64,000 bases of DNA. Origin: Actinocorallia sp. API 0066 (GTDB taxonomy: Bacteria; Actinomycetota; Actinomycetes; Streptosporangiales; Streptosporangiaceae). Positions 1 through 64,000 of this stretch are shown in pieces (the first letter of the stretch is position 1; each line of letters begins with the position of its first letter). The stretch lies in NCBI RefSeq assembly GCF_020991275.1, contig NZ_JAJLQY010000001.1, positions 496,001 to 560,000 of the forward strand, written 5' to 3'. The notes beneath the pieces were generated by a model, which was not told the origin of the DNA, searched no databases, and saw only the letters and a list, made by a program, of their open reading frames with translations. The translations under genes and the position numbers were made by a program.

Positions 1-1
1 C

Positions 2-256
2 GTCACCGCCGAGGCGCGGGAGCTCCTGAAACGGATAGGCGCGTTCTACAGGGCCGAACGCACCGCTCTGACCCTCGCTGCAGGTGATCTGGTGTTCATC
101 GACAACCTGCGCGCGGCGCACGGCCGGTCGGAGTTCCTCGCCCGCTTCGACGGAACCGACCGGTTCGTGATCAGGAGTTTCGCCGTCCGCGACCTTACCC
201 GCTCCCGGCACGCCCGTCCCGGCGACTGCCGCCGGGTCCTCGCCGTCCACAGCTGA
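2..256 (+). CDS. Fe(II)/2-oxoglutarate dioxygenase, clavaminate synthase/AsnO-like (C-terminal part)
   Basis: Only the last 84 codons lie in the window; the 5' part is missing. The visible part carries the end of a jelly-roll dioxygenase: AGDLVFIDNLRAAHGR holds the distal metal-binding His of the facial triad, and RFDGTDRFVIRSF holds the Arg region that binds 2-oxoglutarate. This pattern (GD.LLIDN.R..HGR...RFDGTDRWL.R) is known from AsnO, VioC and clavaminate synthase relatives, which hydroxylate free or carrier-bound amino acids. The substrate cannot be inferred. The stop overlaps the next start by one base (TGATG), so the two genes are probably translationally coupled. Confidence 0.75.
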   Translation, partial: VTAEARELLKRIGAFYRAERTALTLAAGDLVFIDNLRAAHGRSEFLARFDGTDRFVIRSFAVRDLTRSRHARPGDCRRVLAVHS

Positions 257-915
257 TGGCCTTCCTCCCTGGCCTCTTCGAGCGGTCGCGGCTCCTGATC
301 CTGGACTTCGCCCGGATCCCGGCCGCGGCCGAGCCACACGAGGACATCTCCCGGTTCTTCGCCGACCACGAGGACGCGGCCCTCCCGCACCAGCGTCAGC
401 GGTTCAACGATCGGCTGATAGCCGCGTCCGGTTTCCGGTATCTGGTCGGTCGGCACGGCGAGGACCGTTCGGCGCTGCTGTCCGGTTCGCCGATGGCGGA
501 GGAGGGGCGTGTCGTGCACCTGGGCGTCGACGTGTTCTGCACCGAACTTGAGCCGGTACACGCACCCTGCGACGGCACCGTTCTGCGCGCGGGATTCGAG
601 GAGCAGCATCGCGGATACGGCTACTATCTGGTCTTCCAGCCCGATTCTCCTTCGCTGCCGGGCTTCTTTCTTGGGCACCTGTCGGCCGAACCACCAACGA
701 TCGGCTGGGTTCGGGGCGGCGAGCGGATCGCCAGGATCGGCGATCGCGCGTCGGGGGAGAACGGCGGCTGGTCACGCCACTTGCACGTTCAGGCGTTGGC
801 CGCGCCCTTTCCTGAGGGAACGCCGCCCGGATACTCCACGGTCGCGGGATTCCCCGCCGCCTGCGCTCTCCACCCGGACCCGATGTCCTTCTTCCCGGCG
901 TGGCGTCTTCGGTGA
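256..915 (+). CDS. Cytoplasmic M23 (LytM-fold) peptidase-like protein
   Basis: 219 aa, ATG start inside the preceding stop codon. The M23 metal site is visible: H88-x3-D92 (HLGVD), H141 in the strand FFLGHLS, and H175-x-H177 (HLHVQ). There is no signal peptide or membrane segment, unlike secreted peptidoglycan endopeptidases. The stretch RYLVGRHGEDR before the catalytic core resembles the M23 module of large actinobacterial proteins that also carry a class III aminotransferase, so a cytosolic role on a small peptide or metabolite is more likely than wall cleavage (inference). The last codons and the stop lie in the first copy of a 29-bp tandem duplication. Confidence 0.75.
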   Translation: MAFLPGLFERSRLLILDFARIPAAAEPHEDISRFFADHEDAALPHQRQRFNDRLIAASGFRYLVGRHGEDRSALLSGSPMAEEGRVVHLGVDVFCTELEPVHAPCDGTVLRAGFEEQHRGYGYYLVFQPDSPSLPGFFLGHLSAEPPTIGWVRGGERIARIGDRASGENGGWSRHLHVQALAAPFPEGTPPGYSTVAGFPAACALHPDPMSFFPAWRLR

Positions 916-949
916 CGGCCTTCCCGGCGTGGCGTCTTCGGTGACGGCC
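892..949. repeat. 29-bp perfect tandem duplication over a stop codon
   Basis: Bases 892-920 and 921-949 are identical (TTCCCGGCGTGGCG at the start, GGTGACGGCC at the end). The first copy contains the TGA stop (913-915) of the M23 gene, so the second copy lies outside the protein. 29 is not a multiple of three, so any gene reading across on the other strand would be frameshifted. Confidence 0.95.
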
Positions 950-1558
950 GTGGGGGGCGGTGCTGGGAGAGCGGTGGCCTGGACGCCCGCTGGGACGGGT
1001 GGATGATGGTCGTTCGGCGTGGTCGATTTGCCCCCCAGGGCCACAACTTGCGGGGACGCGTCCGCTGCCCACCCGGCGACCGCAGTGAACGACCAAGCCC
1101 CGGCCAGCATGGACGCGACCGTGACCGCGAACGACACCAGCCGGTGCCGCACCCCACGCCGATCCCGAGGATCGGGAACTCAGGATGCCGATGACGTGAG
1201 TGACCTTCCGCTTCCATGCCTGGGGCGGTGTCGTCGCGATCGGGCCGAGCGCTATGTAGTGGGTGCGCACCTGCAGGTCGGATCTCAAGATCCGATTCCC
1301 TTCCAGGACGGCCGGATGGTCGGGGATGAGCGCGCTGGCGACGAGGCGCTCCGCCGAGATATCGACCAGCGCAAGAAGATCGTCGCGGATGCCGCCAGCG
1401 TCCATGTCACGCTCGATCGCGGCTCGGACGGATTGCGGTCAGCATCGAAGCCCGCGTCCAGGCCGCCACCGCCGAAGAGGCGAGCACCTGATCTCATTGA
1501 GGAGGTGGGCGACTGATCCTGGGGGGTGGGGGTATCTCCACTTTTGGGGGAGAAACGG
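950..1558. other. Gene-poor 609-bp stretch, possible broken gene on the minus strand
   Basis: No convincing intact gene. On the minus strand three successive pieces in different frames have actinomycete-like codon bias: about 1497-1430 (ends near GGGGLDAGFDADRN), about 1438-1200 (LVDISAERLVASALIPDH), and from a GTG at 1152 (VRHRLVSFAVTVASMLAGAW, signal-peptide-like) reading towards 772. This could be a frameshifted remnant, or the last piece a small secreted protein overlapping the M23 gene. Plus-strand frames here are Arg/Pro-rich and look like shadows. Just before the GH15 gene, TCTCC (1535-1539) can pair with GGAGA (1549-1553), part of that gene's ribosome binding site. Confidence 0.3.
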
Positions 1559-3388
1559 ATGAGTCGGAAGCCGATCGCTGATCATGCGCTGCTGTCGGAC
1601 TGCCGGACGGCGGCGCTGACGACCCGCGACGGGTCGGTCGACTGGCTGTGCCTGCCCAGGTTCGACGCGCCGTCGCAGTTCGCCGGGATCCTCGACGACG
1701 CGGCGGGCCACTGGTCGATCCGTCCTTCGGACGGTGCCTTCAAGTCACGCAGGTACGTCGAGGACACCCTCGTGTTGGAGACGGTCTTCGAGGCGGGCGA
1801 TACCGAGGTCGTCGTGACGGACGCGCTTGCGCTGGGCCTGAATGACCACGCCCACGGGATAGGTGCTCACGCGCCCCACCTACTCGTGCGCGTCGTCGAG
1901 TGCAGGGGCGGGGACGCCGAGGTGGACGTCGAGTTCGAACCGAGGCCCGAGTACGGCCTCATCCACCCGCTGCTTACCGAGATCGAAGGCGGGATCAGCG
2001 CTTACGGCGGCGCGGACAGGCTGATCCTGACGACGCCCGTCCCGTTGGCGATCGCCGAGGGCGCGGCGCGGGGCAGGGCACGGGTCGCCGAGGGCGGCCC
2101 GCTCGCCTTCGCGCTGCACCACGCCTACCTGGACGGCCCTCCCGCGCGCGTCTGGTCGCAGCAGGAGCTGCTGCGGCGGCTGGCGCGGACGGAGCACGCC
2201 TGGCGCACCTGGTCGGACGCCCACCAGGCGTACGAGGGCCCCTGGCGCGAGGAGGTCCGGCTGAGCGGCCGCGTCCTGCAGGCGCTCACCTGCCAGCCGA
2301 CCGGCGCGATCGTCGCCGCGCCCACCACGTCGCTGCCCGAGGCGGTCGGCGGCGAGCGCAACTGGGACTACCGGTTCACCTGGGTCCGCGACGCCAGCCT
2401 CACCATGGGCGCCCTGTGGGTCGCCGCCTGCCCCGACGAAGCCACGAGGTTCTTCTCCTTCCTCACCACGACGGCGGCGGGGGCCGTGGACGAGGAGCTG
2501 TCCCTCCAGATCATGTTCGGCGTGGACGGAAGGCACGACCTCACCGAACGATCGTTGAAGCACCTCGACGGATGGCGCTCAAGCCGTCCCGTCCGGGTGG
2601 GGAACGGCGCCTGGGACCAGCGTCAGCACGACGTCTACGGGGAGCTGCTGGCGGCCGCCCGCAGGCTGGCCGACTACCTGACCGACATGGACGACGCGAC
2701 CCGCGCCTTCCTCGTCGCCTGCGCGGACGCCGCCGCGCACCACTGGCGCGACCCCGACCAGGGCATCTGGGAGGTGCGCGGAGAGCCCCGCCACTACCTG
2801 CACTCCAAGGTGATGTGCTGGGCGGCGCTCGACCACGCGGTCGCCCTGGCCGACCTGCTGCGCGCGCACGACAGGGTCCCTGAATGGACGCGTGTGCGCG
2901 ACGAGATACACGCCGAGGTACTACGCCGCGGCTGGCACCCCGAGGTGGGCGCGTTCACCCGCGACTTCGATTCCACCGACCTGGACGCCTCCGCCCTCAC
3001 CCTGTCGATGACGGGCTTCCTGCCCGGCGACGACCCGCGCGTCGTCGCCACGATCGACGCGATAGCCGCCGGACTCACCGACAAGCGCGGCCTCGTCCAC
3101 CGCTACCGCGCCCCCGACGGCCTGGAAGGCGACGAAGGCACCTTCCTGCTCTGTACCTTCTGGCTCGCCCACGCCCTCGCCTTGGCGGGCCGGAAGGACG
3201 AGGCGGTCGAAGTCTTCGAACGCACCCTCGCCTACGGCAACGACCTCGGCCTCTTCTCCGAGGAGATCGACTCCACGACCGGCGAGCACCTGGGCAACTT
3301 CCCCCAGGCGTTCAGCCACATCGGCCTGGTCAACGCCGCCTGGGCCATCTCCCAGCTCGTCCCGCCGGAGGATCTTGACGCACGGTGA
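1559..3388 (+). CDS. Glycoside hydrolase family 15 protein (trehalase/glucoamylase-like)
   Basis: 609 aa, cytoplasmic. The ATG at 1559 is chosen because GGGGGAG lies about 6 nt upstream and MSRKPIADHALLSD matches the usual start of actinobacterial GH15 proteins; a GTG at 1526 is possible but has poor support. The N-terminal beta-sandwich (about 1-230) is followed by the (alpha/alpha)6 barrel with ERNWDYRFTWVRDASL (about 267-281), the likely general acid in DQGIWE (about E405) and the base in LFSEEID (about E568). The family hydrolyses alpha-linked glucosides; mycobacterial relatives of this length are trehalases. Substrate not provable here. The next gene begins in the stop codon. Confidence 0.88.
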   Translation: MSRKPIADHALLSDCRTAALTTRDGSVDWLCLPRFDAPSQFAGILDDAAGHWSIRPSDGAFKSRRYVEDTLVLETVFEAGDTEVVVTDALALGLNDHAHGIGAHAPHLLVRVVECRGGDAEVDVEFEPRPEYGLIHPLLTEIEGGISAYGGADRLILTTPVPLAIAEGAARGRARVAEGGPLAFALHHAYLDGPPARVWSQQELLRRLARTEHAWRTWSDAHQAYEGPWREEVRLSGRVLQALTCQPTGAIVAAPTTSLPEAVGGERNWDYRFTWVRDASLTMGALWVAACPDEATRFFSFLTTTAAGAVDEELSLQIMFGVDGRHDLTERSLKHLDGWRSSRPVRVGNGAWDQRQHDVYGELLAAARRLADYLTDMDDATRAFLVACADAAAHHWRDPDQGIWEVRGEPRHYLHSKVMCWAALDHAVALADLLRAHDRVPEWTRVRDEIHAEVLRRGWHPEVGAFTRDFDSTDLDASALTLSMTGFLPGDDPRVVATIDAIAAGLTDKRGLVHRYRAPDGLEGDEGTFLLCTFWLAHALALAGRKDEAVEVFERTLAYGNDLGLFSEEIDSTTGEHLGNFPQAFSHIGLVNAAWAISQLVPPEDLDAR

Positions 3389-4098
3389 GAGAGACGGGTC
3401 GAATGTCGGCTTCGACCGATCCGTCAATGTTGGGATGTCCGATGCCTCCTCCCCGCCGCCGTTGGGATCTCGCCCGGCTGACGAACGCCGTCTTCGTCGG
3501 CTACCTGACGCTGACCGTCGTCGGCGGCCTCGCCTTCCTGGCGTTCGTCGAAGGAGGCAGCGCCTTTGGGATCGGCGGCTCCCTCGTCTGCCTGTCGATC
3601 GACACGGGCGCGTCCTCCGCCGAGGCGCAGCGCGTGCTGCGCGATCTGGGCGGGATCGTGCCGGATGTCGGCGTTGTGCTCGACGGGCTCCGGGTCTGCG
3701 ACCGGACGCCGAGCACCGAGCAGTACCTGTGGAGCTTTCTCAGCGTGACGCCGACGTACCTGTTGTCCCTGCGCGTGCTCCAGGTGGTCGCTCAGACGGC
3801 GCGGGCGGCGCGGGACGGCGGGAGGGTCACCCCGGCCGTCGCGGACCGGCTCCGGGCGCTGGGGTGCGCGCTGGCCGTCGGCGGGACCGTCGCGTGCCTC
3901 GTTGAGGCGGCGGCGCGGGTGGCGCTGGTGAACACCGTGGTGCTCCCCGACGGCCTACTGCGCAGAGATCCCGCGTGGGCCGCCTACGAGGTGCTCGTTG
4001 ACGGCCTTCCGTTCACGCTCCTCCTCATCGGAGGAGGGCTGCTTCTGCTCGCGCGAGCGGTACGGGACGAGGCGGCGAAGCGTGTGATGGCGGGCTGA
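3385..4098 (+). CDS. Membrane protein, DUF2975-like
   Basis: 237 aa from a GTG overlapping the preceding TGA by 4 nt; an ATG at 3403 (231 aa) is an alternative. Four hydrophobic segments are visible: about 34-55, about 115-135 (LWSFLSVTPTYLLSL), about 155-175 (ALGCALAVGGTVACLVEA) and about 205-225 (LPFTLLLIGGGLLLLARAV). The paired C-terminal helices ending in a charged tail, and the RLRALG motif before helix three, resemble DUF2975 proteins. No catalytic motif. Probably cotranscribed with the GH15 gene, but no functional link is evident. Confidence 0.65.
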   Translation: MRETGRMSASTDPSMLGCPMPPPRRRWDLARLTNAVFVGYLTLTVVGGLAFLAFVEGGSAFGIGGSLVCLSIDTGASSAEAQRVLRDLGGIVPDVGVVLDGLRVCDRTPSTEQYLWSFLSVTPTYLLSLRVLQVVAQTARAARDGGRVTPAVADRLRALGCALAVGGTVACLVEAAARVALVNTVVLPDGLLRRDPAWAAYEVLVDGLPFTLLLIGGGLLLLARAVRDEAAKRVMAG

Positions 4099-4179
4099 AC
4101 TCCGGGAGCGGTGCAGAATCTCGGTGTCGGCGGTGCGCGTTCGTGATCGCCGACATCGTTTTCTACGCATCGAGGGAGC

Positions 4180-4971
4180 ATGTCCGTGAACCGTGACGAG
4201 CGCCTGAGCGCCGTTCTCGAACTCGTGGCGGAGCGGGGGAGGGTGGACGTCGATGAGGTCGTCGGGGCGCTGGGAGTGTCGGCGGCGACCGTGCGGAGGG
4301 ATCTCGACCAACTGGCGCGGCAGCGGCTGCTGACGCGGACGCGCGGCGGAGCGGTCGCCAACGGGGTGGCCGTCGACCTGCCGATGCGGTACCGGACGGC
4401 GCGTAACGCCGAACAGAAGGAGCGGATCGCGCACGAGGCGGCCCGGCTCGTCACCAGGGGGATGGTCGTGGGGCTGAACGGGGGCACCACCACCACGCGG
4501 CTCGCGGCGGAACTCGCCACGCGAGCCGACCTCACGGGCTCCGCGCAGGAACCCGCTTTCACCGTCGTGACGAACGCGCTGAACATCGCGTATGAGCTGA
4601 CCGTCCGGCCGCAGGTGAAGGTGGTCGTCACGGGCGGGGTGGAGCGGCCGCAGTCGTACGAGCTCATCGGGCCGCTCGCCACCCGCATCCTGCAGGACGT
4701 CTCCCTTGACGTCGCGTTCCTCGGGGTGGACGCGGTGGACCCGGAGGCGGGCGCGACCGCCCACCACGAGGGAGAGGCCAGCATCAACCAACTGCTCGCG
4801 TCACGGGCGCGCAGGGTCGTCGTTGTGGCGGACTCCTCCAAGCTGGGCGGTAGGGCGTTCGCGCGGATCTGCGGGATGGCTGACGTGGACGTGCTCATCA
4901 CCGACACGGGGGCGCCCTCGGACGTCGTCGCGCGGTTCGCCGAACGGGACGTCGAAGTGCGCACAGTCTGA
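4180..4971 (+). CDS. DeoR-family transcriptional regulator
   Basis: 263 aa, ATG preceded by AGGGAG. The N-terminal DeoR winged helix is clear (about 6-57: VDEVVGALGVSAATVRRDL followed by RTRGGAV), and the C-terminal part is the DeoRC sugar-phosphate sensor with GLNGGTTTTRLA and TNALNIAYEL. Such repressors are relieved by phosphorylated sugars. It stands first in line before the SIS, PfkB and aldolase genes on the same strand, with a 127-nt gap holding a promoter and candidate operator, so it most likely controls that operon and may respond to one of its sugar phosphates. Confidence 0.92.
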   Translation: MSVNRDERLSAVLELVAERGRVDVDEVVGALGVSAATVRRDLDQLARQRLLTRTRGGAVANGVAVDLPMRYRTARNAEQKERIAHEAARLVTRGMVVGLNGGTTTTRLAAELATRADLTGSAQEPAFTVVTNALNIAYELTVRPQVKVVVTGGVERPQSYELIGPLATRILQDVSLDVAFLGVDAVDPEAGATAHHEGEASINQLLASRARRVVVVADSSKLGGRAFARICGMADVDVLITDTGAPSDVVARFAERDVEVRTV

Positions 4972-4987
4972 TCAGTACTGCTCGTAA

Positions 4988-5037
4988 CTGATCGAAACAA
5001 CTCTCTTCTTGACAGAATCAATCAGAAAGGCGATGCT
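4988..5037 (+). promoter_or_regulatory. Promoter and candidate DeoR operator of the sugar operon
   Basis: TTGACA (5009-5014), 17 bp, then GATGCT (5032-5037) fits a housekeeping promoter with a weak -10 box. It lies in a locally AT-rich gap. CTGAT (4988-4992) and ATCAG (5021-5025) form an inverted pair around the -35 box, with further TGATC and AATCA copies nearby, a plausible repressor site. Confidence 0.5.
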
Positions 5038-5098
5038 CGGTGCGCCCTCCGGCGTCCCGCGCCGGTCCGGGCGCGGCACACGAGGGAGGACGACGGGG

Positions 5099-6013
5099 AT
5101 GGACGCGAGCGGCATCGGGGGCACCCACCTGGCACGGGAGATCGCGACACAGCCGGGCGACTGGCTGGACGCGGCCGCCAAGGCCGGTGAGCACGCCGCC
5201 CTCCTTCCCCGTCCGGGCGAGCGCGTCGCGGTCGTGGGCTGCGGCACCTCGTTCTACATGGCCCAGTCCTACGCCGCGCTGCGCGAGGGCGCGGGCCAGG
5301 GCCTCACCGACGCGTGGGCGGCCAGCGAGCACAGGCTGGAACGCGGCTACGACAGGATCATCGCGCTGACCCGCTCAGGAACCACCACCGAGGTGCTGCG
5401 CGTTCTTGAGCGATACGGGAGCCTCGCGACGGTCATCACCGCGGACGGCGCCACCCCGGCCGTCGAACTCGCCGACGCGATCGTCATGGCCGACGTGGAC
5501 GAGCGCTCCGTCGTCCAGACGCGCTTCGCCACGACCGCGCTCGCCCTCCTGCGCGCCTCCCTGGGCGAGGACCTCACCAGGGCGTCACGCGACGCGCAGG
5601 CGGTGCTCGACGAAGGCGACGCAGGGCTGGGCCCCGCCCTGCACGCCGACCAAGTGACGTTCGTAGGACGCGGCTGGACTGTCGGCCTCGCGGAGGAGGC
5701 AGCCCTGAAGCTGCGCGAGTCCGCGCAGGCGTGGTCCGAAAGCTACCCCGCGATGGAGTACCGCCACGGCCCGATCAGCGTGACCACCGAAGGCAGGGTG
5801 ACGTGGGCGTTCGGTGACGTGCCCGCAGGGCTGCCCGCGCAGGTACACGCCACCGGAGGCCACTTCGAGCACGCGCAAGGCCGCGACCCGATGGCCGACC
5901 TCGTCCGCGTCCACCTGCTGTGCCTCGCAAGGGCCGCCGCCGCAGGGCTCAACCCCGACGAGCCGCGCGGCCTGACCCGTTCCGTCGTCCTCGACGCCGC
6001 GCAGGTCCCCTGA
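5099..6013 (+). CDS. SIS-domain sugar isomerase/deaminase (AgaS/GlmS-like)
   Basis: 304 aa. The ATG at 5099 is preferred (GAGGGAGGA 8 nt upstream); an in-frame TTG at 5009 lies inside the promoter. Two SIS halves are visible: VAVVGCGTSFYMAQSYAA and the sugar-phosphate loop LTRSGTTTEVLRVL in the first, FVGRGWTVGLAEEAALKL and the MEYRHGPISV motif in the second. The layout is that of the isomerase part of GlmS and of AgaS deaminase/isomerases. With a PfkB kinase and a class II aldolase directly downstream, conversion of an amino-sugar or ketose phosphate in a galactosamine/tagatose-type route is a reasonable inference. Its stop overlaps the kinase start by one base. Confidence 0.85.
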   Translation: MDASGIGGTHLAREIATQPGDWLDAAAKAGEHAALLPRPGERVAVVGCGTSFYMAQSYAALREGAGQGLTDAWAASEHRLERGYDRIIALTRSGTTTEVLRVLERYGSLATVITADGATPAVELADAIVMADVDERSVVQTRFATTALALLRASLGEDLTRASRDAQAVLDEGDAGLGPALHADQVTFVGRGWTVGLAEEAALKLRESAQAWSESYPAMEYRHGPISVTTEGRVTWAFGDVPAGLPAQVHATGGHFEHAQGRDPMADLVRVHLLCLARAAAAGLNPDEPRGLTRSVVLDAAQVP

Positions 6014-6981
6014 TGCGACCCGGCGGGGTCCTCGCCGTCACGCCGAACCCGGCCCTCGACGTCACCTACCGGGTGCCTCAACTCGTCCCCGGACGCGTCC
6101 ACCGGGTCGCGGAGATGGCGGTGCGCGCGGGCGGCAAGGGCGTCAACGTGGCGCGGGTGCTGCACCGGCTCGGCGCGCCGTGCGCGGTGCTCGGCCTGGG
6201 CGGTGGGCCCGGCGGCGCCCGGCTCGCCGCCGAACTGGAGGCGGACGGCCTCGACGTGCGGCTGGTCGACGCGCTCCCCGACGTGCGTAGGACGGTCGTC
6301 GTACACGGCGCTGACGGCGTCACGACCTCCTTGTGGGAGCCGGGGCCGCCGCCTCACGACGCCGCGAAGGCCGAACGGCTGCTTCTGGACTCCGTCCTTA
6401 CGGGGCTCCCCGACTCAGGCGCCGTCACCGTCTCCGGAAGCCTGCCTGTCGGCGTCGATCCTGAACTGCCCCTACGCGTCGCCGCCCTGTGCGCCGAGCA
6501 CGATGTACCCGTTGTCCTCGACCTGGACGGCGCACCCCTGCGCGCGGCCGCCACGGCCGGGGGAGCGGTGCTGATGCCCAACGAGGACGAACTCGCCGCG
6601 CTCACCGGAGAACGTCCCGACACCCCCGCCGACGCCGCCCGCCTTGCGACCGCACTCCTGCACACCGGCCCTACGGCCGTCGTGGTGGCGACGCTCGGAG
6701 CGCGCGGCATCGTCGCCGTAGGACGTGCCGGTGCTGTGCACGCGCGGCTTCCCTCGCCCGTCCAGGGCAACCCGACCGGCGCGGGTGACGCCGCCTGCGC
6801 GGCGGTGGCACGTGCGCTCGCGCGCGCCGGGTCGGCCGCCGCCCTCGACCTCAGGCGGATGGCCGTGGACGCCGTCGCCGTGTCGGCCGCCTCGGTGCTC
6901 CGCCCTGTGGCGGGTGACCTTGACCTCGCCGCCTACCGGCGACTGACCACGGAGATCGTTGTGGAGGACCCGTGCCGCTGA
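6013..6981 (+). CDS. PfkB-family hexose-phosphate kinase (1-phosphofructokinase/tagatose-6-phosphate kinase type)
   Basis: 322 aa from the ATG overlapping the SIS stop. PfkB signatures: TPNPALDVTY near the N-terminus, GGKGVNVARVLHRLG (substrate-binding signature 1, about residues 38-52) and NPTGAGDAACAA (signature 2 with the catalytic Asp, about 255-266). These fit the LacC/FruK subgroup, which phosphorylates fructose-1-phosphate or tagatose-6-phosphate with ATP to a ketose bisphosphate. The aldolase gene begins inside its last codons (10-nt overlap), so kinase and aldolase are almost certainly made together. The precise sugar cannot be read from the sequence. Confidence 0.88.
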   Translation: MRPGGVLAVTPNPALDVTYRVPQLVPGRVHRVAEMAVRAGGKGVNVARVLHRLGAPCAVLGLGGGPGGARLAAELEADGLDVRLVDALPDVRRTVVVHGADGVTTSLWEPGPPPHDAAKAERLLLDSVLTGLPDSGAVTVSGSLPVGVDPELPLRVAALCAEHDVPVVLDLDGAPLRAAATAGGAVLMPNEDELAALTGERPDTPADAARLATALLHTGPTAVVVATLGARGIVAVGRAGAVHARLPSPVQGNPTGAGDAACAAVARALARAGSAAALDLRRMAVDAVAVSAASVLRPVAGDLDLAAYRRLTTEIVVEDPCR

Positions 6982-7865
6982 CCCCCATGGCGGAGATCGT
7001 CGCCGCAGCCCGCGCCGCCGGTCGCGGCCTGGGCGCCTTCAACGTCATCCAGCTCGAACACGCCGAGGCGATCGTCGCGGGCGCCGAGCGCGCGCGGCTG
7101 CCCGTGGTGCTCCAGATCTCGGAGAACACCGTCGCCTACCATGGCGCGCTCGCCCCCCTCGCGGCCGCGGCGCTGGCCATCGCCGAGGCGTCCTCGGTGG
7201 ACGTTGTGGTGCACCTGGACCACGCGACCCGCCCCGAGCTCGTCAGGGAGGCCGTGGGCCTCGGCATCCCGTCCGTGATGGTGGACGCGTCGGCGCTCCC
7301 GCACGCCGCGAACGTCGCGTTGACCGCCGAGCTGACGGCCTGGTGCCACGCCCGCGGCGTCTGGGTGGAGGCCGAGTTGGGCGAGATCGGCGGCAAGGAC
7401 GGCGCGCACGCCCCCGGCGTCCGCACCGACCCGCGCGAGGCCGCCGCGTTCGTCGCCGAGACCGGCGTGGACGCCCTCGCCGTAGCCGTCGGCTCCTCCC
7501 ACGCCATGTCCACCCGCGACGCCGTCCTGGACGACACCCTCATCGCCGAGATCGCCGCCCACGTCCCCGTCCCCCTGGTCCTCCACGGCTCCTCCGGCGT
7601 CCCCGACCCGGGCCTGGTCTCCGCCGTCCACCACGGCATGCTCAAAATCAACGTAGCCACCCACCTCAACCGAGCCATGACCACCACCCTCCGCCAAACC
7701 CTCCTCACCCACCCCACCCTCACCGACCCCCGCAAATACCTAACCCCCGCCCGAACCGCCATAACCACCGAAGTAACCCACCTCCTCACCCTCCTAGCCC
7801 CCGAAGGCTCCGCAGCAGGAAGTCCCGGTAGCGCCATCCGCGACCCTCATCGTTCCAGCCATTGA
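6972..7865 (+). CDS. Class II ketose-bisphosphate aldolase (GatY/KbaY/FbaA family)
   Basis: 297 aa, GTG start, overlapping the kinase by 10 nt. The class II zinc site is present: VHLDHATR (Asp/His pair), the His in AVAVGSSHAM, and VLHGSSGVPD (usual form HGGSG). GAFNVIQLEHAEAI is the family N-terminal motif. It should split the bisphosphate made by the PfkB kinase into dihydroxyacetone phosphate and an aldehyde. The 3' third (about 7620-7800) is markedly C-rich with codons such as ATA and CTA that are rare upstream, and the last 24 residues (SAAGSPGSAIRDPHRSSH at the end) do not look like the family C-terminus. Confidence 0.88.
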   Translation: MPLTPMAEIVAAARAAGRGLGAFNVIQLEHAEAIVAGAERARLPVVLQISENTVAYHGALAPLAAAALAIAEASSVDVVVHLDHATRPELVREAVGLGIPSVMVDASALPHAANVALTAELTAWCHARGVWVEAELGEIGGKDGAHAPGVRTDPREAAAFVAETGVDALAVAVGSSHAMSTRDAVLDDTLIAEIAAHVPVPLVLHGSSGVPDPGLVSAVHHGMLKINVATHLNRAMTTTLRQTLLTHPTLTDPRKYLTPARTAITTEVTHLLTLLAPEGSAAGSPGSAIRDPHRSSH

Positions 7866-7912
7866 CGGTGGTCGCGCCCCACCCAAGGGCGGATCCGCAA
7901 AGCCACCGGCCG

Positions 7913-7957
7913 CCACCCCGAGTGCCGGGTGGGCCTGCGGCCGCCCATATAGGGCGG
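7913..7957 (+). terminator. Two GC hairpins, possible end of the sugar operon
   Basis: CCACCC (7913-7918) pairs with GGGTGG (7927-7932), and CCGCCC (7941-7946) with GGGCGG (7952-7957) around an ATATA loop. No T-run follows. The rest of 7866-8082 contains no gene; its second half is AT-rich and regulatory in appearance. Confidence 0.4.
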
Positions 7958-8024
7958 GGCGCGGTCGGTCGCCTGTCCAAGACCTGGCCGATCTATGGGC
8001 AAAATAGGGCATATGCATTTTCAT

Positions 8025-8050
8025 CATGATCTAGCTGGATCTAGATCATG
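8025..8050. promoter_or_regulatory. Perfect 10-bp inverted repeat, candidate operator
   Basis: CATGATCTAG (8025-8034) and CTAGATCATG (8041-8050) are exact inverted copies around CTGGAT. They sit in an AT-rich patch 32 bp before the first nuclease-helicase start. A dimeric repressor site or a transcript hairpin are both possible. Confidence 0.6.
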
Positions 8051-8082
8051 GTGGAGAAGATTCTTCGTGTGAGGGATGCCCG

Positions 8083-10062
8083 GTGTCACAGACCCCCCGA
8101 TGCGCGCGGCGGAGCACTGTGAGGACGCTCAGGGAAGAGCTGACCAGCCCTTCTGTGTCGCAGAGAGCCTTCGTGCGTGCCCTGAGCGCCCACTACAAGG
8201 AGGCGACGGGCAGGACCGCTTCCCCCGGCCAGAAGAAGGCGTGGGTCAACAGCCTGTCGAGCCTCACCGCAGATCTCATGGACGCGGGCCTCGACAGACT
8301 GGAGATGATCGTCGAGTACGTGATGCCGACGAACAAGAGCAGCCAGGCCGACGTCGTGCTGGCGGGCGTTGATCGACTTGGCCGGGACGTCCTGATGGTG
8401 GTCGAGCTGAAGCAATGGGGCACGGTCACCCCTTATGAGGACGACGCGTCCAGCGATGCGGACTGGGCTGTGGACGGAGAGGGCGGTCCAGGGCCAGAGC
8501 TCTTCGTCGTTCCGGGCCTGCCGACTCCCCAGGCGCATCCGCTCGACCAGTTGGAGGGTTACTGCTCGACGATCACCCACTACTGCGGAATGGTCGGTGG
8601 CCGGGAGGAGGTCGTGCATGGCGTCGTCTATCTGCACGATGCTCAGCGGTCGTCTGTGGAAGACCTGTTCCGGCGCGCTCCGCAGCCGCGCAGGCACATC
8701 TTCACAGCCGACCGGCGAGGCGAGTTCATCCGGTATCTGCGCGAGGTCTTCGCGCCCGAGCCCGGATGGGACGTCGCCGACCGCTTTCTGAGCGGTGTCG
8801 TGGTTCCGAGCCCGGCTCTGCTCGACATGGTCGCCGACATCGTCGCGGGTCGGCGGCACTTCACCCTGCTCGATCAGCAGGTGGACGCCTACAACGCGGT
8901 GGAGCACGCGGTGCGCAGCGCCAGGAGCGACAGGGCCCGACGCGTGGTGGTCGTCGTGGGCCGCGCGGGATCCGGCAAGACGGCCATCGCCCTGGAGCTC
9001 CTGGGCCGTCTGTCCGGACGGGGGATCCGCGTCGAGCTCGCGGCGGGGTCGGCCGCGATGGCCAAGACGGTCCAGAAGGAGCTGGCCGGGAACCGCAAGG
9101 GCCATGCGAAGCTCGTCAACAAGTTCCACCGCTACGTCGACCCGGACCGGGAGCTCGACGTTCTGATCGTTGATGAGGCCCACAGGGCGAGGGACAGGAC
9201 GCGGATACAGCGCCATGCCCGCTACACCAGCGACGAGCATCAGCTGAGGACGCTCATCAAGGCGGCGCGCGTCACCGTTTTCCTGACGGATCATCATCAG
9301 AGCATCAGGCCGAACGAGTGCGGGACCGTGACGGCCATCAAGAACGCCGCGCAGGAACTCGACGTGCACTTCTACCCGGTCATCGAGTTGGAGCAGCAAT
9401 GGCGCTGCGGAGGGAGCAGCGTTTACGAGGGGTGGCTCCGTGCGGTTCTCGGCCTTGGCGCGGAGGACCTTGAGGCGCGTGCGGACCGGAACGTCGAGAA
9501 GTGGCCGGGCGACCCTTCCTTCGACGTGAAGATCGCGTCCTCTCCCGCCGTTATGGAGGATTTCCTGCGGTCGAAGATCGAAGCCGGGCAGTCCGCGCGT
9601 ATCGCCGCCGGTTACTGCTGGCGGTGGGACAAGAATCCCGAGGGCGAGCTCACCAAGGACGTACGCATCGGTGACTGGGAGCGCCCATGGAACAGTCCGT
9701 GGCCAGGCAGGTTGGGGAACGTGCCGCCCTCGTCGCTCTGGGCGAGTCAGGACGGTGGGTTCGATCAGATCGGCTGCGTCTACACCGCGCAGGGGCTCGA
9801 GTACGACTGGGCGGGTGTGATCATCGGGGATGACCTGGTCGCCCGTGGCGGGCGTCTTGTCGTGGACAGGAACAAGAACGCGGATCAGGTCGTACGCGCC
9901 AGCCAGGTCTCGGATGAGCGTTTTGACCAACTCATTCGCAACACCTACTACATCCTGCTGACTCGGGGACTGCGTGGTGTTGTGATCTGCTCGACGGATG
10001 AGGAGACGCGTGCTTATCTTCGTGACCTGATCGGCGGGTCGCCGGAGGCGTGCCTCGACTGA
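8083..10062 (+). CDS. Nuclease-helicase with Schlafen-group-3 (DUF2075) domain, first of a tandem pair
   Basis: 659 aa from GTG 8083 (GAGGG 7 nt upstream); alignment with the neighbour would also allow GTG 8119. The N-terminal part has a PD-(D/E)xK-like core: D90 in QADVVLAG and E108-x-K110 in VVELKQW. The helicase has Walker A GRAGSGKTA (K299), Walker B LIVDEAH (361-367), a motif III-like LTDHHQSIRP (401-410), CVYTAQGLEYDW (about 565-576) and LLTRG (625-629). The family (Pfam SLFN-g3_helicase) occurs in defence contexts and resembles the helicase part of group III Schlafens. DHHQ replaces the DENQ seen at this place in the neighbour, so it may have diverged. Role in phage defence or nucleic-acid surveillance is inference. 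Confidence 0.82.
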   Translation: MSQTPRCARRSTVRTLREELTSPSVSQRAFVRALSAHYKEATGRTASPGQKKAWVNSLSSLTADLMDAGLDRLEMIVEYVMPTNKSSQADVVLAGVDRLGRDVLMVVELKQWGTVTPYEDDASSDADWAVDGEGGPGPELFVVPGLPTPQAHPLDQLEGYCSTITHYCGMVGGREEVVHGVVYLHDAQRSSVEDLFRRAPQPRRHIFTADRRGEFIRYLREVFAPEPGWDVADRFLSGVVVPSPALLDMVADIVAGRRHFTLLDQQVDAYNAVEHAVRSARSDRARRVVVVVGRAGSGKTAIALELLGRLSGRGIRVELAAGSAAMAKTVQKELAGNRKGHAKLVNKFHRYVDPDRELDVLIVDEAHRARDRTRIQRHARYTSDEHQLRTLIKAARVTVFLTDHHQSIRPNECGTVTAIKNAAQELDVHFYPVIELEQQWRCGGSSVYEGWLRAVLGLGAEDLEARADRNVEKWPGDPSFDVKIASSPAVMEDFLRSKIEAGQSARIAAGYCWRWDKNPEGELTKDVRIGDWERPWNSPWPGRLGNVPPSSLWASQDGGFDQIGCVYTAQGLEYDWAGVIIGDDLVARGGRLVVDRNKNADQVVRASQVSDERFDQLIRNTYYILLTRGLRGVVICSTDEETRAYLRDLIGGSPEACLD

Positions 10063-10202
10063 TGCTCCGCGAAATGCGGGGCGTCACCTCGGGACGCGGG
10101 GCTAGGCTGATTCTTGTTCAGGCGGCATGGCGGGCTTCCGGGGGTGGTTCCGGAACATGTCCCCGCTCGCGCGAGGGTTTGTGCTGTTCGGGGGTGGGTT
10201 GG

Positions 10203-12074
10203 GTGACGGCGTTCCGGCATTCCGCGCAGAGTCTTGCCGCGTTGGCCTCGCCGATGGAGACGGCGTTGAGTGAGCGGATCGCCGAGCATCTGCGGTTGGC
10301 GGCGCGGAGGAATCCCGGTGCCGCGGAGCGGCGGTCGTGGGACCGGAGTCTGCCCGTCCTGGCGCGGGACCTTGTGGACGCGGGGCTCGGGCAGGTGGAG
10401 ATGCTGGCGGAGTACCAGTTGCCGCTGACGAGCAAGCGGGCCGACGTGGTGCTCGCCGGAGTCGGGCATGACGGGAACGACGCGTACGTCGTGGTCGAGC
10501 TCAAGCAGTGGAGCCGGGCGGAGCTGTACGAGGACGACCCGGAGCTGGTGCTGGTCGAGGGGATGCCGGGCGGGCCGAAGCTGCACCCGGCGCGGCAGGT
10601 GGCGCAGTACTGCGAGTACCTGCGGGACTTCGTGGGCGCGCTCGACGGAGCGCGGCTGGACGGGGTGGCGTACCTGCACAACGCGGAGGACGGCGACGTG
10701 CTCGACCTCTTCGGGCAGGTGGTGTCCGAAGAGGGGAGGCTGTTCACGAAGACCCGGCGCGGGGCCTTCCAGGAGTACCTGCGTAAGCGCTTCGCTCCGG
10801 AGCCCGGCGCGGCCGCGGCGGACCGGCTGATGGACAGCGCGATCCGCCCGTCCAAGCAGCTCATGGAGCTGGGCGCGAAGGAGATCAAGGAGCGGGAACA
10901 GTTCGTCCTCCTGGATGAGCAGCGGCTCGCCTACGACCTCGTGATGCACGCCGTGCGGTCCGCCCAGCACGCGGACGCCAAGGAGGTCGTCGTCGTCACG
11001 GGAGGGCCGGGCAGCGGCAAGAGCGTCATCGCGCTGTCCGTCCTGGGCGAGCTGTACCGGCAGGGGCGGACGGCCCTGCACGCCACCGGGTCCTCGGCCT
11101 TCACCACGACCCTGCGCAACCACGTGGGAAGAGGTTCGACCCGGGTCAAGGCGCTCTTCAAGTACTTCAACAGCTTCATGGCGGCCGAGCGGAACTCTCT
11201 CGACGTGCTCATCTGCGACGAGGCGCACCGGCTCAGGGAGACCTCCGTCAACCGTTTCACGCGGGCGGAACTGCGCAGCGGACGGCCGCAGATAGACGAG
11301 CTCATCTCAGTAGCCAGGGTTCCGGTGTTCCTCCTGGACGAGAACCAGGTGGTGCGTCCAGGGGAACTGGGCAGCCCGGCGGAGATCCGCGCCTACGCGG
11401 AGGGGCGCGGCTTCAGGGTCCACGACATTTCGCTCGACGGGCAGTTCCGCTGCGGCGGCAGCGCCGTGTACGAGGACTGGGTGCTGCGCCTGCTGGGCCT
11501 GCGCGGAGACGGGCCGAGCGCCTGGCCGGGCGACGACCACTTCCGCGTCGAGGTGGCGGGGAGCCCCGCCGAGCTCGAGGAGCGGCTCCGTGAGGAGCAG
11601 GAGGCGGGGTACTCCGCCCGGATGACCGCCGGTTACTGCTGGCCGTGGAGCGACCCCGTGGACGGGGCCCTCGTCCCGGACGTGCGGATCGGAGACTGGG
11701 CCCGGCCCTGGAACGTCAAGGGCGACCGCGCGGTTGGCACCGCGCCGGCGAGCCCGATGTGGGCGACCGCGCCGGGCGGGTTCGGGCAGGTGGGGTGCGT
11801 CTACACCGCGCAGGGGTTCGAGTACGACTGGAACGGCGTGATCCTCGGTCCCGACCTGGTGGTCCGCGGGGGGCGGTTCGTGGCCGTGCGGGAGGCGACG
11901 AAGGATCCTGTGTTCAGGAAGAGCACGCCCTTGCCGGACTATGACCGGCTGATCCGGCACACCTACAAGGTGCTGCTGACGCGCGGGATGATGGGGACCG
12001 TTCTGTACTCGGTCGACGAGGAGACGCGGGAGTTCCTGGCGGGGCTTGTCGGGCGGGGGTGGGGGGCGTCTTAG
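10203..12074 (+). CDS. Nuclease-helicase with Schlafen-group-3 (DUF2075) domain, second of a tandem pair
   Basis: 623 aa from GTG 10203, the start best matching the first paralogue's N-terminus; the open frame extends upstream to 10050. It shares the full layout of its neighbour: D81 in RADVVLAG and E99-x-K101 in VVELKQW (nuclease), Walker A GGPGSGKS (K273), Walker B LICDEAH (336-342), LLDENQVVRPGE, CVYTAQGFEYDW and LLTRG near the C-terminus. All helicase motifs look intact here. The pair clearly arose by duplication but has diverged, judging by eye to somewhat under half identity. A TAGGCT box near 10100 may give it its own promoter. Its TAG stop forms part of the -10 box of the next gene. 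Confidence 0.82.
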   Translation: MTAFRHSAQSLAALASPMETALSERIAEHLRLAARRNPGAAERRSWDRSLPVLARDLVDAGLGQVEMLAEYQLPLTSKRADVVLAGVGHDGNDAYVVVELKQWSRAELYEDDPELVLVEGMPGGPKLHPARQVAQYCEYLRDFVGALDGARLDGVAYLHNAEDGDVLDLFGQVVSEEGRLFTKTRRGAFQEYLRKRFAPEPGAAAADRLMDSAIRPSKQLMELGAKEIKEREQFVLLDEQRLAYDLVMHAVRSAQHADAKEVVVVTGGPGSGKSVIALSVLGELYRQGRTALHATGSSAFTTTLRNHVGRGSTRVKALFKYFNSFMAAERNSLDVLICDEAHRLRETSVNRFTRAELRSGRPQIDELISVARVPVFLLDENQVVRPGELGSPAEIRAYAEGRGFRVHDISLDGQFRCGGSAVYEDWVLRLLGLRGDGPSAWPGDDHFRVEVAGSPAELEERLREEQEAGYSARMTAGYCWPWSDPVDGALVPDVRIGDWARPWNVKGDRAVGTAPASPMWATAPGGFGQVGCVYTAQGFEYDWNGVILGPDLVVRGGRFVAVREATKDPVFRKSTPLPDYDRLIRHTYKVLLTRGMMGTVLYSVDEETREFLAGLVGRGWGAS

Positions 12075-12083
12075 GGTGGGGGC
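12072..12083 (+). promoter_or_regulatory. Leaderless-type -10 element before the MazG-like gene
   Basis: TAGGGT (12072-12077) followed by 6 nt and the ATG at 12084. The first three bases are the stop codon of the upstream helicase. A G-rich stretch next to the ATG could also act as a weak ribosome binding site. Confidence 0.45.
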
Positions 12084-12428
12084 ATGGTGGAGGGGATGGA
12101 TGGGTTGGTGGGGAGGTTGCGTGAGGTGGTTGGGGAGAGGGGGTGGGCGAGGTATCACACGCCGAAGAATTTGGTGATGGCGTTGGCGGGGGAGGTGGGG
12201 GAGTTGGTGGCGGAGTTCCAGTGGTTGACGGAGGAGGAGTCGGTGGGGGTGATGGCGCGGGAGGAGAAGGCGGCGGCGGTGCGGTCGGAACTGGCGGACG
12301 TGTTCACGTATCTGGTGGAGTTGGCGGACGTGCTGGGGGTTGATCTTGTGCGGGCGGCGCATGAGAAGGCGGATGTTGTGGCGGAAAGGTATGCGCGGGG
12401 GGAGTACGCGGAGTTCGACCAGCCCTGA
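12084..12428 (+). CDS. MazG-like nucleotide pyrophosphohydrolase (dCTPP1/RS21-C6 type)
   Basis: 114 aa, all-alpha. YHTPKNLVMALAGEVGELVA and the later SELADVFTYLVELAD give the metal-binding E37xxE40 and E69xxD72 pairs of the MazG/dCTPase superfamily; FQWLTEEES is typical of the dCTPP1-like branch that hydrolyses dNTPs to dNMP and pyrophosphate. It lies 9 nt after the second nuclease-helicase on the same strand, so a shared function (nucleotide clean-up or depletion) is possible but unproven. Codon use is odd: almost every codon ends in G or T (GGG, GAG, GTG, TTG), giving a strong G skew unlike the flanking genes. Confidence 0.85.
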   Translation: MVEGMDGLVGRLREVVGERGWARYHTPKNLVMALAGEVGELVAEFQWLTEEESVGVMAREEKAAAVRSELADVFTYLVELADVLGVDLVRAAHEKADVVAERYARGEYAEFDQP

Positions 12429-12520
12429 CCAGACCGGGTCCGATCGCCGGGCCCGGGCGCGGCCGTGTGGCAGCTCGTTCCTGGCACCGGCCGCACGGTG
12501 GGGTGGTGGGAGAGGGGTGG

Positions 12521-13600
12521 TCAGGTTGGTAGGTGGTAGAAGCGCCATAGGTCGTGGGGGATGGGGAGGGGGTGGGCGCCGGAGGGGTAGCCGGCGGTCA
12601 GGGCGTAGGTGTGGACCTGGGCGGGGCGGAGGACGGTGCCGGCTTCGACCTGGGGGTCCTCGGCGCGGGTGGCGGGGAGGCAGTGCAGGGTGCTGAAGCC
12701 GTAGTTGAGGCGTTCCAGGAGATCGCCGGGGGCCCGGTAGGACTCGGCGACGCGTTCGTCGCCTACGAGGACCGAGCCGCCCTGCGCGAGCAGGCGGCGC
12801 GCGTTGCCGAGGACGGCGACGGGATCGGCCATGTCGTGCAGCGCCTCGAACAGGCAGACCAGGTCGTACCGCTCGTCCTCCGGCGGATCGAAGGTCGCCG
12901 CGTCCGCGAGGGTGAACCCGACGCGCCCGGCGAGGCCGCGCCCGGCCGCGTTGGACCGCGCCTCCGCCACGGACTTCGCGTCGAGATCGACACCGCGCAC
13001 CGCCGCCGCCGGGAACGCCTCGGCCAGCGCGATCGCCGACCAGCCGGTGCCGCAGCCCAGGTCGAGGATCCGCGCGCCAGGACGGGCCAGCCGCTCCGCC
13101 GCGCCCGGCACCGCCGCGACCCAGCCCGCCGCCGCCGTCAGGTACATCGGCCGGTTCAGCCCGCCGATGCCGTGCCTGGTGCCCGCCCCGTAGGCCGAGA
13201 ACGGGACGCCGCCGCCGTGCCGGTAGGCGTCGGCGACGTCCGGCAGCACCCCCGTGATGGAGGTGAGGAAGCGCGGCAGCGCCCCCATGTAGAACGGGCT
13301 GTCCTCATCGAGCAGGACCTCGCGCGCCTCCTCGGGCAGCGCGAACGTCCGCCGGTACGGATCGCCGCCCGCGTCCTCTTCTACGACTTCGAGCCACCCC
13401 GCGACGCCCTGTTGTTCCAGCCATTCGCGCGCGTACCTCGGGTGGACGCCCGCGGCGTCGGCGAGGCCGTTGGCGTCCAGCGGGCCCTTCTCCAGCGCGC
13501 GGTACAGCCCGAGCCGCGCGCCCAGGCACATCGCCATGATCTCCAGCCCGACCACGGCGTCGCCGATCATCCGCTCGACGAGTTCCTCGACCTTCGGCAT
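12521..13600 (-). CDS. Class I SAM-dependent methyltransferase with N-terminal winged helix
   Basis: 359 aa. The ATG at 13600 is preceded by a GAGAACGGGGG stretch and starts MPKVEELVERMIGDAV. An N-terminal winged-helix dimerisation region (about 5-90, with LYRALEKGPLDANGLADAAG) precedes the Rossmann fold, with motif I ILDLGCGTGWSAIALA (about 175-190) and the acidic end of strand 2 in VRGVDLD. This resembles mycobacterial Rv2258c-type methyltransferases; the substrate is unknown. It converges on the MazG-like gene, leaving a 92-nt gap with GC-rich inverted repeats. Confidence 0.8.
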   Translation of the reverse strand: MPKVEELVERMIGDAVVGLEIMAMCLGARLGLYRALEKGPLDANGLADAAGVHPRYAREWLEQQGVAGWLEVVEEDAGGDPYRRTFALPEEAREVLLDEDSPFYMGALPRFLTSITGVLPDVADAYRHGGGVPFSAYGAGTRHGIGGLNRPMYLTAAAGWVAAVPGAAERLARPGARILDLGCGTGWSAIALAEAFPAAAVRGVDLDAKSVAEARSNAAGRGLAGRVGFTLADAATFDPPEDERYDLVCLFEALHDMADPVAVLGNARRLLAQGGSVLVGDERVAESYRAPGDLLERLNYGFSTLHCLPATRAEDPQVEAGTVLRPAQVHTYALTAGYPSGAHPLPIPHDLWRFYHLPT

Positions 13601-13789
13601 GGTGAACCCCCGTTCTCCGTTTCCCCGTGCGGCCCGCGCCGGCGGGCACACCCCGATCATCACCCGGATCAGAAAATCCCGCGCGACGCCCTGTGGATAA
13701 CTCCGCGAGTCCCGCGGTGACCGGCGGAAACGGGTGTACCCGCGCGATCCGAAAGGGATACTTTGGCGGCGGCGAAGAGAGGATCAGCG

Positions 13790-14368
13790 GTGGGGATGAC
13801 GGTGACGGTGTTCTGCGCGTCGAGCACCAGGGTGGACGGCAGGCATGTGGCGGTCGCGGCGGAGGTCGGCGCGGAGCTCGCGCGGCGCGGCCACACGCTG
13901 GTGACGGGCGGCGGCGTCCAGTCGTGCATGGGCGCGGTGGCGGCGGCGGCCCGCGCGGGCGGCGCCCGGACGGTCGGTGTGGTGCCCGCGGGCATGCCCG
14001 CGTCCCAGGAGGTCCCGGACGGCGCGAACGACGAGCTGGTGCTGGTGTCCGACATGCGGGCCCGCAAGGCCGAGATGGACCGCCGCGCCGACGGCTTCCT
14101 CGTGCTGCCCGGCGGCATCGGCACCCTGGAGGAGCTGCTGGAGATCTGGGTGGCGCGGACGCTCAAGTTCCACGCCAAGCCGATCGTCATCCTTGATCCG
14201 CACGGCGTCTACGGCCGGCTGCGCGAACTCATGGAGCACCTGCTGGACGAGGGGTTCAACCGGCCCGCGGCCGTTGAGGCGGTGCACTACGCGGCCGACA
14301 TCGCCGCCGCCTTCGACCACCTGGAGGCCGAGCACCGCCTACTGAGCGCGGCCCTCCAGCAGACCTGA
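13790..14368 (+). CDS. LOG-family protein (cytokinin riboside 5'-monophosphate phosphoribohydrolase type)
   Basis: 192 aa from GTG 13790 (GAGAGGA 6 nt upstream); ATG 13796 two codons later is the alternative. The Rossmann-like fold begins TVFCASS, with the hallmark PGGIGTLEEL (about 116-125) and the upstream DMRARKAEM, which together form the active site. Enzymes of this family cleave the N-glycosidic bond of nucleoside 5'-monophosphates; in actinobacteria they are often annotated TIGR00730 or lysine decarboxylase-like. It ends 7 nt before the convergent small gene. Confidence 0.88.
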   Translation: MGMTVTVFCASSTRVDGRHVAVAAEVGAELARRGHTLVTGGGVQSCMGAVAAAARAGGARTVGVVPAGMPASQEVPDGANDELVLVSDMRARKAEMDRRADGFLVLPGGIGTLEELLEIWVARTLKFHAKPIVILDPHGVYGRLRELMEHLLDEGFNRPAAVEAVHYAADIAAAFDHLEAEHRLLSAALQQT

Positions 14369-14375
14369 GCTGACG

Positions 14376-14669
14376 CTAGGCGAGCGCCCGCCTGCTGACG
14401 GCGGGCTGCCGCACGCCCCGCATCGCGGCGACCATGTCGAGGACCTGCCGCAGCTCGGCGGGCGGCAGTTCGGAGACGAACGCGCTGACGCCCAGCCAGG
14501 CGTAGACCGCGGCGGCGGCGAGCGGCCCGCTGCCCGTCCCGGCGAGCCTGACCTTGACGGGCCCGCGCGCCAGCAGTGCCCGCACCCGCGCCGCGGACGG
14601 GTCGGTGCCCGCGTCGATGAGGTCCCCGGCCGTGCCGGGGCGGGCCGTCCACAGCAGGTGCTCGTCCAT
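14376..14669 (-). CDS. Small conserved-type hypothetical protein
   Basis: 97 aa from ATG 14669 (MDEHLLWTARPG); an ATG four codons earlier (14681) is equally possible and neither has a clear ribosome binding site. No family recognised. The protein is Ala/Arg/Leu-rich and probably helical, without membrane segments or metal motifs. Strong third-position GC supports a real gene. It is divergent from the DivIVA-like gene and convergent with the LOG gene. Confidence 0.6.
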   Translation of the reverse strand: MDEHLLWTARPGTAGDLIDAGTDPSAARVRALLARGPVKVRLAGTGSGPLAAAAVYAWLGVSAFVSELPPAELRQVLDMVAAMRGVRQPAVSRRALA

Positions 14670-14717
14670 GCCTGAGAGCATGGCACGATCGGGGGACGAC
14701 GCCGATCGGAGGGATCC

Positions 14718-15194
14718 ATGCCCGCAGTGCTCGCGTTGGCCGCGCTCGCGGTGGTCGTGGCGACGGTGGTGCTCGCGCGCGGCCGTGGGGGCGCGCTCGT
14801 CGAGGCGCTCCCCGACCATCCGCCCAGCGGCCTCCCGGCCGACCGTCTGCCGCGCGCGTCGGACGCCCGGAGGCTGCGGCTGCCGAAGAGCCCGTGGGGC
14901 TACCACGCCCCCATGACCGACGACGCGCTCATCCGCCTCGCGGACGCGCTGGCGGTGCGGGAGGAGCAGGTCGAGCGCCTTGAGCGGGAACTAGCGGTGC
15001 TGCGCAGCGCCCCGCCCGCCGACAAGTCCGACCTGCCGCACCTGTCGGATCTGTCGGGCGACGCGGGCAGTACGGCGCTGGAGCCGTGGGAGATCGACGA
15101 GCGGCCCGCCGGGGGCGGGGACGCGCAGGAGGAACCGTGGAAGAGCAGCCAGCGGGAGCAGTGGCGGCGGGAGGAGGGCTGGCGCAGGGCGTGA
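14718..15194 (+). CDS. Membrane-anchored DivIVA-like protein
   Basis: 158 aa, ATG preceded by GGAGGG. One N-terminal membrane helix (about 3-21, VLALAALAVVVATVVLARG) is followed by LPKSPWGYHAPMTDDALIRL, resembling the DivIVA N-terminal motif (GY..D.VD..L..L), then a short coiled coil (VREEQVERLERELAVLRS, about 90-107) and a polar tail rich in Glu, Trp and Arg. Streptomyces often have a DivIVA-domain gene just before the 3-methyladenine glycosylase gene, as here, with a GTGA overlap. The cellular role is uncertain. Confidence 0.7.
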   Translation: MPAVLALAALAVVVATVVLARGRGGALVEALPDHPPSGLPADRLPRASDARRLRLPKSPWGYHAPMTDDALIRLADALAVREEQVERLERELAVLRSAPPADKSDLPHLSDLSGDAGSTALEPWEIDERPAGGGDAQEEPWKSSQREQWRREEGWRRA

Positions 15195-15754
15195 AGTGCG
15201 CGTGGGCGGCCTCGGCCCCCGAGTACGTCGCCTATCACGACGAGGAGTGGGGACGCCCGGTCACCGAGGACGCCGCCCTGTACGAGCGGCTCAGCCTGGA
15301 GGCTTTCCAGTCGGGCCTCTCCTGGCTGGTGATCCTGCGCAAGCGTGAGGGCTTCCGTAGGGCCTTCGACGGCTTCGACCCGCACAAGGTCGCCGCCTAC
15401 ACCGAACAGGACGTCACGCGCCTTCTGGGGGACGCCTCGATCGTCCGCAACCGCCGCAAGATCGAGGCAGCCGTCGCGAATGCGCGGGCGGCCCTGGAAC
15501 TGCCCGGCGGGCTTTCCTCCCTCATCTGGCGATTCGCCGATCCGAAGGCGCCCGCGCCGAGGACTCCGGCCGATGTCCCGGCATGGACACAGGGCTCCAA
15601 GGATTTGGCGAAGGCTTTGCGTAAAGCTGGTTTCCGCTTTGTCGGACCCACCACCGCCTATGCGCTGATGCAGGCGTGCGGGCTGGTCAACGACCATCTG
15701 GAAGCCTGTCCGGCAAGGGCTTTCAGCGGTCCGGGAGCGATCGGCCGCGTCTGA
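15191..15754 (+). CDS. tag: DNA-3-methyladenine glycosylase I (Tag)
   Basis: 187 aa from the GTG at 15191, overlapping the upstream stop by 4 nt; this start gives exactly the length and N-terminus (VKCAWA, compare MERCGW) of E. coli Tag. The Tag zinc-site residues are present: C3, H16 in YHDEEWGRP, and the C-terminal H-x3-C pair in NDHLEACPAR. FQSGLSWLVILRKREGFRRAF and VGPTTAYALMQA are family motifs. The enzyme removes N3-methyladenine from alkylated DNA to start base excision repair. Longer in-frame starts (15086, 15137) are less likely. Confidence 0.93.
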   Translation: MKCAWAASAPEYVAYHDEEWGRPVTEDAALYERLSLEAFQSGLSWLVILRKREGFRRAFDGFDPHKVAAYTEQDVTRLLGDASIVRNRRKIEAAVANARAALELPGGLSSLIWRFADPKAPAPRTPADVPAWTQGSKDLAKALRKAGFRFVGPTTAYALMQACGLVNDHLEACPARAFSGPGAIGRV

Positions 15755-15757
15755 TCG

Positions 15758-15788
15758 TTACCACTTCGCGCCCGGAACACGGGATAAT
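15758..15788 (+). promoter_or_regulatory. Candidate promoter of the DUF3117 gene
   Basis: GATAAT (15783-15788) is a good -10 box; TTACCA (15758-15763) is a weak -35 at 19-bp spacing. It lies just after the tag stop, 88 nt before the DUF3117 start. Confidence 0.4.
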
Positions 15789-15875
15789 GTCAACTACTGA
15801 AAGACGCGGAGCTGGAGCGGCCAGGGCCTCCCGAGGCCCGAACGGCCCCTGGGCCGGGAAGGAAGGGATGCACGC

Positions 15876-16043
15876 ATGGCGGCGATGAAGCCGCGGACAG
15901 GTGACGGTCCGCTCGAAGTTACCAAGGAGGGGCGCGGCATCGTCATGCGCGTGCCGCTGGAAGGCGGCGGCCGGCTCGTGGTGGAGCTGACCCCCGCCGA
16001 GGCCAAGGAGCTGGGCGACGCCCTCGGCGGCGTTGTCGGCTAG
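15876..16043 (+). CDS. DUF3117 protein
   Basis: 55 aa, ATG with AAGGGA 8 nt upstream. The sequence begins MAAMKPRTGDGPLEVTKEG and continues with IVMRVPLEGGGRLVVEL and TPAEAKELGDAL, which is the whole conserved DUF3117 protein of actinobacteria, typically 55-57 aa and found next to tag. Function unknown; predicted small beta-rich cytosolic protein. Confidence 0.93.
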   Translation: MAAMKPRTGDGPLEVTKEGRGIVMRVPLEGGGRLVVELTPAEAKELGDALGGVVG

Positions 16044-16168
16044 CCCCGCGACGCCTGATCGTCTCTAGCGGTCCCGGCCGCGCCCCCCTTTTCCGAGCGG
16101 GCCGCCCGGGACCCTTTGCTTGGGGCCCGTCCCGTCCGCCGAAGCGCTTTCCCAGGGAGGAACAAGCC

Positions 16169-17557
16169 TTGCCCGTCCTGACCGGTGTCCGTATCGCCGA
16201 GGGCCCGCTGTCGCGGGTGCCCGGCGCGCAGGTGCTCGCCGTCCCGCAGGGCGGTGATCCCGGCTTCGACACCGGGGCCGACCTCGCCGCGCTGCTGGAG
16301 TTCCACGAGGCCAAGGGGGAGGCGGGAGAGGTCGTCTCCGTCCCGGTCAGGGTGGAGGGCGAGTTCCGCGAGCTGCTGCTGTACGGGACGGGCGGCGGCA
16401 CCCCCGCCGACCTGCGCAAGACCGGCGCGGCCCTGGCCGGACGCGCCAAGGGCAAGGACGTGCTCGCGGTGATCCCGCCGGAGGGCGATCTCGCCGCGTT
16501 CACGGAGGCGGTCCTGCTCGCGGGGTACGAGTACAGCCTGAAGACGGGCGACGGCAAGAAGCCCGTCAGGGAGGTCGTCCTGGTAGGGGCGGAGCCTTCG
16601 GCCAGGGGCGAGGTGTACGCCCGTGCCGCCGCTCTCGCCCGCGACCTGACGAACACCCCGGCCAGCGAGAAGGGCCCCGCCTGGCTCGCCGACCGTGCCG
16701 TCAGCGCCGCCGCGGAGTCCGGCCTGTCCGTCCGCGTCTGGGACGAGGGCGAGCTGCGTGAGCAGGGCTTCGGAGGGATCCTCGCGGTGGGCTCCGGCTC
16801 GCCACGCCCGCCCCGGCTGATCCAGCTCTCCTACGCACCGGAGGGCGCGACCCGGCACATCGTGCTGGTGGGCAAGGGCATCACCTTCGACACCGGCGGC
16901 ATCTCGATCAAGCCGCCGAGCGCGATGACCACCATGAAGACCGACATGGCGGGCGGCGCCGTCGTCATCGGCGTGCTGTCGGCGCTGCGCGACCTGGGCG
17001 TCGGCGTGCGGGTCACCGGGCTCGTCGCGGCGGCCGAGAACATGCCGTCGGGCTCGGCGATGCGCCCGTCCGACGTGATCACGCACTACGGCGGCACCAC
17101 CTCCGAGGTGCTGAACACCGACGCCGAAGGCCGCCTGGTGCTGGCCGACGCGCTCGCCTACGCCGACAGCGAGCTGGCCCCCGACGCCGTCGTGGACATC
17201 GCCACCCTCACCGGGGCCGCCAAGGTGGCGCTCGGCCTGAGGTACGGCGCCCTGTTCGCCACGGACGACGCGCTGGCGCGGGAGCTGGAGGCGGCGGCGA
17301 AGGGCGCGGACGAGCCGCTCTGGCGGATGCCGCTCACCGACGACTACCGGCAGGCGATCGTCTCCGACGTGGCCGACGTCGCCAACATCGAGAAGCGCGG
17401 CTTCGGCGGCGGCTCGATCATGGCCGCGCTGTTCCTGGAAAAGTTCGCGGGCTCACGGCCCTGGGCGCACCTGGACGTCGCGGGCCCCGCCCGCGCGGGT
17501 TCGGCGGCGACGGCTTACGGCGTCCGCCTTCTGCTGGACTGGCTCACCGAGTCCTGA
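16169..17557 (+). CDS. pepA: Leucyl aminopeptidase (M17)
   Basis: 462 aa from a TTG at 16169 with GGGAGG upstream. The C-terminal catalytic domain carries the two-metal site: GKGITFDTGGISIKP (Lys and Asp ligands), MKTDMAGGA and the diagnostic NTDAEGRLVLADAL (Asp/Glu ligands and Arg). The N-terminal macro-like domain (about 1-160) is less conserved, as usual. The enzyme removes N-terminal residues from peptides in the cytosol. A strong hairpin separates it from the convergent membrane protein gene. Confidence 0.94.
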   Translation: MPVLTGVRIAEGPLSRVPGAQVLAVPQGGDPGFDTGADLAALLEFHEAKGEAGEVVSVPVRVEGEFRELLLYGTGGGTPADLRKTGAALAGRAKGKDVLAVIPPEGDLAAFTEAVLLAGYEYSLKTGDGKKPVREVVLVGAEPSARGEVYARAAALARDLTNTPASEKGPAWLADRAVSAAAESGLSVRVWDEGELREQGFGGILAVGSGSPRPPRLIQLSYAPEGATRHIVLVGKGITFDTGGISIKPPSAMTTMKTDMAGGAVVIGVLSALRDLGVGVRVTGLVAAAENMPSGSAMRPSDVITHYGGTTSEVLNTDAEGRLVLADALAYADSELAPDAVVDIATLTGAAKVALGLRYGALFATDDALARELEAAAKGADEPLWRMPLTDDYRQAIVSDVADVANIEKRGFGGGSIMAALFLEKFAGSRPWAHLDVAGPARAGSAATAYGVRLLLDWLTES

Positions 17558-17563
17558 AAGCGC

Positions 17564-17598
17564 GCGTCCCGCCGGTTCAGGAGTCCTCGGCGGGACGC
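17564..17598. terminator. Bidirectional hairpin between pepA and the convergent gene
   Basis: GCGTCCCGCC (17564-17573) and GGCGGGACGC (17589-17598) form a perfect 10-bp stem with a 15-nt loop, covering the stop of the minus-strand gene. No T-run. Confidence 0.75.
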
Positions 17599-18218
17599 GG
17601 CTTCTGCCGCACCACCTTGCGCCTCTTGGGCAGCCCGATCCTGCGGTCCTCGAACGGCGCGTCCGTGCGGCGGCGGACCTCCGCGATCACCTCGTCGGCC
17701 TTGACCGTCCACCCCGGCAGCGTCGCGACGTTCCACCGCAGCACCGGCACCCCGGGCAGCCCCTGGGTCTTGACCATGAGCATCTCCGCGCCCGCGGTGT
17801 GTCGGGCCTGCGGGCTCTCCTCGACCGGCAGGAACGCCAGCTGGTGCGCGAGGCCCCGGCCCGTCGGGACGCCCTGGCTCCACGCGCACACCGCCGCGAT
17901 CTCGCTCCAGGGCAGCACCCTGTCCCCGGAGCGGGGGAGCGGCCACCGCGCCGGGATCCGCACCCCGTCGTCCTCCAGGACGAGCAGGGGACGCCGCCCC
18001 AGCAGATGCCCGAGGACGACCACGAGGACGGCCCCGAAGGCGACGATCCCGGTGGCGCCGAGGAGCAGGTACACGACGCCGCCGACGCTCCCGGGGTCGG
18101 TCAGCCCGCCCAGGAAGAACAGGACGGAGCAGCTCAGCAGGATGACGACTCCGAGGGCCTGCCCCGAGCCCTGAAGGGACGGACGGAGCCTTACCTCGGT
18201 GGGGGGAGTGGTGGTCAC
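17577..18218 (-). CDS. Two-helix membrane protein with PH-like C-terminal domain
   Basis: 213 aa, GTG start 4 nt after the O-methyltransferase stop, so cotranscribed with it. Two membrane helices (about 22-40 LGVVILLSCSVLFFLGGL and about 47-70) are followed by a beta-rich region with LLVLEDDGVRIPA and LPWSEIAAVCAWSQG, the pattern of bacterial PH-like domains, and a basic tail (LPKRRKVVRQKPRP). No enzymatic motif. The function is unknown; it lies in the envelope-stress neighbourhood. Confidence 0.65.
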   Translation of the reverse strand: MTTTPPTEVRLRPSLQGSGQALGVVILLSCSVLFFLGGLTDPGSVGGVVYLLLGATGIVAFGAVLVVVLGHLLGRRPLLVLEDDGVRIPARWPLPRSGDRVLPWSEIAAVCAWSQGVPTGRGLAHQLAFLPVEESPQARHTAGAEMLMVKTQGLPGVPVLRWNVATLPGWTVKADEVIAEVRRRTDAPFEDRRIGLPKRRKVVRQKPRPAEDS

Positions 18219-18222
18219 GGCG

Positions 18223-18843
18223 TCATCCTCGGAGCTTCTGGGCTATCAGGAGGCCGTCCCCGACGGGGAGCAGCAGGGGGATGAGCGTCTCGTCGTCGGC
18301 GATGAGGCGGACCACGGTGTCGACGCCGTGCGCGTCGGCGGGATCCGAGCAGGGCCGTAGGGCGTCGTCGAAAGCCACCACACCCCCGGGCCGCAGGAGG
18401 CGGAGCGCGGCGGACAGGTAGTCGGGGTACTCGCGCCGGACGGCGTCGCAGAAGACGAGGTCGTAGGCGGCGTCGGTGAGGCGGGGCAGCACGTCCAGGG
18501 CCCGGCCGCTGATCATCCGGGTGCGTCCGGCGGCGAATCCGGCGTCGGCGTAGGCCATCTTGGCCAGGCGCTGGTTCTCGGGTTCCACGTCCACGCTGGT
18601 GAGCACGCCCTGCGGGTGCATGCCGCGCAGGAGCCAGATGCCCGACACGCCGCATCCCGAGCCGATCTCCACCACGGTCCTGGCGTTGATCAGGGACGCG
18701 ACAAGGCGGAGCGCCGCCCCGCCGCCGGGGCCCACCGGGTCGGCGGAGTACTCCTCGCCGACCCTTCTGGCCTCGCGCAGCGGCTCATCCTCCGGGGACA
18801 GCCAGTCCCCGTAGGTCCGCACCTCGTTGATGGCCGCCTCCAA
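18223..18843 (-). CDS. O-methyltransferase (Rv1220c-like)
   Basis: 206 aa from a TTG at 18843; no ATG or GTG occurs upstream in frame. The N-terminus (LEAAINEVRTYGDWLSPED) matches the actinobacterial O-methyltransferase divergent from sigE. SAM-binding motif I is VVEIGSGCGVSGIWLL (about 57-72), followed by LTSVDVEPEN and DLVFCDA. The family methylates hydroxyls of small molecules with SAM and a metal. Substrate unknown. Its conserved place opposite sigE hints at a link with the envelope-stress regulon. Confidence 0.85.
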   Translation of the reverse strand: MEAAINEVRTYGDWLSPEDEPLREARRVGEEYSADPVGPGGGAALRLVASLINARTVVEIGSGCGVSGIWLLRGMHPQGVLTSVDVEPENQRLAKMAYADAGFAAGRTRMISGRALDVLPRLTDAAYDLVFCDAVRREYPDYLSAALRLLRPGGVVAFDDALRPCSDPADAHGVDTVVRLIADDETLIPLLLPVGDGLLIAQKLRG

Positions 18844-18884
18844 GCCCTGACATCTACTCCGCGCTGAAGACGATAGCGCCGTCG

Positions 18885-18911
18885 GGGAACGAAGGCGCGT
18901 TCCGATGCGTT
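18885..18911 (+). promoter_or_regulatory. ECF (SigE-type) promoter before sigE
   Basis: GGGAAC (18885-18890), 17 nt, then CGTT (18908-18911) matches the mycobacterial/actinobacterial SigE consensus (GGGAAC..CGTT), indicating autoregulation. GGAACG (18886-18891) and CGTTCC (18898-18903) form an inverted repeat over the -35 box. Confidence 0.65.
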
Positions 18912-18979
18912 CTAAAAATCATCGGTCCGAGGGAGCACGGTTCCTTGGCGAAGCAGGGGAAAGGGTGATCTGGGACACC

Positions 18980-19585
18980 ATGGCGGTCTCAGCGGTTCCG
19001 TACCAGGGTGCGGCGGGGAGGGAGATCGGCAGGGAGAACGCTCCCGCTGCCGAGTGGTCGCCCCCGTCGTGGGAACAGGTCGTGAAGGACCATTCCCTGC
19101 GCGTCTACCGGCTCGCCTACCGGCTCACGGGCAACCAGCACGACGCCGAGGACCTCACCCAGGAGGTCTTCGTCCGCGTCTTCCGTTCGCTCGCGAACTA
19201 CACTCCGGGCACCTTCGAGGGCTGGCTGCACCGGATCACCACGAACCTCTTCCTCGACCAGGCGCGGCGCAAGCAGCGCATCAGGTTCGAGGGGCTCGCC
19301 GAGGACGCCGCCGACCGGCTGCCCGGACGTGAGAAGTCCCCCGCCCAGGTGTACGAGGACACCAACTTCGACAACGACGTGCAGGCCGCGCTGGACGCGC
19401 TCGCGCCGGACTACCGCGCCGCCGTCGTCCTGTGCGACATCGAGGGCCTGTCGTACGAGGAGATCGCGGCGACGCTCGGGGTGAAGATCGGCACCGTGCG
19501 CAGCCGCATCCACCGGGGCCGGGCGCAGTTGCGCGCCGCCCTCGCCCACCGCGCTCCCGCAGAGAAGAAGGGGTCCACTCTGTGA
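18980..19585 (+). CDS. sigE: ECF RNA polymerase sigma factor SigE
   Basis: 201 aa from ATG 18980; GTG 18965, with AGGGGA upstream, would add five residues. Sigma region 2 is [19 protein letters not shown] followed by [19 protein letters not shown] (about 40-85), region 4 [18 protein letters not shown] followed by [15 protein letters not shown] (about 150-185), nearly identical in pattern to M. tuberculosis SigE. The sigma factor directs transcription of envelope and oxidative stress genes. The order sigE-rseA-htrA-tatB is conserved; a SigE-type promoter upstream suggests positive autoregulation and RseA should hold it inactive. Confidence 0.95.
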
Positions 19586-20139
19586 GCTGCCTCGGGGAAC
19601 GTCTGACCGCGCTGGTCGACGGGGAACTCGACCATGACGAACGGGACCGGGCGCACGCGCACCTGGTGCTGTGCGCGACCTGCCGGGCCGAGGCCGAGGC
19701 GCTGCGCGCCGTCAAGCGCCGCCTGAGCGCCCTCGGTGGCACGGCTCCCAGCACCGACCTCATGGTCGGCCTGTACGCGCTCGGCCGGACGCCGTCCGCG
19801 CCGGTGCCCGCGCCCGATTTTCTGCAGGCCCTGATGATGACGGGCCAGAGCGACCTTCCGGACAGGTACCGCAGGCCGCGCGACACCCGTCCGGCCCGTA
19901 ACCCGTCGCCGTTCGGCTCGGGCCCGTACGGGCAGGTGCGCCGCCGGGTGCCGCGGGCGCGTTCGCTGGTGGTGGGCGCCGCGGCGCTGGCCGCGCTCGG
20001 CGCGGGCACGGCCTCCAGTGTCGCCCCTACGGCGGCGCGGGTGCCGAACGTCACCCCTTCGTTCACGCAGCAGGTCTCGGGTAGCAACGGGCTGACCCAG
20101 GTGCGGCTTCCGCGCCGTCTCGACGAAGTCAAGCGCTGA
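19582..20139 (+). CDS. rseA: Zinc-binding anti-sigma factor RseA
   Basis: 185 aa, GTG overlapping the sigE stop by 4 nt. The ZAS motif is at the N-terminus: [15 protein letters not shown] and [13 protein letters not shown] provide the H-x3-C-x2-C zinc site, with C3 upstream. A hydrophobic segment about 133-150 ([18 protein letters not shown]) may be a membrane anchor, followed by a polar tail with [19 protein letters not shown]. It binds SigE and releases it under redox or envelope stress (family knowledge). HtrA, the protease linked to this pathway, is next. Confidence 0.9.
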
Positions 20140-20223
20140 GTACGGTTTAGGGTGCTTACGGCAAACACATGGTTCTTAGGCGACCATGAAGCCGTACATC
20201 TCAGGCTCGTCGAGGAGTGGGTC

Positions 20224-21825
20224 ATGACGGAGGAAAAGGGGTCGCAGGGGGCAGAAGAGGAGATTCCGGCTGAGCCGGTGTTCTCTCCGCCGGACGCTCC
20301 CGCCGCGCCGTCTGACAAGCTCGTCGTCTCACGCGCGGCGGCAGCCGCCAACGCCCCCCATCCCACGATGGTCGACGGCGTCGCCGCCGTCCAGCGGCAG
20401 GACTCGCCGTGGTCCTCGGGGGCGCAGCGGCTGCCGGAGGCGGCGCCGCCGCAGTACCAGGAGCACCCCCCGCAGTACCAGGACAATCCGCCCCAGTACC
20501 AGGACGCGCCCCCGCCGCCGCCCGGGTACGGCGAGGCCCGTCCGGGCTTCGCCCCCGCGCAGCAGGGCGCCTACTGGCCGGGCACCCAGCCCGCCGCCCC
20601 GCCGCAGGGGCCGCCGCTGATCCCCGGCATGGCGCCCCCGCCCCCGCCGCCGCGTCCCGGCGGCCAGGCGGGACCGCCCGGCGGCCCCGGCGCGCCCAAC
20701 TGGGCGCCCGTCCCGCCGACCCCGCCGTCGCGCAGGCGCGGCCCCGGGCTCGGCCTGTTCGCCATCGGCGCGCTGGTCATCGCGCTGTTGGCCGGATCCA
20801 TCGGCGCGGGCGTCACCGTCCTGCTGACGGACTCCGGCGAGGCCCCGTCGACGGCCGCGCCGGTCTCGCTGGGCGGCGGCAACGAGCAGCAGCAGCCGCG
20901 CGACCCCAAGTCCGTCGCCGGAATCGCCCAGAAGGTCCTGCCCAGCGTGGTGACGATCAAGGTGAGCCTCGGCAACGGGCAGGGCGGCTCGGGCACCGGG
21001 TTCATCGTCAACGGCGGCTACATCATCACCAACAACCACGTGGTGGAGGCCGGCGGCGGCGGGACCCCGCGCATCAACGTCGTCTTCAGCGACGAGAAGG
21101 AGGTCAGCGCCACCGTCGTCGGCACCTCGCCGGAGAACGACGTCGCCGTCCTCAAGACCCAGGGCGCGCACGACCTGCCCGCACTGGAACTCGGCGACTC
21201 CGACGTGCTCGCCCCCGGCGACCCGGTGATCGCGATCGGCTCGCCGCTCGGCCTCACCGGCTCGGTGACGACCGGCATCATCTCCGCCAAGGACAGGGTC
21301 GTCCCCACCGGCGACGAGGGCGGCAACGACGGCGGCATGATCACCGCGCTCCAGACGGACGCGGCGATCAACCCCGGCAACTCCGGCGGCCCCCTGGTGA
21401 ACGCGACCAACGGCAAGGTGATCGGGATGAACACCGCGATCGCCAGCCTCGGCCAGGGCTCGGAGACCGGCAGCATCGGCCTCGGCTTCGCCATCCCGAT
21501 CAACAAGGTGCGCCAGGTCGCCGACGCGCTCATCGCGGGCAAGACGGTCAAGAAGACGATGATCGGCATCAGCATGAACACCCAGTACCAGGGTGACGGC
21601 GTGCAGATCCTCGACTCCCCGCAGGGCATCGTCAAGGACGGTCCGGCCGACAAGGCGGGCCTCAAGCCCGGCGACCTCATCCTGAAGGTCGGCGACAGGG
21701 CCGTCACCTCGACGGACGCGCTCGTCGCGATCATCTCCTCGCACGCCCCCGGCGACACCGTCAAGGTGACCTACCGTCGCGGCGGCCAGGAGACGACCAT
21801 CGACGTCACACTCGGCCAGGGCTGA
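20224..21825 (+). CDS. htrA: HtrA/DegP-like S1C serine protease with PDZ domain
   Basis: 533 aa; ATG 20224 is chosen over an upstream in-frame CTG/GTG region because GAGGAG precedes it. A long Pro-rich cytosolic part (about 75-170, with three PPQYQ repeats) leads to one membrane helix (about 176-201), then the extracytoplasmic chymotrypsin-like protease with H272 (TNNHVVE), D306 (ENDVAVL) and S387 (GNSGGPL), and a C-terminal PDZ (GIVKDGPADKAGLKPGDLI). It degrades or processes damaged envelope proteins and may cleave the anti-sigma factor. Third gene of the sigE locus, 84 nt after rseA. Confidence 0.94.
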   Translation: MTEEKGSQGAEEEIPAEPVFSPPDAPAAPSDKLVVSRAAAAANAPHPTMVDGVAAVQRQDSPWSSGAQRLPEAAPPQYQEHPPQYQDNPPQYQDAPPPPPGYGEARPGFAPAQQGAYWPGTQPAAPPQGPPLIPGMAPPPPPPRPGGQAGPPGGPGAPNWAPVPPTPPSRRRGPGLGLFAIGALVIALLAGSIGAGVTVLLTDSGEAPSTAAPVSLGGGNEQQQPRDPKSVAGIAQKVLPSVVTIKVSLGNGQGGSGTGFIVNGGYIITNNHVVEAGGGGTPRINVVFSDEKEVSATVVGTSPENDVAVLKTQGAHDLPALELGDSDVLAPGDPVIAIGSPLGLTGSVTTGIISAKDRVVPTGDEGGNDGGMITALQTDAAINPGNSGGPLVNATNGKVIGMNTAIASLGQGSETGSIGLGFAIPINKVRQVADALIAGKTVKKTMIGISMNTQYQGDGVQILDSPQGIVKDGPADKAGLKPGDLILKVGDRAVTSTDALVAIISSHAPGDTVKVTYRRGGQETTIDVTLGQG

Positions 21826-21922
21826 TCCGGCCCGCTTCGGGCTGTCCCCGGGACGGCCCGGCGTGGATACTCTAAAGGGGCCGGGACGGCAGGAACCCGG
21901 CCCCCGCGGCATGGAGGCGCAG

Positions 21923-22279
21923 TTGTTCGATGTGGGTCTGTTCGAGGCGCTGGTGCTCGGCGTCATCGCCCTGGTGATCTTCGGAGACAAGCTGCCCACC
22001 TACGCCAAGGAGGCGGCGCGGGCGATGCGCCAACTCCGGCAGATGGCGCAGTCCGCGCAGAACGACCTCAAGGCGGGCCTCGGGCCCGAGTTCAACGACT
22101 TCGACCCGCGCGACCTCAACCCGAAGAACTTCGTGCGCAAGCACCTGTTCGAGGACGACGACCCGCTGGGCCTGAAGGACTTCGACAAGGACTTCGACGA
22201 CGCGTCCTCCTACGCGAACGAGTCCTCCAAGCGGCTGCTGGCCGACGAGCGCCCCCCGTTCGACGCCGAAGCCACCTGA
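21923..22279 (+). CDS. tatB: Sec-independent translocase subunit TatB
   Basis: 118 aa from the TTG at 21923 (GGAGG 6 nt upstream); this gives the classical start MFDVGLFEALVLGVIALVIFG. The single membrane helix (about 4-20), the FGDKLP hinge and the amphipathic helix AKEAARAMRQLRQMAQ define TatB; the acidic tail (EDDDPLGLKDFDKDFDD) is usual. With TatA and TatC, not in this window, it exports folded proteins. Position after htrA is conserved in actinobacteria. A strong hairpin follows. Confidence 0.9.
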   Translation: MFDVGLFEALVLGVIALVIFGDKLPTYAKEAARAMRQLRQMAQSAQNDLKAGLGPEFNDFDPRDLNPKNFVRKHLFEDDDPLGLKDFDKDFDDASSYANESSKRLLADERPPFDAEAT

Positions 22280-22290
22280 GCACAGCCATA

Positions 22291-22332
22291 ACAGAACCGC
22301 CCGCCTCCCTCGGGGGAGACGGGCGGTTCTGT
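22291..22332. terminator. Strong bidirectional terminator between tatB and mrp
   Basis: ACAGAACCGCCCG..CTCCC (22291-22309) pairs with GGGAG..CGGGCGGTTCTGT (22314-22332) with one mismatch and a TCGG tetraloop: a 19-bp stem between two convergent genes. Confidence 0.9.
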
Positions 22333-22346
22333 GCGTTCCCGGCGCG

Positions 22347-23483
22347 TCAGCGCCCGGCGGGCGTGACGCTGAGCTGCCTGCCGAGCAGGCCGCGGGTGCG
22401 CCCGGCCAGCGACTCGGCGATCCTCTTCAGCTCGGCCGCGGCCGGGGCGTCCGGGTCGGACAGCACCAGCGGCTTGCCCGCGTCGCCGCCCTCACGCAGC
22501 CGCACGTCCAGCGGGACCTGGCCGAGCAGCGGCACCCGGGCGCCGAGCGTCTTGGTGAGCTCGTCGGCGACGGTCTGGCCGCCGCCCTCACCGAAGATGT
22601 TCTGCCGCTCGCCGCAGTGGTCGCACAGCAGGTAGGACATGTTCTCGATGACGCCCGCCACCTGCTGGTGGGTCTGCGCGGCGATCGCGCCGGCCCGCTC
22701 GGCCACCTCGGCGGCGGCCTGCTGCGGCGTCGTCACCACCAGGATCTCCGCGTTCGGCAGGAGCTGCGCGACGGAGATCGCGATGTCGCCGGTGCCCGGA
22801 GGCAGGTCCATCAGCAGGACGTCGAGATCGCCCCAGTACACGTCGGCGAGGAACTGCTGGAGCGCGCGGTGCAGCATCGGGCCGCGCCACACGATCGGCT
22901 GGTTGCCCGGCGTGAACATGCCGACCGAGATCACCTTCACGTCATGCGCCACCGGCGGCATGATCATGTCCTCGACCTTGGTGGGCCTGTCGTCCACGCC
23001 CAGCATGCGCGGCACGGAGTGGCCGTAGATGTCGGCGTCCACCACGCCGACCTTGCGGCCGAGCGCGGCGAAGGCGGCGGCGAGGTTCACCGTCACCGAG
23101 GACTTGCCGACGCCGCCCTTGCCGCTGGCCACCGCGTAGACCTTGGTCAGCGAGCTGGGCTTGGCGAACGGGATCTCCTTGGCGGGCTGGCCGCCGCGGA
23201 GCGTCGTCTGGAGTTCCTTGCGCTGCTCGTCGCTCATCACGTCGAGCTCGACCCGGACGGACGTCGCACCGATCTTCGTGACGGCGTCCGTCACGTCCTT
23301 GGTGATCCTGTCGCGCATGGGGCATCCCGCGACCGTCAGGTAGACGCCTACGGTGACCGCGCCGTCCGCCGCGATGTCGATGCTCTTGACCATGCCGAGG
23401 TCGGTGATCGGACGACGGATCTCCGGGTCCTGGACCGTGGCGAGCGCCGCGGTCACCTGTTCAGTCGTCAAAGGGAGGGCCAT
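22347..23483 (-). CDS. mrp: Mrp/ApbC-family iron-sulfur carrier ATPase
   Basis: 378 aa from ATG 23483 (MALPLTTEQVTAAL). An N-terminal MIP18/DUF59 domain (about 5-95, PITDLGMVKSIDI and AGCPMRD) precedes the deviant Walker A SGKGGVGKSS (about 118-127), the LMDLPPGTGD motif and the CxxC of YLLCDHCGE (about 290) that binds a bridging Fe-S cluster. It assembles and transfers Fe-S clusters. In mycobacteria mrp lies close to the sigE-tatB block, as here. Confidence 0.93.
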   Translation of the reverse strand: MALPLTTEQVTAALATVQDPEIRRPITDLGMVKSIDIAADGAVTVGVYLTVAGCPMRDRITKDVTDAVTKIGATSVRVELDVMSDEQRKELQTTLRGGQPAKEIPFAKPSSLTKVYAVASGKGGVGKSSVTVNLAAAFAALGRKVGVVDADIYGHSVPRMLGVDDRPTKVEDMIMPPVAHDVKVISVGMFTPGNQPIVWRGPMLHRALQQFLADVYWGDLDVLLMDLPPGTGDIAISVAQLLPNAEILVVTTPQQAAAEVAERAGAIAAQTHQQVAGVIENMSYLLCDHCGERQNIFGEGGGQTVADELTKTLGARVPLLGQVPLDVRLREGGDAGKPLVLSDPDAPAAAELKRIAESLAGRTRGLLGRQLSVTPAGR

Positions 23484-23564
23484 GCGTCCATGGTATGGAA
23501 CGTGCGGAGTGCGGGCGAACGCGGGGCGCGCCCGACCGTGTCGCAACCGCAACCGAAGGGCGGC

Positions 23565-23591
23565 TTGCCGGAGTCGTGCCCGTTTTACGAT
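23565..23591 (+). promoter_or_regulatory. Promoter of the MarR gene, leaderless type
   Basis: TACGAT (23586-23591) lies 6 nt before the GTG at 23598, with TTGCCG (23565-23570) as a -35 at 15-bp spacing. No ribosome binding site is visible. Confidence 0.5.
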
Positions 23592-23597
23592 CACTAC

Positions 23598-24080
23598 GTG
23601 ACCGATGTCTCAACGCTCCCCGGCGCGACGATCTCCCCGCGCGACCTGGCCGTGTGGCGCACCCTGCTGCGGGCCCAGGTCCACATCTCGCGGCGGCTGC
23701 ACCAGGACCTGGTGTCGGCCCACGACCTTGCGCTCGGCTCCTACGACGTGCTTCAGCAGCTCGCCGAGCAGCCCGACGGACGGCTGCGGATGAACGACCT
23801 CGCGGACAGGGTGCTGCTGTCGCGCAGCGGCCTGACCCGGCTCGCCGACCGACTCCAGCGCGAGGGACTGCTCCGCCGCGAGTCCTGCGCGAGCGACGCG
23901 CGCGGGCTGTTCGCGGTGATCACCCTGGCCGGACGCGAGCGGCTCCAGCGGGCCACCGCGACCCATCACCGCGGCGTGCGCGAGCACCTGATCGACAGGC
24001 TCGACGCCGCCGAGATGGCCCAGCTTCGGGCGATCCTGGACAAGCTGGCCCCCGACTATCCGGTGGCGTTGTCGGCCTGA
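23598..24080 (+). CDS. MarR-family transcriptional regulator
   Basis: 160 aa, GTG start, probably on a leaderless transcript. The winged helix is clear: LGSYDVLQQLAEQPDGRLRM, recognition helix region LADRVLLSRSGLTRLADRL (about 75-95), and wing RESCASDARGLFAVITLAG. The C-terminal helix dimerises. Target genes are not evident: the upstream gene is divergent (mrp) and the downstream one convergent, overlapping by 25 nt (24056-24080). Confidence 0.9.
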   Translation: MTDVSTLPGATISPRDLAVWRTLLRAQVHISRRLHQDLVSAHDLALGSYDVLQQLAEQPDGRLRMNDLADRVLLSRSGLTRLADRLQREGLLRRESCASDARGLFAVITLAGRERLQRATATHHRGVREHLIDRLDAAEMAQLRAILDKLAPDYPVALSA

Positions 24081-24559
24081 CGGTCTTCGGACCGGTCCAG
24101 TTCCCTGAGCAACTGCTGGATCTCCGAGCGGATGAAGTCGCGCGTGGCGACCTCGCCCAGGCCCATCCGCAGCCCGGCGATCTCCCGGGTGAGGTACTCG
24201 GTGTCGGCCATCGTCCGCTCCGTCTGGGCCCTGTCCTGCTCGCCTTGGACGCGGTCCCTGTCGTCCTGCCGGTTCTGCGCGAGCAGGATCAGCGGAGCCG
24301 CGTAGGACGCCTGGAGCGAGAGCATCAGGGTCAGGAAGATGAACGGGTACGAGTCGAACCGCCACGCCGCGGGCATCAGGACGTTCCACGCGATCCACAC
24401 GGCGACGAACACCGTCATGTAGACGAGGAACCGGGCGGTCCCGAGGAACCGGGCGATCCGCTCGGCGGCGACGCCGAACGCCTCGGGGTCGTACCTGGGC
24501 CCGCGCAGGCTGCGCCGGGCCTCACGGGGCTGGTCGAGCCGGTAGCGGGGGGTCGTCAT
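24056..24559 (-). CDS. DUF1003 membrane protein
   Basis: 167 aa. Two membrane helices (about 44-62 LVYMTVFVAVWIAWNVL and about 75-98 FIFLTLMLSLQASYAAPLIL) and the motif LLAQNRQDDRDR followed by a coiled-coil-like tail define DUF1003. The ATG overlaps the stop of the MgtE-like gene by 4 nt, an arrangement common in actinobacteria, so the two probably act together in divalent cation handling or sensing (inference). The 3' end overlaps the convergent MarR gene by 25 nt. Confidence 0.9.
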   Translation of the reverse strand: MTTPRYRLDQPREARRSLRGPRYDPEAFGVAAERIARFLGTARFLVYMTVFVAVWIAWNVLMPAAWRFDSYPFIFLTLMLSLQASYAAPLILLAQNRQDDRDRVQGEQDRAQTERTMADTEYLTREIAGLRMGLGEVATRDFIRSEIQQLLRELDRSEDRQADNATG

Positions 24560-25824
24560 GACGGGCTCCGGTGGTCGGCCGACGCCTCGTCCTCCGCCAT
24601 GAGGGACTCGCGCCAGTCGTCGGGCAGCAGATGGTCGAGCACGTCGTCGATGGTGACGGCGCCGAGCATGTGGCCGTCCTCGTCGACGACGGCGGCCGAC
24701 ACCAGGTTGTAGGTCGCCAGGATGCCTGAGACGGCCGCCAACGACATCGTCGGACGCAGCGGAGACAGCGCCCTGTCCACGATGCCGCCGATCATCGTCG
24801 AAGGCGGATCGCGCAGGAGTCGCTGGAAGTGGACGGTCCCCAGGTAGCGTCCGGTGGGCGTCTCGGTGGGGGGCCGCACGACGTACACCTGGGCGGCGAG
24901 CGCCGGGTTGAGGTCGGGGTTGCGGATCTGGGCGAGCGCCTCGGCCACGGTGGCGTCCGGCGGGAGGATCACCGCCTCGGTCGTCATGAGGCCGCCCGCG
25001 GTGTTGTCGGCGTACCGCAGCAGCCGTCTGACGGGCTCGGCCTCCTGCGGCTCCATAAGGGTGAGGAGTTGCTCACGCTGGTCGGGGGGGAGTTCACCCA
25101 GCAGGTCTGCGGCGTCGTCGGGGCCCATCACCTCAAGGACGTCGGCAGCCCTGTCCGCGTCGAGGCTGCCGAGGATCTCCACCTGGTCGTCCTCGGGGAG
25201 CTCCTCCAGGACGTCGGCGAGACGCTCGTCGTCGAGGGCGGCGGCCACCTCGCCCCTGCGCTTGGCGGGCAGCTCGTGCATGACGTTGGCGAGGTCGGCC
25301 GGTTTCATCCGCTCGAACGCGGCGATGAGCTGGACCGCGCCCTGCTGCTCGTCCGGCACCTCAAGGCCGTGGACCTCCTCCCAGTCGAAGACGAGGGTCT
25401 CGGACCTGAGCCTGCGCGGCCCCTTCGCGCGCCGGACGGCGACCTTGGTGATCTCCCAGTCCCGCGTGCGCATCGGCTCCATCGCGAGGTCCACCAGCAG
25501 GTACTCGACGTTCTCGGCGACGACCCTGCGGTCGAGCATCTCGCCGATCGCGAGGGTCTCGGCGGGGCGGCGGGCGAACCTGCGCATGTTGAGCTTGCCG
25601 TTGAAGATCACCGCGCGGGCGTCGAACGAGGAGATCCGGGTGATCGGCAGGAAGACCGGGCGCCCCGGCGGCACGTCGACGACGAGCCCGAGCACGCGCG
25701 GCCGTTCCAGGGACCGCAGCGCCACCACGACGTCGCGGACCCTGCCGACCTGGTCGCCGATCGGGTCGAACACGCCGACCCCGGCGAGCCTGGCCAGGAA
25801 CACCCTGGACGGCCCCGAGTTCAT
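24556..25824 (-). CDS. Soluble MgtE_N/CBS-domain protein with PRC-like N-terminus
   Basis: 422 aa from ATG 25824; a GTG at 25842 would add six residues. The first about 180 residues form two PRC-barrel-like repeats (VFDPIGDQVGRVRDVVV, LLVDLAMEP). An MgtE N-terminal superhelix follows (about 180-285, with ELPEDDQVEILGSLDADRA), then two CBS domains (about 290-410, MTTEAVILPPDATVAEAL and GAVTIDDVLDHLL). The MgtE transmembrane channel part is absent, so this is a cytosolic Mg2+- or nucleotide-sensing protein rather than a transporter. Operon with DUF1003. Confidence 0.88.
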   Translation of the reverse strand: MNSGPSRVFLARLAGVGVFDPIGDQVGRVRDVVVALRSLERPRVLGLVVDVPPGRPVFLPITRISSFDARAVIFNGKLNMRRFARRPAETLAIGEMLDRRVVAENVEYLLVDLAMEPMRTRDWEITKVAVRRAKGPRRLRSETLVFDWEEVHGLEVPDEQQGAVQLIAAFERMKPADLANVMHELPAKRRGEVAAALDDERLADVLEELPEDDQVEILGSLDADRAADVLEVMGPDDAADLLGELPPDQREQLLTLMEPQEAEPVRRLLRYADNTAGGLMTTEAVILPPDATVAEALAQIRNPDLNPALAAQVYVVRPPTETPTGRYLGTVHFQRLLRDPPSTMIGGIVDRALSPLRPTMSLAAVSGILATYNLVSAAVVDEDGHMLGAVTIDDVLDHLLPDDWRESLMAEDEASADHRSPS

Positions 25825-25857
25825 GGTCCTCGTACTACCCACGGATGCCGGACGCGA

Positions 25858-26373
25858 TCACCGGTCGGCGCGGCGGCGCTTGCCGCCCAGCATGAACGGA
25901 CGCTTGGTCTTGCTCGTCGCGGGTGTCGGGACGGTCCGGACGGCGGGGGACTCGACGTACCCACCGGGAAGTTCGGGATATCTCCCGTTCGGGGTGAGCT
26001 TGAGGAGGTAGGACTCCCTCGCCCAGAAAGAAGGGCCCTTGTCCGGGGCGGCGTTGAGGCGCGCCTTGTACAGGTGCGGCGTCAACTCCTCCCACTCCGC
26101 CGAGTCCGGCTCGACCTCGCTTACGTCGGCCGTCCACGTGATGAGCCTTCCGCCCTTGTCCTTGCTGCGCACGGACACGTCGACGGTGGCGGCCTCGGGC
26201 AGGCCGGGAAGCGGCTGTTCGCCCTCGCCGCCGGTCAGGACGTATGCCGCGCCGTCCAGCCACACGAACCAGGCGGGGCGCGGCCGGGCGGGCGGCACGC
26301 CCACCCACACCAGCGAGGACTTCTTCATCGCCTCGTCGAGCAGCGCCTCGGCGTCCACCTGCGTCTCGGTCAT
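25858..26373 (-). CDS. Conserved actinobacterial hypothetical protein
   Basis: 171 aa from ATG 26373 (MTETQVDAEALLDEAMKKSS). No signal peptide or membrane helix. Beta-rich central part with WVGVPPARPRPAWFVWLDGAAY and VRSKDKGGRLITWTADV, resembling a divergent split-barrel fold, and a basic tail (TSKTKRPFMLGGKRRRADR). I know such a gene from actinobacterial loci next to MgtE_N/CBS genes but not a function. It precedes that gene on the same strand with a 33-nt gap. Confidence 0.6.
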   Translation of the reverse strand: MTETQVDAEALLDEAMKKSSLVWVGVPPARPRPAWFVWLDGAAYVLTGGEGEQPLPGLPEAATVDVSVRSKDKGGRLITWTADVSEVEPDSAEWEELTPHLYKARLNAAPDKGPSFWARESYLLKLTPNGRYPELPGGYVESPAVRTVPTPATSKTKRPFMLGGKRRRADR

Positions 26374-26460
26374 GGGCCCATCATGGCGGGTGCGGGCCGC
26401 GCGGGGGAACGCGGGACCGCCGATCGGGCCCTGCCTTGGCCCGCGCCGGGCGGCGCTCGG

Positions 26461-26466
26461 TAGCCT
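26461..26466 (+). promoter_or_regulatory. Leaderless-type -10 element before the CitE-like gene
   Basis: TAGCCT (26461-26466) lies 7 nt before ATG 26474, and no ribosome binding site is present. Confidence 0.45.
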
Positions 26467-26473
26467 CCGGTCC

Positions 26474-27418
26474 ATGCAGCGATCGCGACGCACCACCCTC
26501 GCCGTGCCCGGGAGCAGCCAGAGGTTCATCGACAAGGCGCGCGGGCTGCCCGCCGACGAGATCTTCCTCGACCTCGAAGACGCGGTGGCGCCCGACGCGA
26601 AAGCCGACGCGCGTAAGCAGGTCGTGGAAGCGCTGCGCGAGGGCGGCTGGGACGGCAAGGTCAGGGTCGTCCGCGTCAACGCCCTCGACACCGAATGGAC
26701 CTACCGCGACGTCATCGAAGTCGTCGAAGGGGCGGGTGACGCGCTCGACTGCGTGATGCTGCCGAAGGTCGGCGAACCCGCTGACGTCCAGTGGCTCGAC
26801 AAGCTGCTTACCCAGATCGAGCGGGCCAACGGCCTTGAACCCGGCCGGATCGGCATCGAGGCGCAGATCGAGGACGCGCGCGGCCTCATCAACGTGGACG
26901 CCATCGCCGCCTCCTCACCCCGCCTGGAAACGCTCGTCTTCGGGCCCGGGGACTTCATGGCCTCCATCAACATGAAGACGCTCGTCGTAGGGGAGCAGCC
27001 TCCGGGCTACACCGAAGGCGACGCCTACCACTACATCTACATGCGCATCCTCATGGCGTGCCGCGCCTACGGGCTCCAGGCGATCGACGGGCCTTACTTC
27101 AACGTGCGCGACACCGAGGCGTTCATCCGGGCGGCCCGGCGTACTGCGGCGCTCGGCTATGACGGCAAGTGGGTGCTGCACCCGTCGCAGATCGAGGCCG
27201 GGAACGACGTGTTCTCGCCGTCCCAGGAGGACTACGACCACGCCGAGCTGATCCTTGAGGCGTACGACTACTACACGACGGTCGAGCGGCGCGGCGCGGC
27301 GATGCTCGGCGACGAGATGATCGACGAGGCGTCGCGCAAGATGGCCCTCGTGATCGCCGCCAAGGGCCGGGCCGCCGGACTCGCCAGGACGCGGGCGTTC
27401 GAGCGTCCCGGCACCTGA
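26474..27418 (+). CDS. HpcH/HpaI aldolase/CitE-like CoA-ester lyase
   Basis: 314 aa, TIM barrel. Motifs: TLAVPGSSQRFIDKA (N-terminal strand and Arg), EIFLDLEDAVAPDAKADAR (Glu/Asp metal region), RVVRVNALDT, MLPKVGEPADV, IEAQIEDARGLINVD and VFGPGDFMASIN. This is the CitE/Mcl branch, cleaving or hydrolysing (S)-malyl-CoA, citramalyl-CoA or related esters with Mg2+. The stand-alone gene lacks citrate-lyase partners, as in mycobacterial CitE-like enzymes. Confidence 0.88.
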   Translation: MQRSRRTTLAVPGSSQRFIDKARGLPADEIFLDLEDAVAPDAKADARKQVVEALREGGWDGKVRVVRVNALDTEWTYRDVIEVVEGAGDALDCVMLPKVGEPADVQWLDKLLTQIERANGLEPGRIGIEAQIEDARGLINVDAIAASSPRLETLVFGPGDFMASINMKTLVVGEQPPGYTEGDAYHYIYMRILMACRAYGLQAIDGPYFNVRDTEAFIRAARRTAALGYDGKWVLHPSQIEAGNDVFSPSQEDYDHAELILEAYDYYTTVERRGAAMLGDEMIDEASRKMALVIAAKGRAAGLARTRAFERPGT

Positions 27419-27443
27419 GGGACGGCGCGGTGATCGTTCCGGT

Positions 27444-27449
27444 TACGCT
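27444..27449 (+). promoter_or_regulatory. Leaderless-type -10 element before the CPBP gene
   Basis: TACGCT (27444-27449) lies 6 nt before ATG 27456; no ribosome binding site is present. Confidence 0.45.
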
Positions 27450-27455
27450 GCTGGA

Positions 27456-29435
27456 ATGGAGCCACCCGAGGACGTGAGACCCGCAGCAGGCGCCCCGGAC
27501 GACGAGCCGGCGCCCGACGCGGCCACGTCCTGGGTCCCCGTGGACGCGCGCCCCTCCTTCGGCCCCCCCGAACCACAGGCCACCTGGCCCGCCGAACACA
27601 CCTACCCCCTCCGCCACGTGGAGCAGCCACCCCCACCCCCCGGCACCGCCCCCGAATCCCCCGGCTACACCCTGCCCACACCCCCCACCCCCGCCACCCC
27701 CGGCTACCGCCTCCCCGCCCCCACCCCCACCTTCGCCCCCGTCCAACCACCCCCCTACACCCCCGGCACCCCCAGCCCCTACACCCCACCCCTGGGCCAC
27801 CCCGGCTGGAGTTCGGTACCGCCGGGCGTCCAGGGCCCGCCCTACGCCCAACCTCCCACCGCCGAAAACGCGCTACCCGGCCCCGCCCAGCCCGGCTACG
27901 GCCCGGTGCCTCCCAGCTCGCATGGTTCGCCTTACGAGCAGCCGCCCACCGGCGAACACGCGCCGCCAGGCCCAGGGCAGCCCGCCTGGGGTCCGGTACC
28001 GCCGGGCGTTCAGGGCCCGCCCTACGCCCAACCCCCCACCGGCGAACACGCGCTACCGGAGCAGGGCCAGGTGCGCCCCGGCTTCGAGGGGTCGCCTTAT
28101 CGGCAGCCGCCCACCGGCGAACACGTGCCACCCGCTTATGGGCAGCCTGGCTACGGTCAGCCGCCTACTGGCGAACATGTGCTGCCCGGTTACCGACAGC
28201 CCGGCTACGGGCCGGTGCCTTCCGGTGTCTCGGGGTCTCCGTACGGTCAGCCGCCTACCGGTGAACATGTGCTGCCCGGTTATGGGCAGGCGGGTTATGG
28301 GACGGGGGCGTATGGGGGGCCGGGGCCCTACGGGGGTGTGCCTTATGCGGGTGGGCCGGGGTATGTGGTGGCGGGGTATGGGCGGCGGGAGCCTTGGGTG
28401 GTGGAACCCGAGGCGGGGGTGCCGTTCCATCGGATGGACCGGACTCGGGTGCATCGGTGGTGGCGGCCGCTCCTCGGGACGCTGGCGCTGGCCGGGTTGA
28501 TCTTCTTTGCCGCGATCATGGTTTTTGTCCTGTGGGCGGCGGGGCACTGGGCCGTCACCGGGGAGCAGCCCAAGCTCGGCGCCGACGGGAACCAGCTGTT
28601 CGGCGGCGTTGTGGAGGACCTCGCGGCCCAGCTGGTGATGATCGGGGTCTGGACACCGCTGGTGCTGCTCGTCGTCTGGGGCGTCGCGCGGCGGCCCGCG
28701 GGCGGCGTCGTGTCGGTGCTCGGCCGGATGCGCTGGAAGTGGCTCGCGGTGTGCGTGCTGCCCGCGCTGGGCTACGTGGTGCTCTCCTACGCGCTGCTGG
28801 TGCTCGTCAGCGCGGTGTTCGGCGCGGACGAACCCGCGGCCGGGCAGGGCGGCTGGGTCGGCTGGTCCGCCCTCATCGCCCCGCTCGTCGTGATCATCCT
28901 GTTCGTGCCGTTCCAGTCGGCGGCCGAGGAGTTCGTCTTCCGTGGCTGGCTGCTCCAGGCGATCGGCGGATGCACCCTCGTCCGTCCGGACGGCACCTAC
29001 CGCAACGGGTTCACCCGCGCGCTGGGCGCCGCCTTCGGGACGCCGTGGCCCGCGATCGTCATCAGCAGCGCGGTCTTCGTCGCCGGGCACGGGTACACCG
29101 GCTGGGCGATGCTCGACATCGGCCTGTGGGCCGTCACGTGCGGCTGGCTGACGGTGAAGACGGGCGGCCTGGAGGCGAGCATCGCGCTGCACGTGCTCAA
29201 CAACCTCGTGGCCTTCGGCGTCCCCGCCGTCATGGGCCAGCTTGACGACGCGCTGGTGCAGGGCGGCGCGCCCGCTTACATCCTGCTCGCCGATCTGCCG
29301 CCGCTGGTGTTCTTCGCCGTCGTCGTGCTGTGGCTGCGGCGCAGGATGGACGTCGCGACGCTGACGCCCGGCCCGGCCGGGGAGCCGCCTGCCGACGAGC
29401 GTGCGGCCCCCGCCCTACAGCCGTCGGAAGGCTGA
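27456..29435 (+). CDS. CPBP (CAAX/ABI) intramembrane protease with long Pro-rich repeat domain
   Basis: 659 aa. The first about 325 residues are a low-complexity Pro/Gly/Tyr region. From residue about 117 to 280 units of about 25-30 aa built around PPTGEH, PGYGQ and GPVPPGVQG recur about six times. About eight membrane helices follow (from about 338). The Abi/CPBP motifs are EEFVFRGWLL (EExxxR, about 490), FVAGHGYTGW and LEASIALHVLNN. Such proteases process prenylated or bacteriocin-related substrates in other bacteria; here the substrate is unknown. Converges on the next gene with a 4-nt gap, whose product also has a PGYGQ-rich tail. Confidence 0.85.
   Translation: MEPPEDVRPAAGAPDDEPAPDAATSWVPVDARPSFGPPEPQATWPAEHTYPLRHVEQPPPPPGTAPESPGYTLPTPPTPATPGYRLPAPTPTFAPVQPPPYTPGTPSPYTPPLGHPGWSSVPPGVQGPPYAQPPTAENALPGPAQPGYGPVPPSSHGSPYEQPPTGEHAPPGPGQPAWGPVPPGVQGPPYAQPPTGEHALPEQGQVRPGFEGSPYRQPPTGEHVPPAYGQPGYGQPPTGEHVLPGYRQPGYGPVPSGVSGSPYGQPPTGEHVLPGYGQAGYGTGAYGGPGPYGGVPYAGGPGYVVAGYGRREPWVVEPEAGVPFHRMDRTRVHRWWRPLLGTLALAGLIFFAAIMVFVLWAAGHWAVTGEQPKLGADGNQLFGGVVEDLAAQLVMIGVWTPLVLLVVWGVARRPAGGVVSVLGRMRWKWLAVCVLPALGYVVLSYALLVLVSAVFGADEPAAGQGGWVGWSALIAPLVVIILFVPFQSAAEEFVFRGWLLQAIGGCTLVRPDGTYRNGFTRALGAAFGTPWPAIVISSAVFVAGHGYTGWAMLDIGLWAVTCGWLTVKTGGLEASIALHVLNNLVAFGVPAVMGQLDDALVQGGAPAYILLADLPPLVFFAVVVLWLRRRMDVATLTPGPAGEPPADERAAPALQPSEG
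27804..28295 (+). repeat. Degenerate in-frame repeats coding a Pro-rich domain
   Basis: About six units of 75-90 bp, each coding variants of GPVPPGVQGPPY, QPPTGEHxLPG and YGQPGY. Units differ at many silent positions, so they are old or shuffled by codon drift rather than a fresh expansion. Codons shift from C-rich at the 5' end to G-rich at the 3' end. Confidence 0.8.
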
Positions 29436-29439
29436 CCGT

Positions 29440-30135
29440 TCAGGGGCGCGGCGGTTGCTGGTCGCCGACCCCGAAGACCTGGGTCCACTCGCCGGCGGGC
29501 GGCTGCTGCGGCGCGCCGCCCTGCCCGTACTGGGGCTGTCCGTACTGCGGCTGCTGGCCGTAGCCGGGCTGCGCGGGCGGCTGGCCGTACTGCGGCTGGC
29601 CCGGCTGCGCGAAAGGCTGCTGGCCGTAGGCGGGCTGCTGAGGCGGCAGGCCCTGCGGCTGGCCGAAGGCGGGCGCCGCCTGCTGGCCGAAGGGCTGGCC
29701 GCCCGGCTGCGGCGCCGCGCCCGCGTACTGCGCGTGCCACTGCTGGACGCCCTGCACCTTGAGCGCGAACTGCGGGTCCTTCATGCCGAGCGAGTTGACC
29801 GGCGCCCAGGCGCGGCGGCTCGTGCCGTCGGTGAACCTCAGCGTGACGCGGTCGGCGAACCAGAACTTGCCGGACTCGATCGCGGCGATCCGCGCCCACG
29901 GGTAGCTGTGCTTCTGCCAGCCGTTCATCGTGATGCCCTGCGGGGAGACGTCCAGCCCGAACTTCGCGAACTGGAGGTAGTAGGCGACGAACACACCGGA
30001 GATCAGGAGGAAGAAGACCCCGAGGCTCGGCGCGTTGACGGTGAACTGGAGCAGGCCGAGGATGACGTAGACCCCGGCGAGGATCAGGTAGACCTTCCGC
30101 TGTGCGGGCTCCATCCGCAATTCGAGTTGCTGCAT
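29440..30135 (-). CDS. Two-helix PH-like membrane protein with Gln/Pro/Gly-rich tail
   Basis: 231 aa. Two membrane helices (about 15-32 VYLILAGVYVILGLLQF and about 37-56 LGVFFLLISGVFVAYYL) are followed by a PH-like beta domain (FGLDVSPQGITMNGWQ, YPWARIAAIESGKFW, VTLRFTDGTSRRAWAPV). The last about 90 residues are low complexity (PQYGQPPAQPGYGQQ). The tail resembles the repeat domain of the convergent protease, suggesting both meet the same partner or simply share composition. Function unknown. Confidence 0.7.
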   Translation of the reverse strand: MQQLELRMEPAQRKVYLILAGVYVILGLLQFTVNAPSLGVFFLLISGVFVAYYLQFAKFGLDVSPQGITMNGWQKHSYPWARIAAIESGKFWFADRVTLRFTDGTSRRAWAPVNSLGMKDPQFALKVQGVQQWHAQYAGAAPQPGGQPFGQQAAPAFGQPQGLPPQQPAYGQQPFAQPGQPQYGQPPAQPGYGQQPQYGQPQYGQGGAPQQPPAGEWTQVFGVGDQQPPRP

Positions 30136-30178
30136 GGGTGGTGCCCCCTCGGGTGGACGCTCGGCTGGGCGTCCGATT

Positions 30179-30550
30179 TTACCCCTCGATGACCCGCCAG
30201 AGCCGGAGCGCGTCCAGGAGGCCGTCGGTCAGTGGCAGGTCGGGCAGTTCCTCGGGGCGAGCCCACCGCACGTCGGCGGCGTCGTCGCCCGCGCGCGGTT
30301 CGCCCGCGATGACGGTCGCCGCGTAGTCGTGGACGTCGTAGGGCCCGATCACGACGGATCCGAGCAACCGGCCCACCGCGACGACCAGCCCCGTCTCCTC
30401 GGCGACCTCGCGGACGACGGCGTCGTCGTCGCTCTCGCCCGGTTCGACGCGTCCGCCGGGAATCGACCACAGCCCCTCGCCCGGCGGCCTGCCCCGTCGG
30501 ATGAGGAGGAGCGCGCCGTCCCGCTGGATCACCGCCCCCACGCACCGCAT
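30179..30550 (-). CDS. Nudix hydrolase
   Basis: 123 aa from ATG 30550 (MRCVGAVIQRDGALLLIRRG); on this strand TATCGT (30562-30557) lies 6 nt before, fitting a leaderless start. An ATG at 30580 with a G-run upstream would add ten residues. The Nudix box is complete: G-GRVEPGE-x7-REVAEETGL (about 44-66). Substrate not predictable; small single-domain members hydrolyse (d)NTPs, nucleotide sugars or similar diphosphates. Confidence 0.88.
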   Translation of the reverse strand: MRCVGAVIQRDGALLLIRRGRPPGEGLWSIPGGRVEPGESDDDAVVREVAEETGLVVAVGRLLGSVVIGPYDVHDYAATVIAGEPRAGDDAADVRWARPEELPDLPLTDGLLDALRLWRVIEG

Positions 30551-30629
30551 ACCCCCACGATAAGACTTTCCACGGGCCATATCCCCCCTTTCTTGACTTG
30601 TCGCCGTCGAACGGCGACGGTGGGTAATC

Positions 30630-31283
30630 ATGAGTTCTGACCCTGCGCCTCGGTCCCGGGCGGTGTGCCCGCGGTGCGGAGGACCCGTGGCCGCGTCCCC
30701 GGACGGGGAGTGGGGCTGCTCGCTGCACGGGCCCGTGCTCCCGCTCGACCCGCCCTGCCCGCCGAGCACGGAGGGCCTCCAGGAGGCGCTGAGAGGCGCG
30801 CGGGTGCCGTTCTGGCTGCCCTGGCCCCTCCCGTCCGGCTGGCTCGTCACAGGCTTTCTGAGGGCCGGGGACGAGCGTTCCGGCGTGCGCGGGTCGGGCG
30901 TCGCGGTGTCCGGGCCCGGCCTCGCCGCGGGCCCCGCCGACATGCTGCTCGTCGCCGAGGAGGTCGGGGTGGGCCTGGGCGCCCACTACGCGGGCCTGCC
31001 CGGCCTCGACCCCGGCCCCGCGGCCGACGACGGCCCCCCGCACGCCAAGGTCACCGCCGACGGACGTCCGGTGCCGTTGTGGGCCGTGCCGGGGCCGTCC
31101 GACAGGGCCGTCTACGCGGGCGAGGCGATGGGCCGCTGGCTGTGGGCCGTGCTCTGGCCCGCCGACGCCGGAGTGATGCTCCTCGACCACCTCCAGCTCA
31201 TCGACCTACGCGCGCCCGGCATGGACCTCGACCTCCCGTATGGGGCTCCGTGTCCCTGGCTGGCACCCTCAGGTGACGCCTGA
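30630..31283 (+). CDS. DUF6758 protein with zinc-ribbon N-terminus
   Basis: 217 aa. The N-terminus has a zinc-ribbon-like CPRCGG..(14)..C..H motif (about 13-33), followed by PFWLPWPLPSGWLVTGFLRAGD, VSGPGLAAGPADMLLVAEE and GVGLGAHYAGLPGLDPG, the pattern of the actinobacterial DUF6758 family (often annotated phosphotransacetylase in Streptomyces, without evidence). No membrane helix. It lies divergent from the Nudix gene and upstream of the MBL-fold gene on the same strand. Confidence 0.75.
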   Translation: MSSDPAPRSRAVCPRCGGPVAASPDGEWGCSLHGPVLPLDPPCPPSTEGLQEALRGARVPFWLPWPLPSGWLVTGFLRAGDERSGVRGSGVAVSGPGLAAGPADMLLVAEEVGVGLGAHYAGLPGLDPGPAADDGPPHAKVTADGRPVPLWAVPGPSDRAVYAGEAMGRWLWAVLWPADAGVMLLDHLQLIDLRAPGMDLDLPYGAPCPWLAPSGDA

Positions 31284-31358
31284 GGCGGGTGTGCGGAACG
31301 CGCGCGAAGACGTCCGGGCCGGTGCGGGGAGACCGTGCGTTTCCGGGCGAAGGGGGGA

Positions 31359-31364
31359 TAGGCT
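31359..31364 (+). promoter_or_regulatory. Leaderless-type -10 element before the MBL-fold gene
   Basis: TAGGCT (31359-31364) lies 6 nt before GTG 31371. Confidence 0.45.
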
Positions 31365-31370
31365 TCCCGG

Positions 31371-32069
31371 GTGACTGCGCGCATTGAACATGTGGTGACC
31401 AGCGGACCGGTGACCGTTGACGACGAGGTCCGCACCGTCGAGGCCAACACCTGGATCGTTGGCGACGAGGAGGCGGTGATCGTCATCGACCCGGCCAACG
31501 ACGCCGAGGCCGTCCTCAAAGCCGTCGACGGGCGCGAGGTCATGGCCGTGGTGTGCACCCACGGCTGGGAGAACGTGCTGTCCACGGTCCTTGAGGTCTC
31601 CGCCGACGAGGAGCGCGGCGACGCGCCGATCATGCTGCACCGGGCCGACCGCCCCCAGTGGCGCGCCTACTTCCGCAAGCTCGCGCAGGAGACCGAGGAC
31701 GACGACCTGCGCTCGCTGGAGCCGGACCAGTACCTGGAGGAGGGCGGCGCGTTCGAGATCGCCGACCTCCAGCTCGAGGTGCTGCACACCCCCGGCTTCA
31801 CCCCCGGCAGCATCGCGCTGTACGGCGAGGGCGAGGGCGTGCTCTTCACGGGTAACACCCTGTGGCGGGGCCGTCCGGGCGCTTACGGCGACGACTACCC
31901 CGAGCTGCACACCCAGCTGAACTCCATCAGCGCCCAGTTCGGCCAGCTCCCGCGCGAGACCCGCGTGCTGCCCGGGCAGGGCCCGGAGACCACGGTGGGC
32001 GAGGAGTCCGACCGCTGGGAGTCCTGGTACGACCTGGCCAGGACCGAGGCCGAGTTCGACGAGTCCTGA
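31371..32069 (+). CDS. Metallo-beta-lactamase-fold protein lacking metal ligands (probable pseudoenzyme)
   Basis: 232 aa, GTG start. The scaffold is clear: VEANTWIVGDEEAVIVIDPAND, VVCTHGWENVL, LHTPGFTPGSIALYG, LFTGNTLWRG, VLPGQGPETTVGEE. In active relatives these read THxHxDH, HTPGHTPG, GDTLF and GHGPxTTIG. Here only the first His of the HxHxDH motif survives; the others are W, N and V, and F, N and Q replace later ligands. Loss at every metal site with an otherwise intact fold and open frame points to a conserved non-hydrolytic role, perhaps binding or scaffolding. It is followed 4 nt later by the RecB-like nuclease gene. Confidence 0.8.
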   Translation: MTARIEHVVTSGPVTVDDEVRTVEANTWIVGDEEAVIVIDPANDAEAVLKAVDGREVMAVVCTHGWENVLSTVLEVSADEERGDAPIMLHRADRPQWRAYFRKLAQETEDDDLRSLEPDQYLEEGGAFEIADLQLEVLHTPGFTPGSIALYGEGEGVLFTGNTLWRGRPGAYGDDYPELHTQLNSISAQFGQLPRETRVLPGQGPETTVGEESDRWESWYDLARTEAEFDES

Positions 32070-32072
32070 CGG

Positions 32073-32963
32073 GTGGAGCAGCTCGGCCTGGAGGGCATGC
32101 CCCGGCGGCTGTACCCCTGCACCCCGTCCCGGCTGAACACCTGGCTCGACTGCCCGCGGCGGTACCGGATGACGTATCTGGACCGTCCGCAGCCCGTCAA
32201 GGGGCCGCCCTGGGCGCACAACAGCATGGGCGCCGCGGTGCACAACGCCCTGGCGGGCTACTGGCGGCTGCCGGTGGCCGAGCGCACCCCCGAGGCGGCG
32301 GGCGCGCTACTGGCGCGTGGTTGGCTCACGGACGGCTTCCGTGACGCCGAGCAGGCCCGCCGGTGGCGCGACCGTGCGCGCGCGATGGTCGAGGAGTACG
32401 CGTCGGGGCTCGACCCCCACCAGGAGCCGGCGGGGGTCGAGCGGACGGTCGCGACCCGCACCGACGTGATCGCCGTGTCCGGCCGGATAGACAGGCTGGA
32501 CGAGCGCGGCGGCGCCCTCGCCGTCGTCGATTACAAGACGGGCCGTCGCCCCCTCACGTCCGACGACGCGCGCGGCTCGCTGGCCCTCGCGCTGTACGCC
32601 GTGGCCGCCTCGCGGGTGCTGCGGCGGCCGTGCCGGACGGTCGAGCTGCACCACCTGCCTACGGGCACGGTCGCCGCGTGGGACCACACCGAGGAGTCTC
32701 TCGGCAGGCACCTGCGCCGCGCCGAGCGGGTGGCCACCGAGTGCGCGGACGCCGACGAGGCGTACAGGACGGCCATCCCCGCGCCGCGCAGGTCGCCGGA
32801 GGGCGGCGTCGAGCACGTCGGGCACGACGAGGTGTTCCCGCCCGCGCCGGGGCCGCTGTGCGCCTGGTGCGACTACTCCCGGCACTGCCCGGAGGGACGG
32901 GAGGTCGCGCCGCGCAAGGAGCCGTGGGCGGCCGTGGAGGACACGCCCGTCACGCCGGGGTGA
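32073..32963 (+). CDS. RecB-family PD-(D/E)xK exonuclease with Fe-S-type cysteines
   Basis: 296 aa, GTG start. Single-domain RecB/Cas4-like nuclease: CTPSRLNTWLDCPRRYRM near the N-terminus, catalytic core VSGRIDRLDERGG and AVVDYKTGR (Asp, Asp and x-Lys), and a C-terminal CAWCDYSRHCPEG. The cysteine before RRYRM and the three C-terminal cysteines fit a 4Fe-4S cluster as in AddB and Cas4. Stand-alone versions are widespread in actinobacteria; the partner is unknown. Overlaps the convergent MpaB-like gene by 14 nt. Confidence 0.88.
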   Translation: MEQLGLEGMPRRLYPCTPSRLNTWLDCPRRYRMTYLDRPQPVKGPPWAHNSMGAAVHNALAGYWRLPVAERTPEAAGALLARGWLTDGFRDAEQARRWRDRARAMVEEYASGLDPHQEPAGVERTVATRTDVIAVSGRIDRLDERGGALAVVDYKTGRRPLTSDDARGSLALALYAVAASRVLRRPCRTVELHHLPTGTVAAWDHTEESLGRHLRRAERVATECADADEAYRTAIPAPRRSPEGGVEHVGHDEVFPPAPGPLCAWCDYSRHCPEGREVAPRKEPWAAVEDTPVTPG

Positions 32964-33849
32964 GCTGCGGCCAGCGCCTCGGGTCGCGCAGGCCGATGAG
33001 CCCCTTGGACAGGTCGTAGCCTTCGGCCGCGAGGTTCTGCCGGGTGCGCTCCAGCATGTCGCGGGTCGGCTTCATGAACGCGTAGTCGTGGACGCTCTCG
33101 GGCAGCGAGTTCAGGGCGAGCCGGAAGGAGCGCAGGGCTGCCGTCACCATCGGCTGCGGCACCTCCGGCAGGGTTCCGTACATCTCCCGCGCCCACTTGG
33201 GCAGCGTGTAGTAGCAGAGCGCCCCGAAGGGGAAGTAGGCGGGCTTGCCGGGGGCGAGGAACTTCAGGTTCTCCGGGAGCTTCGGCCACACCAGGAACCT
33301 CGCCGTCTCCAGGGCCTCACGGGTGGCGCGTAGGGCGGGCCGCATGTCCTGGAAGTACTCCTCCATCTCCTTGACGCTGCCGGGCACGTCCTCGGCGTGC
33401 AGGCCGACGAACGTCGCGGTCTGGCGCTGCTCGTCCAGGTAGCGGTCGGCCATCGCGTCGGTGAGGGGCAGGCCCGCCCTACGCGCGACTTCGAGGTAGG
33501 AGTACACCTCCGCGCAGTGCACCCACAGCAGCAGTTCCGGCTGGTCCAGCCGCTCGACCTTGCCCGTGTCGTGGTTGTGGATGCGCAGGCTGCGGTGGAT
33601 GCCTCGGACCCGCTTGGCGAGCGCGTCTATCTCCTCCCGACTCCCGAACGTCGCCACCCCCACAAAGTCGGCGGTGCGCTGGAGCCGCCCGAAGGGGTCC
33701 TCCTGGAAGTTGCTGTTCTGCCACACCCCCCACATCGCCATCGGATGCAGCGCCTGCAACATCAGGCTCCGCACCCCACCCACCCACATCGCCCTGTCGA
33801 TGTGCACCCGCCACGTCACACTCTCCGGAGCCGCCACCGAAGCCGCCAT
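32950..33849 (-). CDS. MpaB/DUF2236-family oxygenase
   Basis: 299 aa from ATG 33849 with a near-perfect GGAGGT site 5 nt upstream. Motifs: HIDRAMWVGGVRSLMLQALHP (His in the first helix), RLQRTADFVGVATFGSR, the RGIHRSLRIHN segment and LLLWVHCAEVYSYLE (His), typical of the heme-containing latex-clearing-protein/MpaB superfamily. Such proteins oxidise hydrophobic substrates, but few have known reactions. An inverted repeat in the promoter region suggests a repressor. Confidence 0.85.
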   Translation of the reverse strand: MAASVAAPESVTWRVHIDRAMWVGGVRSLMLQALHPMAMWGVWQNSNFQEDPFGRLQRTADFVGVATFGSREEIDALAKRVRGIHRSLRIHNHDTGKVERLDQPELLLWVHCAEVYSYLEVARRAGLPLTDAMADRYLDEQRQTATFVGLHAEDVPGSVKEMEEYFQDMRPALRATREALETARFLVWPKLPENLKFLAPGKPAYFPFGALCYYTLPKWAREMYGTLPEVPQPMVTAALRSFRLALNSLPESVHDYAFMKPTRDMLERTRQNLAAEGYDLSKGLIGLRDPRRWPQLTPA

Positions 33850-33875
33850 CCCACACCTCCATGAGACAAAGTCCA

Positions 33876-33891
33876 GTAAGTGTATCCTTAC
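33876..33891. promoter_or_regulatory. Inverted repeat before the MpaB-like gene
   Basis: GTAAG (33876-33880), TGTATC, CTTAC (33887-33891), 27 nt upstream of the start. The arms resemble TetR-type half sites. The rest of 33892-34047 shows no gene. Confidence 0.4.
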
Positions 33892-34047
33892 CCCCCTTCC
33901 CAGCGACAGCCCCACCCCGAGTGCCGTGTCCCGCCTGAGTTGACGCAGTCACGGCTTTCCCGACGTATTCACCGTTCGTCCCGCCTCGCCTGACGCGTGA
34001 TCGCTACCGTGTCGGTCTGTGGAGTCACGGTCGACGGGAGGTCCGCG

Positions 34048-34524
34048 GTGAGCGAGATCATGGTCAGCAAGACGCACATCGACGCCCTGCTCACGGCAGC
34101 GCTCAGGTGGAGTGATCCCGCGGACCCCTATGGCCCGCTCGGAGCGCTCTCGTTCTTTCGGGAAGACGGGGGATCGGTCTACCTGACAGCGGAGAACGCC
34201 CACGAGCTGGGCCGTGCGCTCCTGCTCTACCACTTCGACATGTGTGACTGGGACGAAGGCAGGGAGGAGGCCGAGGCGTACACGTTCGAGGCGCTGCCCG
34301 GGAAGCCCGACCCGGTCGTGATCTTGCGCGGGATCGAGTTCTACGAGTATCAGACCGCGCCGGAGGTGGTGGAGGAGTGGTCGGAGACCACCACCTACAA
34401 GTTCCTGACCGCGTTGCGATTCGCGGCGATCGGCCAGCTTCCCGACATCCGGCGGGTTCCCTGGGGGCTGGACGAGCGTGACGTCTTTCTGGAATGGGCG
34501 GCTCGGGCACGGCCGAACGGGTGA
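34048..34524 (+). CDS. Hypothetical protein
   Basis: 158 aa from GTG 34048 (GGGAGGT 6 nt upstream). Not recognised. It is acidic, soluble, with an N-terminal helical segment (MVSKTHIDALLTAALRW) and a central stretch YTFEALPGKPDPVVILRGIEFYEYQ then EEWSETTTYKFLTALRFAAI. Codon use is less GC-biased at some positions than its neighbours. It ends before a hairpin shared with the convergent hydrolase gene. Confidence 0.6.
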   Translation: MSEIMVSKTHIDALLTAALRWSDPADPYGPLGALSFFREDGGSVYLTAENAHELGRALLLYHFDMCDWDEGREEAEAYTFEALPGKPDPVVILRGIEFYEYQTAPEVVEEWSETTTYKFLTALRFAAIGQLPDIRRVPWGLDERDVFLEWAARARPNG

Positions 34525-34564
34525 GTTCCGCATCCCAGAAGGTGAGGCGGGACGCGACACGCGC

Positions 34565-34597
34565 GAAGGCCCCGCGCCGTTGGGTGAGGGGCGGGGC
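34565..34597. terminator. Hairpin between convergent genes
   Basis: AGGCCCCGC (34565-34573) pairs with GCGGGGCCT (34589-34597), a 9-bp stem with a 15-nt loop. Confidence 0.7.
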
Positions 34598-34613
34598 CTG
34601 GGGGTGTGTTGGG

Positions 34614-35486
34614 TTAGCGGCGTTCGGCAGAGTTCCAGAAGTCGGTGAGGGCGTGGGCGGTGGTTTCGGGGGCCTCCCAGGCGGGGGAGTGGGCGGCGCC
34701 GGGGATGACGACGCGGACGGCGTCGAGGCGGTCGGCCATGGCGGCCTGGACTCGGGGGTCCCAGGCGTCGTCGTCCTCGCCGAACAGGACCATCAGGGGG
34801 AGGTCGGCGTCGTCGCAGACCTTGCAGAGGTCCTCGACCTTGTCGGGCGCCGACAGCAGCTCGCCCGCCATCTCGATGAGGCCGCGCGGGCAGGTGCGCA
34901 CCGAGCGCTCGCGCAGGAACGCGATGACGGGCCCCGGACGGCCCGCGGCGATCGCGTCCGGGCCCAGCTTGATGTCCCAGATGTCGGACATGCTGAGCAC
35001 GGCGAGCGCGTCCCGCAGCGCGGCGGCCCGCTCGGCCGACGGCCCCGAGATCGCGCCCGGACCCGACGACATGAGCGTGTAGGAGGCGACGGCCGTGGGC
35101 TCGGCCAGGACCGTCTCACGGGTCACGAGGCCGCCGAAGGAGTGCCCGACGAGGTGCACGGGCTCCGGGCCGAGTTCGGCCGCCACGGACCTGACGTCGG
35201 CGCCCAGGGCGGCCAGCCGGTAGGACTCGGGGTGGTCCGGGCTGCCCGGCGACTCGTACTGGCCGCGCAGGTCCATCGCGACGACCCTGCGGCCCGCCCG
35301 GGTCAGCGTCTGCAGAATGCCGAGGAAATCCTCTTTACTCCCGGTGTATCCCGGGACGAGCAGGGCGGGACACCGTTCGGGCTCACCCACCGGGAGCGCT
35401 TCGAGCACGGCGAACACGCCGCGCGCCGTGCGAAGCGTCGTACGGCGCACGACGGGGGGCAGGTCCAGAAACCGGGGCGTACTCAC
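34614..35486 (-). CDS. Alpha/beta hydrolase
   Basis: 290 aa, GTG start. Nucleophile elbow GHSFGG (about 115-120), oxyanion region VPGYTGSKEDF, acid in VLFGEDDDAWDP and His in IPGAAHSPAWE complete a catalytic triad. Most similar in layout to lipase/haloperoxidase-type hydrolases with an inserted lid (about 150-225). No signal peptide. Substrate unknown. It lies 125 nt downstream of the DEAD-box helicase gene on the same strand. Confidence 0.85.
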   Translation of the reverse strand: MSTPRFLDLPPVVRRTTLRTARGVFAVLEALPVGEPERCPALLVPGYTGSKEDFLGILQTLTRAGRRVVAMDLRGQYESPGSPDHPESYRLAALGADVRSVAAELGPEPVHLVGHSFGGLVTRETVLAEPTAVASYTLMSSGPGAISGPSAERAAALRDALAVLSMSDIWDIKLGPDAIAAGRPGPVIAFLRERSVRTCPRGLIEMAGELLSAPDKVEDLCKVCDDADLPLMVLFGEDDDAWDPRVQAAMADRLDAVRVVIPGAAHSPAWEAPETTAHALTDFWNSAERR

Positions 35487-35611
35487 GGTGATTCAACCTA
35501 CCAACCTGCCGGTGTCTTGGGCTGCCCCGCGCGGGACGGGCGTGCGGCGCCCGTCCGGGCGGAAGCCCCGCCGCCGCCCGGAGCGGGCGGCCTGCGGGAG
35601 CCGGGGAAGGG

Positions 35612-37153
35612 TCAGGAGTTCTCCGACACCTGGCCCTCGGCGGCGGTGCGGCGCGTGCGGGTCCTGCGGCGGCGGGGCCGCTTGGCCTCGCCGGACTCGG
35701 CGTGCGCCTCGGCGGCGACCTCGGCCTTGGCCTCGGGCGGCGCCGTGGGAGCCTCGCCGGACGCGGACCGCTCCACGCCCACACCCCTGCGGGTGCGCGT
35801 CCTGGTGCGGGTGCGCTCCCGGCGCGGGCGGGCGGGCCGTTCGGCGCGCTCGGCGTTGCCCCGCGGGGTGCGGTTGCGGCCGGTCTCGCCGATGTCCTCG
35901 AGGGCCTCGGCGTTCAGGCCCTCGCGCTCGCGCTGCTCCTTGGGCAGGGTCCCCTTGACGGTCCTGGGGATGTCCAGCGCCTCGTACAGGTGGTCGGACG
36001 TGGAGTACGTCTCCGCGGGGTCGGCGAACTCCAGGCCGAGCGCCTTGTTGATCAGCTTCCAGCGCTGCAGGTCGTTCCAGTCCACGAGGGTGACGGCGAT
36101 GCCCTCGCGCCCCGCCCGGCCGGTGCGGCCGATCCGGTGCACGTAGGCCTTCTCGTCCTCGGGGCACTCGTAGTTGACCACGTGTGTCACGTCGTCGACG
36201 TCGAGGCCGCGGGCCGCGACGTCGGTGGCGATCAGCACGTCGATCTTGCCGTGCCGGAACGCGCGCAGGGCGCGTTCGCGCTGGCCCTGCCCGAGGTCGC
36301 CGTGGACGGCCGCGACGGCGAAGCCGCGCTCGGTCATGTCAGTGGCGACCCTGTCGCAGGTGCGCTTGGTCTGGCAGAACACCATGGTCAGGCCACGGCC
36401 GTCGGCCTGGAGGATGCGCGAGAGCATCTCCGGCTTGTCCATCTGGTGGGCCTGCCACACGTGCTGGATGACCTTGGGCTGTGCCTCGGACTCGGCGTGC
36501 GCCTCGGCCCGCACGTTGGTCGGCCGGGACATGTAGCGCCGCGACAGGCTGAGGATCTCGCCCGGCATCGTCGCGGAGAACAGCATGGTCTGGCGCCGCT
36601 CGGGCACCTTGGCGATGATCCGCTCGATGTCGGGCAGGAAGCCCAGGTCGAGCATGCGGTCCGCCTCGTCCAGCACCAGGACCGAGACCTGTGAGAGGTC
36701 GAGGTGGCGCTGCTTGACGAGGTCGAGCATCCGGCCCGGGGTGCCCACGACGACGTCGACGCCGTCCCGGAGCGCCTCGATCTGGGGCTCGTAAGCGCGT
36801 CCGCCGTAGACGGACAGGACCCGGCTGCCGAGCTTGCCGCCCGCCAGCGTCAGGTCGTCGTGCACCTGGATCGCCAGCTCGCGGGTCGGGACCACGACGA
36901 GGCCCTGCGGGGCCTTGCCGCCGTGGGTGATCCGCTGGAGCAGCGGGATGCCGAAGGCGAGGGTCTTGCCGGTGCCCGTACGGGCCTGGCCGATGATGTC
37001 CTGTCCGCCGAGCCCGATGGGCAGCGCCAGGGACTGGATGGGGAAGGGCGTGGTGATGCCCTCGGTCGCGAGGGCGTCGGCTATCTCGGGGATGACCCCG
37101 AGTTCGGTGAAGGTAGTCAGGGCTTTCAGCCTCCGTAGTAGGACGGCGGTCAA
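35612..37153 (-). CDS. DEAD-box RNA helicase (RhlE-like)
   Basis: 513 aa from a TTG at 37153. No ATG or GTG fits; a start closer to FTELGVIPEIADAL, preceded by ACGGAGG on this strand, is possible. Core motifs: Q motif FPIQ, ARTGTGKT, PTRELA, TPGRMLD, VLDEADRML, SATMP, then ARGLDVDDVTHV and HRIGRTGRAG. The C-terminal about 110 residues are Arg/Thr/Glu-rich (RRERTRTRTRTRR). It remodels RNA in cold or stress conditions or ribosome assembly (family knowledge). In mycobacteria an rhlE gene lies near the TetR/moeZ/adnA block, as here. Confidence 0.92.
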   Translation of the reverse strand: MTAVLLRRLKALTTFTELGVIPEIADALATEGITTPFPIQSLALPIGLGGQDIIGQARTGTGKTLAFGIPLLQRITHGGKAPQGLVVVPTRELAIQVHDDLTLAGGKLGSRVLSVYGGRAYEPQIEALRDGVDVVVGTPGRMLDLVKQRHLDLSQVSVLVLDEADRMLDLGFLPDIERIIAKVPERRQTMLFSATMPGEILSLSRRYMSRPTNVRAEAHAESEAQPKVIQHVWQAHQMDKPEMLSRILQADGRGLTMVFCQTKRTCDRVATDMTERGFAVAAVHGDLGQGQRERALRAFRHGKIDVLIATDVAARGLDVDDVTHVVNYECPEDEKAYVHRIGRTGRAGREGIAVTLVDWNDLQRWKLINKALGLEFADPAETYSTSDHLYEALDIPRTVKGTLPKEQREREGLNAEALEDIGETGRNRTPRGNAERAERPARPRRERTRTRTRTRRGVGVERSASGEAPTAPPEAKAEVAAEAHAESGEAKRPRRRRTRTRRTAAEGQVSENS

Positions 37154-37438
37154 TCACCCCGGAAGCACCGTCGATGCGCGGCGCTGCAAAGGCCATGGTT
37201 TCCGGCCGCGCGCACGCGCGGGAGGGACCAGCCGTCAGTCTTCGTTTTGTGCGACCGCGTACGCGGGGTGGCGCCGGATTCGCCGGAGCAGGCGTCCGAG
37301 GAGGACGTCGGCCATCGGCGGCGACGGGGCGCGCGGTCACACTCCGCAACACAGTGTACCTCTTGCCCCGTGCTCCCCGCCATAGCAGAAAATCACCCCG
37401 CCGCGACGGAGATTCCGCTCTCAACTGGTCACTTAACG
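37154..37438. other. 285-bp gap before the helicase gene, probable long 5' leader
   Basis: No convincing gene. It lies between the helicase start and the stop of the tetR gene, both on the minus strand. A TACACT box on the minus strand near 37355-37350 could start a leader of about 200 nt, common for DEAD-box mRNAs. Small plus-strand frames are Arg-rich and unsupported. Confidence 0.35.
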
Positions 37439-37984
37439 CTAAGGCAGGCCGTTGATGATCATCTCGGCCAGGAGGGCAAAGCTCTCATCGCTCTTTTCGG
37501 GAAGGCCGAAACCGCCCGAGGTCTCCAGGACCCCGAACCCGTGGACGGCGGCGCGCAGGCACCGCGTCGCGTGCACCGCGTCCGAGCCCTCCAGGCCGCG
37601 CGACCGGAGGGCGGCGTAGAAGACGCCCACCAGGCGCTCCGCGGCTTCGGCGAGGCCGGGTCCCGGCTGCTGGGCCATGGCGGCGTACCGGTGCGGGTGC
37701 TCGCGGATGTAGTCCCGGTAGGCGTGCAGGAGGGCGCGCACGCCGTCGTCGCCGGAGCGGCCCAGGAGGGCCGCCTCGCCGCGCGCCGCCAGCTCGCCCA
37801 TCACGCGGACGGAGATCAGGACCTTCAGTTCGGCGAGGTTGCGCACGTGCTTGTAGAGGGACGGGGTGGCCACCCCCGCACGTCCGGCGACGGCGGCGAG
37901 GGTGAGCGCCTCAGGGCCCTGCTCGTCCAGGAGGCCGAGGGCGACGTCGACGACGGCCTCGGCCGACAGGCCCGCCCTAGGCAT
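37439..37984 (-). CDS. TetR-family regulator (WHG-type C-terminal domain)
   Basis: 181 aa. N-terminal helix-turn-helix TLAAVAGRAGVATPSLYKHVRNL (about 28-50), C-terminal ligand domain with YRDYIREHPHRYAAM and LRAAVHGFGVLE, the WHG variant. The start lies inside the 3' end of the hydrolase gene (8-nt overlap), so the regulator is cotranscribed with it and probably controls the promoter at 38837-38865. Confidence 0.88.
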   Translation of the reverse strand: MPRAGLSAEAVVDVALGLLDEQGPEALTLAAVAGRAGVATPSLYKHVRNLAELKVLISVRVMGELAARGEAALLGRSGDDGVRALLHAYRDYIREHPHRYAAMAQQPGPGLAEAAERLVGVFYAALRSRGLEGSDAVHATRCLRAAVHGFGVLETSGGFGLPEKSDESFALLAEMIINGLP

Positions 37985-38804
37985 CGGCGCGGCGCTTCAG
38001 GAGGCGCAGGATCGCGGCGGTGGTCTCCTGCGGGTGCTGGGCGTGCGGGTAGTGCCCCGAGCCCTCGATCACGACGGCCTCGCCCTGCGGGAGGAGGGCG
38101 GCGAGGTCGGCGGCCTCGGCGCGCGGGTCGGGGAAGTCGGGGTCCAGGGCGCCCATGACGACGAGCGCGGGGACGGGCACCTTCGACAGGGCCGCGCCGG
38201 ACTCGGCGGGCGAGGACAGCATCATCTGCGCGAAGGCGTGCATCCGTCCCTTCTCGCCCATCTTCGCGGTGAGCGCCGCGATCTCGGCGGCGTGGTCGGC
38301 CTGGCGGGCGCCGGGGTAGGCGTGGTCGAGGTAGCGGCGCCAGATCCGGGTGCTGCGCAGGAGCGTCGCGCCGAAGATCAGCGCGATGCCCTTGGTGAAG
38401 CGCCAGCCGATGTCGCGCAGCCTGATCACCGGTGCCCGGGTGCCGGGCCCGATCTGGACGATCGCCGCGACCTCCGCCGGCGCGGCGACGGCCGCCAGGG
38501 CCGCCGAGCCCGCCGCGAAGGAGTGCCCGACGAGCACGGCGGGGCCGCCGCCCAGGTGGCGGACCAGGGCGAGGAGGTCGGCCGCGGTGTCGGCGCGGGT
38601 GTGGGAGGCGAAGCCGGTGTCGGACTCGCCGTGGCCGCGCAGGTCCGCCGCGGCGACGCGGTGTCCGGCCGCCACCAGCGGGGGGATCATGTGCCGGAAC
38701 GCCTGCCGCCGGTCTCCGATGCCGTGGCAGAGCACCACAAGGGGGCCCTCGCCGGTGACCTCGTAGGAGATCCGTCCGCCTTCGACGCTGAGGTACTCGG
38801 TCAT
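37977..38804 (-). CDS. Alpha/beta hydrolase under TetR control
   Basis: 275 aa from ATG 38804, GGGAGG 6 nt upstream. Oxyanion motif LCHGIGDRR, nucleophile elbow GHSFAAGSA (about 95-103), acid in VMGALDPDFPD (about 220) and His in IEGSGHYPHAQHP (about 247). ADLRGHGESD is the usual strand-4 motif. Resembles epoxide-hydrolase-like or esterase enzymes. Together with the overlapping tetR gene it forms a small regulated detoxification-type unit (inference). Confidence 0.87.
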   Translation of the reverse strand: MTEYLSVEGGRISYEVTGEGPLVVLCHGIGDRRQAFRHMIPPLVAAGHRVAAADLRGHGESDTGFASHTRADTAADLLALVRHLGGGPAVLVGHSFAAGSAALAAVAAPAEVAAIVQIGPGTRAPVIRLRDIGWRFTKGIALIFGATLLRSTRIWRRYLDHAYPGARQADHAAEIAALTAKMGEKGRMHAFAQMMLSSPAESGAALSKVPVPALVVMGALDPDFPDPRAEAADLAALLPQGEAVVIEGSGHYPHAQHPQETTAAILRLLKRRADA

Positions 38805-38827
38805 GTCCGCCTCCCTGGCTAAGTCCA

Positions 38828-38865
38828 TTAGCTATAAAGCTAACCGCATTAGCTAGGAGGGTCAA
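38828..38865 (-). promoter_or_regulatory. Promoter with TetR-type operators for the hydrolase-tetR operon
   Basis: On the minus strand TTGACC (38865-38860), a 17-bp spacer, then TAGCTT (38842-38837). The palindrome TTAGCT-ATAA-AGCTAA (38828-38843) covers the -10 box, and a third TTAGCTA copy (38849-38855) lies in the spacer. Confidence 0.7.
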
Positions 38866-38983
38866 CCCCCGACCTACGCACACAGCTCCAGGAGGGTCAA
38901 CCGCCCATCTCGGCACACAGGTATCGGATTTTCTGGACAATGGACCCCGGCAAGATCCCTACACCCCCCATCCGAGGACGACC

Positions 38984-40660
38984 ATGAGCTGGCAGGTGCC
39001 CGGTTACGACGAGATCCGCGAGCTGGGCAGCGGGGCCCACGGGCGCGTCGTGCTCGCGGTGGACAAGATGACGGGGGCGACACGGGCGGTCAAGTACGTC
39101 ACCCGCAGGCCCGACCTGCTGAAGGCCGAGGCCGAGACCCTCGCGGCCGTCGACGACCCGCACGTCGCGAGGGTCCACCAGGTCCTCGACGGCCCAGGTG
39201 ACGCCGCCGCCGTCGTCATGGACGCGGTCGAAGGCCACAGCCTCAGGGAGGTGCTCGACGAGCACGGGGCGCTGGAGCCCGCGGCGGCGCTCCTCGTCCT
39301 GAAGGGCTCCCTGCTCGGCCTGGGCGCGGCGCACGCGGCGGGGATCGTGCACCGCGACTACAAGCCCGCCAACGTCGTGGTGCAGCCGGACGGCGTCAGC
39401 AAACTCGTCGATTTCGGCATCGCCGTCCCGGACGGGGAGACGGGCCGCGCAGGCACGCCGTCCTACATGGCGCCGGAGCAGTGGACCGGAGGCCCGGCCT
39501 CACCCGCCACCGACGTGTACGCCGCCACCTGCGTGTTCTTCGAGTGCGTGACGGGCCTGAAACCCTTCGAGGCCGACTCCCTCGCGGACCTCCAGCAGCA
39601 GCACCAGAGCACCGCGCCTCCCGTCGAGCGGATGCCGCAGTACCTACGCGAGCTGACCTTGCGCGGCCTCGCGAAGTTCCCCGCCCAGCGCCCGGCCGAC
39701 GCCCCCGCCTTCATCAGGCAGTTGGAGAAGGTCGCCCGCAAGGCGTACGGACGGCACTGGGAGCGGCGCGGCGTAGCCGCGCTCACGGCCGCGACGGCGG
39801 GCCTGGGCGGCGGCCTCCTGCTCGGCGCGGGCGGCGCGACGACGGGCACCGGCACCGCGACGACGTTCGCCAGCCAGATCGGCAGCCGCGGCCTGCTCGG
39901 CAAGATCGGCGTCATGCCCGCGGTGATCGTGACGACGGCCGCCGTCATCGCCGCGATCACGGGCGTCGCCGTCTACTCCGCCTCCGGGGACGAACCAAGG
40001 CCGCAGGCCGTCTACACCCCGCCCCCGGCGCCCGCGCCCGTCCGGGTCCGGCTCGTCCAGGAGGACACCACGACCGAGCGGGTCACCATCGCCACCGTGA
40101 CGGGGATCGCCGACCCGATCGTGGCCCAGCGGGTCAACGCGACGCTCAGGGACCCGGTGGACGCGCACCTGGCCGAGGCGCGGCGGCAGCGGACGGGCGA
40201 GGACGTCCTGAAGCTCGACGCCAGGGTCGGCCTCCAGTCCAAGGACCTTCTTTCGGTCGCCTACGAGTACTCGATCGACCCGGCCGACCCGGTGAACGGC
40301 AACTGGGTGAAGAACTTCTGGACCCGGTTCTCGGTCACCGTCGACCTGCGCAGCGGCGCCCTCCTGGACGCCGCCGACATGTTCCCCGCGTCGTCGCTGC
40401 CCGCGCTCGCCGAGCGGCTCACCCGGGCCGCCGACGACCAGGCCGCCTCCTGCCTCGTTGAGGCGCCGCTGCGGCTGGAGCCGGATTCGGTGACGCGGGT
40501 GCTGCGACCGGTGCTGCTGAAGACCGGGCTGCGCGCCGACCTGTACCTCGGCACGGAGGAACACTCCCAGGCGTGCCGGATCATCTCCGTCAGGGTGTCC
40601 TACAAGGCCGTCGAAAGCCTCATGACGCCCTGGGTGCTGCGCTCGGCCCGGTTCCGCTGA
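38984..40660 (+). CDS. Membrane-bound Ser/Thr protein kinase (Hanks type)
   Basis: 558 aa. Kinase domain about 8-255 with LGSGAHGRVVLA (P-loop), K37 in AVKYV, HRDYKPANV (D125; Tyr replaces the usual Leu), DFGIA (D143) and the APE motif APEQ. A hydrophobic stretch about 264-285 and a membrane helix about 311-332 lead to an extracytoplasmic C-terminal domain of about 220 residues (IADPIVAQRVNATLRDPVD, NFWTRFSVTVDLRSGALLD) resembling the DUF3298/RsiV-like fold. Likely a sensor kinase for an external signal; ligand and targets unknown. Confidence 0.9.
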   Translation: MSWQVPGYDEIRELGSGAHGRVVLAVDKMTGATRAVKYVTRRPDLLKAEAETLAAVDDPHVARVHQVLDGPGDAAAVVMDAVEGHSLREVLDEHGALEPAAALLVLKGSLLGLGAAHAAGIVHRDYKPANVVVQPDGVSKLVDFGIAVPDGETGRAGTPSYMAPEQWTGGPASPATDVYAATCVFFECVTGLKPFEADSLADLQQQHQSTAPPVERMPQYLRELTLRGLAKFPAQRPADAPAFIRQLEKVARKAYGRHWERRGVAALTAATAGLGGGLLLGAGGATTGTGTATTFASQIGSRGLLGKIGVMPAVIVTTAAVIAAITGVAVYSASGDEPRPQAVYTPPPAPAPVRVRLVQEDTTTERVTIATVTGIADPIVAQRVNATLRDPVDAHLAEARRQRTGEDVLKLDARVGLQSKDLLSVAYEYSIDPADPVNGNWVKNFWTRFSVTVDLRSGALLDAADMFPASSLPALAERLTRAADDQAASCLVEAPLRLEPDSVTRVLRPVLLKTGLRADLYLGTEEHSQACRIISVRVSYKAVESLMTPWVLRSARFR

Positions 40661-40699
40661 GGTCCGCCCGCGCGGGCCTCAGCGGGACGCTCGGCGGGC

Positions 40700-41335
40700 T
40701 CAGGCGGGCTCGCCGCTGCGCGGGAAGCCGGAGATGCCGCGCCACGCCAGCCGGGCGATGACGTTCTCGGCGGTCTCCTTGGGGATCGACTTGTTCTGCG
40801 AGAGCCAGTACCTGGCGCTCACCTCGGCCATGCCGACCAGGCCGATGCCCAGCAGGTACGCCTCGTCGACCGACGCCTTGGTGTCCTCCTGGATGACCTT
40901 CGCGATCATCTCGGCGCACTTGTGGTTGGCGCGCTCTACACGCGCGCGCACCTGGGCGACGTTGCGCAGGTCGGACTCGAAGACGAGGCGGTACGCCTCG
41001 CCGTCGCCCGCGACGAAGTCGTAGAACGCCTGCATGCTCGCCTGGACGCGCATCTTGTTGTCGGTGGTGGAGGCCAGCGCGTCGCGCACCGTCGTGACCA
41101 GGGCCTCGGCGTGCTCGTCGAGCAGCGCCAGGTAGAGCTCGAGCTTGCCGGGGAAGTGCTGGTAGAGCACCGGCTTGCTCACTCCGGCACGCTCCGCGAT
41201 CTCGTCCATCGCCGCTGCGTGGTAGCCCTGCGCCACGAAGACCTCTTGCGCGGCGCCGAGCAGCTGCCGCCTGCGGGCCATCCGCGGCAGCCGGGTGCCC
41301 CGGGGTCGGGCGTCCGGAGTTGCGGTCACGACCAT
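40700..41335 (-). CDS. TetR-family regulator (Rv3208-like)
   Basis: 211 aa, GTG/ATG-type start at 41335. Helix-turn-helix MDEIAERAGVSKPVLYQHF (about 42-61) after LLGAAQEVFVAQGYHAAA. The C-terminal domain contains FYDFVAGDGEAYRLVFESDL, characteristic of a regulator widely conserved in actinobacteria. Its usual DUF3107 neighbour is not seen here. In the 177-nt upstream gap GGTAACC (41408-41414) and GGTCACC (41420-41426) form an imperfect palindromic pair. Confidence 0.88.
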   Translation of the reverse strand: MVVTATPDARPRGTRLPRMARRRQLLGAAQEVFVAQGYHAAAMDEIAERAGVSKPVLYQHFPGKLELYLALLDEHAEALVTTVRDALASTTDNKMRVQASMQAFYDFVAGDGEAYRLVFESDLRNVAQVRARVERANHKCAEMIAKVIQEDTKASVDEAYLLGIGLVGMAEVSARYWLSQNKSIPKETAENVIARLAWRGISGFPRSGEPA

Positions 41336-41512
41336 GCTCCTCTTGGTACTGGAACAAACTTGAGCGGCCTTGGTGTGCCGCTGCCCAATCCCATCATCCT
41401 ACGCGCCGGTAACCTTGTGGGTCACCTATCTGCAATGCTCGCGATGGCCTCCTGTGTCCCACCGGCACCCCGTCAAGGCGTGCGTCAGGACGACGGGAGA
41501 GGGCGGCGCGGC

Positions 41513-41680
41513 TCATCCGGCGGGATATTCGTCCTCGTCGATCTCCACTTCGATGCGCTGTTCCTGCGCGTCGGCGGGGTCGGCCTCCAGGGGGACGGGG
41601 CCCTCCTGCTCCTGCTCTTCCTCCTGCAGCTCCGCCGCCTCGTCCTCAGGCGTCGCGTCGAAGATCCGAGGGTCCGGCAT
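41513..41680 (-). CDS. Small acidic hypothetical protein
   Basis: 55 aa, ATG 41680 with GGGAGG 5 nt upstream. Very acidic: MPDPRIFDATPEDEAAELQ and a Glu/Gln-rich middle (EEEQEQEGPVPLEAD), ending VEIDEDEYPAG. Probably disordered. It follows the flavoprotein gene on the same strand with a 24-nt gap. No family recognised, but codon bias and ribosome binding site support it. Confidence 0.7.
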   Translation of the reverse strand: MPDPRIFDATPEDEAAELQEEEQEQEGPVPLEADPADAQEQRIEVEIDEDEYPAG

Positions 41681-41704
41681 CTGTGCCTCCCGTGCGTCGC
41701 GTGG

Positions 41705-42940
41705 TCATCGGGCGAGCTCCCGGAGCGAGGGCTCTATGGCTTCACCGTACGTCGGAACCGCGCGGACCACGTCGGCGAGGGCGGCCACCGGCAGCTCCGC
41801 CCTGATCGCCAGGGCGATCTCGGCCATCCAGTCGGGGGCGCCCGGCCCGACGGCGGCGGCGCCCGCGAGCACCCCGCGCCTGGCGTCGGCGTACAGCTCG
41901 ACCCGGCCGACGACGCCGGGCGACAGCGCGGCCCGCACCGTCGCCGACAGGTCGCGGCCCGCGGTCGTCAGCGCCTCCGACGGCGCCGCGCCGGCCGCCC
42001 ACACCGGCGGGCTCGTCTGGACGGTCCTGGGCAGCGCCCGGTAGTCGGCGGTGCGGTCCAGGCCGAGCAGGTTGTCCAGGACGACCCGGGACTGCTCCAG
42101 GGAGGCGTGGCGGTGCCCGGTGACGCTCCCGGCCGCCCAGACGCCGTCCAGGACCCGGCAGCGCACGTCGGCCTCCAGGGTGGTCACCCCGAGGTGTTCG
42201 AGGCCGAGGCCGGACGTCCGGGGGCGGCGCCCGGCCGCGAGGAGGAGGCGGTCGGCGATGAGATCGGTGCCGTCCGACAGGAGGAGCCGCACCCCGAGGT
42301 CGGTCAGGTCGGCCTGCGCCGGGCGGACGTCGGTGAGCACCCGCACCCCGGTGCGTCGGAGGATCTCGGCCAGGAGTTCGCCGGTGAAGGGCGCCTCGCG
42401 CGGCAGGAGGCGGGGCTCGTCCGTGACGAGCGTGACGTGGCTGCCGTAGGTGGCGTAGATCTGAGCCAGCTCACACCCTTCCGGGTCGTCCCCGAGGACC
42501 ACGAGACGGCGCGGGACGCCCGCCTGGGCGAGCGCCTCGCCCGTCGTCCACGTGGGGACGTCGAGGAGGCCGGGCACGACGGGGAGCAGCGGTTCGCTCC
42601 CGGTGGCCACCACGAGGTCGCGGCAGCCGTGCGCGGCGGCGTCCTCGGGGCCGAAGACCCGGACCACGCCGGGGCCCGCGACCTGGCCGATGCCGTCCAG
42701 GACGGTCACCCCGGCGGGCATCCGGGGCGGGTGCCCGGCGAGGTCCCGCAGCGCCACCGCGCGCGACCACGGGTCGCCCCGCTCGGCCGCCTGCTGGAGC
42801 GCGGCGCCGCGCTCCCGGATGCGGTCGCCGCCGACCGCCCGGCACTCCACGAGCCCGACCGCCCGGCCCGCCTCGGCGAGTCCCGCCGCGATGCGGGAGC
42901 CCGAGGTGCCGCCGCCGAGCACGATCACGTCGAAGTCCAT
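41705..42940 (-). CDS. FAD-dependent pyridine-nucleotide oxidoreductase without the redox disulfide
   Basis: 411 aa. FAD-binding VIVLGGGTSGSRIAAGLAEAG (first 17 of these form the dinucleotide fold), second nucleotide fold VVLGDDPEGCELAQIYATYG and the ADRLLLAAGRRP motif place it in the dihydrolipoamide dehydrogenase/mercuric reductase family. The region that should hold GGxCxxxxC reads VECRAVGGDRIRERG, so the redox-active cysteine pair is missing; the interface domain (about 320-411) is retained. It may transfer electrons directly from NAD(P)H to quinones or small acceptors, as suggested for other disulfide-lacking members. Confidence 0.82.
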   Translation of the reverse strand: MDFDVIVLGGGTSGSRIAAGLAEAGRAVGLVECRAVGGDRIRERGAALQQAAERGDPWSRAVALRDLAGHPPRMPAGVTVLDGIGQVAGPGVVRVFGPEDAAAHGCRDLVVATGSEPLLPVVPGLLDVPTWTTGEALAQAGVPRRLVVLGDDPEGCELAQIYATYGSHVTLVTDEPRLLPREAPFTGELLAEILRRTGVRVLTDVRPAQADLTDLGVRLLLSDGTDLIADRLLLAAGRRPRTSGLGLEHLGVTTLEADVRCRVLDGVWAAGSVTGHRHASLEQSRVVLDNLLGLDRTADYRALPRTVQTSPPVWAAGAAPSEALTTAGRDLSATVRAALSPGVVGRVELYADARRGVLAGAAAVGPGAPDWMAEIALAIRAELPVAALADVVRAVPTYGEAIEPSLRELAR

Positions 42941-43002
42941 GCGGGTAATGGTGGCGGAGCGTGACAGGCCGTGTGCGGGTTTTCCGTAACAGTGGGTGTG
43001 TT

Positions 43003-43857
43003 CTAGGGGTCGAGGAGCGGGGCGAGGAGATCGCCCATGTCATCCACCCTGCGCAGGACGTCTTCGGCGGTGTAGCGGACGTGCTCTCCCGTCTCGACCT
43101 CCGCCCAGGTGAGGGGGGCGGAGACGTAAGGCTCGGGCGCGGCCCGCAGGGAGTAGGGCGCGACGGTCGTCTTCGACATGCTGTTCTGCGACCAGTCGAC
43201 GAAGACCTTCGCCTTGCGCAGGCTCCGGTCCATCCTGCTGACGACGAGCCCGGGGTGCGCCTCGGCGAGGCGTTCCGCGGCCCGTTTGGCGTAGGCGCTG
43301 GTGTCCTCGACGGCGCCCTCCTTGACGGGGACGTAGAGGTGGAGGCCCTTCTTGCCGCTGTTCTTGGGGTAGGCGTCCAGGCCGTCCTCTGCGATGACGT
43401 CGCGCAGCAGGAGGGCGACCTCGCAGGCTTCGGTGAAGGTGGCGGGCTCTCCCGGGTCCAGGTCGAAGACGACGAGATCGGGCCCGTGGCCTATCCGCCA
43501 CTGGGGGACGTGCAGTTCCAGGGCGGCAAGGTTGGCGCACCACACGAGCGTCGCAAGGTCGTCGATCACTACGAAGTCGACGCTTTCGGCGCGTCCGCCG
43601 GGCGTGAGGACGTTCTCCGTGCGCACCCACTCCGGGGTGCCCCTGGGCGCGTTCTTCTCGAAGAAGCGAAGGCCGTCCACCCCCTCGGGGAAGCGGAGGC
43701 GGGTCGCGCACCTGTCGCGCAGGTGCGGGAGGAGGACGGGCGAGATCCTCGTGTAGTAGTCGATCACCTCGCCCTTGGTGAAGTGCGGGTAGAGCGGCTT
43801 GTCGAGGTTGGACAGGCTCAGTTGCCTACCCTCGATCGTGACGGGGACCCTACTCAA
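43003..43857 (-). CDS. NHEJ polymerase/primase (stand-alone LigD polymerase domain)
   Basis: 284 aa from a TTG at 43857 overlapping the ligase stop by 8 nt. LigD-type archaeo-eukaryotic primase fold: LSNLDKPLYPHFTKGEVIDYY at the N-terminus, catalytic FDLDPG (about 150-155), SGKKGLHLYVPV with the conserved His, and KVFVDWSQN with the third metal-binding Asp. It fills gaps and adds ribonucleotides at double-strand breaks during end joining. Separate from the ligase rather than fused. Confidence 0.92.
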   Translation of the reverse strand: MSRVPVTIEGRQLSLSNLDKPLYPHFTKGEVIDYYTRISPVLLPHLRDRCATRLRFPEGVDGLRFFEKNAPRGTPEWVRTENVLTPGGRAESVDFVVIDDLATLVWCANLAALELHVPQWRIGHGPDLVVFDLDPGEPATFTEACEVALLLRDVIAEDGLDAYPKNSGKKGLHLYVPVKEGAVEDTSAYAKRAAERLAEAHPGLVVSRMDRSLRKAKVFVDWSQNSMSKTTVAPYSLRAAPEPYVSAPLTWAEVETGEHVRYTAEDVLRRVDDMGDLLAPLLDP

Positions 43858-44806
43858 GGACGACCTCCTCGGGGTTCTTGTCCGAGCGCAGACCTCGCCA
43901 CGAAGGGTGCCGCAGCCTGCCGTCCCCGGTCCACTCGCCGAAGGCGACCTCGCCGACGATCAGCGGCTCCACCCAGTGCGCCTCCAGGGTGACGGCCCGG
44001 GGGATCTCCCCCTGACAGGGCGTCTTGGAGCGCTCCAGGGGTTTCAGGAGAAGGGCGAGGTCGTCGAGGAAGGCGTCGGTGAAGCCGGTGCCCACGTGGC
44101 CCACGTAGCGCAGCTCCCCGTCGATGTGGACGCCGCAGAGCAGCGACCCCACGGCGCCGTGCCTGCGGCCCTGGCCCGGCCGCCACCCGACGATGACGAC
44201 CTCCTGGGTCCGCACGTTCTTGACCTTGCGCCACGCGGTGCTCCGGCGGCCCGGCGTGTACCGGGAGTCCAGCCGCTTGGCGACGAGGCCCTCCAGGTTC
44301 TCCTCGGCCGTGTAGGCGAGCAGCTCGGCCACCTGGTCGCGGTCCTCGGCCGGCAGGTGCGGGGGCACCTCGACGGGCCCGGCGGCCAGCTCCAGCCCCT
44401 CCAGGGCCTTCCTGCGCTCGACGTACGGCAGGTCGAGGAGCGACGTCTCGTCGAGCCGGAGGAGGTCGAACACGACGTATCTGATGGGCACCGCGCGCAG
44501 CAGCGCCTGCGTGGGGGCGCGCACGTGCATGCGGCGCTGGAGCTTGGCGAAGGACGGCTTGCCGTCGTCGAAGGCGACGATCTCGCCGTCGAGGATCGCC
44601 TCGTGCCCGAGCAGGAGGTCGGCGAGCACGCCGAGCTCGGGGTAGGTCGCGGTGATGGGGGTGCCGCGCCGTCCGTACACCAGGACCCTGCCGGGGGTGA
44701 CGTGCGCCAACGCGCGGACGCCGTCCCACTTGAGTTCCAGGGCCCAGTGGTCGAGGTCGTCCGGCAGTTCTCCGGGGGTGGCGAGCATGGGCTCCAGGAC
44801 GTCCAC
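43850..44806 (-). CDS. ATP-dependent DNA ligase of the NHEJ pathway (LigD ligase-type)
   Basis: 318 aa from the GTG at 44806 (VDVLEPMLATPGELPD); the frame stays open to 44911, but those codons overlap ku. Motif I is ELKWDGVR with the adenylated Lys (about K25), motif III IRYVVFDLLRLD, motif IV EGLVAKRLDSRY and motif V TAWRKVKN. The C-terminal OB fold follows. It seals breaks held by Ku. Neither nuclease (PE) nor polymerase domain is fused. Divergent from ku with a 58-nt gap. Confidence 0.9.
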   Translation of the reverse strand: MDVLEPMLATPGELPDDLDHWALELKWDGVRALAHVTPGRVLVYGRRGTPITATYPELGVLADLLLGHEAILDGEIVAFDDGKPSFAKLQRRMHVRAPTQALLRAVPIRYVVFDLLRLDETSLLDLPYVERRKALEGLELAAGPVEVPPHLPAEDRDQVAELLAYTAEENLEGLVAKRLDSRYTPGRRSTAWRKVKNVRTQEVVIVGWRPGQGRRHGAVGSLLCGVHIDGELRYVGHVGTGFTDAFLDDLALLLKPLERSKTPCQGEIPRAVTLEAHWVEPLIVGEVAFGEWTGDGRLRHPSWRGLRSDKNPEEVVLE

Positions 44807-44864
44807 GGGATGTTCGTACCCAAACGTCCGAATCGAACGCCTTGCTCTGGGTAGGTGCCCGGTT

Positions 44865-45737
44865 ATGCGGAGTATCTGGAAGGGTGCTATCTCGTTCGGG
44901 CTGGTCACCATCCCGGTGAAGCTCTACGCGGCCACCGAGCAGCGCGACGTGAGCTTCCACCAGGTGCACCGCGAGGACGGCGGCCGGATCAAGTACAAGA
45001 GGGTCTGCCAGATCGACGGCGAAGAGGTCGCCTACGCGGACATCGCCAAAGGCTTCGACCTGCCTTCGGGGGAGATGGTGGTCCTCACCGATGAGGACTT
45101 CGCGGAGCTTCCGCTGACGACGTCGCGCCGCATCGACGTCCTCCAGTTCACGCCCCTGGACCAGGTGGATCCGATCTACTTCAACAAGAGCTACTACCTG
45201 GAGCCCGACGGCCTCGGGGCCAAGCCTTACGTCCTGCTGAGGGACGCGTTGGAGGAGTCGGGCCAGGTCGCCGTCGTGAAGGTGGCGCTGCGCTCACGGG
45301 AGGCGCTGGCCACCCTGCGCGTCCGGGACGGCGTGTTCGTCCTGGAGACGATGCTCTGGCCGGACGAGGTGCGCGCCGCCGACTTCCCGTTCCAGCACGA
45401 GGACGTCGAGGTACGTCCGCAGGAGCTGAAGATGGCCTCCTCGCTGATCGACTCGATGCAGGCGGACTTCGACCCTTCGGAGTACAAGGACGCCTACCGG
45501 GAGGCGTTGCAGGCGATGATCGAGGCCAAGGCGGAAGGGCGCGAGGTCGTCCAGCCGGAGGAGCCCGCCGAGCAGGCCGCGGCGACCGATCTGCTGGCCG
45601 CCCTACGGGCCAGTGTCGAGGCCGCCAAGAAGAGCCGTACCAAGACGGCCGCGGGCGCCGCCACCACGACGGCCAAGAAGACGACGACGGCCAAGAAGCC
45701 CGCCACGCGCAAGCCGCCCCGTCGCAAGAGCGCCTGA
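44865..45737 (+). CDS. ku: DNA end-binding protein Ku
   Basis: 290 aa from ATG 44865. MRSIWKGAISFGLVTIPVKLY is the universal bacterial Ku start (first 7 residues are diagnostic), followed by the beta-barrel core with VCQIDGEEV, FTPLDQVDPIYFNKSYYLEP and YVLLRDALEES. After about 255 comes a Lys/Ala/Thr-rich tail (TAKKTTTAKKPATRK), as in Ku proteins that bind internal DNA. It loads on broken ends and recruits the ligase and polymerase encoded divergently. Confidence 0.96.
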   Translation: MRSIWKGAISFGLVTIPVKLYAATEQRDVSFHQVHREDGGRIKYKRVCQIDGEEVAYADIAKGFDLPSGEMVVLTDEDFAELPLTTSRRIDVLQFTPLDQVDPIYFNKSYYLEPDGLGAKPYVLLRDALEESGQVAVVKVALRSREALATLRVRDGVFVLETMLWPDEVRAADFPFQHEDVEVRPQELKMASSLIDSMQADFDPSEYKDAYREALQAMIEAKAEGREVVQPEEPAEQAAATDLLAALRASVEAAKKSRTKTAAGAATTTAKKTTTAKKPATRKPPRRKSA

Positions 45738-45756
45738 CGTCACTACCCGTCAGGCG
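45731..45756. terminator. Bidirectional hairpin covering the stops of ku and tetR
   Basis: CGCCTGACG (45731-45739) and CGTCAGGCG (45748-45756), a perfect 9-bp stem with an 8-nt loop that includes both stop codons. Confidence 0.75.
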
Positions 45757-46471
45757 GGTCCGCGAAGGGGTCGGGGCACAGGCCGAGCCGCGCGGCGATC
45801 TCCACCACGCCGAGCTCGAAGAACGGCTCGATGTCGGTGAGCGCGAAGTCGAGGTGCCCGAAGACCTCAAGGCTGACCGCGCCGTGCAGGCGCACCCAGC
45901 ACTGCAGGAAGACGAGGAGGCAGCCCAACGGGAGGTCTGCCTGGATGCGCTCCCGGTAGTCGGCGAGCTGGTCGCGCACCTCGGCCGGGATCTGGTCGTC
46001 GGCGGGCACGGGGAAGGGGTGCTTCTCCCACAGGTCGCGGAAGAGGTTGAGGAACGTCATGCCGAAGCGGCGTCCGCACTCGGCCGCGAAGTCCACCTGC
46101 TCGGCCTGCCCTACGCCGGGCACGGGCGTGGCGAACAGCAGCGCGTACTCCTTGGCGTGCGCGTGGGCCCAGCCGCGGAAGGCACGGCACGCCGCGTCGA
46201 ACTTGGCGTACATGTTGTGGTCGGGCACCTCGGCGAGCGCGTCGACGAGCCCGTCGGTGAGGTCGTTGAAGAGCGCGCCCACGACGTGCCTGAGGAGGTC
46301 GCCGTGGCTGGGGAAGTAGCGGTAGAGCGCGGGGGCCGTCATGCCCATCTCGCGGGCGATGGCGCGCAGCGAGACGGCGTCGGGGCCGTCCTTGACGAGC
46401 AGGCGCCGCGCGGTCTCGGTGATCTCCATGATCGTGGCGGCCCTGACCCGCTCCCGCCTGCCGAGATTCAT
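45743..46471 (-). CDS. TetR-family regulator, divergent from the MMPL transporter
   Basis: 242 aa from ATG 46471 (GGGAG 9 nt upstream); a start at 46501 is less likely. Helix-turn-helix LRAIAREMGMTAPALYRYF (about 36-54). The C-terminal domain resembles TetR_C of WHG type (AKEYALLFATPVPGVG). Its position opposite the MMPL gene, with palindromes in the gap, suggests it represses that transporter. Confidence 0.88.
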   Translation of the reverse strand: MNLGRRERVRAATIMEITETARRLLVKDGPDAVSLRAIAREMGMTAPALYRYFPSHGDLLRHVVGALFNDLTDGLVDALAEVPDHNMYAKFDAACRAFRGWAHAHAKEYALLFATPVPGVGQAEQVDFAAECGRRFGMTFLNLFRDLWEKHPFPVPADDQIPAEVRDQLADYRERIQADLPLGCLLVFLQCWVRLHGAVSLEVFGHLDFALTDIEPFFELGVVEIAARLGLCPDPFADPPDG

Positions 46472-46501
46472 CCGTTCTGCTCCCTGTGACCTGTATCGCA
46501 C

Positions 46502-46580
46502 TTGACCGTACCGCAGTGGGGATGCGATGTTAACACCGTATACGCAGTAAACGCTGTTAGCGAAAGTGACTATTAGTCAC
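46502..46580. promoter_or_regulatory. Divergent regulatory region with palindromic operator
   Basis: GTGACT (46566-46571), ATT, AGTCAC (46575-46580) is a perfect palindrome 20 nt before the MMPL start. Further upstream TAACA/TGTTA arms flank CGTATACG (46537-46544). TTGACC at 46502-46507 could be a -35 box for the transporter. Confidence 0.6.
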
Positions 46581-46600
46581 ACTATGAGGGGATCCGCTGG

Positions 46601-48736
46601 ATGTTCGAGACCTGGGGGCGGCTCGTCTACCGACGACGCAAGCCCATCCTCTGGCTCTCCTTGGCCGCCGTGGTGTTCTTCGGCGTCTGGGGGACCGGGG
46701 TGTTCGGCGCGCTGACCACGGCGGGCGGGTTCGACACCCCCGGCAGCGAGAGTTACAAGGCGGCCGAGATCCTCGACGAGGAGTTCGGCCGCGGCGAGCC
46801 CGACGTGATCGTGCTCTACCGGGGCGCAGCCGACGACGTCGCCACCGAAGCCGCCGTGACGCTCTCCCTCGACGCCCTGCCCAAGGACAAGGTGGCTGAC
46901 GTGGCCACCTATTGGAGCACCGGATCGCCGCAGTTCCGCAGCGAAGACGGGAAGTCCACCTACGCCGTCCTGACGCTCACCGGGGAGACACCACAGGAGC
47001 GGACCGACCAGTTCCTGGCGATAGAGCCCGCCCTGCGCGACGCCGGGGCCGTGGACGTCAAACTCGGCGGACAGGTCGTCGTGGAGGACTCCATCAACAC
47101 GCAGGTGTCCGAGGACATCGCGGTGGCCGACGCCATCTCCCTGCCCGTGTTGCTCATCCTCCTCCTCGTCATCTTCGGCGGACTCGTGGCGGCGTCCCTG
47201 CCCCTCGTCATCGGTGGCATCGCCATCCTGGGGTCCTTCACCGCCCTGCACGTGCTCACGTACGTCACCGAGGTATCGGTCTTCTCCGTCTCCATCACCA
47301 CGTTCCTCGGCCTCGGCCTCGCCATCGACTACGGCCTCTTTATGGTCTGGCGCTTCCGCGAGGAACTCACCCGCGCCGACGGCGACGCGGAGACCGCGAC
47401 CGTCAGGACCATGAACACCGCGGGCCGCACCGTCCTCGTCTCCGGCGTCACCGTCGCGGTGTCCCTCGCCGGACTCCTGGTGTTCGAGCAGAACTTCCTG
47501 CGCTCGATGGGCATGGGCGGCATCGCCACCGTCCTCGTCGCGATGGCCGCCGCCGTGGTCGTGCTGCCCGCCCTCATGGCCGTCCTCGGCCCGCGCGTGC
47601 ACAACCGGCGTACCCGCAAGCGCGGCCCGGCCACAGGCGAGCCCGGCCGCCGCTGGCTCGCCGTCGGCAACGCCGTCATGAGGCGGCCGATCGTGGTCAC
47701 CGTCTCGATCGTCGCGGTGCTGCTCGTCCTCGGCGCGCCGTTCCTGCGGATCACCTGGGGCGGCGTGGACACCCGCGTGCTGCCCGAGGGCACCGAGGCG
47801 CGCGTCGTCACCGAGGCGCTCCAGTCGGACTTCGCCGCCCCGAACGCCGTCAACCCCGTCGAGGTGGTCGTGCGCGGCGCGGGAGGCGAGGCACAGGCTT
47901 ACCTCGCCCGGCTCAAGGACGTGCCCGGCGTGACCGGAGGCGAGATCGCGCGGACGTCCGGGGACATCACCCACATCCAGCTCACCTACGCCGGAGAGGC
48001 TTACGGCGACGAGGCGCGCGCCATCGTCGACCGTGTACGCGACGTGCCCTCACCGGGGACGACCTACGTCGGCGGCGCGGCAGCCATCCTCGAGGACCAG
48101 CTGGCGAGCCTCGGAGACCGGCTGCCCCTCCTCGTCGGCATCGTCGGCGTCGCGACGTTCATCCTCTTGTTCCTCGCCTTCGGTTCGGTCGTCCTGCCGC
48201 TCAAGGCGATCCTCATGAACCTGTTGTCGCTGACCGCGACGTTCGGCGCGATCGTGCTGATCTTCCAGGACGGCAACCTGTCGGGCTTCCTCGACTTCAC
48301 CGTCACCGGGGACGTCGCGCCCGCGATGCCGATTCTTATGCTCGCGCTGCTGTTCGGCATCTCGATGGACTACGAGGTGTTCCTCCTGTCGCGCATCCGC
48401 GAGCAGTACGACATCACCGGGGACAACACGCTCGCCGTCGCGACCGGCCTCCAGCGCACCGGCTCGATCATCACCAGCGCGGCGCTGCTGTTCCTCATCG
48501 TGGTGGGCGCGTTCGCCACGTCCGGCATCACGTTCATGAAGCTGACCGGTGTCGGCATGGTCATCGCGATCATCGTGGACGCGACCATCATCAGGGCGCT
48601 GCTCGTCCCGGCCACCATGCGCCTGCTGGGCGAGGCCAACTGGTGGGTCCCCAAGCCCCTCGCCGGGATCTACCGCAAGTACGGCATCCGCGAGGAGGAC
48701 GAACCCAAGGCCGAACGCGAACCCGCCCCCGTCTGA
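46601..48736 (+). CDS. MMPL/RND-family transporter
   Basis: 711 aa, about 12 membrane helices in two RND-like halves, each with a large extracytoplasmic loop (about 40-170 and about 370-495). Starts MFETWGRLVYRRRKPILWL; helix blocks ISLPVLLILLLVIFGGLVA and FLGLGLAIDYGLFMVWRFREEL (first half), AMPILMLALLFGISMDYEVF (second half, ISMDYEVFLLSRIRE motif). Actinobacterial members export lipids, siderophores or drugs by proton antiport. The divergent TetR gene and palindrome point to substrate-induced expression. Confidence 0.93.
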   Translation: MFETWGRLVYRRRKPILWLSLAAVVFFGVWGTGVFGALTTAGGFDTPGSESYKAAEILDEEFGRGEPDVIVLYRGAADDVATEAAVTLSLDALPKDKVADVATYWSTGSPQFRSEDGKSTYAVLTLTGETPQERTDQFLAIEPALRDAGAVDVKLGGQVVVEDSINTQVSEDIAVADAISLPVLLILLLVIFGGLVAASLPLVIGGIAILGSFTALHVLTYVTEVSVFSVSITTFLGLGLAIDYGLFMVWRFREELTRADGDAETATVRTMNTAGRTVLVSGVTVAVSLAGLLVFEQNFLRSMGMGGIATVLVAMAAAVVVLPALMAVLGPRVHNRRTRKRGPATGEPGRRWLAVGNAVMRRPIVVTVSIVAVLLVLGAPFLRITWGGVDTRVLPEGTEARVVTEALQSDFAAPNAVNPVEVVVRGAGGEAQAYLARLKDVPGVTGGEIARTSGDITHIQLTYAGEAYGDEARAIVDRVRDVPSPGTTYVGGAAAILEDQLASLGDRLPLLVGIVGVATFILLFLAFGSVVLPLKAILMNLLSLTATFGAIVLIFQDGNLSGFLDFTVTGDVAPAMPILMLALLFGISMDYEVFLLSRIREQYDITGDNTLAVATGLQRTGSIITSAALLFLIVVGAFATSGITFMKLTGVGMVIAIIVDATIIRALLVPATMRLLGEANWWVPKPLAGIYRKYGIREEDEPKAEREPAPV

Positions 48737-48780
48737 CCCTCCAAGGCAGCGCCCCCCGGGAGCCACCTCGCCTTACAGCC

Positions 48781-48925
48781 CGAGCACAGCCCGGGGGCGG
48801 GCGCTCCCGACGAAGTCGGGAGTTGCCAAGCGCCCGCCTCCGGGCCAATCGAGCACAGCCCGGGGGCGCTCCCCGACGAAGTCGGGCCCGTAAGAGCGCC
48901 CTCGGGCTTATCGAACACAGTCCGG
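48781..48925. repeat. Two tandem nested-hairpin repeats plus a partial third copy
   Basis: Units start CGAGCACAGCCCGGGGGCG at 48781 and 48850, with a degenerate CGAACACAG near 48913. Each contains an inner stem CCCGAC-GAA-GTCGGG inside an outer stem: GCCCGGGGGCGGGCGC (48789-48804) with its partner at 48830-48845, and a second, shorter outer stem in unit two closed by GAGCGCCCTCGGGC. The outer arms differ between units yet pair in both. Located between convergent genes; may terminate both. Confidence 0.8.
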
Positions 48926-48939
48926 ACGTGTCGACCGCC

Positions 48940-49911
48940 CTACGGCGCGTCCGGGCCCGTGGTCGTTGTCGGGCCCTGTGGGGGGACGGCGACGAGGGGG
49001 CCTGCGGCGTCCGAGGCGGCGGTCGTCGCGCGGAAGGCGTCGGCGACCCTCGCGACCAGGTGCTGGGCCGTCGTGATGCCGTAGCCGTGCGACGGGTTGT
49101 GCCTGGTCATCACCGCGACGAGCAGGTCGTGCCCGTGGCCCTCGATCCTGCCGACGCTGTTGACGGCCCAGCGTTCGCCGTCGCGGGCGTGCGTCATCCA
49201 GCCGTTCTTCACGTACAGCGCGTCGCCGTCCAGGGCGCCCGCCTCCAGGCCCCAGCGCTGGTCCTCCTGCACTGCTCCCATCTGCGCGAGGAGGAACGCC
49301 CGGTTCCGCTCGTTCAGGGGTCCGGTGAACAGGCGCTGGAGAAGCCGTACCCGGTCGGCGGGCGTTGTTGTGGTGAGGCTCCAGCACAGGAGGTCGAGGC
49401 ACGACGCGTCGATCGCGGTGGTGCTCCGCAGGCCGAACGAGCGGCGGTTCGCCGTGTTGACCCCGGTCGCGCTGCCCGCCCGGACGAAGCTCCGGTCGGC
49501 GGCCTCGTTGTCGGAGTCGCGGATCATGATCTTCACGTCGTCCCGCTCGGCCGCCGAAAGGCCCTGGCCCGCCTTCTGGCGGCGCAGCAGGAGCGTCATG
49601 GCGATGTCCAGCTTGGCGACGCTCGCGGTGACGAACTCCTCGTTCGCCCGGAACGCGTAGCGGGCGCCCGTCACCCGGTCCACCGCCATGATCCCGGCGG
49701 CGCTCACCCGGCCGGCGAGGTACTTGCTGAGCGCGCGGTCGAGCGCCGCCTTGTCGAGCCTCGCGGGCGGCGGTGCCGTCGCGGTGGGGGCGGGGGCGGG
49801 CGCCGCGACGTCCGGCGGCACCGGTTTGGAACGGTCCGGGCGGTCGGCGGCGCAGACCGCGAGGAGCGCGACGGAGAGGACGGCGGCGGCCGCGCGCCGG
49901 AGTGTGCTCAT
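48940..49911 (-). CDS. Secreted serine hydrolase, class A beta-lactamase-like (probable lipoprotein)
   Basis: 323 aa from ATG 49911. Signal peptide with lipobox LAVC (about 16-19). After a Pro/Ala linker the penicillin-binding fold carries SVAK (Ser and Lys nucleophile pair, in FVTASVAKLDIAM), SDN (in RDSDNEA) and KNG (YVKNGWM) in place of KTG. This combination marks the beta-lactamase2 group, and the protein could be a weak beta-lactamase or a peptidoglycan hydrolase. GEGHGHD-like segment IEGHGHDLLVAVMT is the final strand. Resistance is not proven by sequence. Confidence 0.82.
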   Translation of the reverse strand: MSTLRRAAAAVLSVALLAVCAADRPDRSKPVPPDVAAPAPAPTATAPPPARLDKAALDRALSKYLAGRVSAAGIMAVDRVTGARYAFRANEEFVTASVAKLDIAMTLLLRRQKAGQGLSAAERDDVKIMIRDSDNEAADRSFVRAGSATGVNTANRRSFGLRSTTAIDASCLDLLCWSLTTTTPADRVRLLQRLFTGPLNERNRAFLLAQMGAVQEDQRWGLEAGALDGDALYVKNGWMTHARDGERWAVNSVGRIEGHGHDLLVAVMTRHNPSHGYGITTAQHLVARVADAFRATTAASDAAGPLVAVPPQGPTTTTGPDAP

Positions 49912-49948
49912 GTTCGCGTCCTCACCGGGATCCTGCCGACGGCGGCCG

Positions 49949-50302
49949 CTACGCCTCGCCGGGGAGTGGTCCGTGCCAGCGCGCGCGCCGCAGGTCAACC
50001 CTGTCGTCGCCGCGCAGCGGAGTGCCCTCGCGAGCGTACGCGGCGCGGGCGCGTGCCTCGTGTCCCGGCAGCATCCTGCCGTCCGCGCGGATCACCCGCC
50101 ACCACGGCGCGGCGCCGCCCTCGGTGGCCATCACCCTGCCGACCTGGCGCGGCCCGCCGACGCCCAGGTACTCGGCGATGTCGCCGTAGGTCATGACCCG
50201 GCCGGGCGGGATGCGCTCGACCACGGAGAGGACAAGATCGGCGTAGTCGGAGTGCCCGGCATGGCCGCCGTTTCCGTCGTCTCCAGCGTCGTGCTCGCGC
50301 AT
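49949..50302 (-). CDS. Alkyltransferase-like protein (ATL)
   Basis: 117 aa from ATG 50302. The MGMT DNA-binding domain is present: VVERIPPGRVMTYGDIAEYLG and PRQVGRVMA. The active-site motif PCHRV reads PWWRVIRADGRM, so the alkyl-accepting Cys is replaced by Trp. ATL proteins bind O6-alkylguanine and flag it for nucleotide excision repair. An ATL gene near moeZ and adnA is also seen in mycobacteria. Confidence 0.88.
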   Translation of the reverse strand: MREHDAGDDGNGGHAGHSDYADLVLSVVERIPPGRVMTYGDIAEYLGVGGPRQVGRVMATEGGAAPWWRVIRADGRMLPGHEARARAAYAREGTPLRGDDRVDLRRARWHGPLPGEA

Positions 50303-50440
50303 GTCCGCATCCTGCCACGCGGCACCGCGTCCGCGCCGCCCGTGCCGTCCGCCCGGCCCCGGCTCCGGCTCCGGCTCCGGTTTCGGCTCCGCACTGTCCC
50401 GCGCGGCAAGCCGTTTCCGTGTGGCAAGCTGATGCCGTGC

Positions 50441-50494
50441 GGAAAGTACTTGACGACTTGGAAAGTGAGATGTAGTTTCCGCAGTGGAAAGTGA
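50441..50494 (+). promoter_or_regulatory. Promoter with repeated GGAAAGT elements
   Basis: TTGACG (50450-50455), 17 bp, TAGTTT (50473-50478). GGAAAGT occurs at 50441, and TGGAAAGTGA at 50459-50468 and 50485-50494, 26 bp apart. TTTCC (50476-50480) pairs with GGAAA (50486-50490). The copies interdigitate with the promoter, a layout expected for repression by the downstream winged-helix protein. Confidence 0.7.
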
Positions 50495-50566
50495 ATGTGG
50501 CTCCGGCCGGAGCCCCGGCGGGTGGGTTCCCGCCGGGCCCGGCGTCCCCCTGTGGAGGTGCGTGTG

Positions 50567-51025
50567 ATGAGCGAGTTGTCGCCGGACGAGGCGTTGGCGC
50601 AGATCGGGCGGACGCAGCAGCGCGCCTACGCGCGGCAGCAGTTGCCGCTGTGGTACCCGGCGGGCTTCGCCGCGCTGATGACGGTCACCCAGATCGGCCT
50701 CGACGCCGAGATCGGCGTGTTGTTCTTCCTGGCGGGACTCGGCGGCATCGCCGGGATGGGCGCGATGATGGCGGCGCTCGGCGCCTGGGCGCGGGTGCGC
50801 TGGGCGAAGCAGACCTGGACGCGGTCCGCCCTGGCCGCCTACGCCGGGTGGGCGCTCGTCGCCGTCGTGCTGGCGTTCGGCACCCACAACCTCGTGTTCG
50901 ACGGGTTCGAGGCGCCCTGGCGCAAGCTCGCCGCGGGCGGCGTCGTCGTGGTGTACTTCCTACTCACCACCCGTCCGGCCGAGGCGCTGATCCTGCGGCT
51001 GAGCAGGGGGAAGGTGGTCGCGTGA
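50567..51025 (+). CDS. Small integral membrane protein paired with a winged-helix regulator
   Basis: 152 aa, ATG with GGAGGT 7 nt upstream. Four likely membrane helices: about 28-44 (LWYPAGFAALMTVTQIG), 48-72 (IGVLFFLAGLGGIAGMGAMM), 88-106 and 121-137 (LAAGGVVVVYFLLT). An N-terminal helix with DEALAQIGRTQQRAYARQQ precedes them. Overlaps the regulator gene by 4 nt. Function unknown; this two-gene unit is common in actinomycetes. Confidence 0.75.
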   Translation: MSELSPDEALAQIGRTQQRAYARQQLPLWYPAGFAALMTVTQIGLDAEIGVLFFLAGLGGIAGMGAMMAALGAWARVRWAKQTWTRSALAAYAGWALVAVVLAFGTHNLVFDGFEAPWRKLAAGGVVVVYFLLTTRPAEALILRLSRGKVVA

Positions 51026-51345
51026 GCACGCTCGACCCGGTGATCCACGCGCCGGTCCGGCTTCAGGTCATGTCGCTGCTGGCCGCCGCCACCGAGGCGG
51101 AGTTCTCCTTCGTCCGCGACTCGGTCGAGGTGAGCGACTCGGTGCTGTCCAAGCACTCGGCCGCGCTGGAGAGCGCGGGCTACGTGCACATCCGCAAGGG
51201 CCACGTCGGCAAGCGCTCCCGCACCTGGCTGTCCCTCACCCCCGAGGGCCGCGCCGCCTTCCGCGCCTACGTGGAAACGCTCCAGCGCATCGTCGGCCAC
51301 CCCCTCACCGAGGCCGCGGGCCCCGGCGACGCCGCCGTCCCTTGA
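51022..51345 (+). CDS. Winged-helix transcriptional regulator (HTH_34/PadR-like)
   Basis: 107 aa, GTG overlapping the membrane-protein stop by 4 nt. VIHAPVRLQVMSLLAAATEAEF, recognition helix VSDSVLSKHSAALESAGYVHI and wing KGHVGKRSRTWLSLTPEG fit the small single-domain winged-helix family (PF13601). Most likely an autorepressor of its operon through the GGAAAGT repeats. Confidence 0.88.
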   Translation: MSTLDPVIHAPVRLQVMSLLAAATEAEFSFVRDSVEVSDSVLSKHSAALESAGYVHIRKGHVGKRSRTWLSLTPEGRAAFRAYVETLQRIVGHPLTEAAGPGDAAVP

Positions 51346-51421
51346 AGAGCACGGGTCGGCTGGCCGTGGCGGGCGGGGCGGGTGGGGTTTGGTCTGCGGG
51401 TGGGGGTTCGGGGAAGGCGAA

Positions 51422-51449
51422 GGCCCCGCGGAAGGGGTTCCGCGGGGCC
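51422..51449. terminator. Perfect 12-bp bidirectional hairpin
   Basis: GGCCCCGCGGAA (51422-51433), loop GGGG, TTCCGCGGGGCC (51438-51449), between the convergent regulator gene and moeZ. Confidence 0.9.
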
Positions 51450-51492
51450 CGGGTGGCCGGTGGGGCCGGGTGGTGTTACGGCGCCAGTGGCG

Positions 51493-52674
51493 TCAGTAGG
51501 ACGGGAGGCTCGGGTCGATCTGGCGGACCCAGGCCAGTACGCCGCCGCCCACGTGCACGGCGTCGGCGAACCCGGCGTTCTTCACCACGGCGAGGGCCTC
51601 GGCCGAGCGCACGCCCGACTTGCAGTGCAGCACGATCCGGCGGTCCTGCGGCAGCAGCTCCAGGGCGTTGCCGTTGAGGAACTCGCCCTTGGGGATCAGC
51701 GTGGCGCCCGGGATGCTGACGATCTCGTACTCGTTGGGCTCGCGCACGTCCACCAGGAAGATCTTCTCGTCGGCGTCCTGCCACGCCTTGAGCTCGTGGA
51801 CGGTGATGGTGGAGTCCTGGGCGGCGTCGGCGGCCTCCACCGAGACGGCGCCGCAGAACGCCTCGTAGTCCGGCAGCAGCTCGGTGATGGTCGGGTTCTC
51901 GCCGCACAGCGCGCACTCGGGGTCCCTGCGGACCTTGACCGAGCGGTACGTCATCTCCAGTGCGTCGTAGATCATCAGTCGGCCGACCAGCGGCTCGCCG
52001 ATGCCCGCGAGCAGCTTGATGGCCTCGTTCACCTGGATCGAGCCGATCGAGGCGCACAGCACGCCGAGCACGCCGCCCTCGGCGCACGAGGGCACCATGC
52101 CGGGCGGCGGGGGCTCGGGGTAGAGGCAGCGGTAGCAGGGGCCGTGCTCGGCCCAGAACACGCTGGCCTGGCCGTCGAACCGGTAGATGGAGCCCCAGAC
52201 GTACGGCTTGCCCAGCAGCACCGCCGCGTCGTTCACCATGTACCGGGTCGCGAAGTTGTCGGTCCCGTCGACGATGAGGTCGTACCGGCCGAAGATGTCG
52301 AGGATGTTGTCGCGGTCGAGCGCGGTGTTGTGCACCTGCAGCTCGATCAGCGGGTTGATCTCGCGCACCGTGGCGGCGGCGGACTCGGCCTTCGGCAGGC
52401 CGAGGGTGGCCTGGCGGTGGATGATCTGACGCTGGAGGTTGGACTCGTCCACCACGTCGAAGTCGATGATGCCGAGCGTGCCTACGCCCGCGGCGGCGAG
52501 GTACATCAGCGCGGGCGAGCCGAGGCCGCCGGCGCCGACCACGAGCACCTTGGCGTTCTTCAGGCGCTTCTGCCCGGTCATCCCCACATCGGGGATGATG
52601 AGGTGCCGCGAGTAGCGGTTCACCTCGTCACGGGTCAGGTCGGCCGCGGGCTCGACCAGCGGTGGCAGGGACAC
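51493..52674 (-). CDS. moeZ: Adenylyltransferase/sulfurtransferase MoeZ
   Basis: 393 aa, GTG start. E1-like domain with VVGAGGLGSPALMYLAAAG (ATP site), zinc cysteines in GPCYRCLYPE and PECALCGE, and a C-terminal rhodanese domain (about 290-393) with the persulfide Cys in LHCKSGVRSAEA. MoeZ activates small sulfur-carrier proteins (MoaD, CysO, ThiS) by C-terminal adenylation and sulfur transfer for molybdopterin, cysteine and other pathways. Confidence 0.95.
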   Translation of the reverse strand: MSLPPLVEPAADLTRDEVNRYSRHLIIPDVGMTGQKRLKNAKVLVVGAGGLGSPALMYLAAAGVGTLGIIDFDVVDESNLQRQIIHRQATLGLPKAESAAATVREINPLIELQVHNTALDRDNILDIFGRYDLIVDGTDNFATRYMVNDAAVLLGKPYVWGSIYRFDGQASVFWAEHGPCYRCLYPEPPPPGMVPSCAEGGVLGVLCASIGSIQVNEAIKLLAGIGEPLVGRLMIYDALEMTYRSVKVRRDPECALCGENPTITELLPDYEAFCGAVSVEAADAAQDSTITVHELKAWQDADEKIFLVDVREPNEYEIVSIPGATLIPKGEFLNGNALELLPQDRRIVLHCKSGVRSAEALAVVKNAGFADAVHVGGGVLAWVRQIDPSLPSY

Positions 52675-52762
52675 GTTTCACTCCAATGCCGGGATGGGGC
52701 GCGCTGTTCGTCCAGCCATAACTGTGTCATGGGGCGGGACATTCCCCAATCTACCGGGGAGG

Positions 52763-53677
52763 TCAGGCCGCGCCGCCGATCAGGGCGGCCCCCAGCAGGC
52801 CGGCCCTGTCGCCGAGCGAGGCGCGCACGATCTCCACGGGCCGGTGGTAGGTGGTGCGGGCCGTCACCAGGTCGCGCAGCGGGCTCAGCAGCGTCTCGCC
52901 GCTCTGCGCGAGGCCGCCCCCGATCACCACCCGGGCCGGGGCGCAGATCGTCATGTAGGCGAGGATCGCGGTGGCCAGGGCCTCCACCGCCTCGTGCCAG
53001 ACGGCGCGGGCGGTCGGGTCGCCCGCCTCGACGAGCGCGGCCACCTCGTGCGCGGGCGCCTGGCGTCCGGCGCGCTCGGAGTAGCGGCGGCCCACGGCCG
53101 AGGCGGAGGCCACGGTCTCCAGGCAGCCGCGCGAGCCGCAGCCGCACGGGTAGCCGCCCGGCTCGACGAGCATGTGGCCGATCTCTCCGCCGTAGCCGCC
53201 GCCGCTGAACGGCCGCCCCTCAAGGATCATCGCGCCCGCGATGCCGGTGCCGAGGGCGAGGAAGAGCAGGTCCGTCTCGCCCTTGCCGGCGCCGAGCACC
53301 GATTCGGCGAGCCCGCCGGCGCGCACGTCGTGGCCGATCGCCACCGGCAGCCCGGCGTGCCGGGCCAGGTGGGCGCGTAGCGGGAAGTCGCGCCAGCCGA
53401 TGTTGGCCGAGGAGCGCACCACCCCGTGGTCCTCGTCGATGATGCCGGGGATCACCACGCCCGCTCCCGAGGGGCGCAGCTCCCGCTCGTCGGCGAACGC
53501 GGCGAGCTCGCGGACGACGCCGACGAGCCGGTCGGTGACGGCGTCGGGCCCGTCGGCCCGCCCGGTGTCGTACAGCCGCTCGAAGATGACCTCCGCGCCC
53601 GTCCCGACGAGCCCGGCTTTCATCCGGGTGCCGCCCACGTCAAGCGCGACGACGCACGACCCCAGCGACTCCGGCAT
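52763..53677 (-). CDS. ROK-family sugar kinase (glucokinase-like)
   Basis: 304 aa from ATG 53677; upstream in-frame starts are unsupported. ATP motif ALDVGGTRMKAGLVG (about 11-25), substrate region SSANIGWRDFPL, LALGTGIAGAMI, and the ROK zinc motif GHMLVEPGGYPCGCGSRGCLE (first 20 residues hold His and three Cys ligands). These fit glucose or N-acetylmannosamine/glucosamine kinases; glucokinase is the default for actinobacteria. Confidence 0.88.
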   Translation of the reverse strand: MPESLGSCVVALDVGGTRMKAGLVGTGAEVIFERLYDTGRADGPDAVTDRLVGVVRELAAFADERELRPSGAGVVIPGIIDEDHGVVRSSANIGWRDFPLRAHLARHAGLPVAIGHDVRAGGLAESVLGAGKGETDLLFLALGTGIAGAMILEGRPFSGGGYGGEIGHMLVEPGGYPCGCGSRGCLETVASASAVGRRYSERAGRQAPAHEVAALVEAGDPTARAVWHEAVEALATAILAYMTICAPARVVIGGGLAQSGETLLSPLRDLVTARTTYHRPVEIVRASLGDRAGLLGAALIGGAA

Positions 53678-53885
53678 CAAGGACTCCCCCTCTCCTTTGG
53701 GGCAAACCCCCAGCGCATCATGCCCTGTCCCCGATGACCCCTGGTAATCGACCCGGTCAGCCAGCCCCACGGCCTTTAGCCAACCCCCCGAAAAGCCTAC
53801 GCAAATCACCAAACCAGACATCCGACGGGCTGCCCCCGCAAGATGTCCGAGGGCGGTCAAGCGCACCCCCGGCCTTCGCTCCCGG

Positions 53886-54118
53886 TGTGGTGTGTCGCCG
53901 GGTGGGCCCGCCCGGGGCGCAGAAGGCGATCAGGGGATCTGCTCCGGGGCCGTTGCTTGCGGTGCGGTGTGCCATCGGGTGGGGTTCGCCGGGGTGGGAG
54001 GGCGGTCAGGGATCTGCTCCGGGGCTGTTGCTTGTGGTGCGGTGTGCCATCGGGTGGGGTTCGCCGGGGTGGGAGGGCGGTCAGGGATCTGTTCCGGGGC
54101 TGTTGCTTGCGGTGTGGG
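53886..54118. repeat. 75-bp tandem repeat array
   Basis: GGATCTG(C/T)TCCGGGGC recurs at 53935, 54010 and 54085, exactly 75 bp apart; the rest of the unit includes GTGCCATCGGGTGGGG and GGGAGGGCGGTCAG. A diverged half copy precedes at 53886. Copies differ by only a few bases. The 609-bp gap 53678-54286 between ROK and kinase genes holds this array plus a G-rich tail (54120-54240), with no gene I can support. 75 is a multiple of three, so frames stay open across it. Confidence 0.9.
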
Positions 54119-54286
54119 GTGCTAGGGGCGCGGGTTCGTTGGGTGGTGGGTTTGGGGGGAGGTTGGGGCGATCTTTGGGTGGGGTTGGGGCGTCGAAAGG
54201 GGGTGGGTCGGGTGAAGTGTCGGATTGGTGGCCTGTGGTGGCGCGAGGGTGCGATCATGCGTCGGAGCCTCGGGGAGGAGAGTGCG

Positions 54287-55927
54287 ATGACGGACGGGGT
54301 GGTTCTCGGGGGCCGGTACCGGCTCGGGGAACAGATCGGCAAGGGCGGGATGGGCCAGGTCTTCAAGGCCGTGGACACCCGGCTGGAACGCGAGGTGGCG
54401 GTCAAGGTGCTGCCCCAGGCGCCCGACCAGGACTCCGTCGGCGTCGCCAGGTTCCTGCGCGAGGCGCGCCTGGCCGCCACCCTGCAGCACCCCGGCATCA
54501 CCGTCGTGCACGACATCGACGTCGACGAGGGCGTGCTCTACCTCGTCATGGAGCTGCTCAACGGCAGGGACCTGCACAAGCTGCTGGAGTCCCGGCCCGG
54601 CGGGCTGCCGCTGGACCAGGGGGTCGACCTCGCCGTCCAGATCACCGAGGCGCTCGGCGCGGCGCACGCGCGCGGCGTTGTGCACCGCGACCTCAAGCCC
54701 GCCAACGTCATGATCGTCGAGGGCGGCCGGGCGAAGCTGTGCGACTTCGGCATCGCCAAGCACCTGTCGTCGGCGACCGGCCTGACCGGCAGCGGGGTGC
54801 TCGGCACGCCCGTCTACATGGCGCCCGAACAGTTCCTCGGCCGCGAGATCGACGCCCGCACCGACGTGTACCTGCTCGGCGGCATGTTCCACGAGCTGTT
54901 CTGCGGCAAGCCGCCGTTCCCCATCGACGAGGGCCTTGAGGAGCTCGTCCAGGGGCATCTGCGGCACCAGCCGAAGGGCCCCCGCCACCACAACCCGTCG
55001 GTGCCGCCCGAGATCGACAGGCTCGTCCTCGACATGCTCGCCAAGGAGCCCGCCGACCGGCCCGCCGACGCGGCCGAGATCGTCCGCAGGCTGAAGGCGC
55101 TCGGCCCCGTCCAGGCCGCCTCGCCCGCCCCGGCCCCCGCCCCCGCCGTCCCGGCCGCCGGGCACCGCGCCCCGTCGGCGCCGTCGCTGCCGCCGGTCTC
55201 GCCGCACACGCCGCCGCCGACCCCGGCCGCCGAGTACGACCAGCTGCACAGCCGCGCCGCGCGCTACTGCCACGAGGGCAGGTACGCCGACGCGATCACC
55301 GCGGCCGAGCAAGCGTCCAACGGGCGCGCGCGGCTGCTCGGCCCCGAGCACCCCGACACGCTGAGCAGCCGCAACATCCTCGCGTCCGCGCTGTACCTCG
55401 CCGGGCGCGGCATGGAGGCCGAGGCCGTCGCCAGGACCGTCGCGCAGTCCCGCGCCCGGATCTTCGGAGGTGAGCACCCGCGCACGCTGCGTAGCTGGCT
55501 GCTCGTCGCCAAGATCCTCTACACCGTCGGCAGGTCGGCCGAGGCGCTGCCGATCGCGCAGGGCGTCGCCCGCGACCGCAGCCGCACCTTCGGCCCGGAG
55601 AACGCCGAGACGCAGGAGGCGCGCAACACCGAGGGCTGGGCGCTGCACGCGCTCGGCAGGCACCCCGAGGCGCTCGGTGTGGCGTTCGACACGGCGACCG
55701 CGCGCGGCAGGCTGCTCGGCAACGAGCACCCCGACACGCTGGAGACCCGCCTCCTGCTCGGCCTCGCCAACCAGGCGGTCGGCCAGTTCCCGCGCGCCCA
55801 CGCGATCGCCACCGCGCTCAAGACCGACTGCCACAAGGTCCTCGGGCCCGCCCACCCGCTGACCGCGCGCGCCGAGGCGCTGTGGACGTCGCTCAACACC
55901 CCCTCACCGACGCCCTACTACCGCTGA
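54287..55927 (+). CDS. Ser/Thr protein kinase with C-terminal tetratricopeptide repeats
   Basis: 546 aa from ATG 54287 (GGAGGAG 7 nt upstream); ATG 54257 is the alternative. Kinase about 10-275: IGKGGMGQVFKA, K40, HRDLKPANV (D135), DFGIAK (D153), TPVYMAPEQ. A Pro/Ala linker (about 280-322) leads to about five TPR-like repeats of the NB-ARC-associated type, with the recurring LLGPEHPDTL, IFGGEHPRTL, TFGPENAET, LLGNEHPDTL and VLGPAHPLTA. No membrane helix, so cytosolic; the TPRs probably recruit substrates. Confidence 0.9.
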   Translation: MTDGVVLGGRYRLGEQIGKGGMGQVFKAVDTRLEREVAVKVLPQAPDQDSVGVARFLREARLAATLQHPGITVVHDIDVDEGVLYLVMELLNGRDLHKLLESRPGGLPLDQGVDLAVQITEALGAAHARGVVHRDLKPANVMIVEGGRAKLCDFGIAKHLSSATGLTGSGVLGTPVYMAPEQFLGREIDARTDVYLLGGMFHELFCGKPPFPIDEGLEELVQGHLRHQPKGPRHHNPSVPPEIDRLVLDMLAKEPADRPADAAEIVRRLKALGPVQAASPAPAPAPAVPAAGHRAPSAPSLPPVSPHTPPPTPAAEYDQLHSRAARYCHEGRYADAITAAEQASNGRARLLGPEHPDTLSSRNILASALYLAGRGMEAEAVARTVAQSRARIFGGEHPRTLRSWLLVAKILYTVGRSAEALPIAQGVARDRSRTFGPENAETQEARNTEGWALHALGRHPEALGVAFDTATARGRLLGNEHPDTLETRLLLGLANQAVGQFPRAHAIATALKTDCHKVLGPAHPLTARAEALWTSLNTPSPTPYYR

Positions 55928-56018
55928 CCCCATCCGACGCCGGGTGCGCGGGGTCTTTCCGGTATCTCTTGCGGCACGTTGGCCTGAGAAGCCTTGATCT
56001 TCTGCTTGAGTTTCCAGG

Positions 56019-59000
56019 GTGGTCTCCTCTCCCTACCGGCTCGTGCGTCGCGGTGGCACCGGCGCGGATCCGGCACGGGTCGCGGCGCCCGCCCTGGACC
56101 CGGCGCAGCATGCCGTCGTCGCGCATCCGGGCGGGCCGCTGCTGGTCCTCGCGGGCCCCGGCACGGGCAAGACCACAACGATCGTCGAGGCGGTCGTGGA
56201 CCGGATTGAGCGGCGCGGCGCGGACGCCGAACGGCTGCTCGTCCTCACCTTCAGCCGCCGCGCCGCCGAGGACCTGCGGCGGCGCGTCACGAGCAGGCTG
56301 GGCGCGACGACCCGCTCGCCGCTGGCGCTGACGTTCCACTCCTACGCGTGGGCGCTGCTGCGCCGTCAGGCCGTCCTGGACGGCCTTGAGCCGCCCCGGC
56401 TGCTCACCGGCCCCGAACAGCTCCTGGAGGTGCGCAGGCTGCTGGAGGGTGAGGTCGAGGACGGGGCGCGCGGCTGGCCGGACAGGCTGCGGCCCGCCCT
56501 GGCCACCCGAGGGTTCGCCGAAGAGCTGCGCGACCTGCTCTCCCGGGCCAAGGAACGCGGCTTCGATCCCGAGCGCCTGTACGAGCTGGGCGCGGCCAAC
56601 GGGCGGGACGACTGGATGGCGGCCGCGGGGTTCATGGACCGCTACGAGCAGCGGTTCGCGCTCGACCCTGTCCCGTCCTACGACTACGTCGAGGTGATGG
56701 GAGAGGCCGCGGCCCTGCTGACGCACGACGAGGACGTCAGGCAGAAGGAGCGCGCGGCCTACGACGCCGTCTTCGTTGACGAGTACCAGGACGCCGACCC
56801 CGCGCAGGAGGCGCTGCTGCACGGCCTCGCCGGGGACGGCAGGGACCTCGTCGCGGTCGGCGACCCCGACCAGTCGATCTACGGCTTCCGTGGCGCCGAC
56901 GTGCGCGGCATCCTCGACTTCCCGGTGCGGTTCCCCCGGCTGGACGGGTCGCCCGCGCCCGTCGTCGCGCTCACCGCCTCCCGCCGGATGCCTCCGGCCC
57001 TGCTGGCGGCGTCCCGTAGGGTCGCCCGCCGCCTTCCAGGCCCCGCCGAGCACCGCGCGCTCACCCCCGTGGAGGACGGCGAGGCCGAAGGCGAGGTGCG
57101 CGTCGTCGTCGCCGACAGCGCGAGCCAGGAGGCGGCGCTGGTCGCTGACGAGCTGCGTAGGGCGCATCTGCTGGAGGGTGTGCCGTGGTCGCGGTGCGCG
57201 GTGCTGGTGCGCGGCGCCCACCAGATCGCCGCGCTGCGCCGGTCGCTCGTGCAGTCCGGGGTGCCGGTGGGTGTCGCGGCCGAGGACGTCCCGCTGGCCG
57301 GGGAGCCCGCGGTGCGGCCCCTGCTCCAGGTGCTGCGGGCGGCGCTGCGGCCCGGCCACCTCACCGAGCAGGTCGCCGAGGAGCTGCTCACCGGGCCGCT
57401 GGGCGGCGCGGACACGCTCGCCATGCGCAGGCTGCGGCGCGCGTTGCGCGAACTGGAGGAGCTCGCGGGCGGCACGCGCGGTACGGCCGAGCTGCTTGTC
57501 GCGGCGCTCAACGACCCGCGCGAGCTGATCTTCGTGCACGAAAAGGTCAGGGCGTCCGCCGAGCGGGTCGCCGCGCTCGTCAGGACGGCCCGCGAGACCG
57601 CCGGGACGGCCGAGGACGTGCTGTGGGCCGTCTGGCAGGAGTGCGGCCTGGCCGAGCGGTGGCTCGCCGACAGCCAGCGCGGCGGGGCGCGCGGCCTGGC
57701 CGCCGACCGCGACCTCGACGCCGTCGTCGCGCTGTTCGACCGGGCCGCCCGGTTCGTCGACCGGCTGCCCAAGGGCGGCCCGCTCGTGTTCATCGAGGAC
57801 CTCGCCGCCCAGGAGATCTCCGGCGACACCCTCGCCGACCGCGCCCCGGACGGCGAGACCGTCAAGATCCTCACCGCGCACCGGGCCAAGGGCCTGGAGT
57901 GGGACGTCGTCGCCGTCACCGGGGTGCAGGAGGGGTTGTGGCCCGACCTGCGGCTGCGCGGGTCGCTGCTGGGCGTGGAGGAGCTGGTGGAGGGGTCGGA
58001 CATCCTCGACCCCGTCTCCGGCGCGACCCTGGCCGCCAAGATGATGGCCGAAGAGCGGCGGCTGTTCTACGTCGCCGTGACGCGGGCCCGTAAGCGGCTC
58101 GTCGTGACGGCCGTCGGAGGCGAGGACACCGAGGAGAGGCCGTCCAGGTTCCTCAACGAACTCGTCCCCGGAGGCGTGGAACAGGTACGGCCGGAGGAGC
58201 GGACGCGGTGGCTCGCGCTGCCCGCCCTCGTCGCCGACCTGCGCGCCTCGGTGGCCGACGCCGCGCAGCCGATGCCGGTGCGCCGCGCCGCCGCCGGGCA
58301 CCTCGCCCGGCTCGCCCGCGCCGGGGTGCGCGGCGCGGGCCCCGACGGCTGGTACGCGATCACGCCGCTGTCAGATCCGGGCCCCGCCTTCCCGTCGCAC
58401 GAGCAGATCGCCGTGTCCCCGTCCCAGGTGGAGACGTTCACCACCTGCGGGCTGCGCTGGCTGCTCACCTCCGCCGTGGGCGCGCAGGAGGGCACGCCCG
58501 GCGAGTACAGCACCATGGGCAAGGTCATCCACGCCGTCGCGGAGCTGGCGGGCTCCGTCCCCGAGGTCAGCGAACGGCACCTCGCGCAGCGCCTCGACGA
58601 GATCTGGTCGGACCTGGACTTCCGCAGCGCCTGGTACGGGGAGAAGCAGCGCGCGCAGGCCGCCGAGATGGTCGACAAGTTCCTCGCCTGGCACCGGGAC
58701 AACCCCAACGAGATCGTCGTGCTGGAGGAGTCCTTCAAGGTCGACCTCGGTCGTGTGGTGATCCGGGGCCGGATCGACCGCGCCGAGCGTGACGCGCACG
58801 GCCGCGGCGTCATCATCGACATCAAGACCGGCGGCCAGCCCGTGCCCGCCGACCAACTCGCCCGCAACCCCCAGCTCGGGGTGTACCAGTACGCGGTGAT
58901 GCTCGGCGCGTTCGCGCGGCACGGGCTGCTGGAGCCGGGCGGCGCCAAGCTCGTCCAGGTCGGCAAGGCGGCGTTCGCGCGCAAGGCGCGCGAGCAGGCG

Positions 59001-59174
59001 CAGCCGCCGCCGTCCGACGACGGGGACCCGGCGTGGCCGAAAAAGCTGGTCGAGATCGTCGCCGAGGGCATGTCCTCGCCGGTGTTCCGGGCGACGCTCA
59101 ACGACAAGTGCAGGACCTGCCCCGTCCAGTCGTGCTGCCCCGTGCACGAGAACGGCGGCGAGGTCGGCTCCTAG
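56019..59174 (+). CDS. adnA: AdnA-like UvrD/RecB helicase-nuclease subunit
   Basis: 1051 aa, GTG start. UvrD-type motor: AHPGGPLLVLAGPGTGKTTT (K51 in Walker A), TFSRRAAEDLRRR, VFVDEYQDADP, GDPDQSIYGFRGAD and AHRAKGLEWDVV. The C-terminal RecB-like nuclease (about 810-1051) has IRGRIDRAERD and VIIDIKTG as catalytic core and CRTCPVQSCCP, which with an upstream Cys (TTCGLRW) should hold an Fe-S cluster. Length and order of domains match mycobacterial AdnA, which works with AdnB in resecting double-strand breaks. No adnB lies on either side; mycoredoxin follows directly. Confidence 0.85.
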   Translation: MVSSPYRLVRRGGTGADPARVAAPALDPAQHAVVAHPGGPLLVLAGPGTGKTTTIVEAVVDRIERRGADAERLLVLTFSRRAAEDLRRRVTSRLGATTRSPLALTFHSYAWALLRRQAVLDGLEPPRLLTGPEQLLEVRRLLEGEVEDGARGWPDRLRPALATRGFAEELRDLLSRAKERGFDPERLYELGAANGRDDWMAAAGFMDRYEQRFALDPVPSYDYVEVMGEAAALLTHDEDVRQKERAAYDAVFVDEYQDADPAQEALLHGLAGDGRDLVAVGDPDQSIYGFRGADVRGILDFPVRFPRLDGSPAPVVALTASRRMPPALLAASRRVARRLPGPAEHRALTPVEDGEAEGEVRVVVADSASQEAALVADELRRAHLLEGVPWSRCAVLVRGAHQIAALRRSLVQSGVPVGVAAEDVPLAGEPAVRPLLQVLRAALRPGHLTEQVAEELLTGPLGGADTLAMRRLRRALRELEELAGGTRGTAELLVAALNDPRELIFVHEKVRASAERVAALVRTARETAGTAEDVLWAVWQECGLAERWLADSQRGGARGLAADRDLDAVVALFDRAARFVDRLPKGGPLVFIEDLAAQEISGDTLADRAPDGETVKILTAHRAKGLEWDVVAVTGVQEGLWPDLRLRGSLLGVEELVEGSDILDPVSGATLAAKMMAEERRLFYVAVTRARKRLVVTAVGGEDTEERPSRFLNELVPGGVEQVRPEERTRWLALPALVADLRASVADAAQPMPVRRAAAGHLARLARAGVRGAGPDGWYAITPLSDPGPAFPSHEQIAVSPSQVETFTTCGLRWLLTSAVGAQEGTPGEYSTMGKVIHAVAELAGSVPEVSERHLAQRLDEIWSDLDFRSAWYGEKQRAQAAEMVDKFLAWHRDNPNEIVVLEESFKVDLGRVVIRGRIDRAERDAHGRGVIIDIKTGGQPVPADQLARNPQLGVYQYAVMLGAFARHGLLEPGGAKLVQVGKAAFARKAREQAQPPPSDDGDPAWPKKLVEIVAEGMSSPVFRATLNDKCRTCPVQSCCPVHENGGEVGS

Positions 59175-59414
59175 CGCGCTGGCAGGCCGCTCAGGGCACA
59201 CGGGTTTTGTCGGTGGCGCGGTGTTGACTGCGTCCGTGCCCAGCTCAGGCGCCGCCTGTGGATAACTCTCGGCGCGGGTGGTGTGCGGGTGGTGAGTTGG
59301 CGGACAGATCACCGGAATGCGGACGGACTTCACCGCGTTGGTTTCTGCGGGTCGAGTCCTCTGGCAGGATTTGCCGGGCCCGTCCCCACGTCGTCGACCA
59401 GCGGAAGGAACTCC

Positions 59415-59675
59415 ATGAGCGCGACCGGTCAGCTGACCATGTACACCACCCAGTGGTGCGGTTTCTGCAAGCGGCTGAAGGCCCAGCTGGCCCGTGACGG
59501 CATCCCCATGCTGGAGATCGACATCGAGCGCGACCCGAAGGCCGCGGAGTTCGTCGCCAGCGTCAACGGCGGCAACATGACCGTGCCGACCGTGGTCGCG
59601 GTCACGCCCGACGGTGAGGAGCACGTCCTCACCAACCCGAGCGCGAAGACCCTGAAGGGCCTCATCGGGGCCTAG
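59415..59675 (+). CDS. mrx1: Mycoredoxin-1 (glutaredoxin-like)
   Basis: 86 aa, ATG with GGAAGGA upstream. Thioredoxin fold with active site TTQWCGFCKRLK (CxxC at about 15-18), TVPTVV (cis-Pro loop) and the C-terminal NPSAKTLKGLI, the pattern of mycobacterial Rv3198A. It reduces mycothiol-protein mixed disulfides in actinobacteria. Adjacent and convergent to nudC, as in mycobacteria. The 240-nt gap upstream has no gene; it contains a TTGACT hexamer near 59224. Confidence 0.9.
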   Translation: MSATGQLTMYTTQWCGFCKRLKAQLARDGIPMLEIDIERDPKAAEFVASVNGGNMTVPTVVAVTPDGEEHVLTNPSAKTLKGLIGA

Positions 59676-59682
59676 GGCCGCC

Positions 59683-59722
59683 GCCTGTGACGGGACGCGC
59701 CGGGGCCCGTCCCGTCACAGGC
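59683..59722. terminator. Perfect 14-bp bidirectional hairpin between mrx1 and nudC
   Basis: GCCTGTGACGGGAC (59683-59696) and GTCCCGTCACAGGC (59709-59722) with a 12-nt loop, including the nudC stop. Confidence 0.9.
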
Positions 59723-60617
59723 CCCAGCCGCCGGGCAGGTCCGCGCCGTACCAGTACTCGATGAGCTGGCGGGCGATCGAGACACGGCCGGGCAGCAGCA
59801 CGTCCCCGTTGAGCGCGGCCGCCTTGAGCTCGTCGCGCGTGTACCAGCGGGCCTCGACGAGCTCGGTCTGGTCGGTGATGAGCCGCTGGCCCGCCTCGGC
59901 CCGGCAGGTGAACCCGAGCATGAGGCTCTGCGGCAGCGGCCACGGCTGGCTCCCGCAGTACTGGACGTCGTGCACCGCGAGGCCGACCTCCTCCTTGACC
60001 TCCCTGACGACGGCCTGCTCGATCGACTCCCCCGGCTCGATGAACCCGGCGAGCACCGACTGGCGCCGCTCCGGCCACGTCGTTCCGCGCGCGAGCAGCA
60101 CCCTGTCCTCGGTGTCGGCCACCAGCATGATCACGGCGGGGTCGAGCCTCGGGTACTGCTCGGTGCCGTCGTGCAGGCACACCCGCACGTGGCCCGCCGC
60201 GATCGCCTTCGTCGCGCCGCCGCAGCGCGGGCAGAACCCGTGCGCGCCGTGCCAGGCGGCCATCGCGACGGCCTGGGTGAGCAGCGTCGAGTGCAGGTCG
60301 TCGAGCAGCGCCCCGATCCGGCGCAGGCCCGCGGGCTCGGCGTCGTGCAGGTCGTCGGGGATCGGCGCGCGCACCGCGAAGTAGGCGATCTTGTCCTCGT
60401 CCACGCCGAGCAGGATGCGCTGCCCCTTGGGCGCCCTCCGCGACGGCGTGAAGACCAGCTCCGGGCGGTCGGTGAGGCGGACCGGGACCCTGCCCTGCTC
60501 GTCCACCACCAGCACTCTGGAGCCCGCCCAGGCCGCCGCCACCCAGTCCTCGTCGCGGCGCCGCTCGGCCATCCGGTCGATCGTCCCCCGGGCCAGTGCC
60601 AGCCACCCCAGCGTCAT
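59715..60617 (-). CDS. nudC: NAD+ diphosphatase/RNA deNADding enzyme NudC
   Basis: 300 aa, ATG 60617. N-terminal domain, then a zinc-ribbon-like FCPRCGGATKA...RVCLH (about 128-150; the fourth ligand position may be His), and the Nudix box G-FIEPGE-x7-REVKEEVGL (about 195-217). The diagnostic SQPWPLPQS (about 228-236) identifies NAD(H) pyrophosphatases of the NudC group, which also remove NAD caps from RNA. Confidence 0.94.
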   Translation of the reverse strand: MTLGWLALARGTIDRMAERRRDEDWVAAAWAGSRVLVVDEQGRVPVRLTDRPELVFTPSRRAPKGQRILLGVDEDKIAYFAVRAPIPDDLHDAEPAGLRRIGALLDDLHSTLLTQAVAMAAWHGAHGFCPRCGGATKAIAAGHVRVCLHDGTEQYPRLDPAVIMLVADTEDRVLLARGTTWPERRQSVLAGFIEPGESIEQAVVREVKEEVGLAVHDVQYCGSQPWPLPQSLMLGFTCRAEAGQRLITDQTELVEARWYTRDELKAAALNGDVLLPGRVSIARQLIEYWYGADLPGGWGL

Positions 60618-60667
60618 GTCCCCAACTCCTTAAAGCCGTCACCAACCTAGCGGGAACCCCGGGTGTC

Positions 60668-60673
60668 TACGCT
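60668..60673 (+). promoter_or_regulatory. Leaderless-type -10 element before the DUF4031 gene
   Basis: TACGCT (60668-60673) lies 6 nt before GTG 60680; no ribosome binding site is present. Confidence 0.45.
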
Positions 60674-60679
60674 GGCCGT

Positions 60680-60958
60680 GTGGCGCTTTACATCGACCCC
60701 CCGATCTGGCAGGCCAAGGGCCTGCTCTGGTCGCACCTCATCAGCGACGTCTCCTTCACCGAGCTGCACACGTTCGCCGCCCGGCTGGGGGCGCCGCCAC
60801 GGGCGTTCGAGCGCGACCACTACGACGTCCCGGAGGAGGCGTACGAGGCCGCCGTCGTGCTGGGCGCGCGGGAGGTCAGCTGCCAGGAGCTGCTGGGGCA
60901 CCTCCGCCGCTCGGGGCTGCGGCGGCCGAAGTTCGCAGCGCGGCCAGCTCCGCGGTGA
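60680..60958 (+). CDS. DUF4031 protein
   Basis: 92 aa, GTG start. VALYIDPPIWQAKGLLWSHL and SDVSFTELHTFAARLG plus the RDHYDVPEEAYEAAV motif define DUF4031, a short actinobacterial protein of unknown function. Its last 83 nt overlap the convergent HD-domain gene tail to tail (60876-60958); such pairing of these two families is familiar from Streptomyces. Confidence 0.88.
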   Translation: MALYIDPPIWQAKGLLWSHLISDVSFTELHTFAARLGAPPRAFERDHYDVPEEAYEAAVVLGAREVSCQELLGHLRRSGLRRPKFAARPAPR

Positions 60959-61529
60959 GGTTGGCGCGCGCCTTGGCGTCGAACCGTGCGCGCGCGGAGG
61001 CCGTGTGGAACAGCGCGGGTAGGCCGAGAAGCTGCTCCAGGACGTCCGCACGGCCGATGACGAAGTACTCGTCCGGGACGAAGGAGTACTCGGCCCTGAC
61101 GGCGGTGGTGTACGCCGTGTAGGTGGGGCCGTCCGCCGCGAGGATGGCGAGGTCGGCGTCGCACAGGACCCTTCCGTCGGCGTCCTGCGGGTCGTGCGTC
61201 TTGGTCATCCTGACGAGCGCGGCGACGTGCGCGGCGCGGGCGGCGGCCAGCGTGGTGTCGGCCAGCATCCGCTCGGCGAGCCGGGCGCTGCGCTCCTCGT
61301 TGTCGTCGCGCCGCGGGTCGTAGACGGCGTCGTGGAACCAGGCGGCGAGCCTTACGGCGTCGGGGTCGGCGGCCTCGTCCGCGAGTTCGTCCACAAGATC
61401 GAGGACGGCCACCAGGTGGGCCGTCGTGTGGTAGTGGCGGTGGGGTTCGGCGTAGCGCTCCAGCAGGTCCGCGCCGAGTCGGCGGGTGTCGGGGCCGGTG
61501 AGGGCTGCCCAGCGCTCCAGGAGGTCCAT
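60876..61529 (-). CDS. HD-domain metal-dependent phosphohydrolase-like protein
   Basis: 217 aa from ATG 61529. HD signature: AEPHRHYHTTAHLVAVLDLV (His ligand), AAWFHDAVYDPRRDDNEERSA begins with the HD pair (about 65-66), and VLCDADLAILA supplies the distal Asp (about 125). The C-terminal LRTSAAAAPSGGG tail is encoded within the overlap with DUF4031. Probably hydrolyses a nucleotide or phosphoester; substrate unknown. Confidence 0.87.
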   Translation of the reverse strand: MDLLERWAALTGPDTRRLGADLLERYAEPHRHYHTTAHLVAVLDLVDELADEAADPDAVRLAAWFHDAVYDPRRDDNEERSARLAERMLADTTLAAARAAHVAALVRMTKTHDPQDADGRVLCDADLAILAADGPTYTAYTTAVRAEYSFVPDEYFVIGRADVLEQLLGLPALFHTASARARFDAKARANLTAELAALRTSAAAAPSGGGAPAAPGS

Positions 61530-61565
61530 CCCGTCAATATCCCACGACGGGCAAGATCGCTTCGT

Positions 61566-61589
61566 TAGTATTAGGCAAGGCTTACCTAA
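61566..61589 (+). promoter_or_regulatory. Iron box (DmdR/IdeR site) and -10 element of the siderophore operon
   Basis: TTAGGCAAGGCTTACCTAA (61571-61589) matches the actinobacterial iron-regulator consensus TTAGGTTAGGCTAACCTAA at 15 of 19 positions. TAGTAT (61566-61571) directly upstream could be the -10 box, placing the operator over the transcription start. Confidence 0.85.
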
Positions 61590-61625
61590 CGAGCTGAGAC
61601 CACTTCGGGGAACGCGGGGGCACGG

Positions 61626-62708
61626 GTGCGGCTGTTCGTGGTGTCGGGCAAGGCCACCGACTCGGTTCTCTCGGGCTTCCTTCCCGCCGCGGAACGGCTC
61701 GGCCTCGACGTCACCGTCCTGACCGACCGGCCTGAACAGTACCCGGAGCACCGCACCCTGCGCTGCGACGTGTCGGACTTCAGGGAGATCGTGCAGGCGG
61801 GCCGCCCGGACGCGTACTTCTCCAACGGCGACTTCCTCCAGACGCCCACGGCCCTCGCCGCCGAGTTCTACGGGCTGCCAGGCAAGGACTGGAAGGCGAC
61901 GCTGCGCTGTAAGAACAAGAGCCTGATGCGCCGCCATCTCGGTGACGTGTGGGCGTCGCCCTTCCCCGTCCCGGACGACGCGCCCTATCCGCTCGTCGTG
62001 AAGCCGCGCGAAGGGGTGGCGAGCGAGGACGTCGTCCTGGTGCGCTCCCCCTCGGAGCTGGCGGCGCTGCCGGACACCGGGCGGCCGATGGTGGCGGAGG
62101 AGTACCTGCGCGGCCCCCTGCACACGCTGGAGACGCTCAACGGCGAGATCCTGGGCTCGTTCACCACCACGCTCTCGCCCGAGCCGCACTTCATCGAGGA
62201 GCGCCTGGACTGGGCGCCCCCGCCACCCGAGACGCCACAGGTGCTCGCCGCGCTGGAGCGGCTCGGCGTCGGGTTCGGCGCCTGCCACACCGAGTTCGTG
62301 GCGCACGAGGGCAGGGCGCGGATCATCGAGGTGAACTACCGGATCATCGGCGACCATTGCGACTTCCTTCTCGCCGAACTCCTCGGCCGCGACCTCTTCG
62401 CCGACGTCCTCCTGACCCATCTCGGCCAGCCCCCGGTGTTCGTCCCTTCCCCGCGCGGGGCGGCGACCGTGGAGTACCTGGTCGCGGACCGGTCCGGGAC
62501 GCTGACGGCCGCGCCGACCCCGGGGACTTTTGTGGACAACGGTGTGTCGGTTACTTACCGCCCGCAGCGGAATATTGGTGATGTGATCGTCCAGACCCAT
62601 ACAAACCGGGACTATCTCGGGACGGTTCAGGTGGTCGGCCCCGACCGGCCGTCCGTGGCCGCCGCCCTCGCGCGCTTCCGCCGCCGCCGGGCGTGGGCCG
62701 TTGACTGA
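61626..62708 (+). CDS. ATP-grasp siderophore biosynthesis enzyme
   Basis: 360 aa, GTG start 36 nt after the iron box. ATP-grasp layout: N-terminal Rossmann-like part (LFVVSGKATDSVLSGFL), KNKSLMRRHLGDV, nucleotide-binding YPLVVKPREGVASEDVVLV, MVAEEYLRGPLHTLETL and the metal site RARIIEVNYRIIGDHCDF. Such enzymes form amide bonds with acyl-phosphate intermediates. With the overlapping IucA/IucC gene it should act in a non-ribosomal-peptide-synthetase-independent (NIS) siderophore pathway; the amine and acid partners are unknown. Confidence 0.88.
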   Translation: MRLFVVSGKATDSVLSGFLPAAERLGLDVTVLTDRPEQYPEHRTLRCDVSDFREIVQAGRPDAYFSNGDFLQTPTALAAEFYGLPGKDWKATLRCKNKSLMRRHLGDVWASPFPVPDDAPYPLVVKPREGVASEDVVLVRSPSELAALPDTGRPMVAEEYLRGPLHTLETLNGEILGSFTTTLSPEPHFIEERLDWAPPPPETPQVLAALERLGVGFGACHTEFVAHEGRARIIEVNYRIIGDHCDFLLAELLGRDLFADVLLTHLGQPPVFVPSPRGAATVEYLVADRSGTLTAAPTPGTFVDNGVSVTYRPQRNIGDVIVQTHTNRDYLGTVQVVGPDRPSVAAALARFRRRRAWAVD

Positions 62709-64000
62709 GGAGGAGTTCGCGGCCCGGGTGCTGTCCGCGCTCGACCGCGAGGGGTACGTCCGCGCGCCCGCGCACGCCGCGCTGCGGCCCGACGGCTTCC
62801 TCGCCGACCACCGCGTCGGCGGGGGCGTCACCCTCGCCGAGGTGGCCGACCTCGTGCGGCGCGGGGCCGCCTCGGACGACGACGTCGAAGGGTTCCTCGC
62901 CGAGTGCGGTGAGGCGTACGCGGCGGAGACAGCCGACCTGCCTCCGGTGCGTCCGGGGCCGACCAGGTACGACGCGCTCGCGGCACGGCTGGGGCATCCC
63001 GTCCACCCGCTCGGCAGGGCGAAGGCCGGGCTGACGGAAGCGGAGGTACGGGCTTACGCGCCGGAGTACCAGCCGTCGTTCCCGCTCGCCTGGACGGGGG
63101 TCGCCTCGCCCGTCCAGGCCGGGGAGTTGCCTTCGTGGTGGCCGGATGCGGCGTCCCTGGGGCTGCCTGCGGGCGTTGTGCCCTTTCCCGTCCACCCTTT
63201 GACGGCCGACCGTGGGCTCGTCCCCGTCGTCCCGGAACGGCGTCTCGCTGTGACGCCGACCCTTTCCATGCGGACCCTCGCCGTCACGGAAGCCGAGCAC
63301 GTCAAGGTGCCGCTGCCGACCGCGACGCTCGGACGCAGGAACGTCAGGTCGATCAAACCGGGGACCCTCGTGGACGGGGCACGGGTGCAGGCCCTCCTGT
63401 CCGGGATCGCGCAGGCCGAGGGGCTGCCCGTACTGCTCGCCGACGAACAGACCTACGGGCACGCCCACGACCCGGACCTCGCCTTCCTCGTCAGGCGGCT
63501 GCCCGTCTCCGACGCCGTCCCGGTGGCCGCCCTCCTGGCCCGGACACCCGAGGGGCCCTACGTCATCGAAGAGGTCTCCTCCGGGGACGTCGCAGGCTTC
63601 TTCGACGCCTATCTACGGACGCTGTTCGGATGGAACGTCACGCTCTTCGAACGGCACGGGATCGCCCTGGAGGCGCACCAGCAGAACGTCGCGGTGACAC
63701 CGCGCGCGGAACTCCTGCTCAAGGACAACGACGGGGCGATGCTCGCCTCCGGCGACTTCGAGGACCCCCGGATGGTCGGCGGACCCGAGGCGCGCGCCCG
63801 CGTCTTCGTCACGATCACCCTGCACCTGTGCGCCGGGGCGCTCGCCTTCGGGCTCGCCGAACGCGGCCTGCTTCCGCTGCCCACAGCGCTCGGCCTGGTA
63901 CGGGACCGGCTGGACGAGGCAGTCACCGACCCGTTCCTACGCGCCCGCACCCTCGACGCCCCCCGGCTGCCGACCAAGGCCATGCTCACCGCCGGAACCC
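62701..64000 (+). CDS. IucA/IucC-family NIS siderophore synthetase (N-terminal part, runs off the window)
   Basis: 433 codons visible from a TTG at 62701, overlapping the ATP-grasp stop by 8 nt; the 3' end is beyond 64000. Family motifs: GHPVHPLGRAKAGL (ATP and substrate entry), TLSMRTLAV (S.RT), VKVPLPTATLGRRNVRSI, YVIEEVSSGD, IALEAHQQNVAVT and LLLKDNDGAML. NIS synthetases adenylate a carboxylate such as citrate or succinate and couple it to an amine or hydroxylamine. Iron-box control is shared with the preceding gene. Confidence 0.92.
   Translation, partial: MTEEEFAARVLSALDREGYVRAPAHAALRPDGFLADHRVGGGVTLAEVADLVRRGAASDDDVEGFLAECGEAYAAETADLPPVRPGPTRYDALAARLGHPVHPLGRAKAGLTEAEVRAYAPEYQPSFPLAWTGVASPVQAGELPSWWPDAASLGLPAGVVPFPVHPLTADRGLVPVVPERRLAVTPTLSMRTLAVTEAEHVKVPLPTATLGRRNVRSIKPGTLVDGARVQALLSGIAQAEGLPVLLADEQTYGHAHDPDLAFLVRRLPVSDAVPVAALLARTPEGPYVIEEVSSGDVAGFFDAYLRTLFGWNVTLFERHGIALEAHQQNVAVTPRAELLLKDNDGAMLASGDFEDPRMVGGPEARARVFVTITLHLCAGALAFGLAERGLLPLPTALGLVRDRLDEAVTDPFLRARTLDAPRLPTKAMLTAGT

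What the first reader, a model, noticed from the sequence alone, without database searches (positions are those of the whole stretch)
8083..12428. Tandem Schlafen-type nuclease-helicases followed by a MazG-like pyrophosphohydrolase
Two paralogues, each with a PD-(D/E)xK-like N-terminus and a DUF2075/SLFN-g3 helicase, stand head to tail, with a dNTP pyrophosphohydrolase-type gene 9 nt after the second. Seen: all three frames intact, same strand, key motifs readable. Known: DUF2075 domains resemble group III Schlafen helicases, and MazG-type enzymes alter nucleotide pools. Inference: the three may form a nucleic-acid sensing and nucleotide-depletion system against phages or plasmids. I do not know a described system with this exact composition.
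Basis: partly seen in the sequence, partly recalled or inferred. Interest (0 to 1): 0.75.

Follow-up and report, generated by a model that had tools for sequence, protein, structure and literature searches.

The report
Nuclease-helicase pair with nucleotide hydrolase
Three neighbouring genes in an actinomycete encode two related DNA-cutting motor proteins and a small enzyme that breaks down DNA building blocks; the motor-plus-enzyme pair recurs side by side in many bacteria and an archaeon, often on mobile DNA, and looks like an undescribed defence against viruses or plasmids.

Summary
Genes A (8083-10062) and B (10203-12074, ORF open from 10050) are 43% identical paralogues: a PD-(D/E)xK-type nuclease domain joined to an SF1 helicase of the Pfam 'SLFN-g3' family. 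Gene C (12084-12428) is an intact MazG-like/dCTP-pyrophosphatase-type enzyme. The B-C link is not local. Of 396 genomes across the phylum 21 carry B, 16 of those carry C, and in 11 the C match lies within 111 nt of B on the same strand. C is within 1 kb of B in 41 of 80 named actinobacterial loci, on 7 plasmids from several bacterial phyla and a haloarchaeon, and in 4 of 5 viral contigs, in several relative orders. B is patchy (105 of 297 family genomes), its surroundings vary, and in a congener it abuts a three-gene PADLOC candidate defence operon. The helicase is Schlafen-like; the N-terminus is not a Schlafen core. Best reading: a mobile anti-phage/anti-plasmid module in which the nuclease-helicase attacks DNA and C alters the dNTP pool. 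Protection and substrate are untested, enrichment near defence genes is only modest, and C is common without B. I found no description of the pair in the papers searched.

The parts
8083..10062 (+). Gene A, 659 aa: PD-(D/E)xK-like N-terminus (motif VVELKQW) plus SLFN-g3 SF1 helicase
   Evidence: ORF; PF09848 E 5.7e-78, residues 286-639; 43% identical to B; 69% identical counterpart beside B in congener G002
10203..12074 (+). Gene B, 623 aa from the likely GTG start (ORF open from 10050): PD-(D/E)xK-type nuclease + SLFN-g3 SF1 helicase
   Evidence: ORF; PF09848 E 6.5e-83; start inferred from conserved N-termini; model pLDDT 89.7
10443..10505 (+). Nuclease active-site stretch of B: D81 ... E99-x-K101 (Q102 follows)
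   Evidence: E70, D81, E99, K101, Q102 invariant in the 42 aligned sequences; fold matches Can2, Card1, EndoMS, McrBC, NucC, SduA and restriction enzymes
11001..11021 (+). Walker A of B (residues 267-273)
   Evidence: G267, G270, G272, K273 invariant in the 42 aligned sequences; D339-E340 (Walker B, 11217-11222) too
12084..12428 (+). Gene C, 114 aa: MazG-like / DCTPP1-type all-alpha NTP pyrophosphohydrolase
   Evidence: PF12643 and PF03819 above cut-off; dCTP pyrophosphatase 1 E 7e-17; E37, E40, E69, D72, W21, W47 invariant in 52 of 52 sampled B-adjacent homologues
12072..12083 (+). TAGGGT hexamer overlapping the B stop codon, 6 nt before the C ATG: possible -10 box of a leaderless C transcript
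   Evidence: read; promoter function is inference only
8025..8050 (+). 10-bp inverted repeat CATGATCTAG-6-CTAGATCATG upstream of A; possible regulator site
   Evidence: read; nucleotide similarity to congener G002 starts only at 8064, so conservation is not shown

Best explanation
A-B-C is one form of a widespread, mobile gene module that acts in conflict with phages or plasmids. SHOWN: two nuclease-helicase paralogues, with invariant nuclease and ATPase residues; an intact dCTPase/MazG-like enzyme; recurrent adjacency of B and C across phyla and in several orders; patchy distribution, varying surroundings, presence on plasmids and viral contigs. INFERRED: B (and A, perhaps as a hetero-complex, since paralogue pairs recur) loads onto invading or abnormally replicating DNA and moves along it (SF1 motor), and the nuclease domain cuts it. 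C hydrolyses dNTPs (by homology dCTP or 5-modified dCTP) to the monophosphate plus pyrophosphate. This starves phage replication and repair of the cut DNA, or removes modified precursors, and so makes the nuclease attack decisive.
For: Domains and residues. Linkage: in the phylum sample 16 of 21 B genomes carry C against 23 of 375 without B, and 11 have the matches within 111 nt; in the family sample 93 of 105 against 75 of 192; 41 of 80 named loci; C is the commonest neighbour cluster (37 of 81 loci, next 13). Four relative arrangements, and on the C tree the label 'beside B' needs 17 changes, at least 5 of them forced by well-supported branches, which speaks against one frozen synteny. Other phyla: Priestia, Lactiplantibacillus, Ligilactobacillus, Marivirga, Halomonas and Halalkalicoccus plasmids, with annotated gaps down to 5 nt. 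Viral contigs: C adjacent in 4 of 5. Defence context: matches to PDC-M55 A, B and C directly upstream in congener G002; at E 1e-50 or better the printed PADLOC rows name 7 families near B, none in arbitrary loci; MrcB_N and type I restriction genes beside the Priestia pair, and DruA or Cas6/Cas10 near B copies without adjacent C.
Against: No phage or plasmid assay exists. In the window itself the flanks I scanned (10 genes) are metabolic or unknown, without defence families by Pfam. The PADLOC comparison is weak: 56 families near B at 1e-15 against 4 in arbitrary loci, but the 25 printed rows reduce to 8 names, 14 rows being models that seem to hit one protein kinase, and the arbitrary loci still had 10 family-protein matches (mad3 in 6 proteins). 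About 6 proteins against 0 at 1e-50 gives p 0.03. Neighbours of C without B score as high (55 families), so it is not specific to B. C occurs without B in 75 of 192 family genomes; its B-adjacent members form no clade of their own, although the label is clustered (0 of 500 shuffles as low), and have the same catalytic residues as the rest, as expected of a general housecleaning enzyme. 36 of the 80 best B loci show no C in the fetched stretch (some stretches end at contig ends). In four phylum-sample genomes of genus g54, C is 8, 21 or 29 kb away or on another contig.
Confidence: 0.48

Rival explanations
1. Nucleotide-gated nuclease, as proposed for Gabija: dNTP/NTP levels hold the nuclease-helicase silent, and C (or phage replication) lowers them and so releases it; C is a regulator, not an effector.
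For: GajA is inhibited by physiological NTP/dNTP and proposed to act on nucleotide depletion (PMC8136825, abstract and outline seen). B joins an intact ATPase to the nuclease, and C is catalytically intact in 52 of 52 sampled B-adjacent copies.
Against: No nucleotide effect on B is known. GajA is of another nuclease type (recalled), and neither A, B nor C matched a GajA model at E 1 or better. C is not near many B genes.
Confidence: 0.2
2. Accessory DNA repair and nucleotide sanitation, not defence: the nuclease-helicase processes damaged DNA and C removes damaged or modified dNTPs.
For: DCTPP1/MazG enzymes are housecleaning enzymes (recalled); C also occurs alone; the helicase is close in fold to UvrD and RecD2.
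Against: B is in 35% of family and 5% of phylum genomes, on plasmids and viral contigs, and next to restriction or candidate defence genes in some records.
Confidence: 0.16
3. C is an unrelated housekeeping gene beside which B tends to insert; adjacency reflects an integration preference.
For: C is in 75 of 192 B-less family genomes. G192 and G007 share several gene clusters around C, and only G192 has B, 3.5 kb from C. B-adjacent and other C proteins intermingle on the tree.
Against: Adjacency recurs on both sides of B and in both orientations, in distant phyla, plasmids and viral contigs, with gaps down to 5-9 nt, while the outer flanks vary.
Confidence: 0.12

Closest known systems
Group III Schlafens (PF09848 helicase)
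   Same: Helicase domain: Pfam SLFN-g3 match; model aligns with SLFN11 Z 18.4 over 279 residues and SLFN14 Z 17.5 over 281
   Different: N-terminus is a restriction-type nuclease fold, not the Schlafen core; UvrD fits the helicase better and RecD2 equally well
dCTP pyrophosphatase 1 (RS21-C6) / MazG-like PF12643
   Same: Match over residues 13-103 of C, E 7e-17; acidic metal-site pattern intact
   Different: Bacterial, 114 aa, linked to a nuclease-helicase; substrate unknown
PADLOC phage defence candidate PDC-S41
   Same: Best PADLOC match of A and B (52-53 bits, E 9e-15 and 4e-15)
   Different: Weak and broken into three stretches; the tool gives no description (that S means single-gene is recalled)
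Gabija (GajAB)
   Same: Nuclease plus helicase, with activity tied to nucleotide level (PMC8136825, abstract)
   Different: No GajA match; only marginal GajB matches for B (E 0.02)
Can2/Cdn1/Card1 nucleases
   Same: Nearest folds to the B nuclease domain (Z 9.5, 9.5 and 7.3)
   Different: Those are cyclic-oligoadenylate-activated (entry titles); no such sensor domain matched in A or B by Pfam; a helicase instead
Predicted MazG defence genes (DefensePredictor, PMC13092281)
   Same: A MazG domain is highlighted there as predicted, not validated, defence (passages read)
   Different: The passages read do not name its partner genes

Membership tests
Schlafen family | C-terminal group III helicase | tested here: met
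   PF09848 full-length, E 6e-78 and 7e-83; SLFN11 Z 18.4
Schlafen family | N-terminal Schlafen core (AlbA-type) nuclease | tested here: not met
   No Schlafen/AlbA Pfam match in A or B at E 1 or better; the B N-domain model positively matches another nuclease fold
PD-(D/E)xK nuclease superfamily | Fold and invariant D...ExK | tested here: met
   Most of the 50 rows are named nucleases or restriction enzymes (their PD-(D/E)xK type is recalled), best Z 9.5; D81, E99, K101 invariant in 42 aligned sequences. Foldseek alone is weak (best E 8.6e-3, none at 0.001). Modelled for B; A by sequence motif and alignment only
MazG-like / DCTPP1 NTP pyrophosphohydrolases | Profile match and metal-binding acidic residues | tested here: met
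   Above both Pfam cut-offs; E37, E40, E69, D72 invariant in 52 of 52 sampled adjacent copies
MazG-like / DCTPP1 NTP pyrophosphohydrolases | Hydrolysis of dCTP or modified dCTP | not testable with these tools
   needs an enzyme assay
Anti-phage defence system | Patchy distribution and presence on mobile DNA | tested here: met
Anti-phage defence system | Enrichment near known defence genes | tested here: inconclusive
   About 6 against 0 of 140 proteins at 1e-50, PDC-M55 beside the module in G002; but equal near C without B and none in the window's scanned flanks
Anti-phage defence system | Protection against a phage or plasmid | not testable with these tools
   needs plaque or transformation assays
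Gabija | GajA nuclease plus GajB | tested here: not met
   No GajA match; GajB only at E 0.02 for B
Nhi / AbiO | Whole-protein match to the nuclease-helicase immunity proteins | tested here: inconclusive
   E 1e-7 to 5e-7, over the ATPase part only
PDC-S41 (PADLOC candidate) | Profile match over the whole protein | tested here: inconclusive
   52-53 bits in three stretches; no curated cut-off shown

The most novel reading that the evidence does not exclude
C removes 5-modified dCTP (methyl- or hydroxymethyl-type) that phages use to build protected DNA, so phage DNA made in such cells is unshielded and is cut by the nuclease-helicase: a defence that pairs a DNA attack with denial of the phage's DNA-modification precursors. 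In line with it: aromatic and histidine residues shared with DCTPP1 (their role in base binding and DCTPP1's liking for modified dCTP are recalled), an MrcB_N gene (McrB-type; binding of modified cytosine recalled) overlapping the MazG-like gene in Priestia, and a GmrSD_N protein beside the module in G002.
Probability: 0.12. Interest if true: 0.85.

Novelty: new variant of a known kind. Interest (0 to 1): 0.61.

Why it matters
Nuclease-helicase defences and nucleotide-pool defences are both known, but a conserved gene pair joining the two, spread over several bacterial phyla and an archaeon and kept under reshuffled gene orders, gives a simple genetic handle on how nucleotide metabolism and DNA attack may cooperate in immunity. 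It would also show the Schlafen-type helicase working with a different nuclease, and give a reason why MazG-like genes turn up in predicted defence sets.

Tried and rejected
Rejected: that A and B are whole Schlafens.

Led nowhere or was weak: a single-protein scan of viral contigs with P0002 gave no relative, while the alignment query gave five; the one without C, L239, ends 365 nt after B. The first control for defence neighbours (genes around C without B) proved unsuitable, because those loci themselves match JetD, DruE, PtuB and MTase_I; I then took 20 stretches at positions chosen by hand in family genomes, narrower in taxonomy than the test loci. For these three scans I gave 140 of 316, 140 of 322 and 140 of 242 eligible proteins; only 25 of 56 and 25 of 55 families are printed, so proteins cannot be counted exactly. 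PDB sequence search with B gave nothing useful. No clean empty site was found: in G002 the downstream backbone is shared but starts 15 kb from the module and the upstream sugar genes lie 4.4 Mb away; in G001 the pieces are on different contigs.

In the C tree I relabelled L045 and L049 as adjacent (partial B beside them) and left out the fragment L051. In one search, 111 rows became 93 by removing identical cores. Of the four phage-collection matches only one was examined further. In one search, 25 of 114 positions of C were checked.

Papers: no hit for DUF2075+MazG or DUF2075+'defense system'+phage; MazG+Schlafen gave one unrelated cancer paper (listing); 'nucleotide pyrophosphohydrolase'+'helicase domain-containing protein'+defense one unrelated paper (listing); PF09848 one paper, which lists it among Abi-protein Pfams (PMC10121019, passage); five DUF2075 papers, listing only. 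Further listings. A preprint on bacterial Schlafens, cited in PMC12839542 (passages), is not held. Searches cover open PMC papers only.

Full report
WHAT IS THERE. The window (G000:C1:496001-560000) holds three intact + strand genes at 8083-12428. A (659 aa) and B (623 aa from the likely GTG at 10203; ORF open from 10050) are paralogues, 43% identical. Each matches PF09848 SLFN-g3_helicase end to end. C (114 aa, 9 nt after B) passes PF12643 MazG-like and, narrowly, PF03819 MazG, and aligns with solved dCTP pyrophosphatase 1 / RS21-C6, best E 7e-17. The genus is probably that of Actinocorallia populi: the same-genus genome G001 has B on a contig of the same length (720,088) and at matching coordinates as the A. 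populi record.

DOMAINS. In 42 aligned sequences the residues E70, D81, E99, K101 and Q102 of B are invariant, as are Walker A (G267, G270, G272, K273) and D339-E340. The full model of B has mean pLDDT 89.7; its part 229-623 aligns with UvrD (Z 22.5), SLFN11 (18.4), RecD2 (18.1), Dda (17.6) and SLFN14 (17.5). The N-terminal 220 residues, predicted alone, have pLDDT 94.7. Foldseek matches are individually weak (best EndoMS E 8.6e-3, none at 0.001), but re-alignment gives Can2 and Cdn1 Z 9.5, EndoMS up to 7.4, Card1 7.3, McrBC 6.8, NucC 6.2, SduA 5.9 and many restriction enzymes. So the N-terminus is a restriction-type (PD-(D/E)xK) nuclease, not a Schlafen core. C has E37, E40, E69, D72, W21 and W47 in 52 of 52 sampled B-adjacent homologues. 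That these correspond to DCTPP1 catalytic and base-binding residues is recalled, with the alignment as support.

IS THE LINK BETWEEN B AND C MORE THAN LOCAL? Yes. Relatives sample: B in 17 of 60 genomes, C in 25 of 60. Family sample: B in 105 of 297, C in 168 of 297, both in 93; 75 of the 192 B-less genomes have C (Fisher p 1e-17, phylogeny not corrected). From the listed rows (150 each) 79 genomes have both, and in 36 of them (37 places) C is within 1 kb of a B homologue: 29 upstream on the same strand, 4 downstream on the same strand (the window among them), 4 on the opposite strand. Phylum sample of 396: B in 21, C in 39, both in 16; in 11 the matches are within 111 nt on the same strand, 8 with C downstream as in the window and 3 upstream. 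In the other five C is 7.9, 20.6 or 29 kb away (three) or on another contig (two). Named loci: 41 of 80 have C within 1 kb (28 same-strand upstream, 12 divergent upstream, 1 same-strand downstream), 3 have it further off, 36 show none in the fetched stretch; 17 of 35 genus or taxon labels have an adjacent pair. When the proteins of these loci and the window were clustered, C formed the largest cluster after B itself (37 of 81 loci), the next being 13.

The pair also crosses phyla. On plasmids, 12 of the 27 records with a C match (together) also hold a listed B match (recounted), and in 7 the two are within 1 kb: Priestia aryabhattai, Lactiplantibacillus plantarum, Ligilactobacillus salivarius, Marivirga, Halomonas, Nocardiopsis eucommiae and the haloarchaeon Halalkalicoccus jeotgali (annotated regions of five). 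The other C records include plain housekeeping-like settings, for example beside ribonucleotide reductase genes in Listeria. In viral contigs 4 of 5 B loci have C beside them, two on the same strand and two divergent, and so has one unnamed phage clone.

HOW THE LINK AROSE. On a tree of 92 C proteins the label 'beside B' needs 17 changes (shuffled mean 30, 0 of 500 shuffles as low), of which well-supported branches force at least 5; few columns, so many forks are open. The arrangement differs by clade: all 15 rows of one mainly Micromonosporaceae clade have C upstream on the same strand, while Kribbella, Demequina, Geodermatophilus and others have it divergent. This fits repeated re-association or repeated loss, not one frozen synteny. 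It also means that C is not a dedicated subfamily: B-adjacent C proteins intermingle with others.

TANDEM PARALOGUES. Of the listed rows 28 pairs of B-family matches lie within 4 kb, head to tail, convergent and divergent; one of these, G113, looks like a single gene broken in two frames. B-family genes only 42-46% identical to B (A-like by identity; no tree made) also stand beside a C without a closer B homologue next to them (G103, G240, G251). The A-B-C order was seen in the window and in G002, where about 760 nt with an ORF without Pfam match separate B and C.

CONTEXT. In the congener G002 the module is 71-80% identical in DNA to the window, but the surroundings differ: the genes downstream of the module in the window are syntenic in G002 but start 15 kb away, and the upstream sugar genes lie 4.4 Mb away; in G001 B and C are 19 kb apart and none of the window's flanking genes tested lies in the stretches fetched around them. 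Directly upstream of the module in G002, divergently, are three genes matching PADLOC candidate PDC-M55 A, B and C (E 7.5e-178, 1e-115, 8.7e-236), the last carrying GmrSD_N. PADLOC scans at 1e-15 of 140 sampled proteins each gave 56 families near B (among the printed ones PtuA, PifA, SoFic, HNH), 55 near C without B (JetD, DruE, PtuB, MTase_I) and 4 in arbitrary stretches (mad3, mad2, mad8, HTH_VI; 10 family-protein matches). Families are not proteins: the 25 printed rows near B reduce to 8 names. At 1e-50 the printed rows leave 7 names near B, probably 6 proteins, against none in the arbitrary stretches (p about 0.03). I read this as a modest signal, shared by C without B. Some plasmid copies lie near MrcB_N and type I restriction genes (Priestia), DruA (Hymenobacter) or Cas6/Cas10 (Limosilactobacillus, no adjacent C). 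In the window itself the scanned flanks are metabolic or unknown.

MECHANISM. I commit to a DNA-targeting defence module in which B/A cut DNA and C changes the dNTP pool in support. Nuclease, motor and hydrolase competence are shown at the level of residues and fold; defence is inferred from distribution and neighbours; substrate, trigger and cooperation are conjecture. The main rival on mechanism is nucleotide gating as proposed for Gabija (PMC8136825, abstract and outline seen). The main rival on function is repair and sanitation. The strongest point against my reading is that C is common without B and looks the same there.

NOVELTY. No paper held couples DUF2075 with MazG or with phage defence; five papers mention DUF2075 at all (listing). 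One lists PF09848 among Abi-protein Pfams used to find defence genes in E. coli (PMC10121019, passage), so the helicase family alone is already suspected of defence. DefensePredictor highlights a MazG domain as predicted but unvalidated (PMC13092281, passages); I could not see its partner genes. Subscription papers and most preprints were not searched. I therefore call it a new variant of a known kind: a nuclease-helicase defence candidate with a nucleotide-hydrolase partner.

Noticed in passing
G002 C1:522151-526098 (L179:4152-8099): In a same-genus genome the A-B-C module abuts, divergently, three genes matching PADLOC candidate PDC-M55 A, B and C (a GmrSD_N protein and an AAA ATPase among them).
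   Followed up: partly
L191:8183-9466 (G137), probably also L192:6333-7586 (G188): A MazG-like gene without B lies beside a JetD (Wadjet) homologue, suggesting that C may pair with other DNA-targeting systems.
   Followed up: partly
L206:4518-7836 (Priestia aryabhattai plasmid): Gene order MrcB_N protein - MazG-like (4-nt overlap) - DUF2075 (59-nt gap), with type I restriction genes further downstream.
   Followed up: partly
L211:13675-15035 (Nocardiopsis flavescens plasmid): The MazG-like gene, 3.7 kb from the DUF2075 gene, overlaps by 4 nt with an HNH endonuclease gene: another possible MazG-nuclease pair.
   Followed up: partly
L100, L103, L105 upstream of C: In Micromonospora the C-B pair is directly preceded by a gene pair that in L103 is HTH_31-DUF5753 and DUF397, a possible regulator.
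   Followed up: partly
window 8025-8050: 10-bp inverted repeat with 6-nt spacer upstream of A.
   Followed up: no
window 12072-12083: TAGGGT overlapping the B stop codon 6 nt before the C start: C may also be made from a leaderless transcript of its own.
   Followed up: no
L158, L194 (same locus as L081), L181: A gene of one cluster (DUF6461 in L158) follows C directly in two genomes and follows B in L181.
   Followed up: partly
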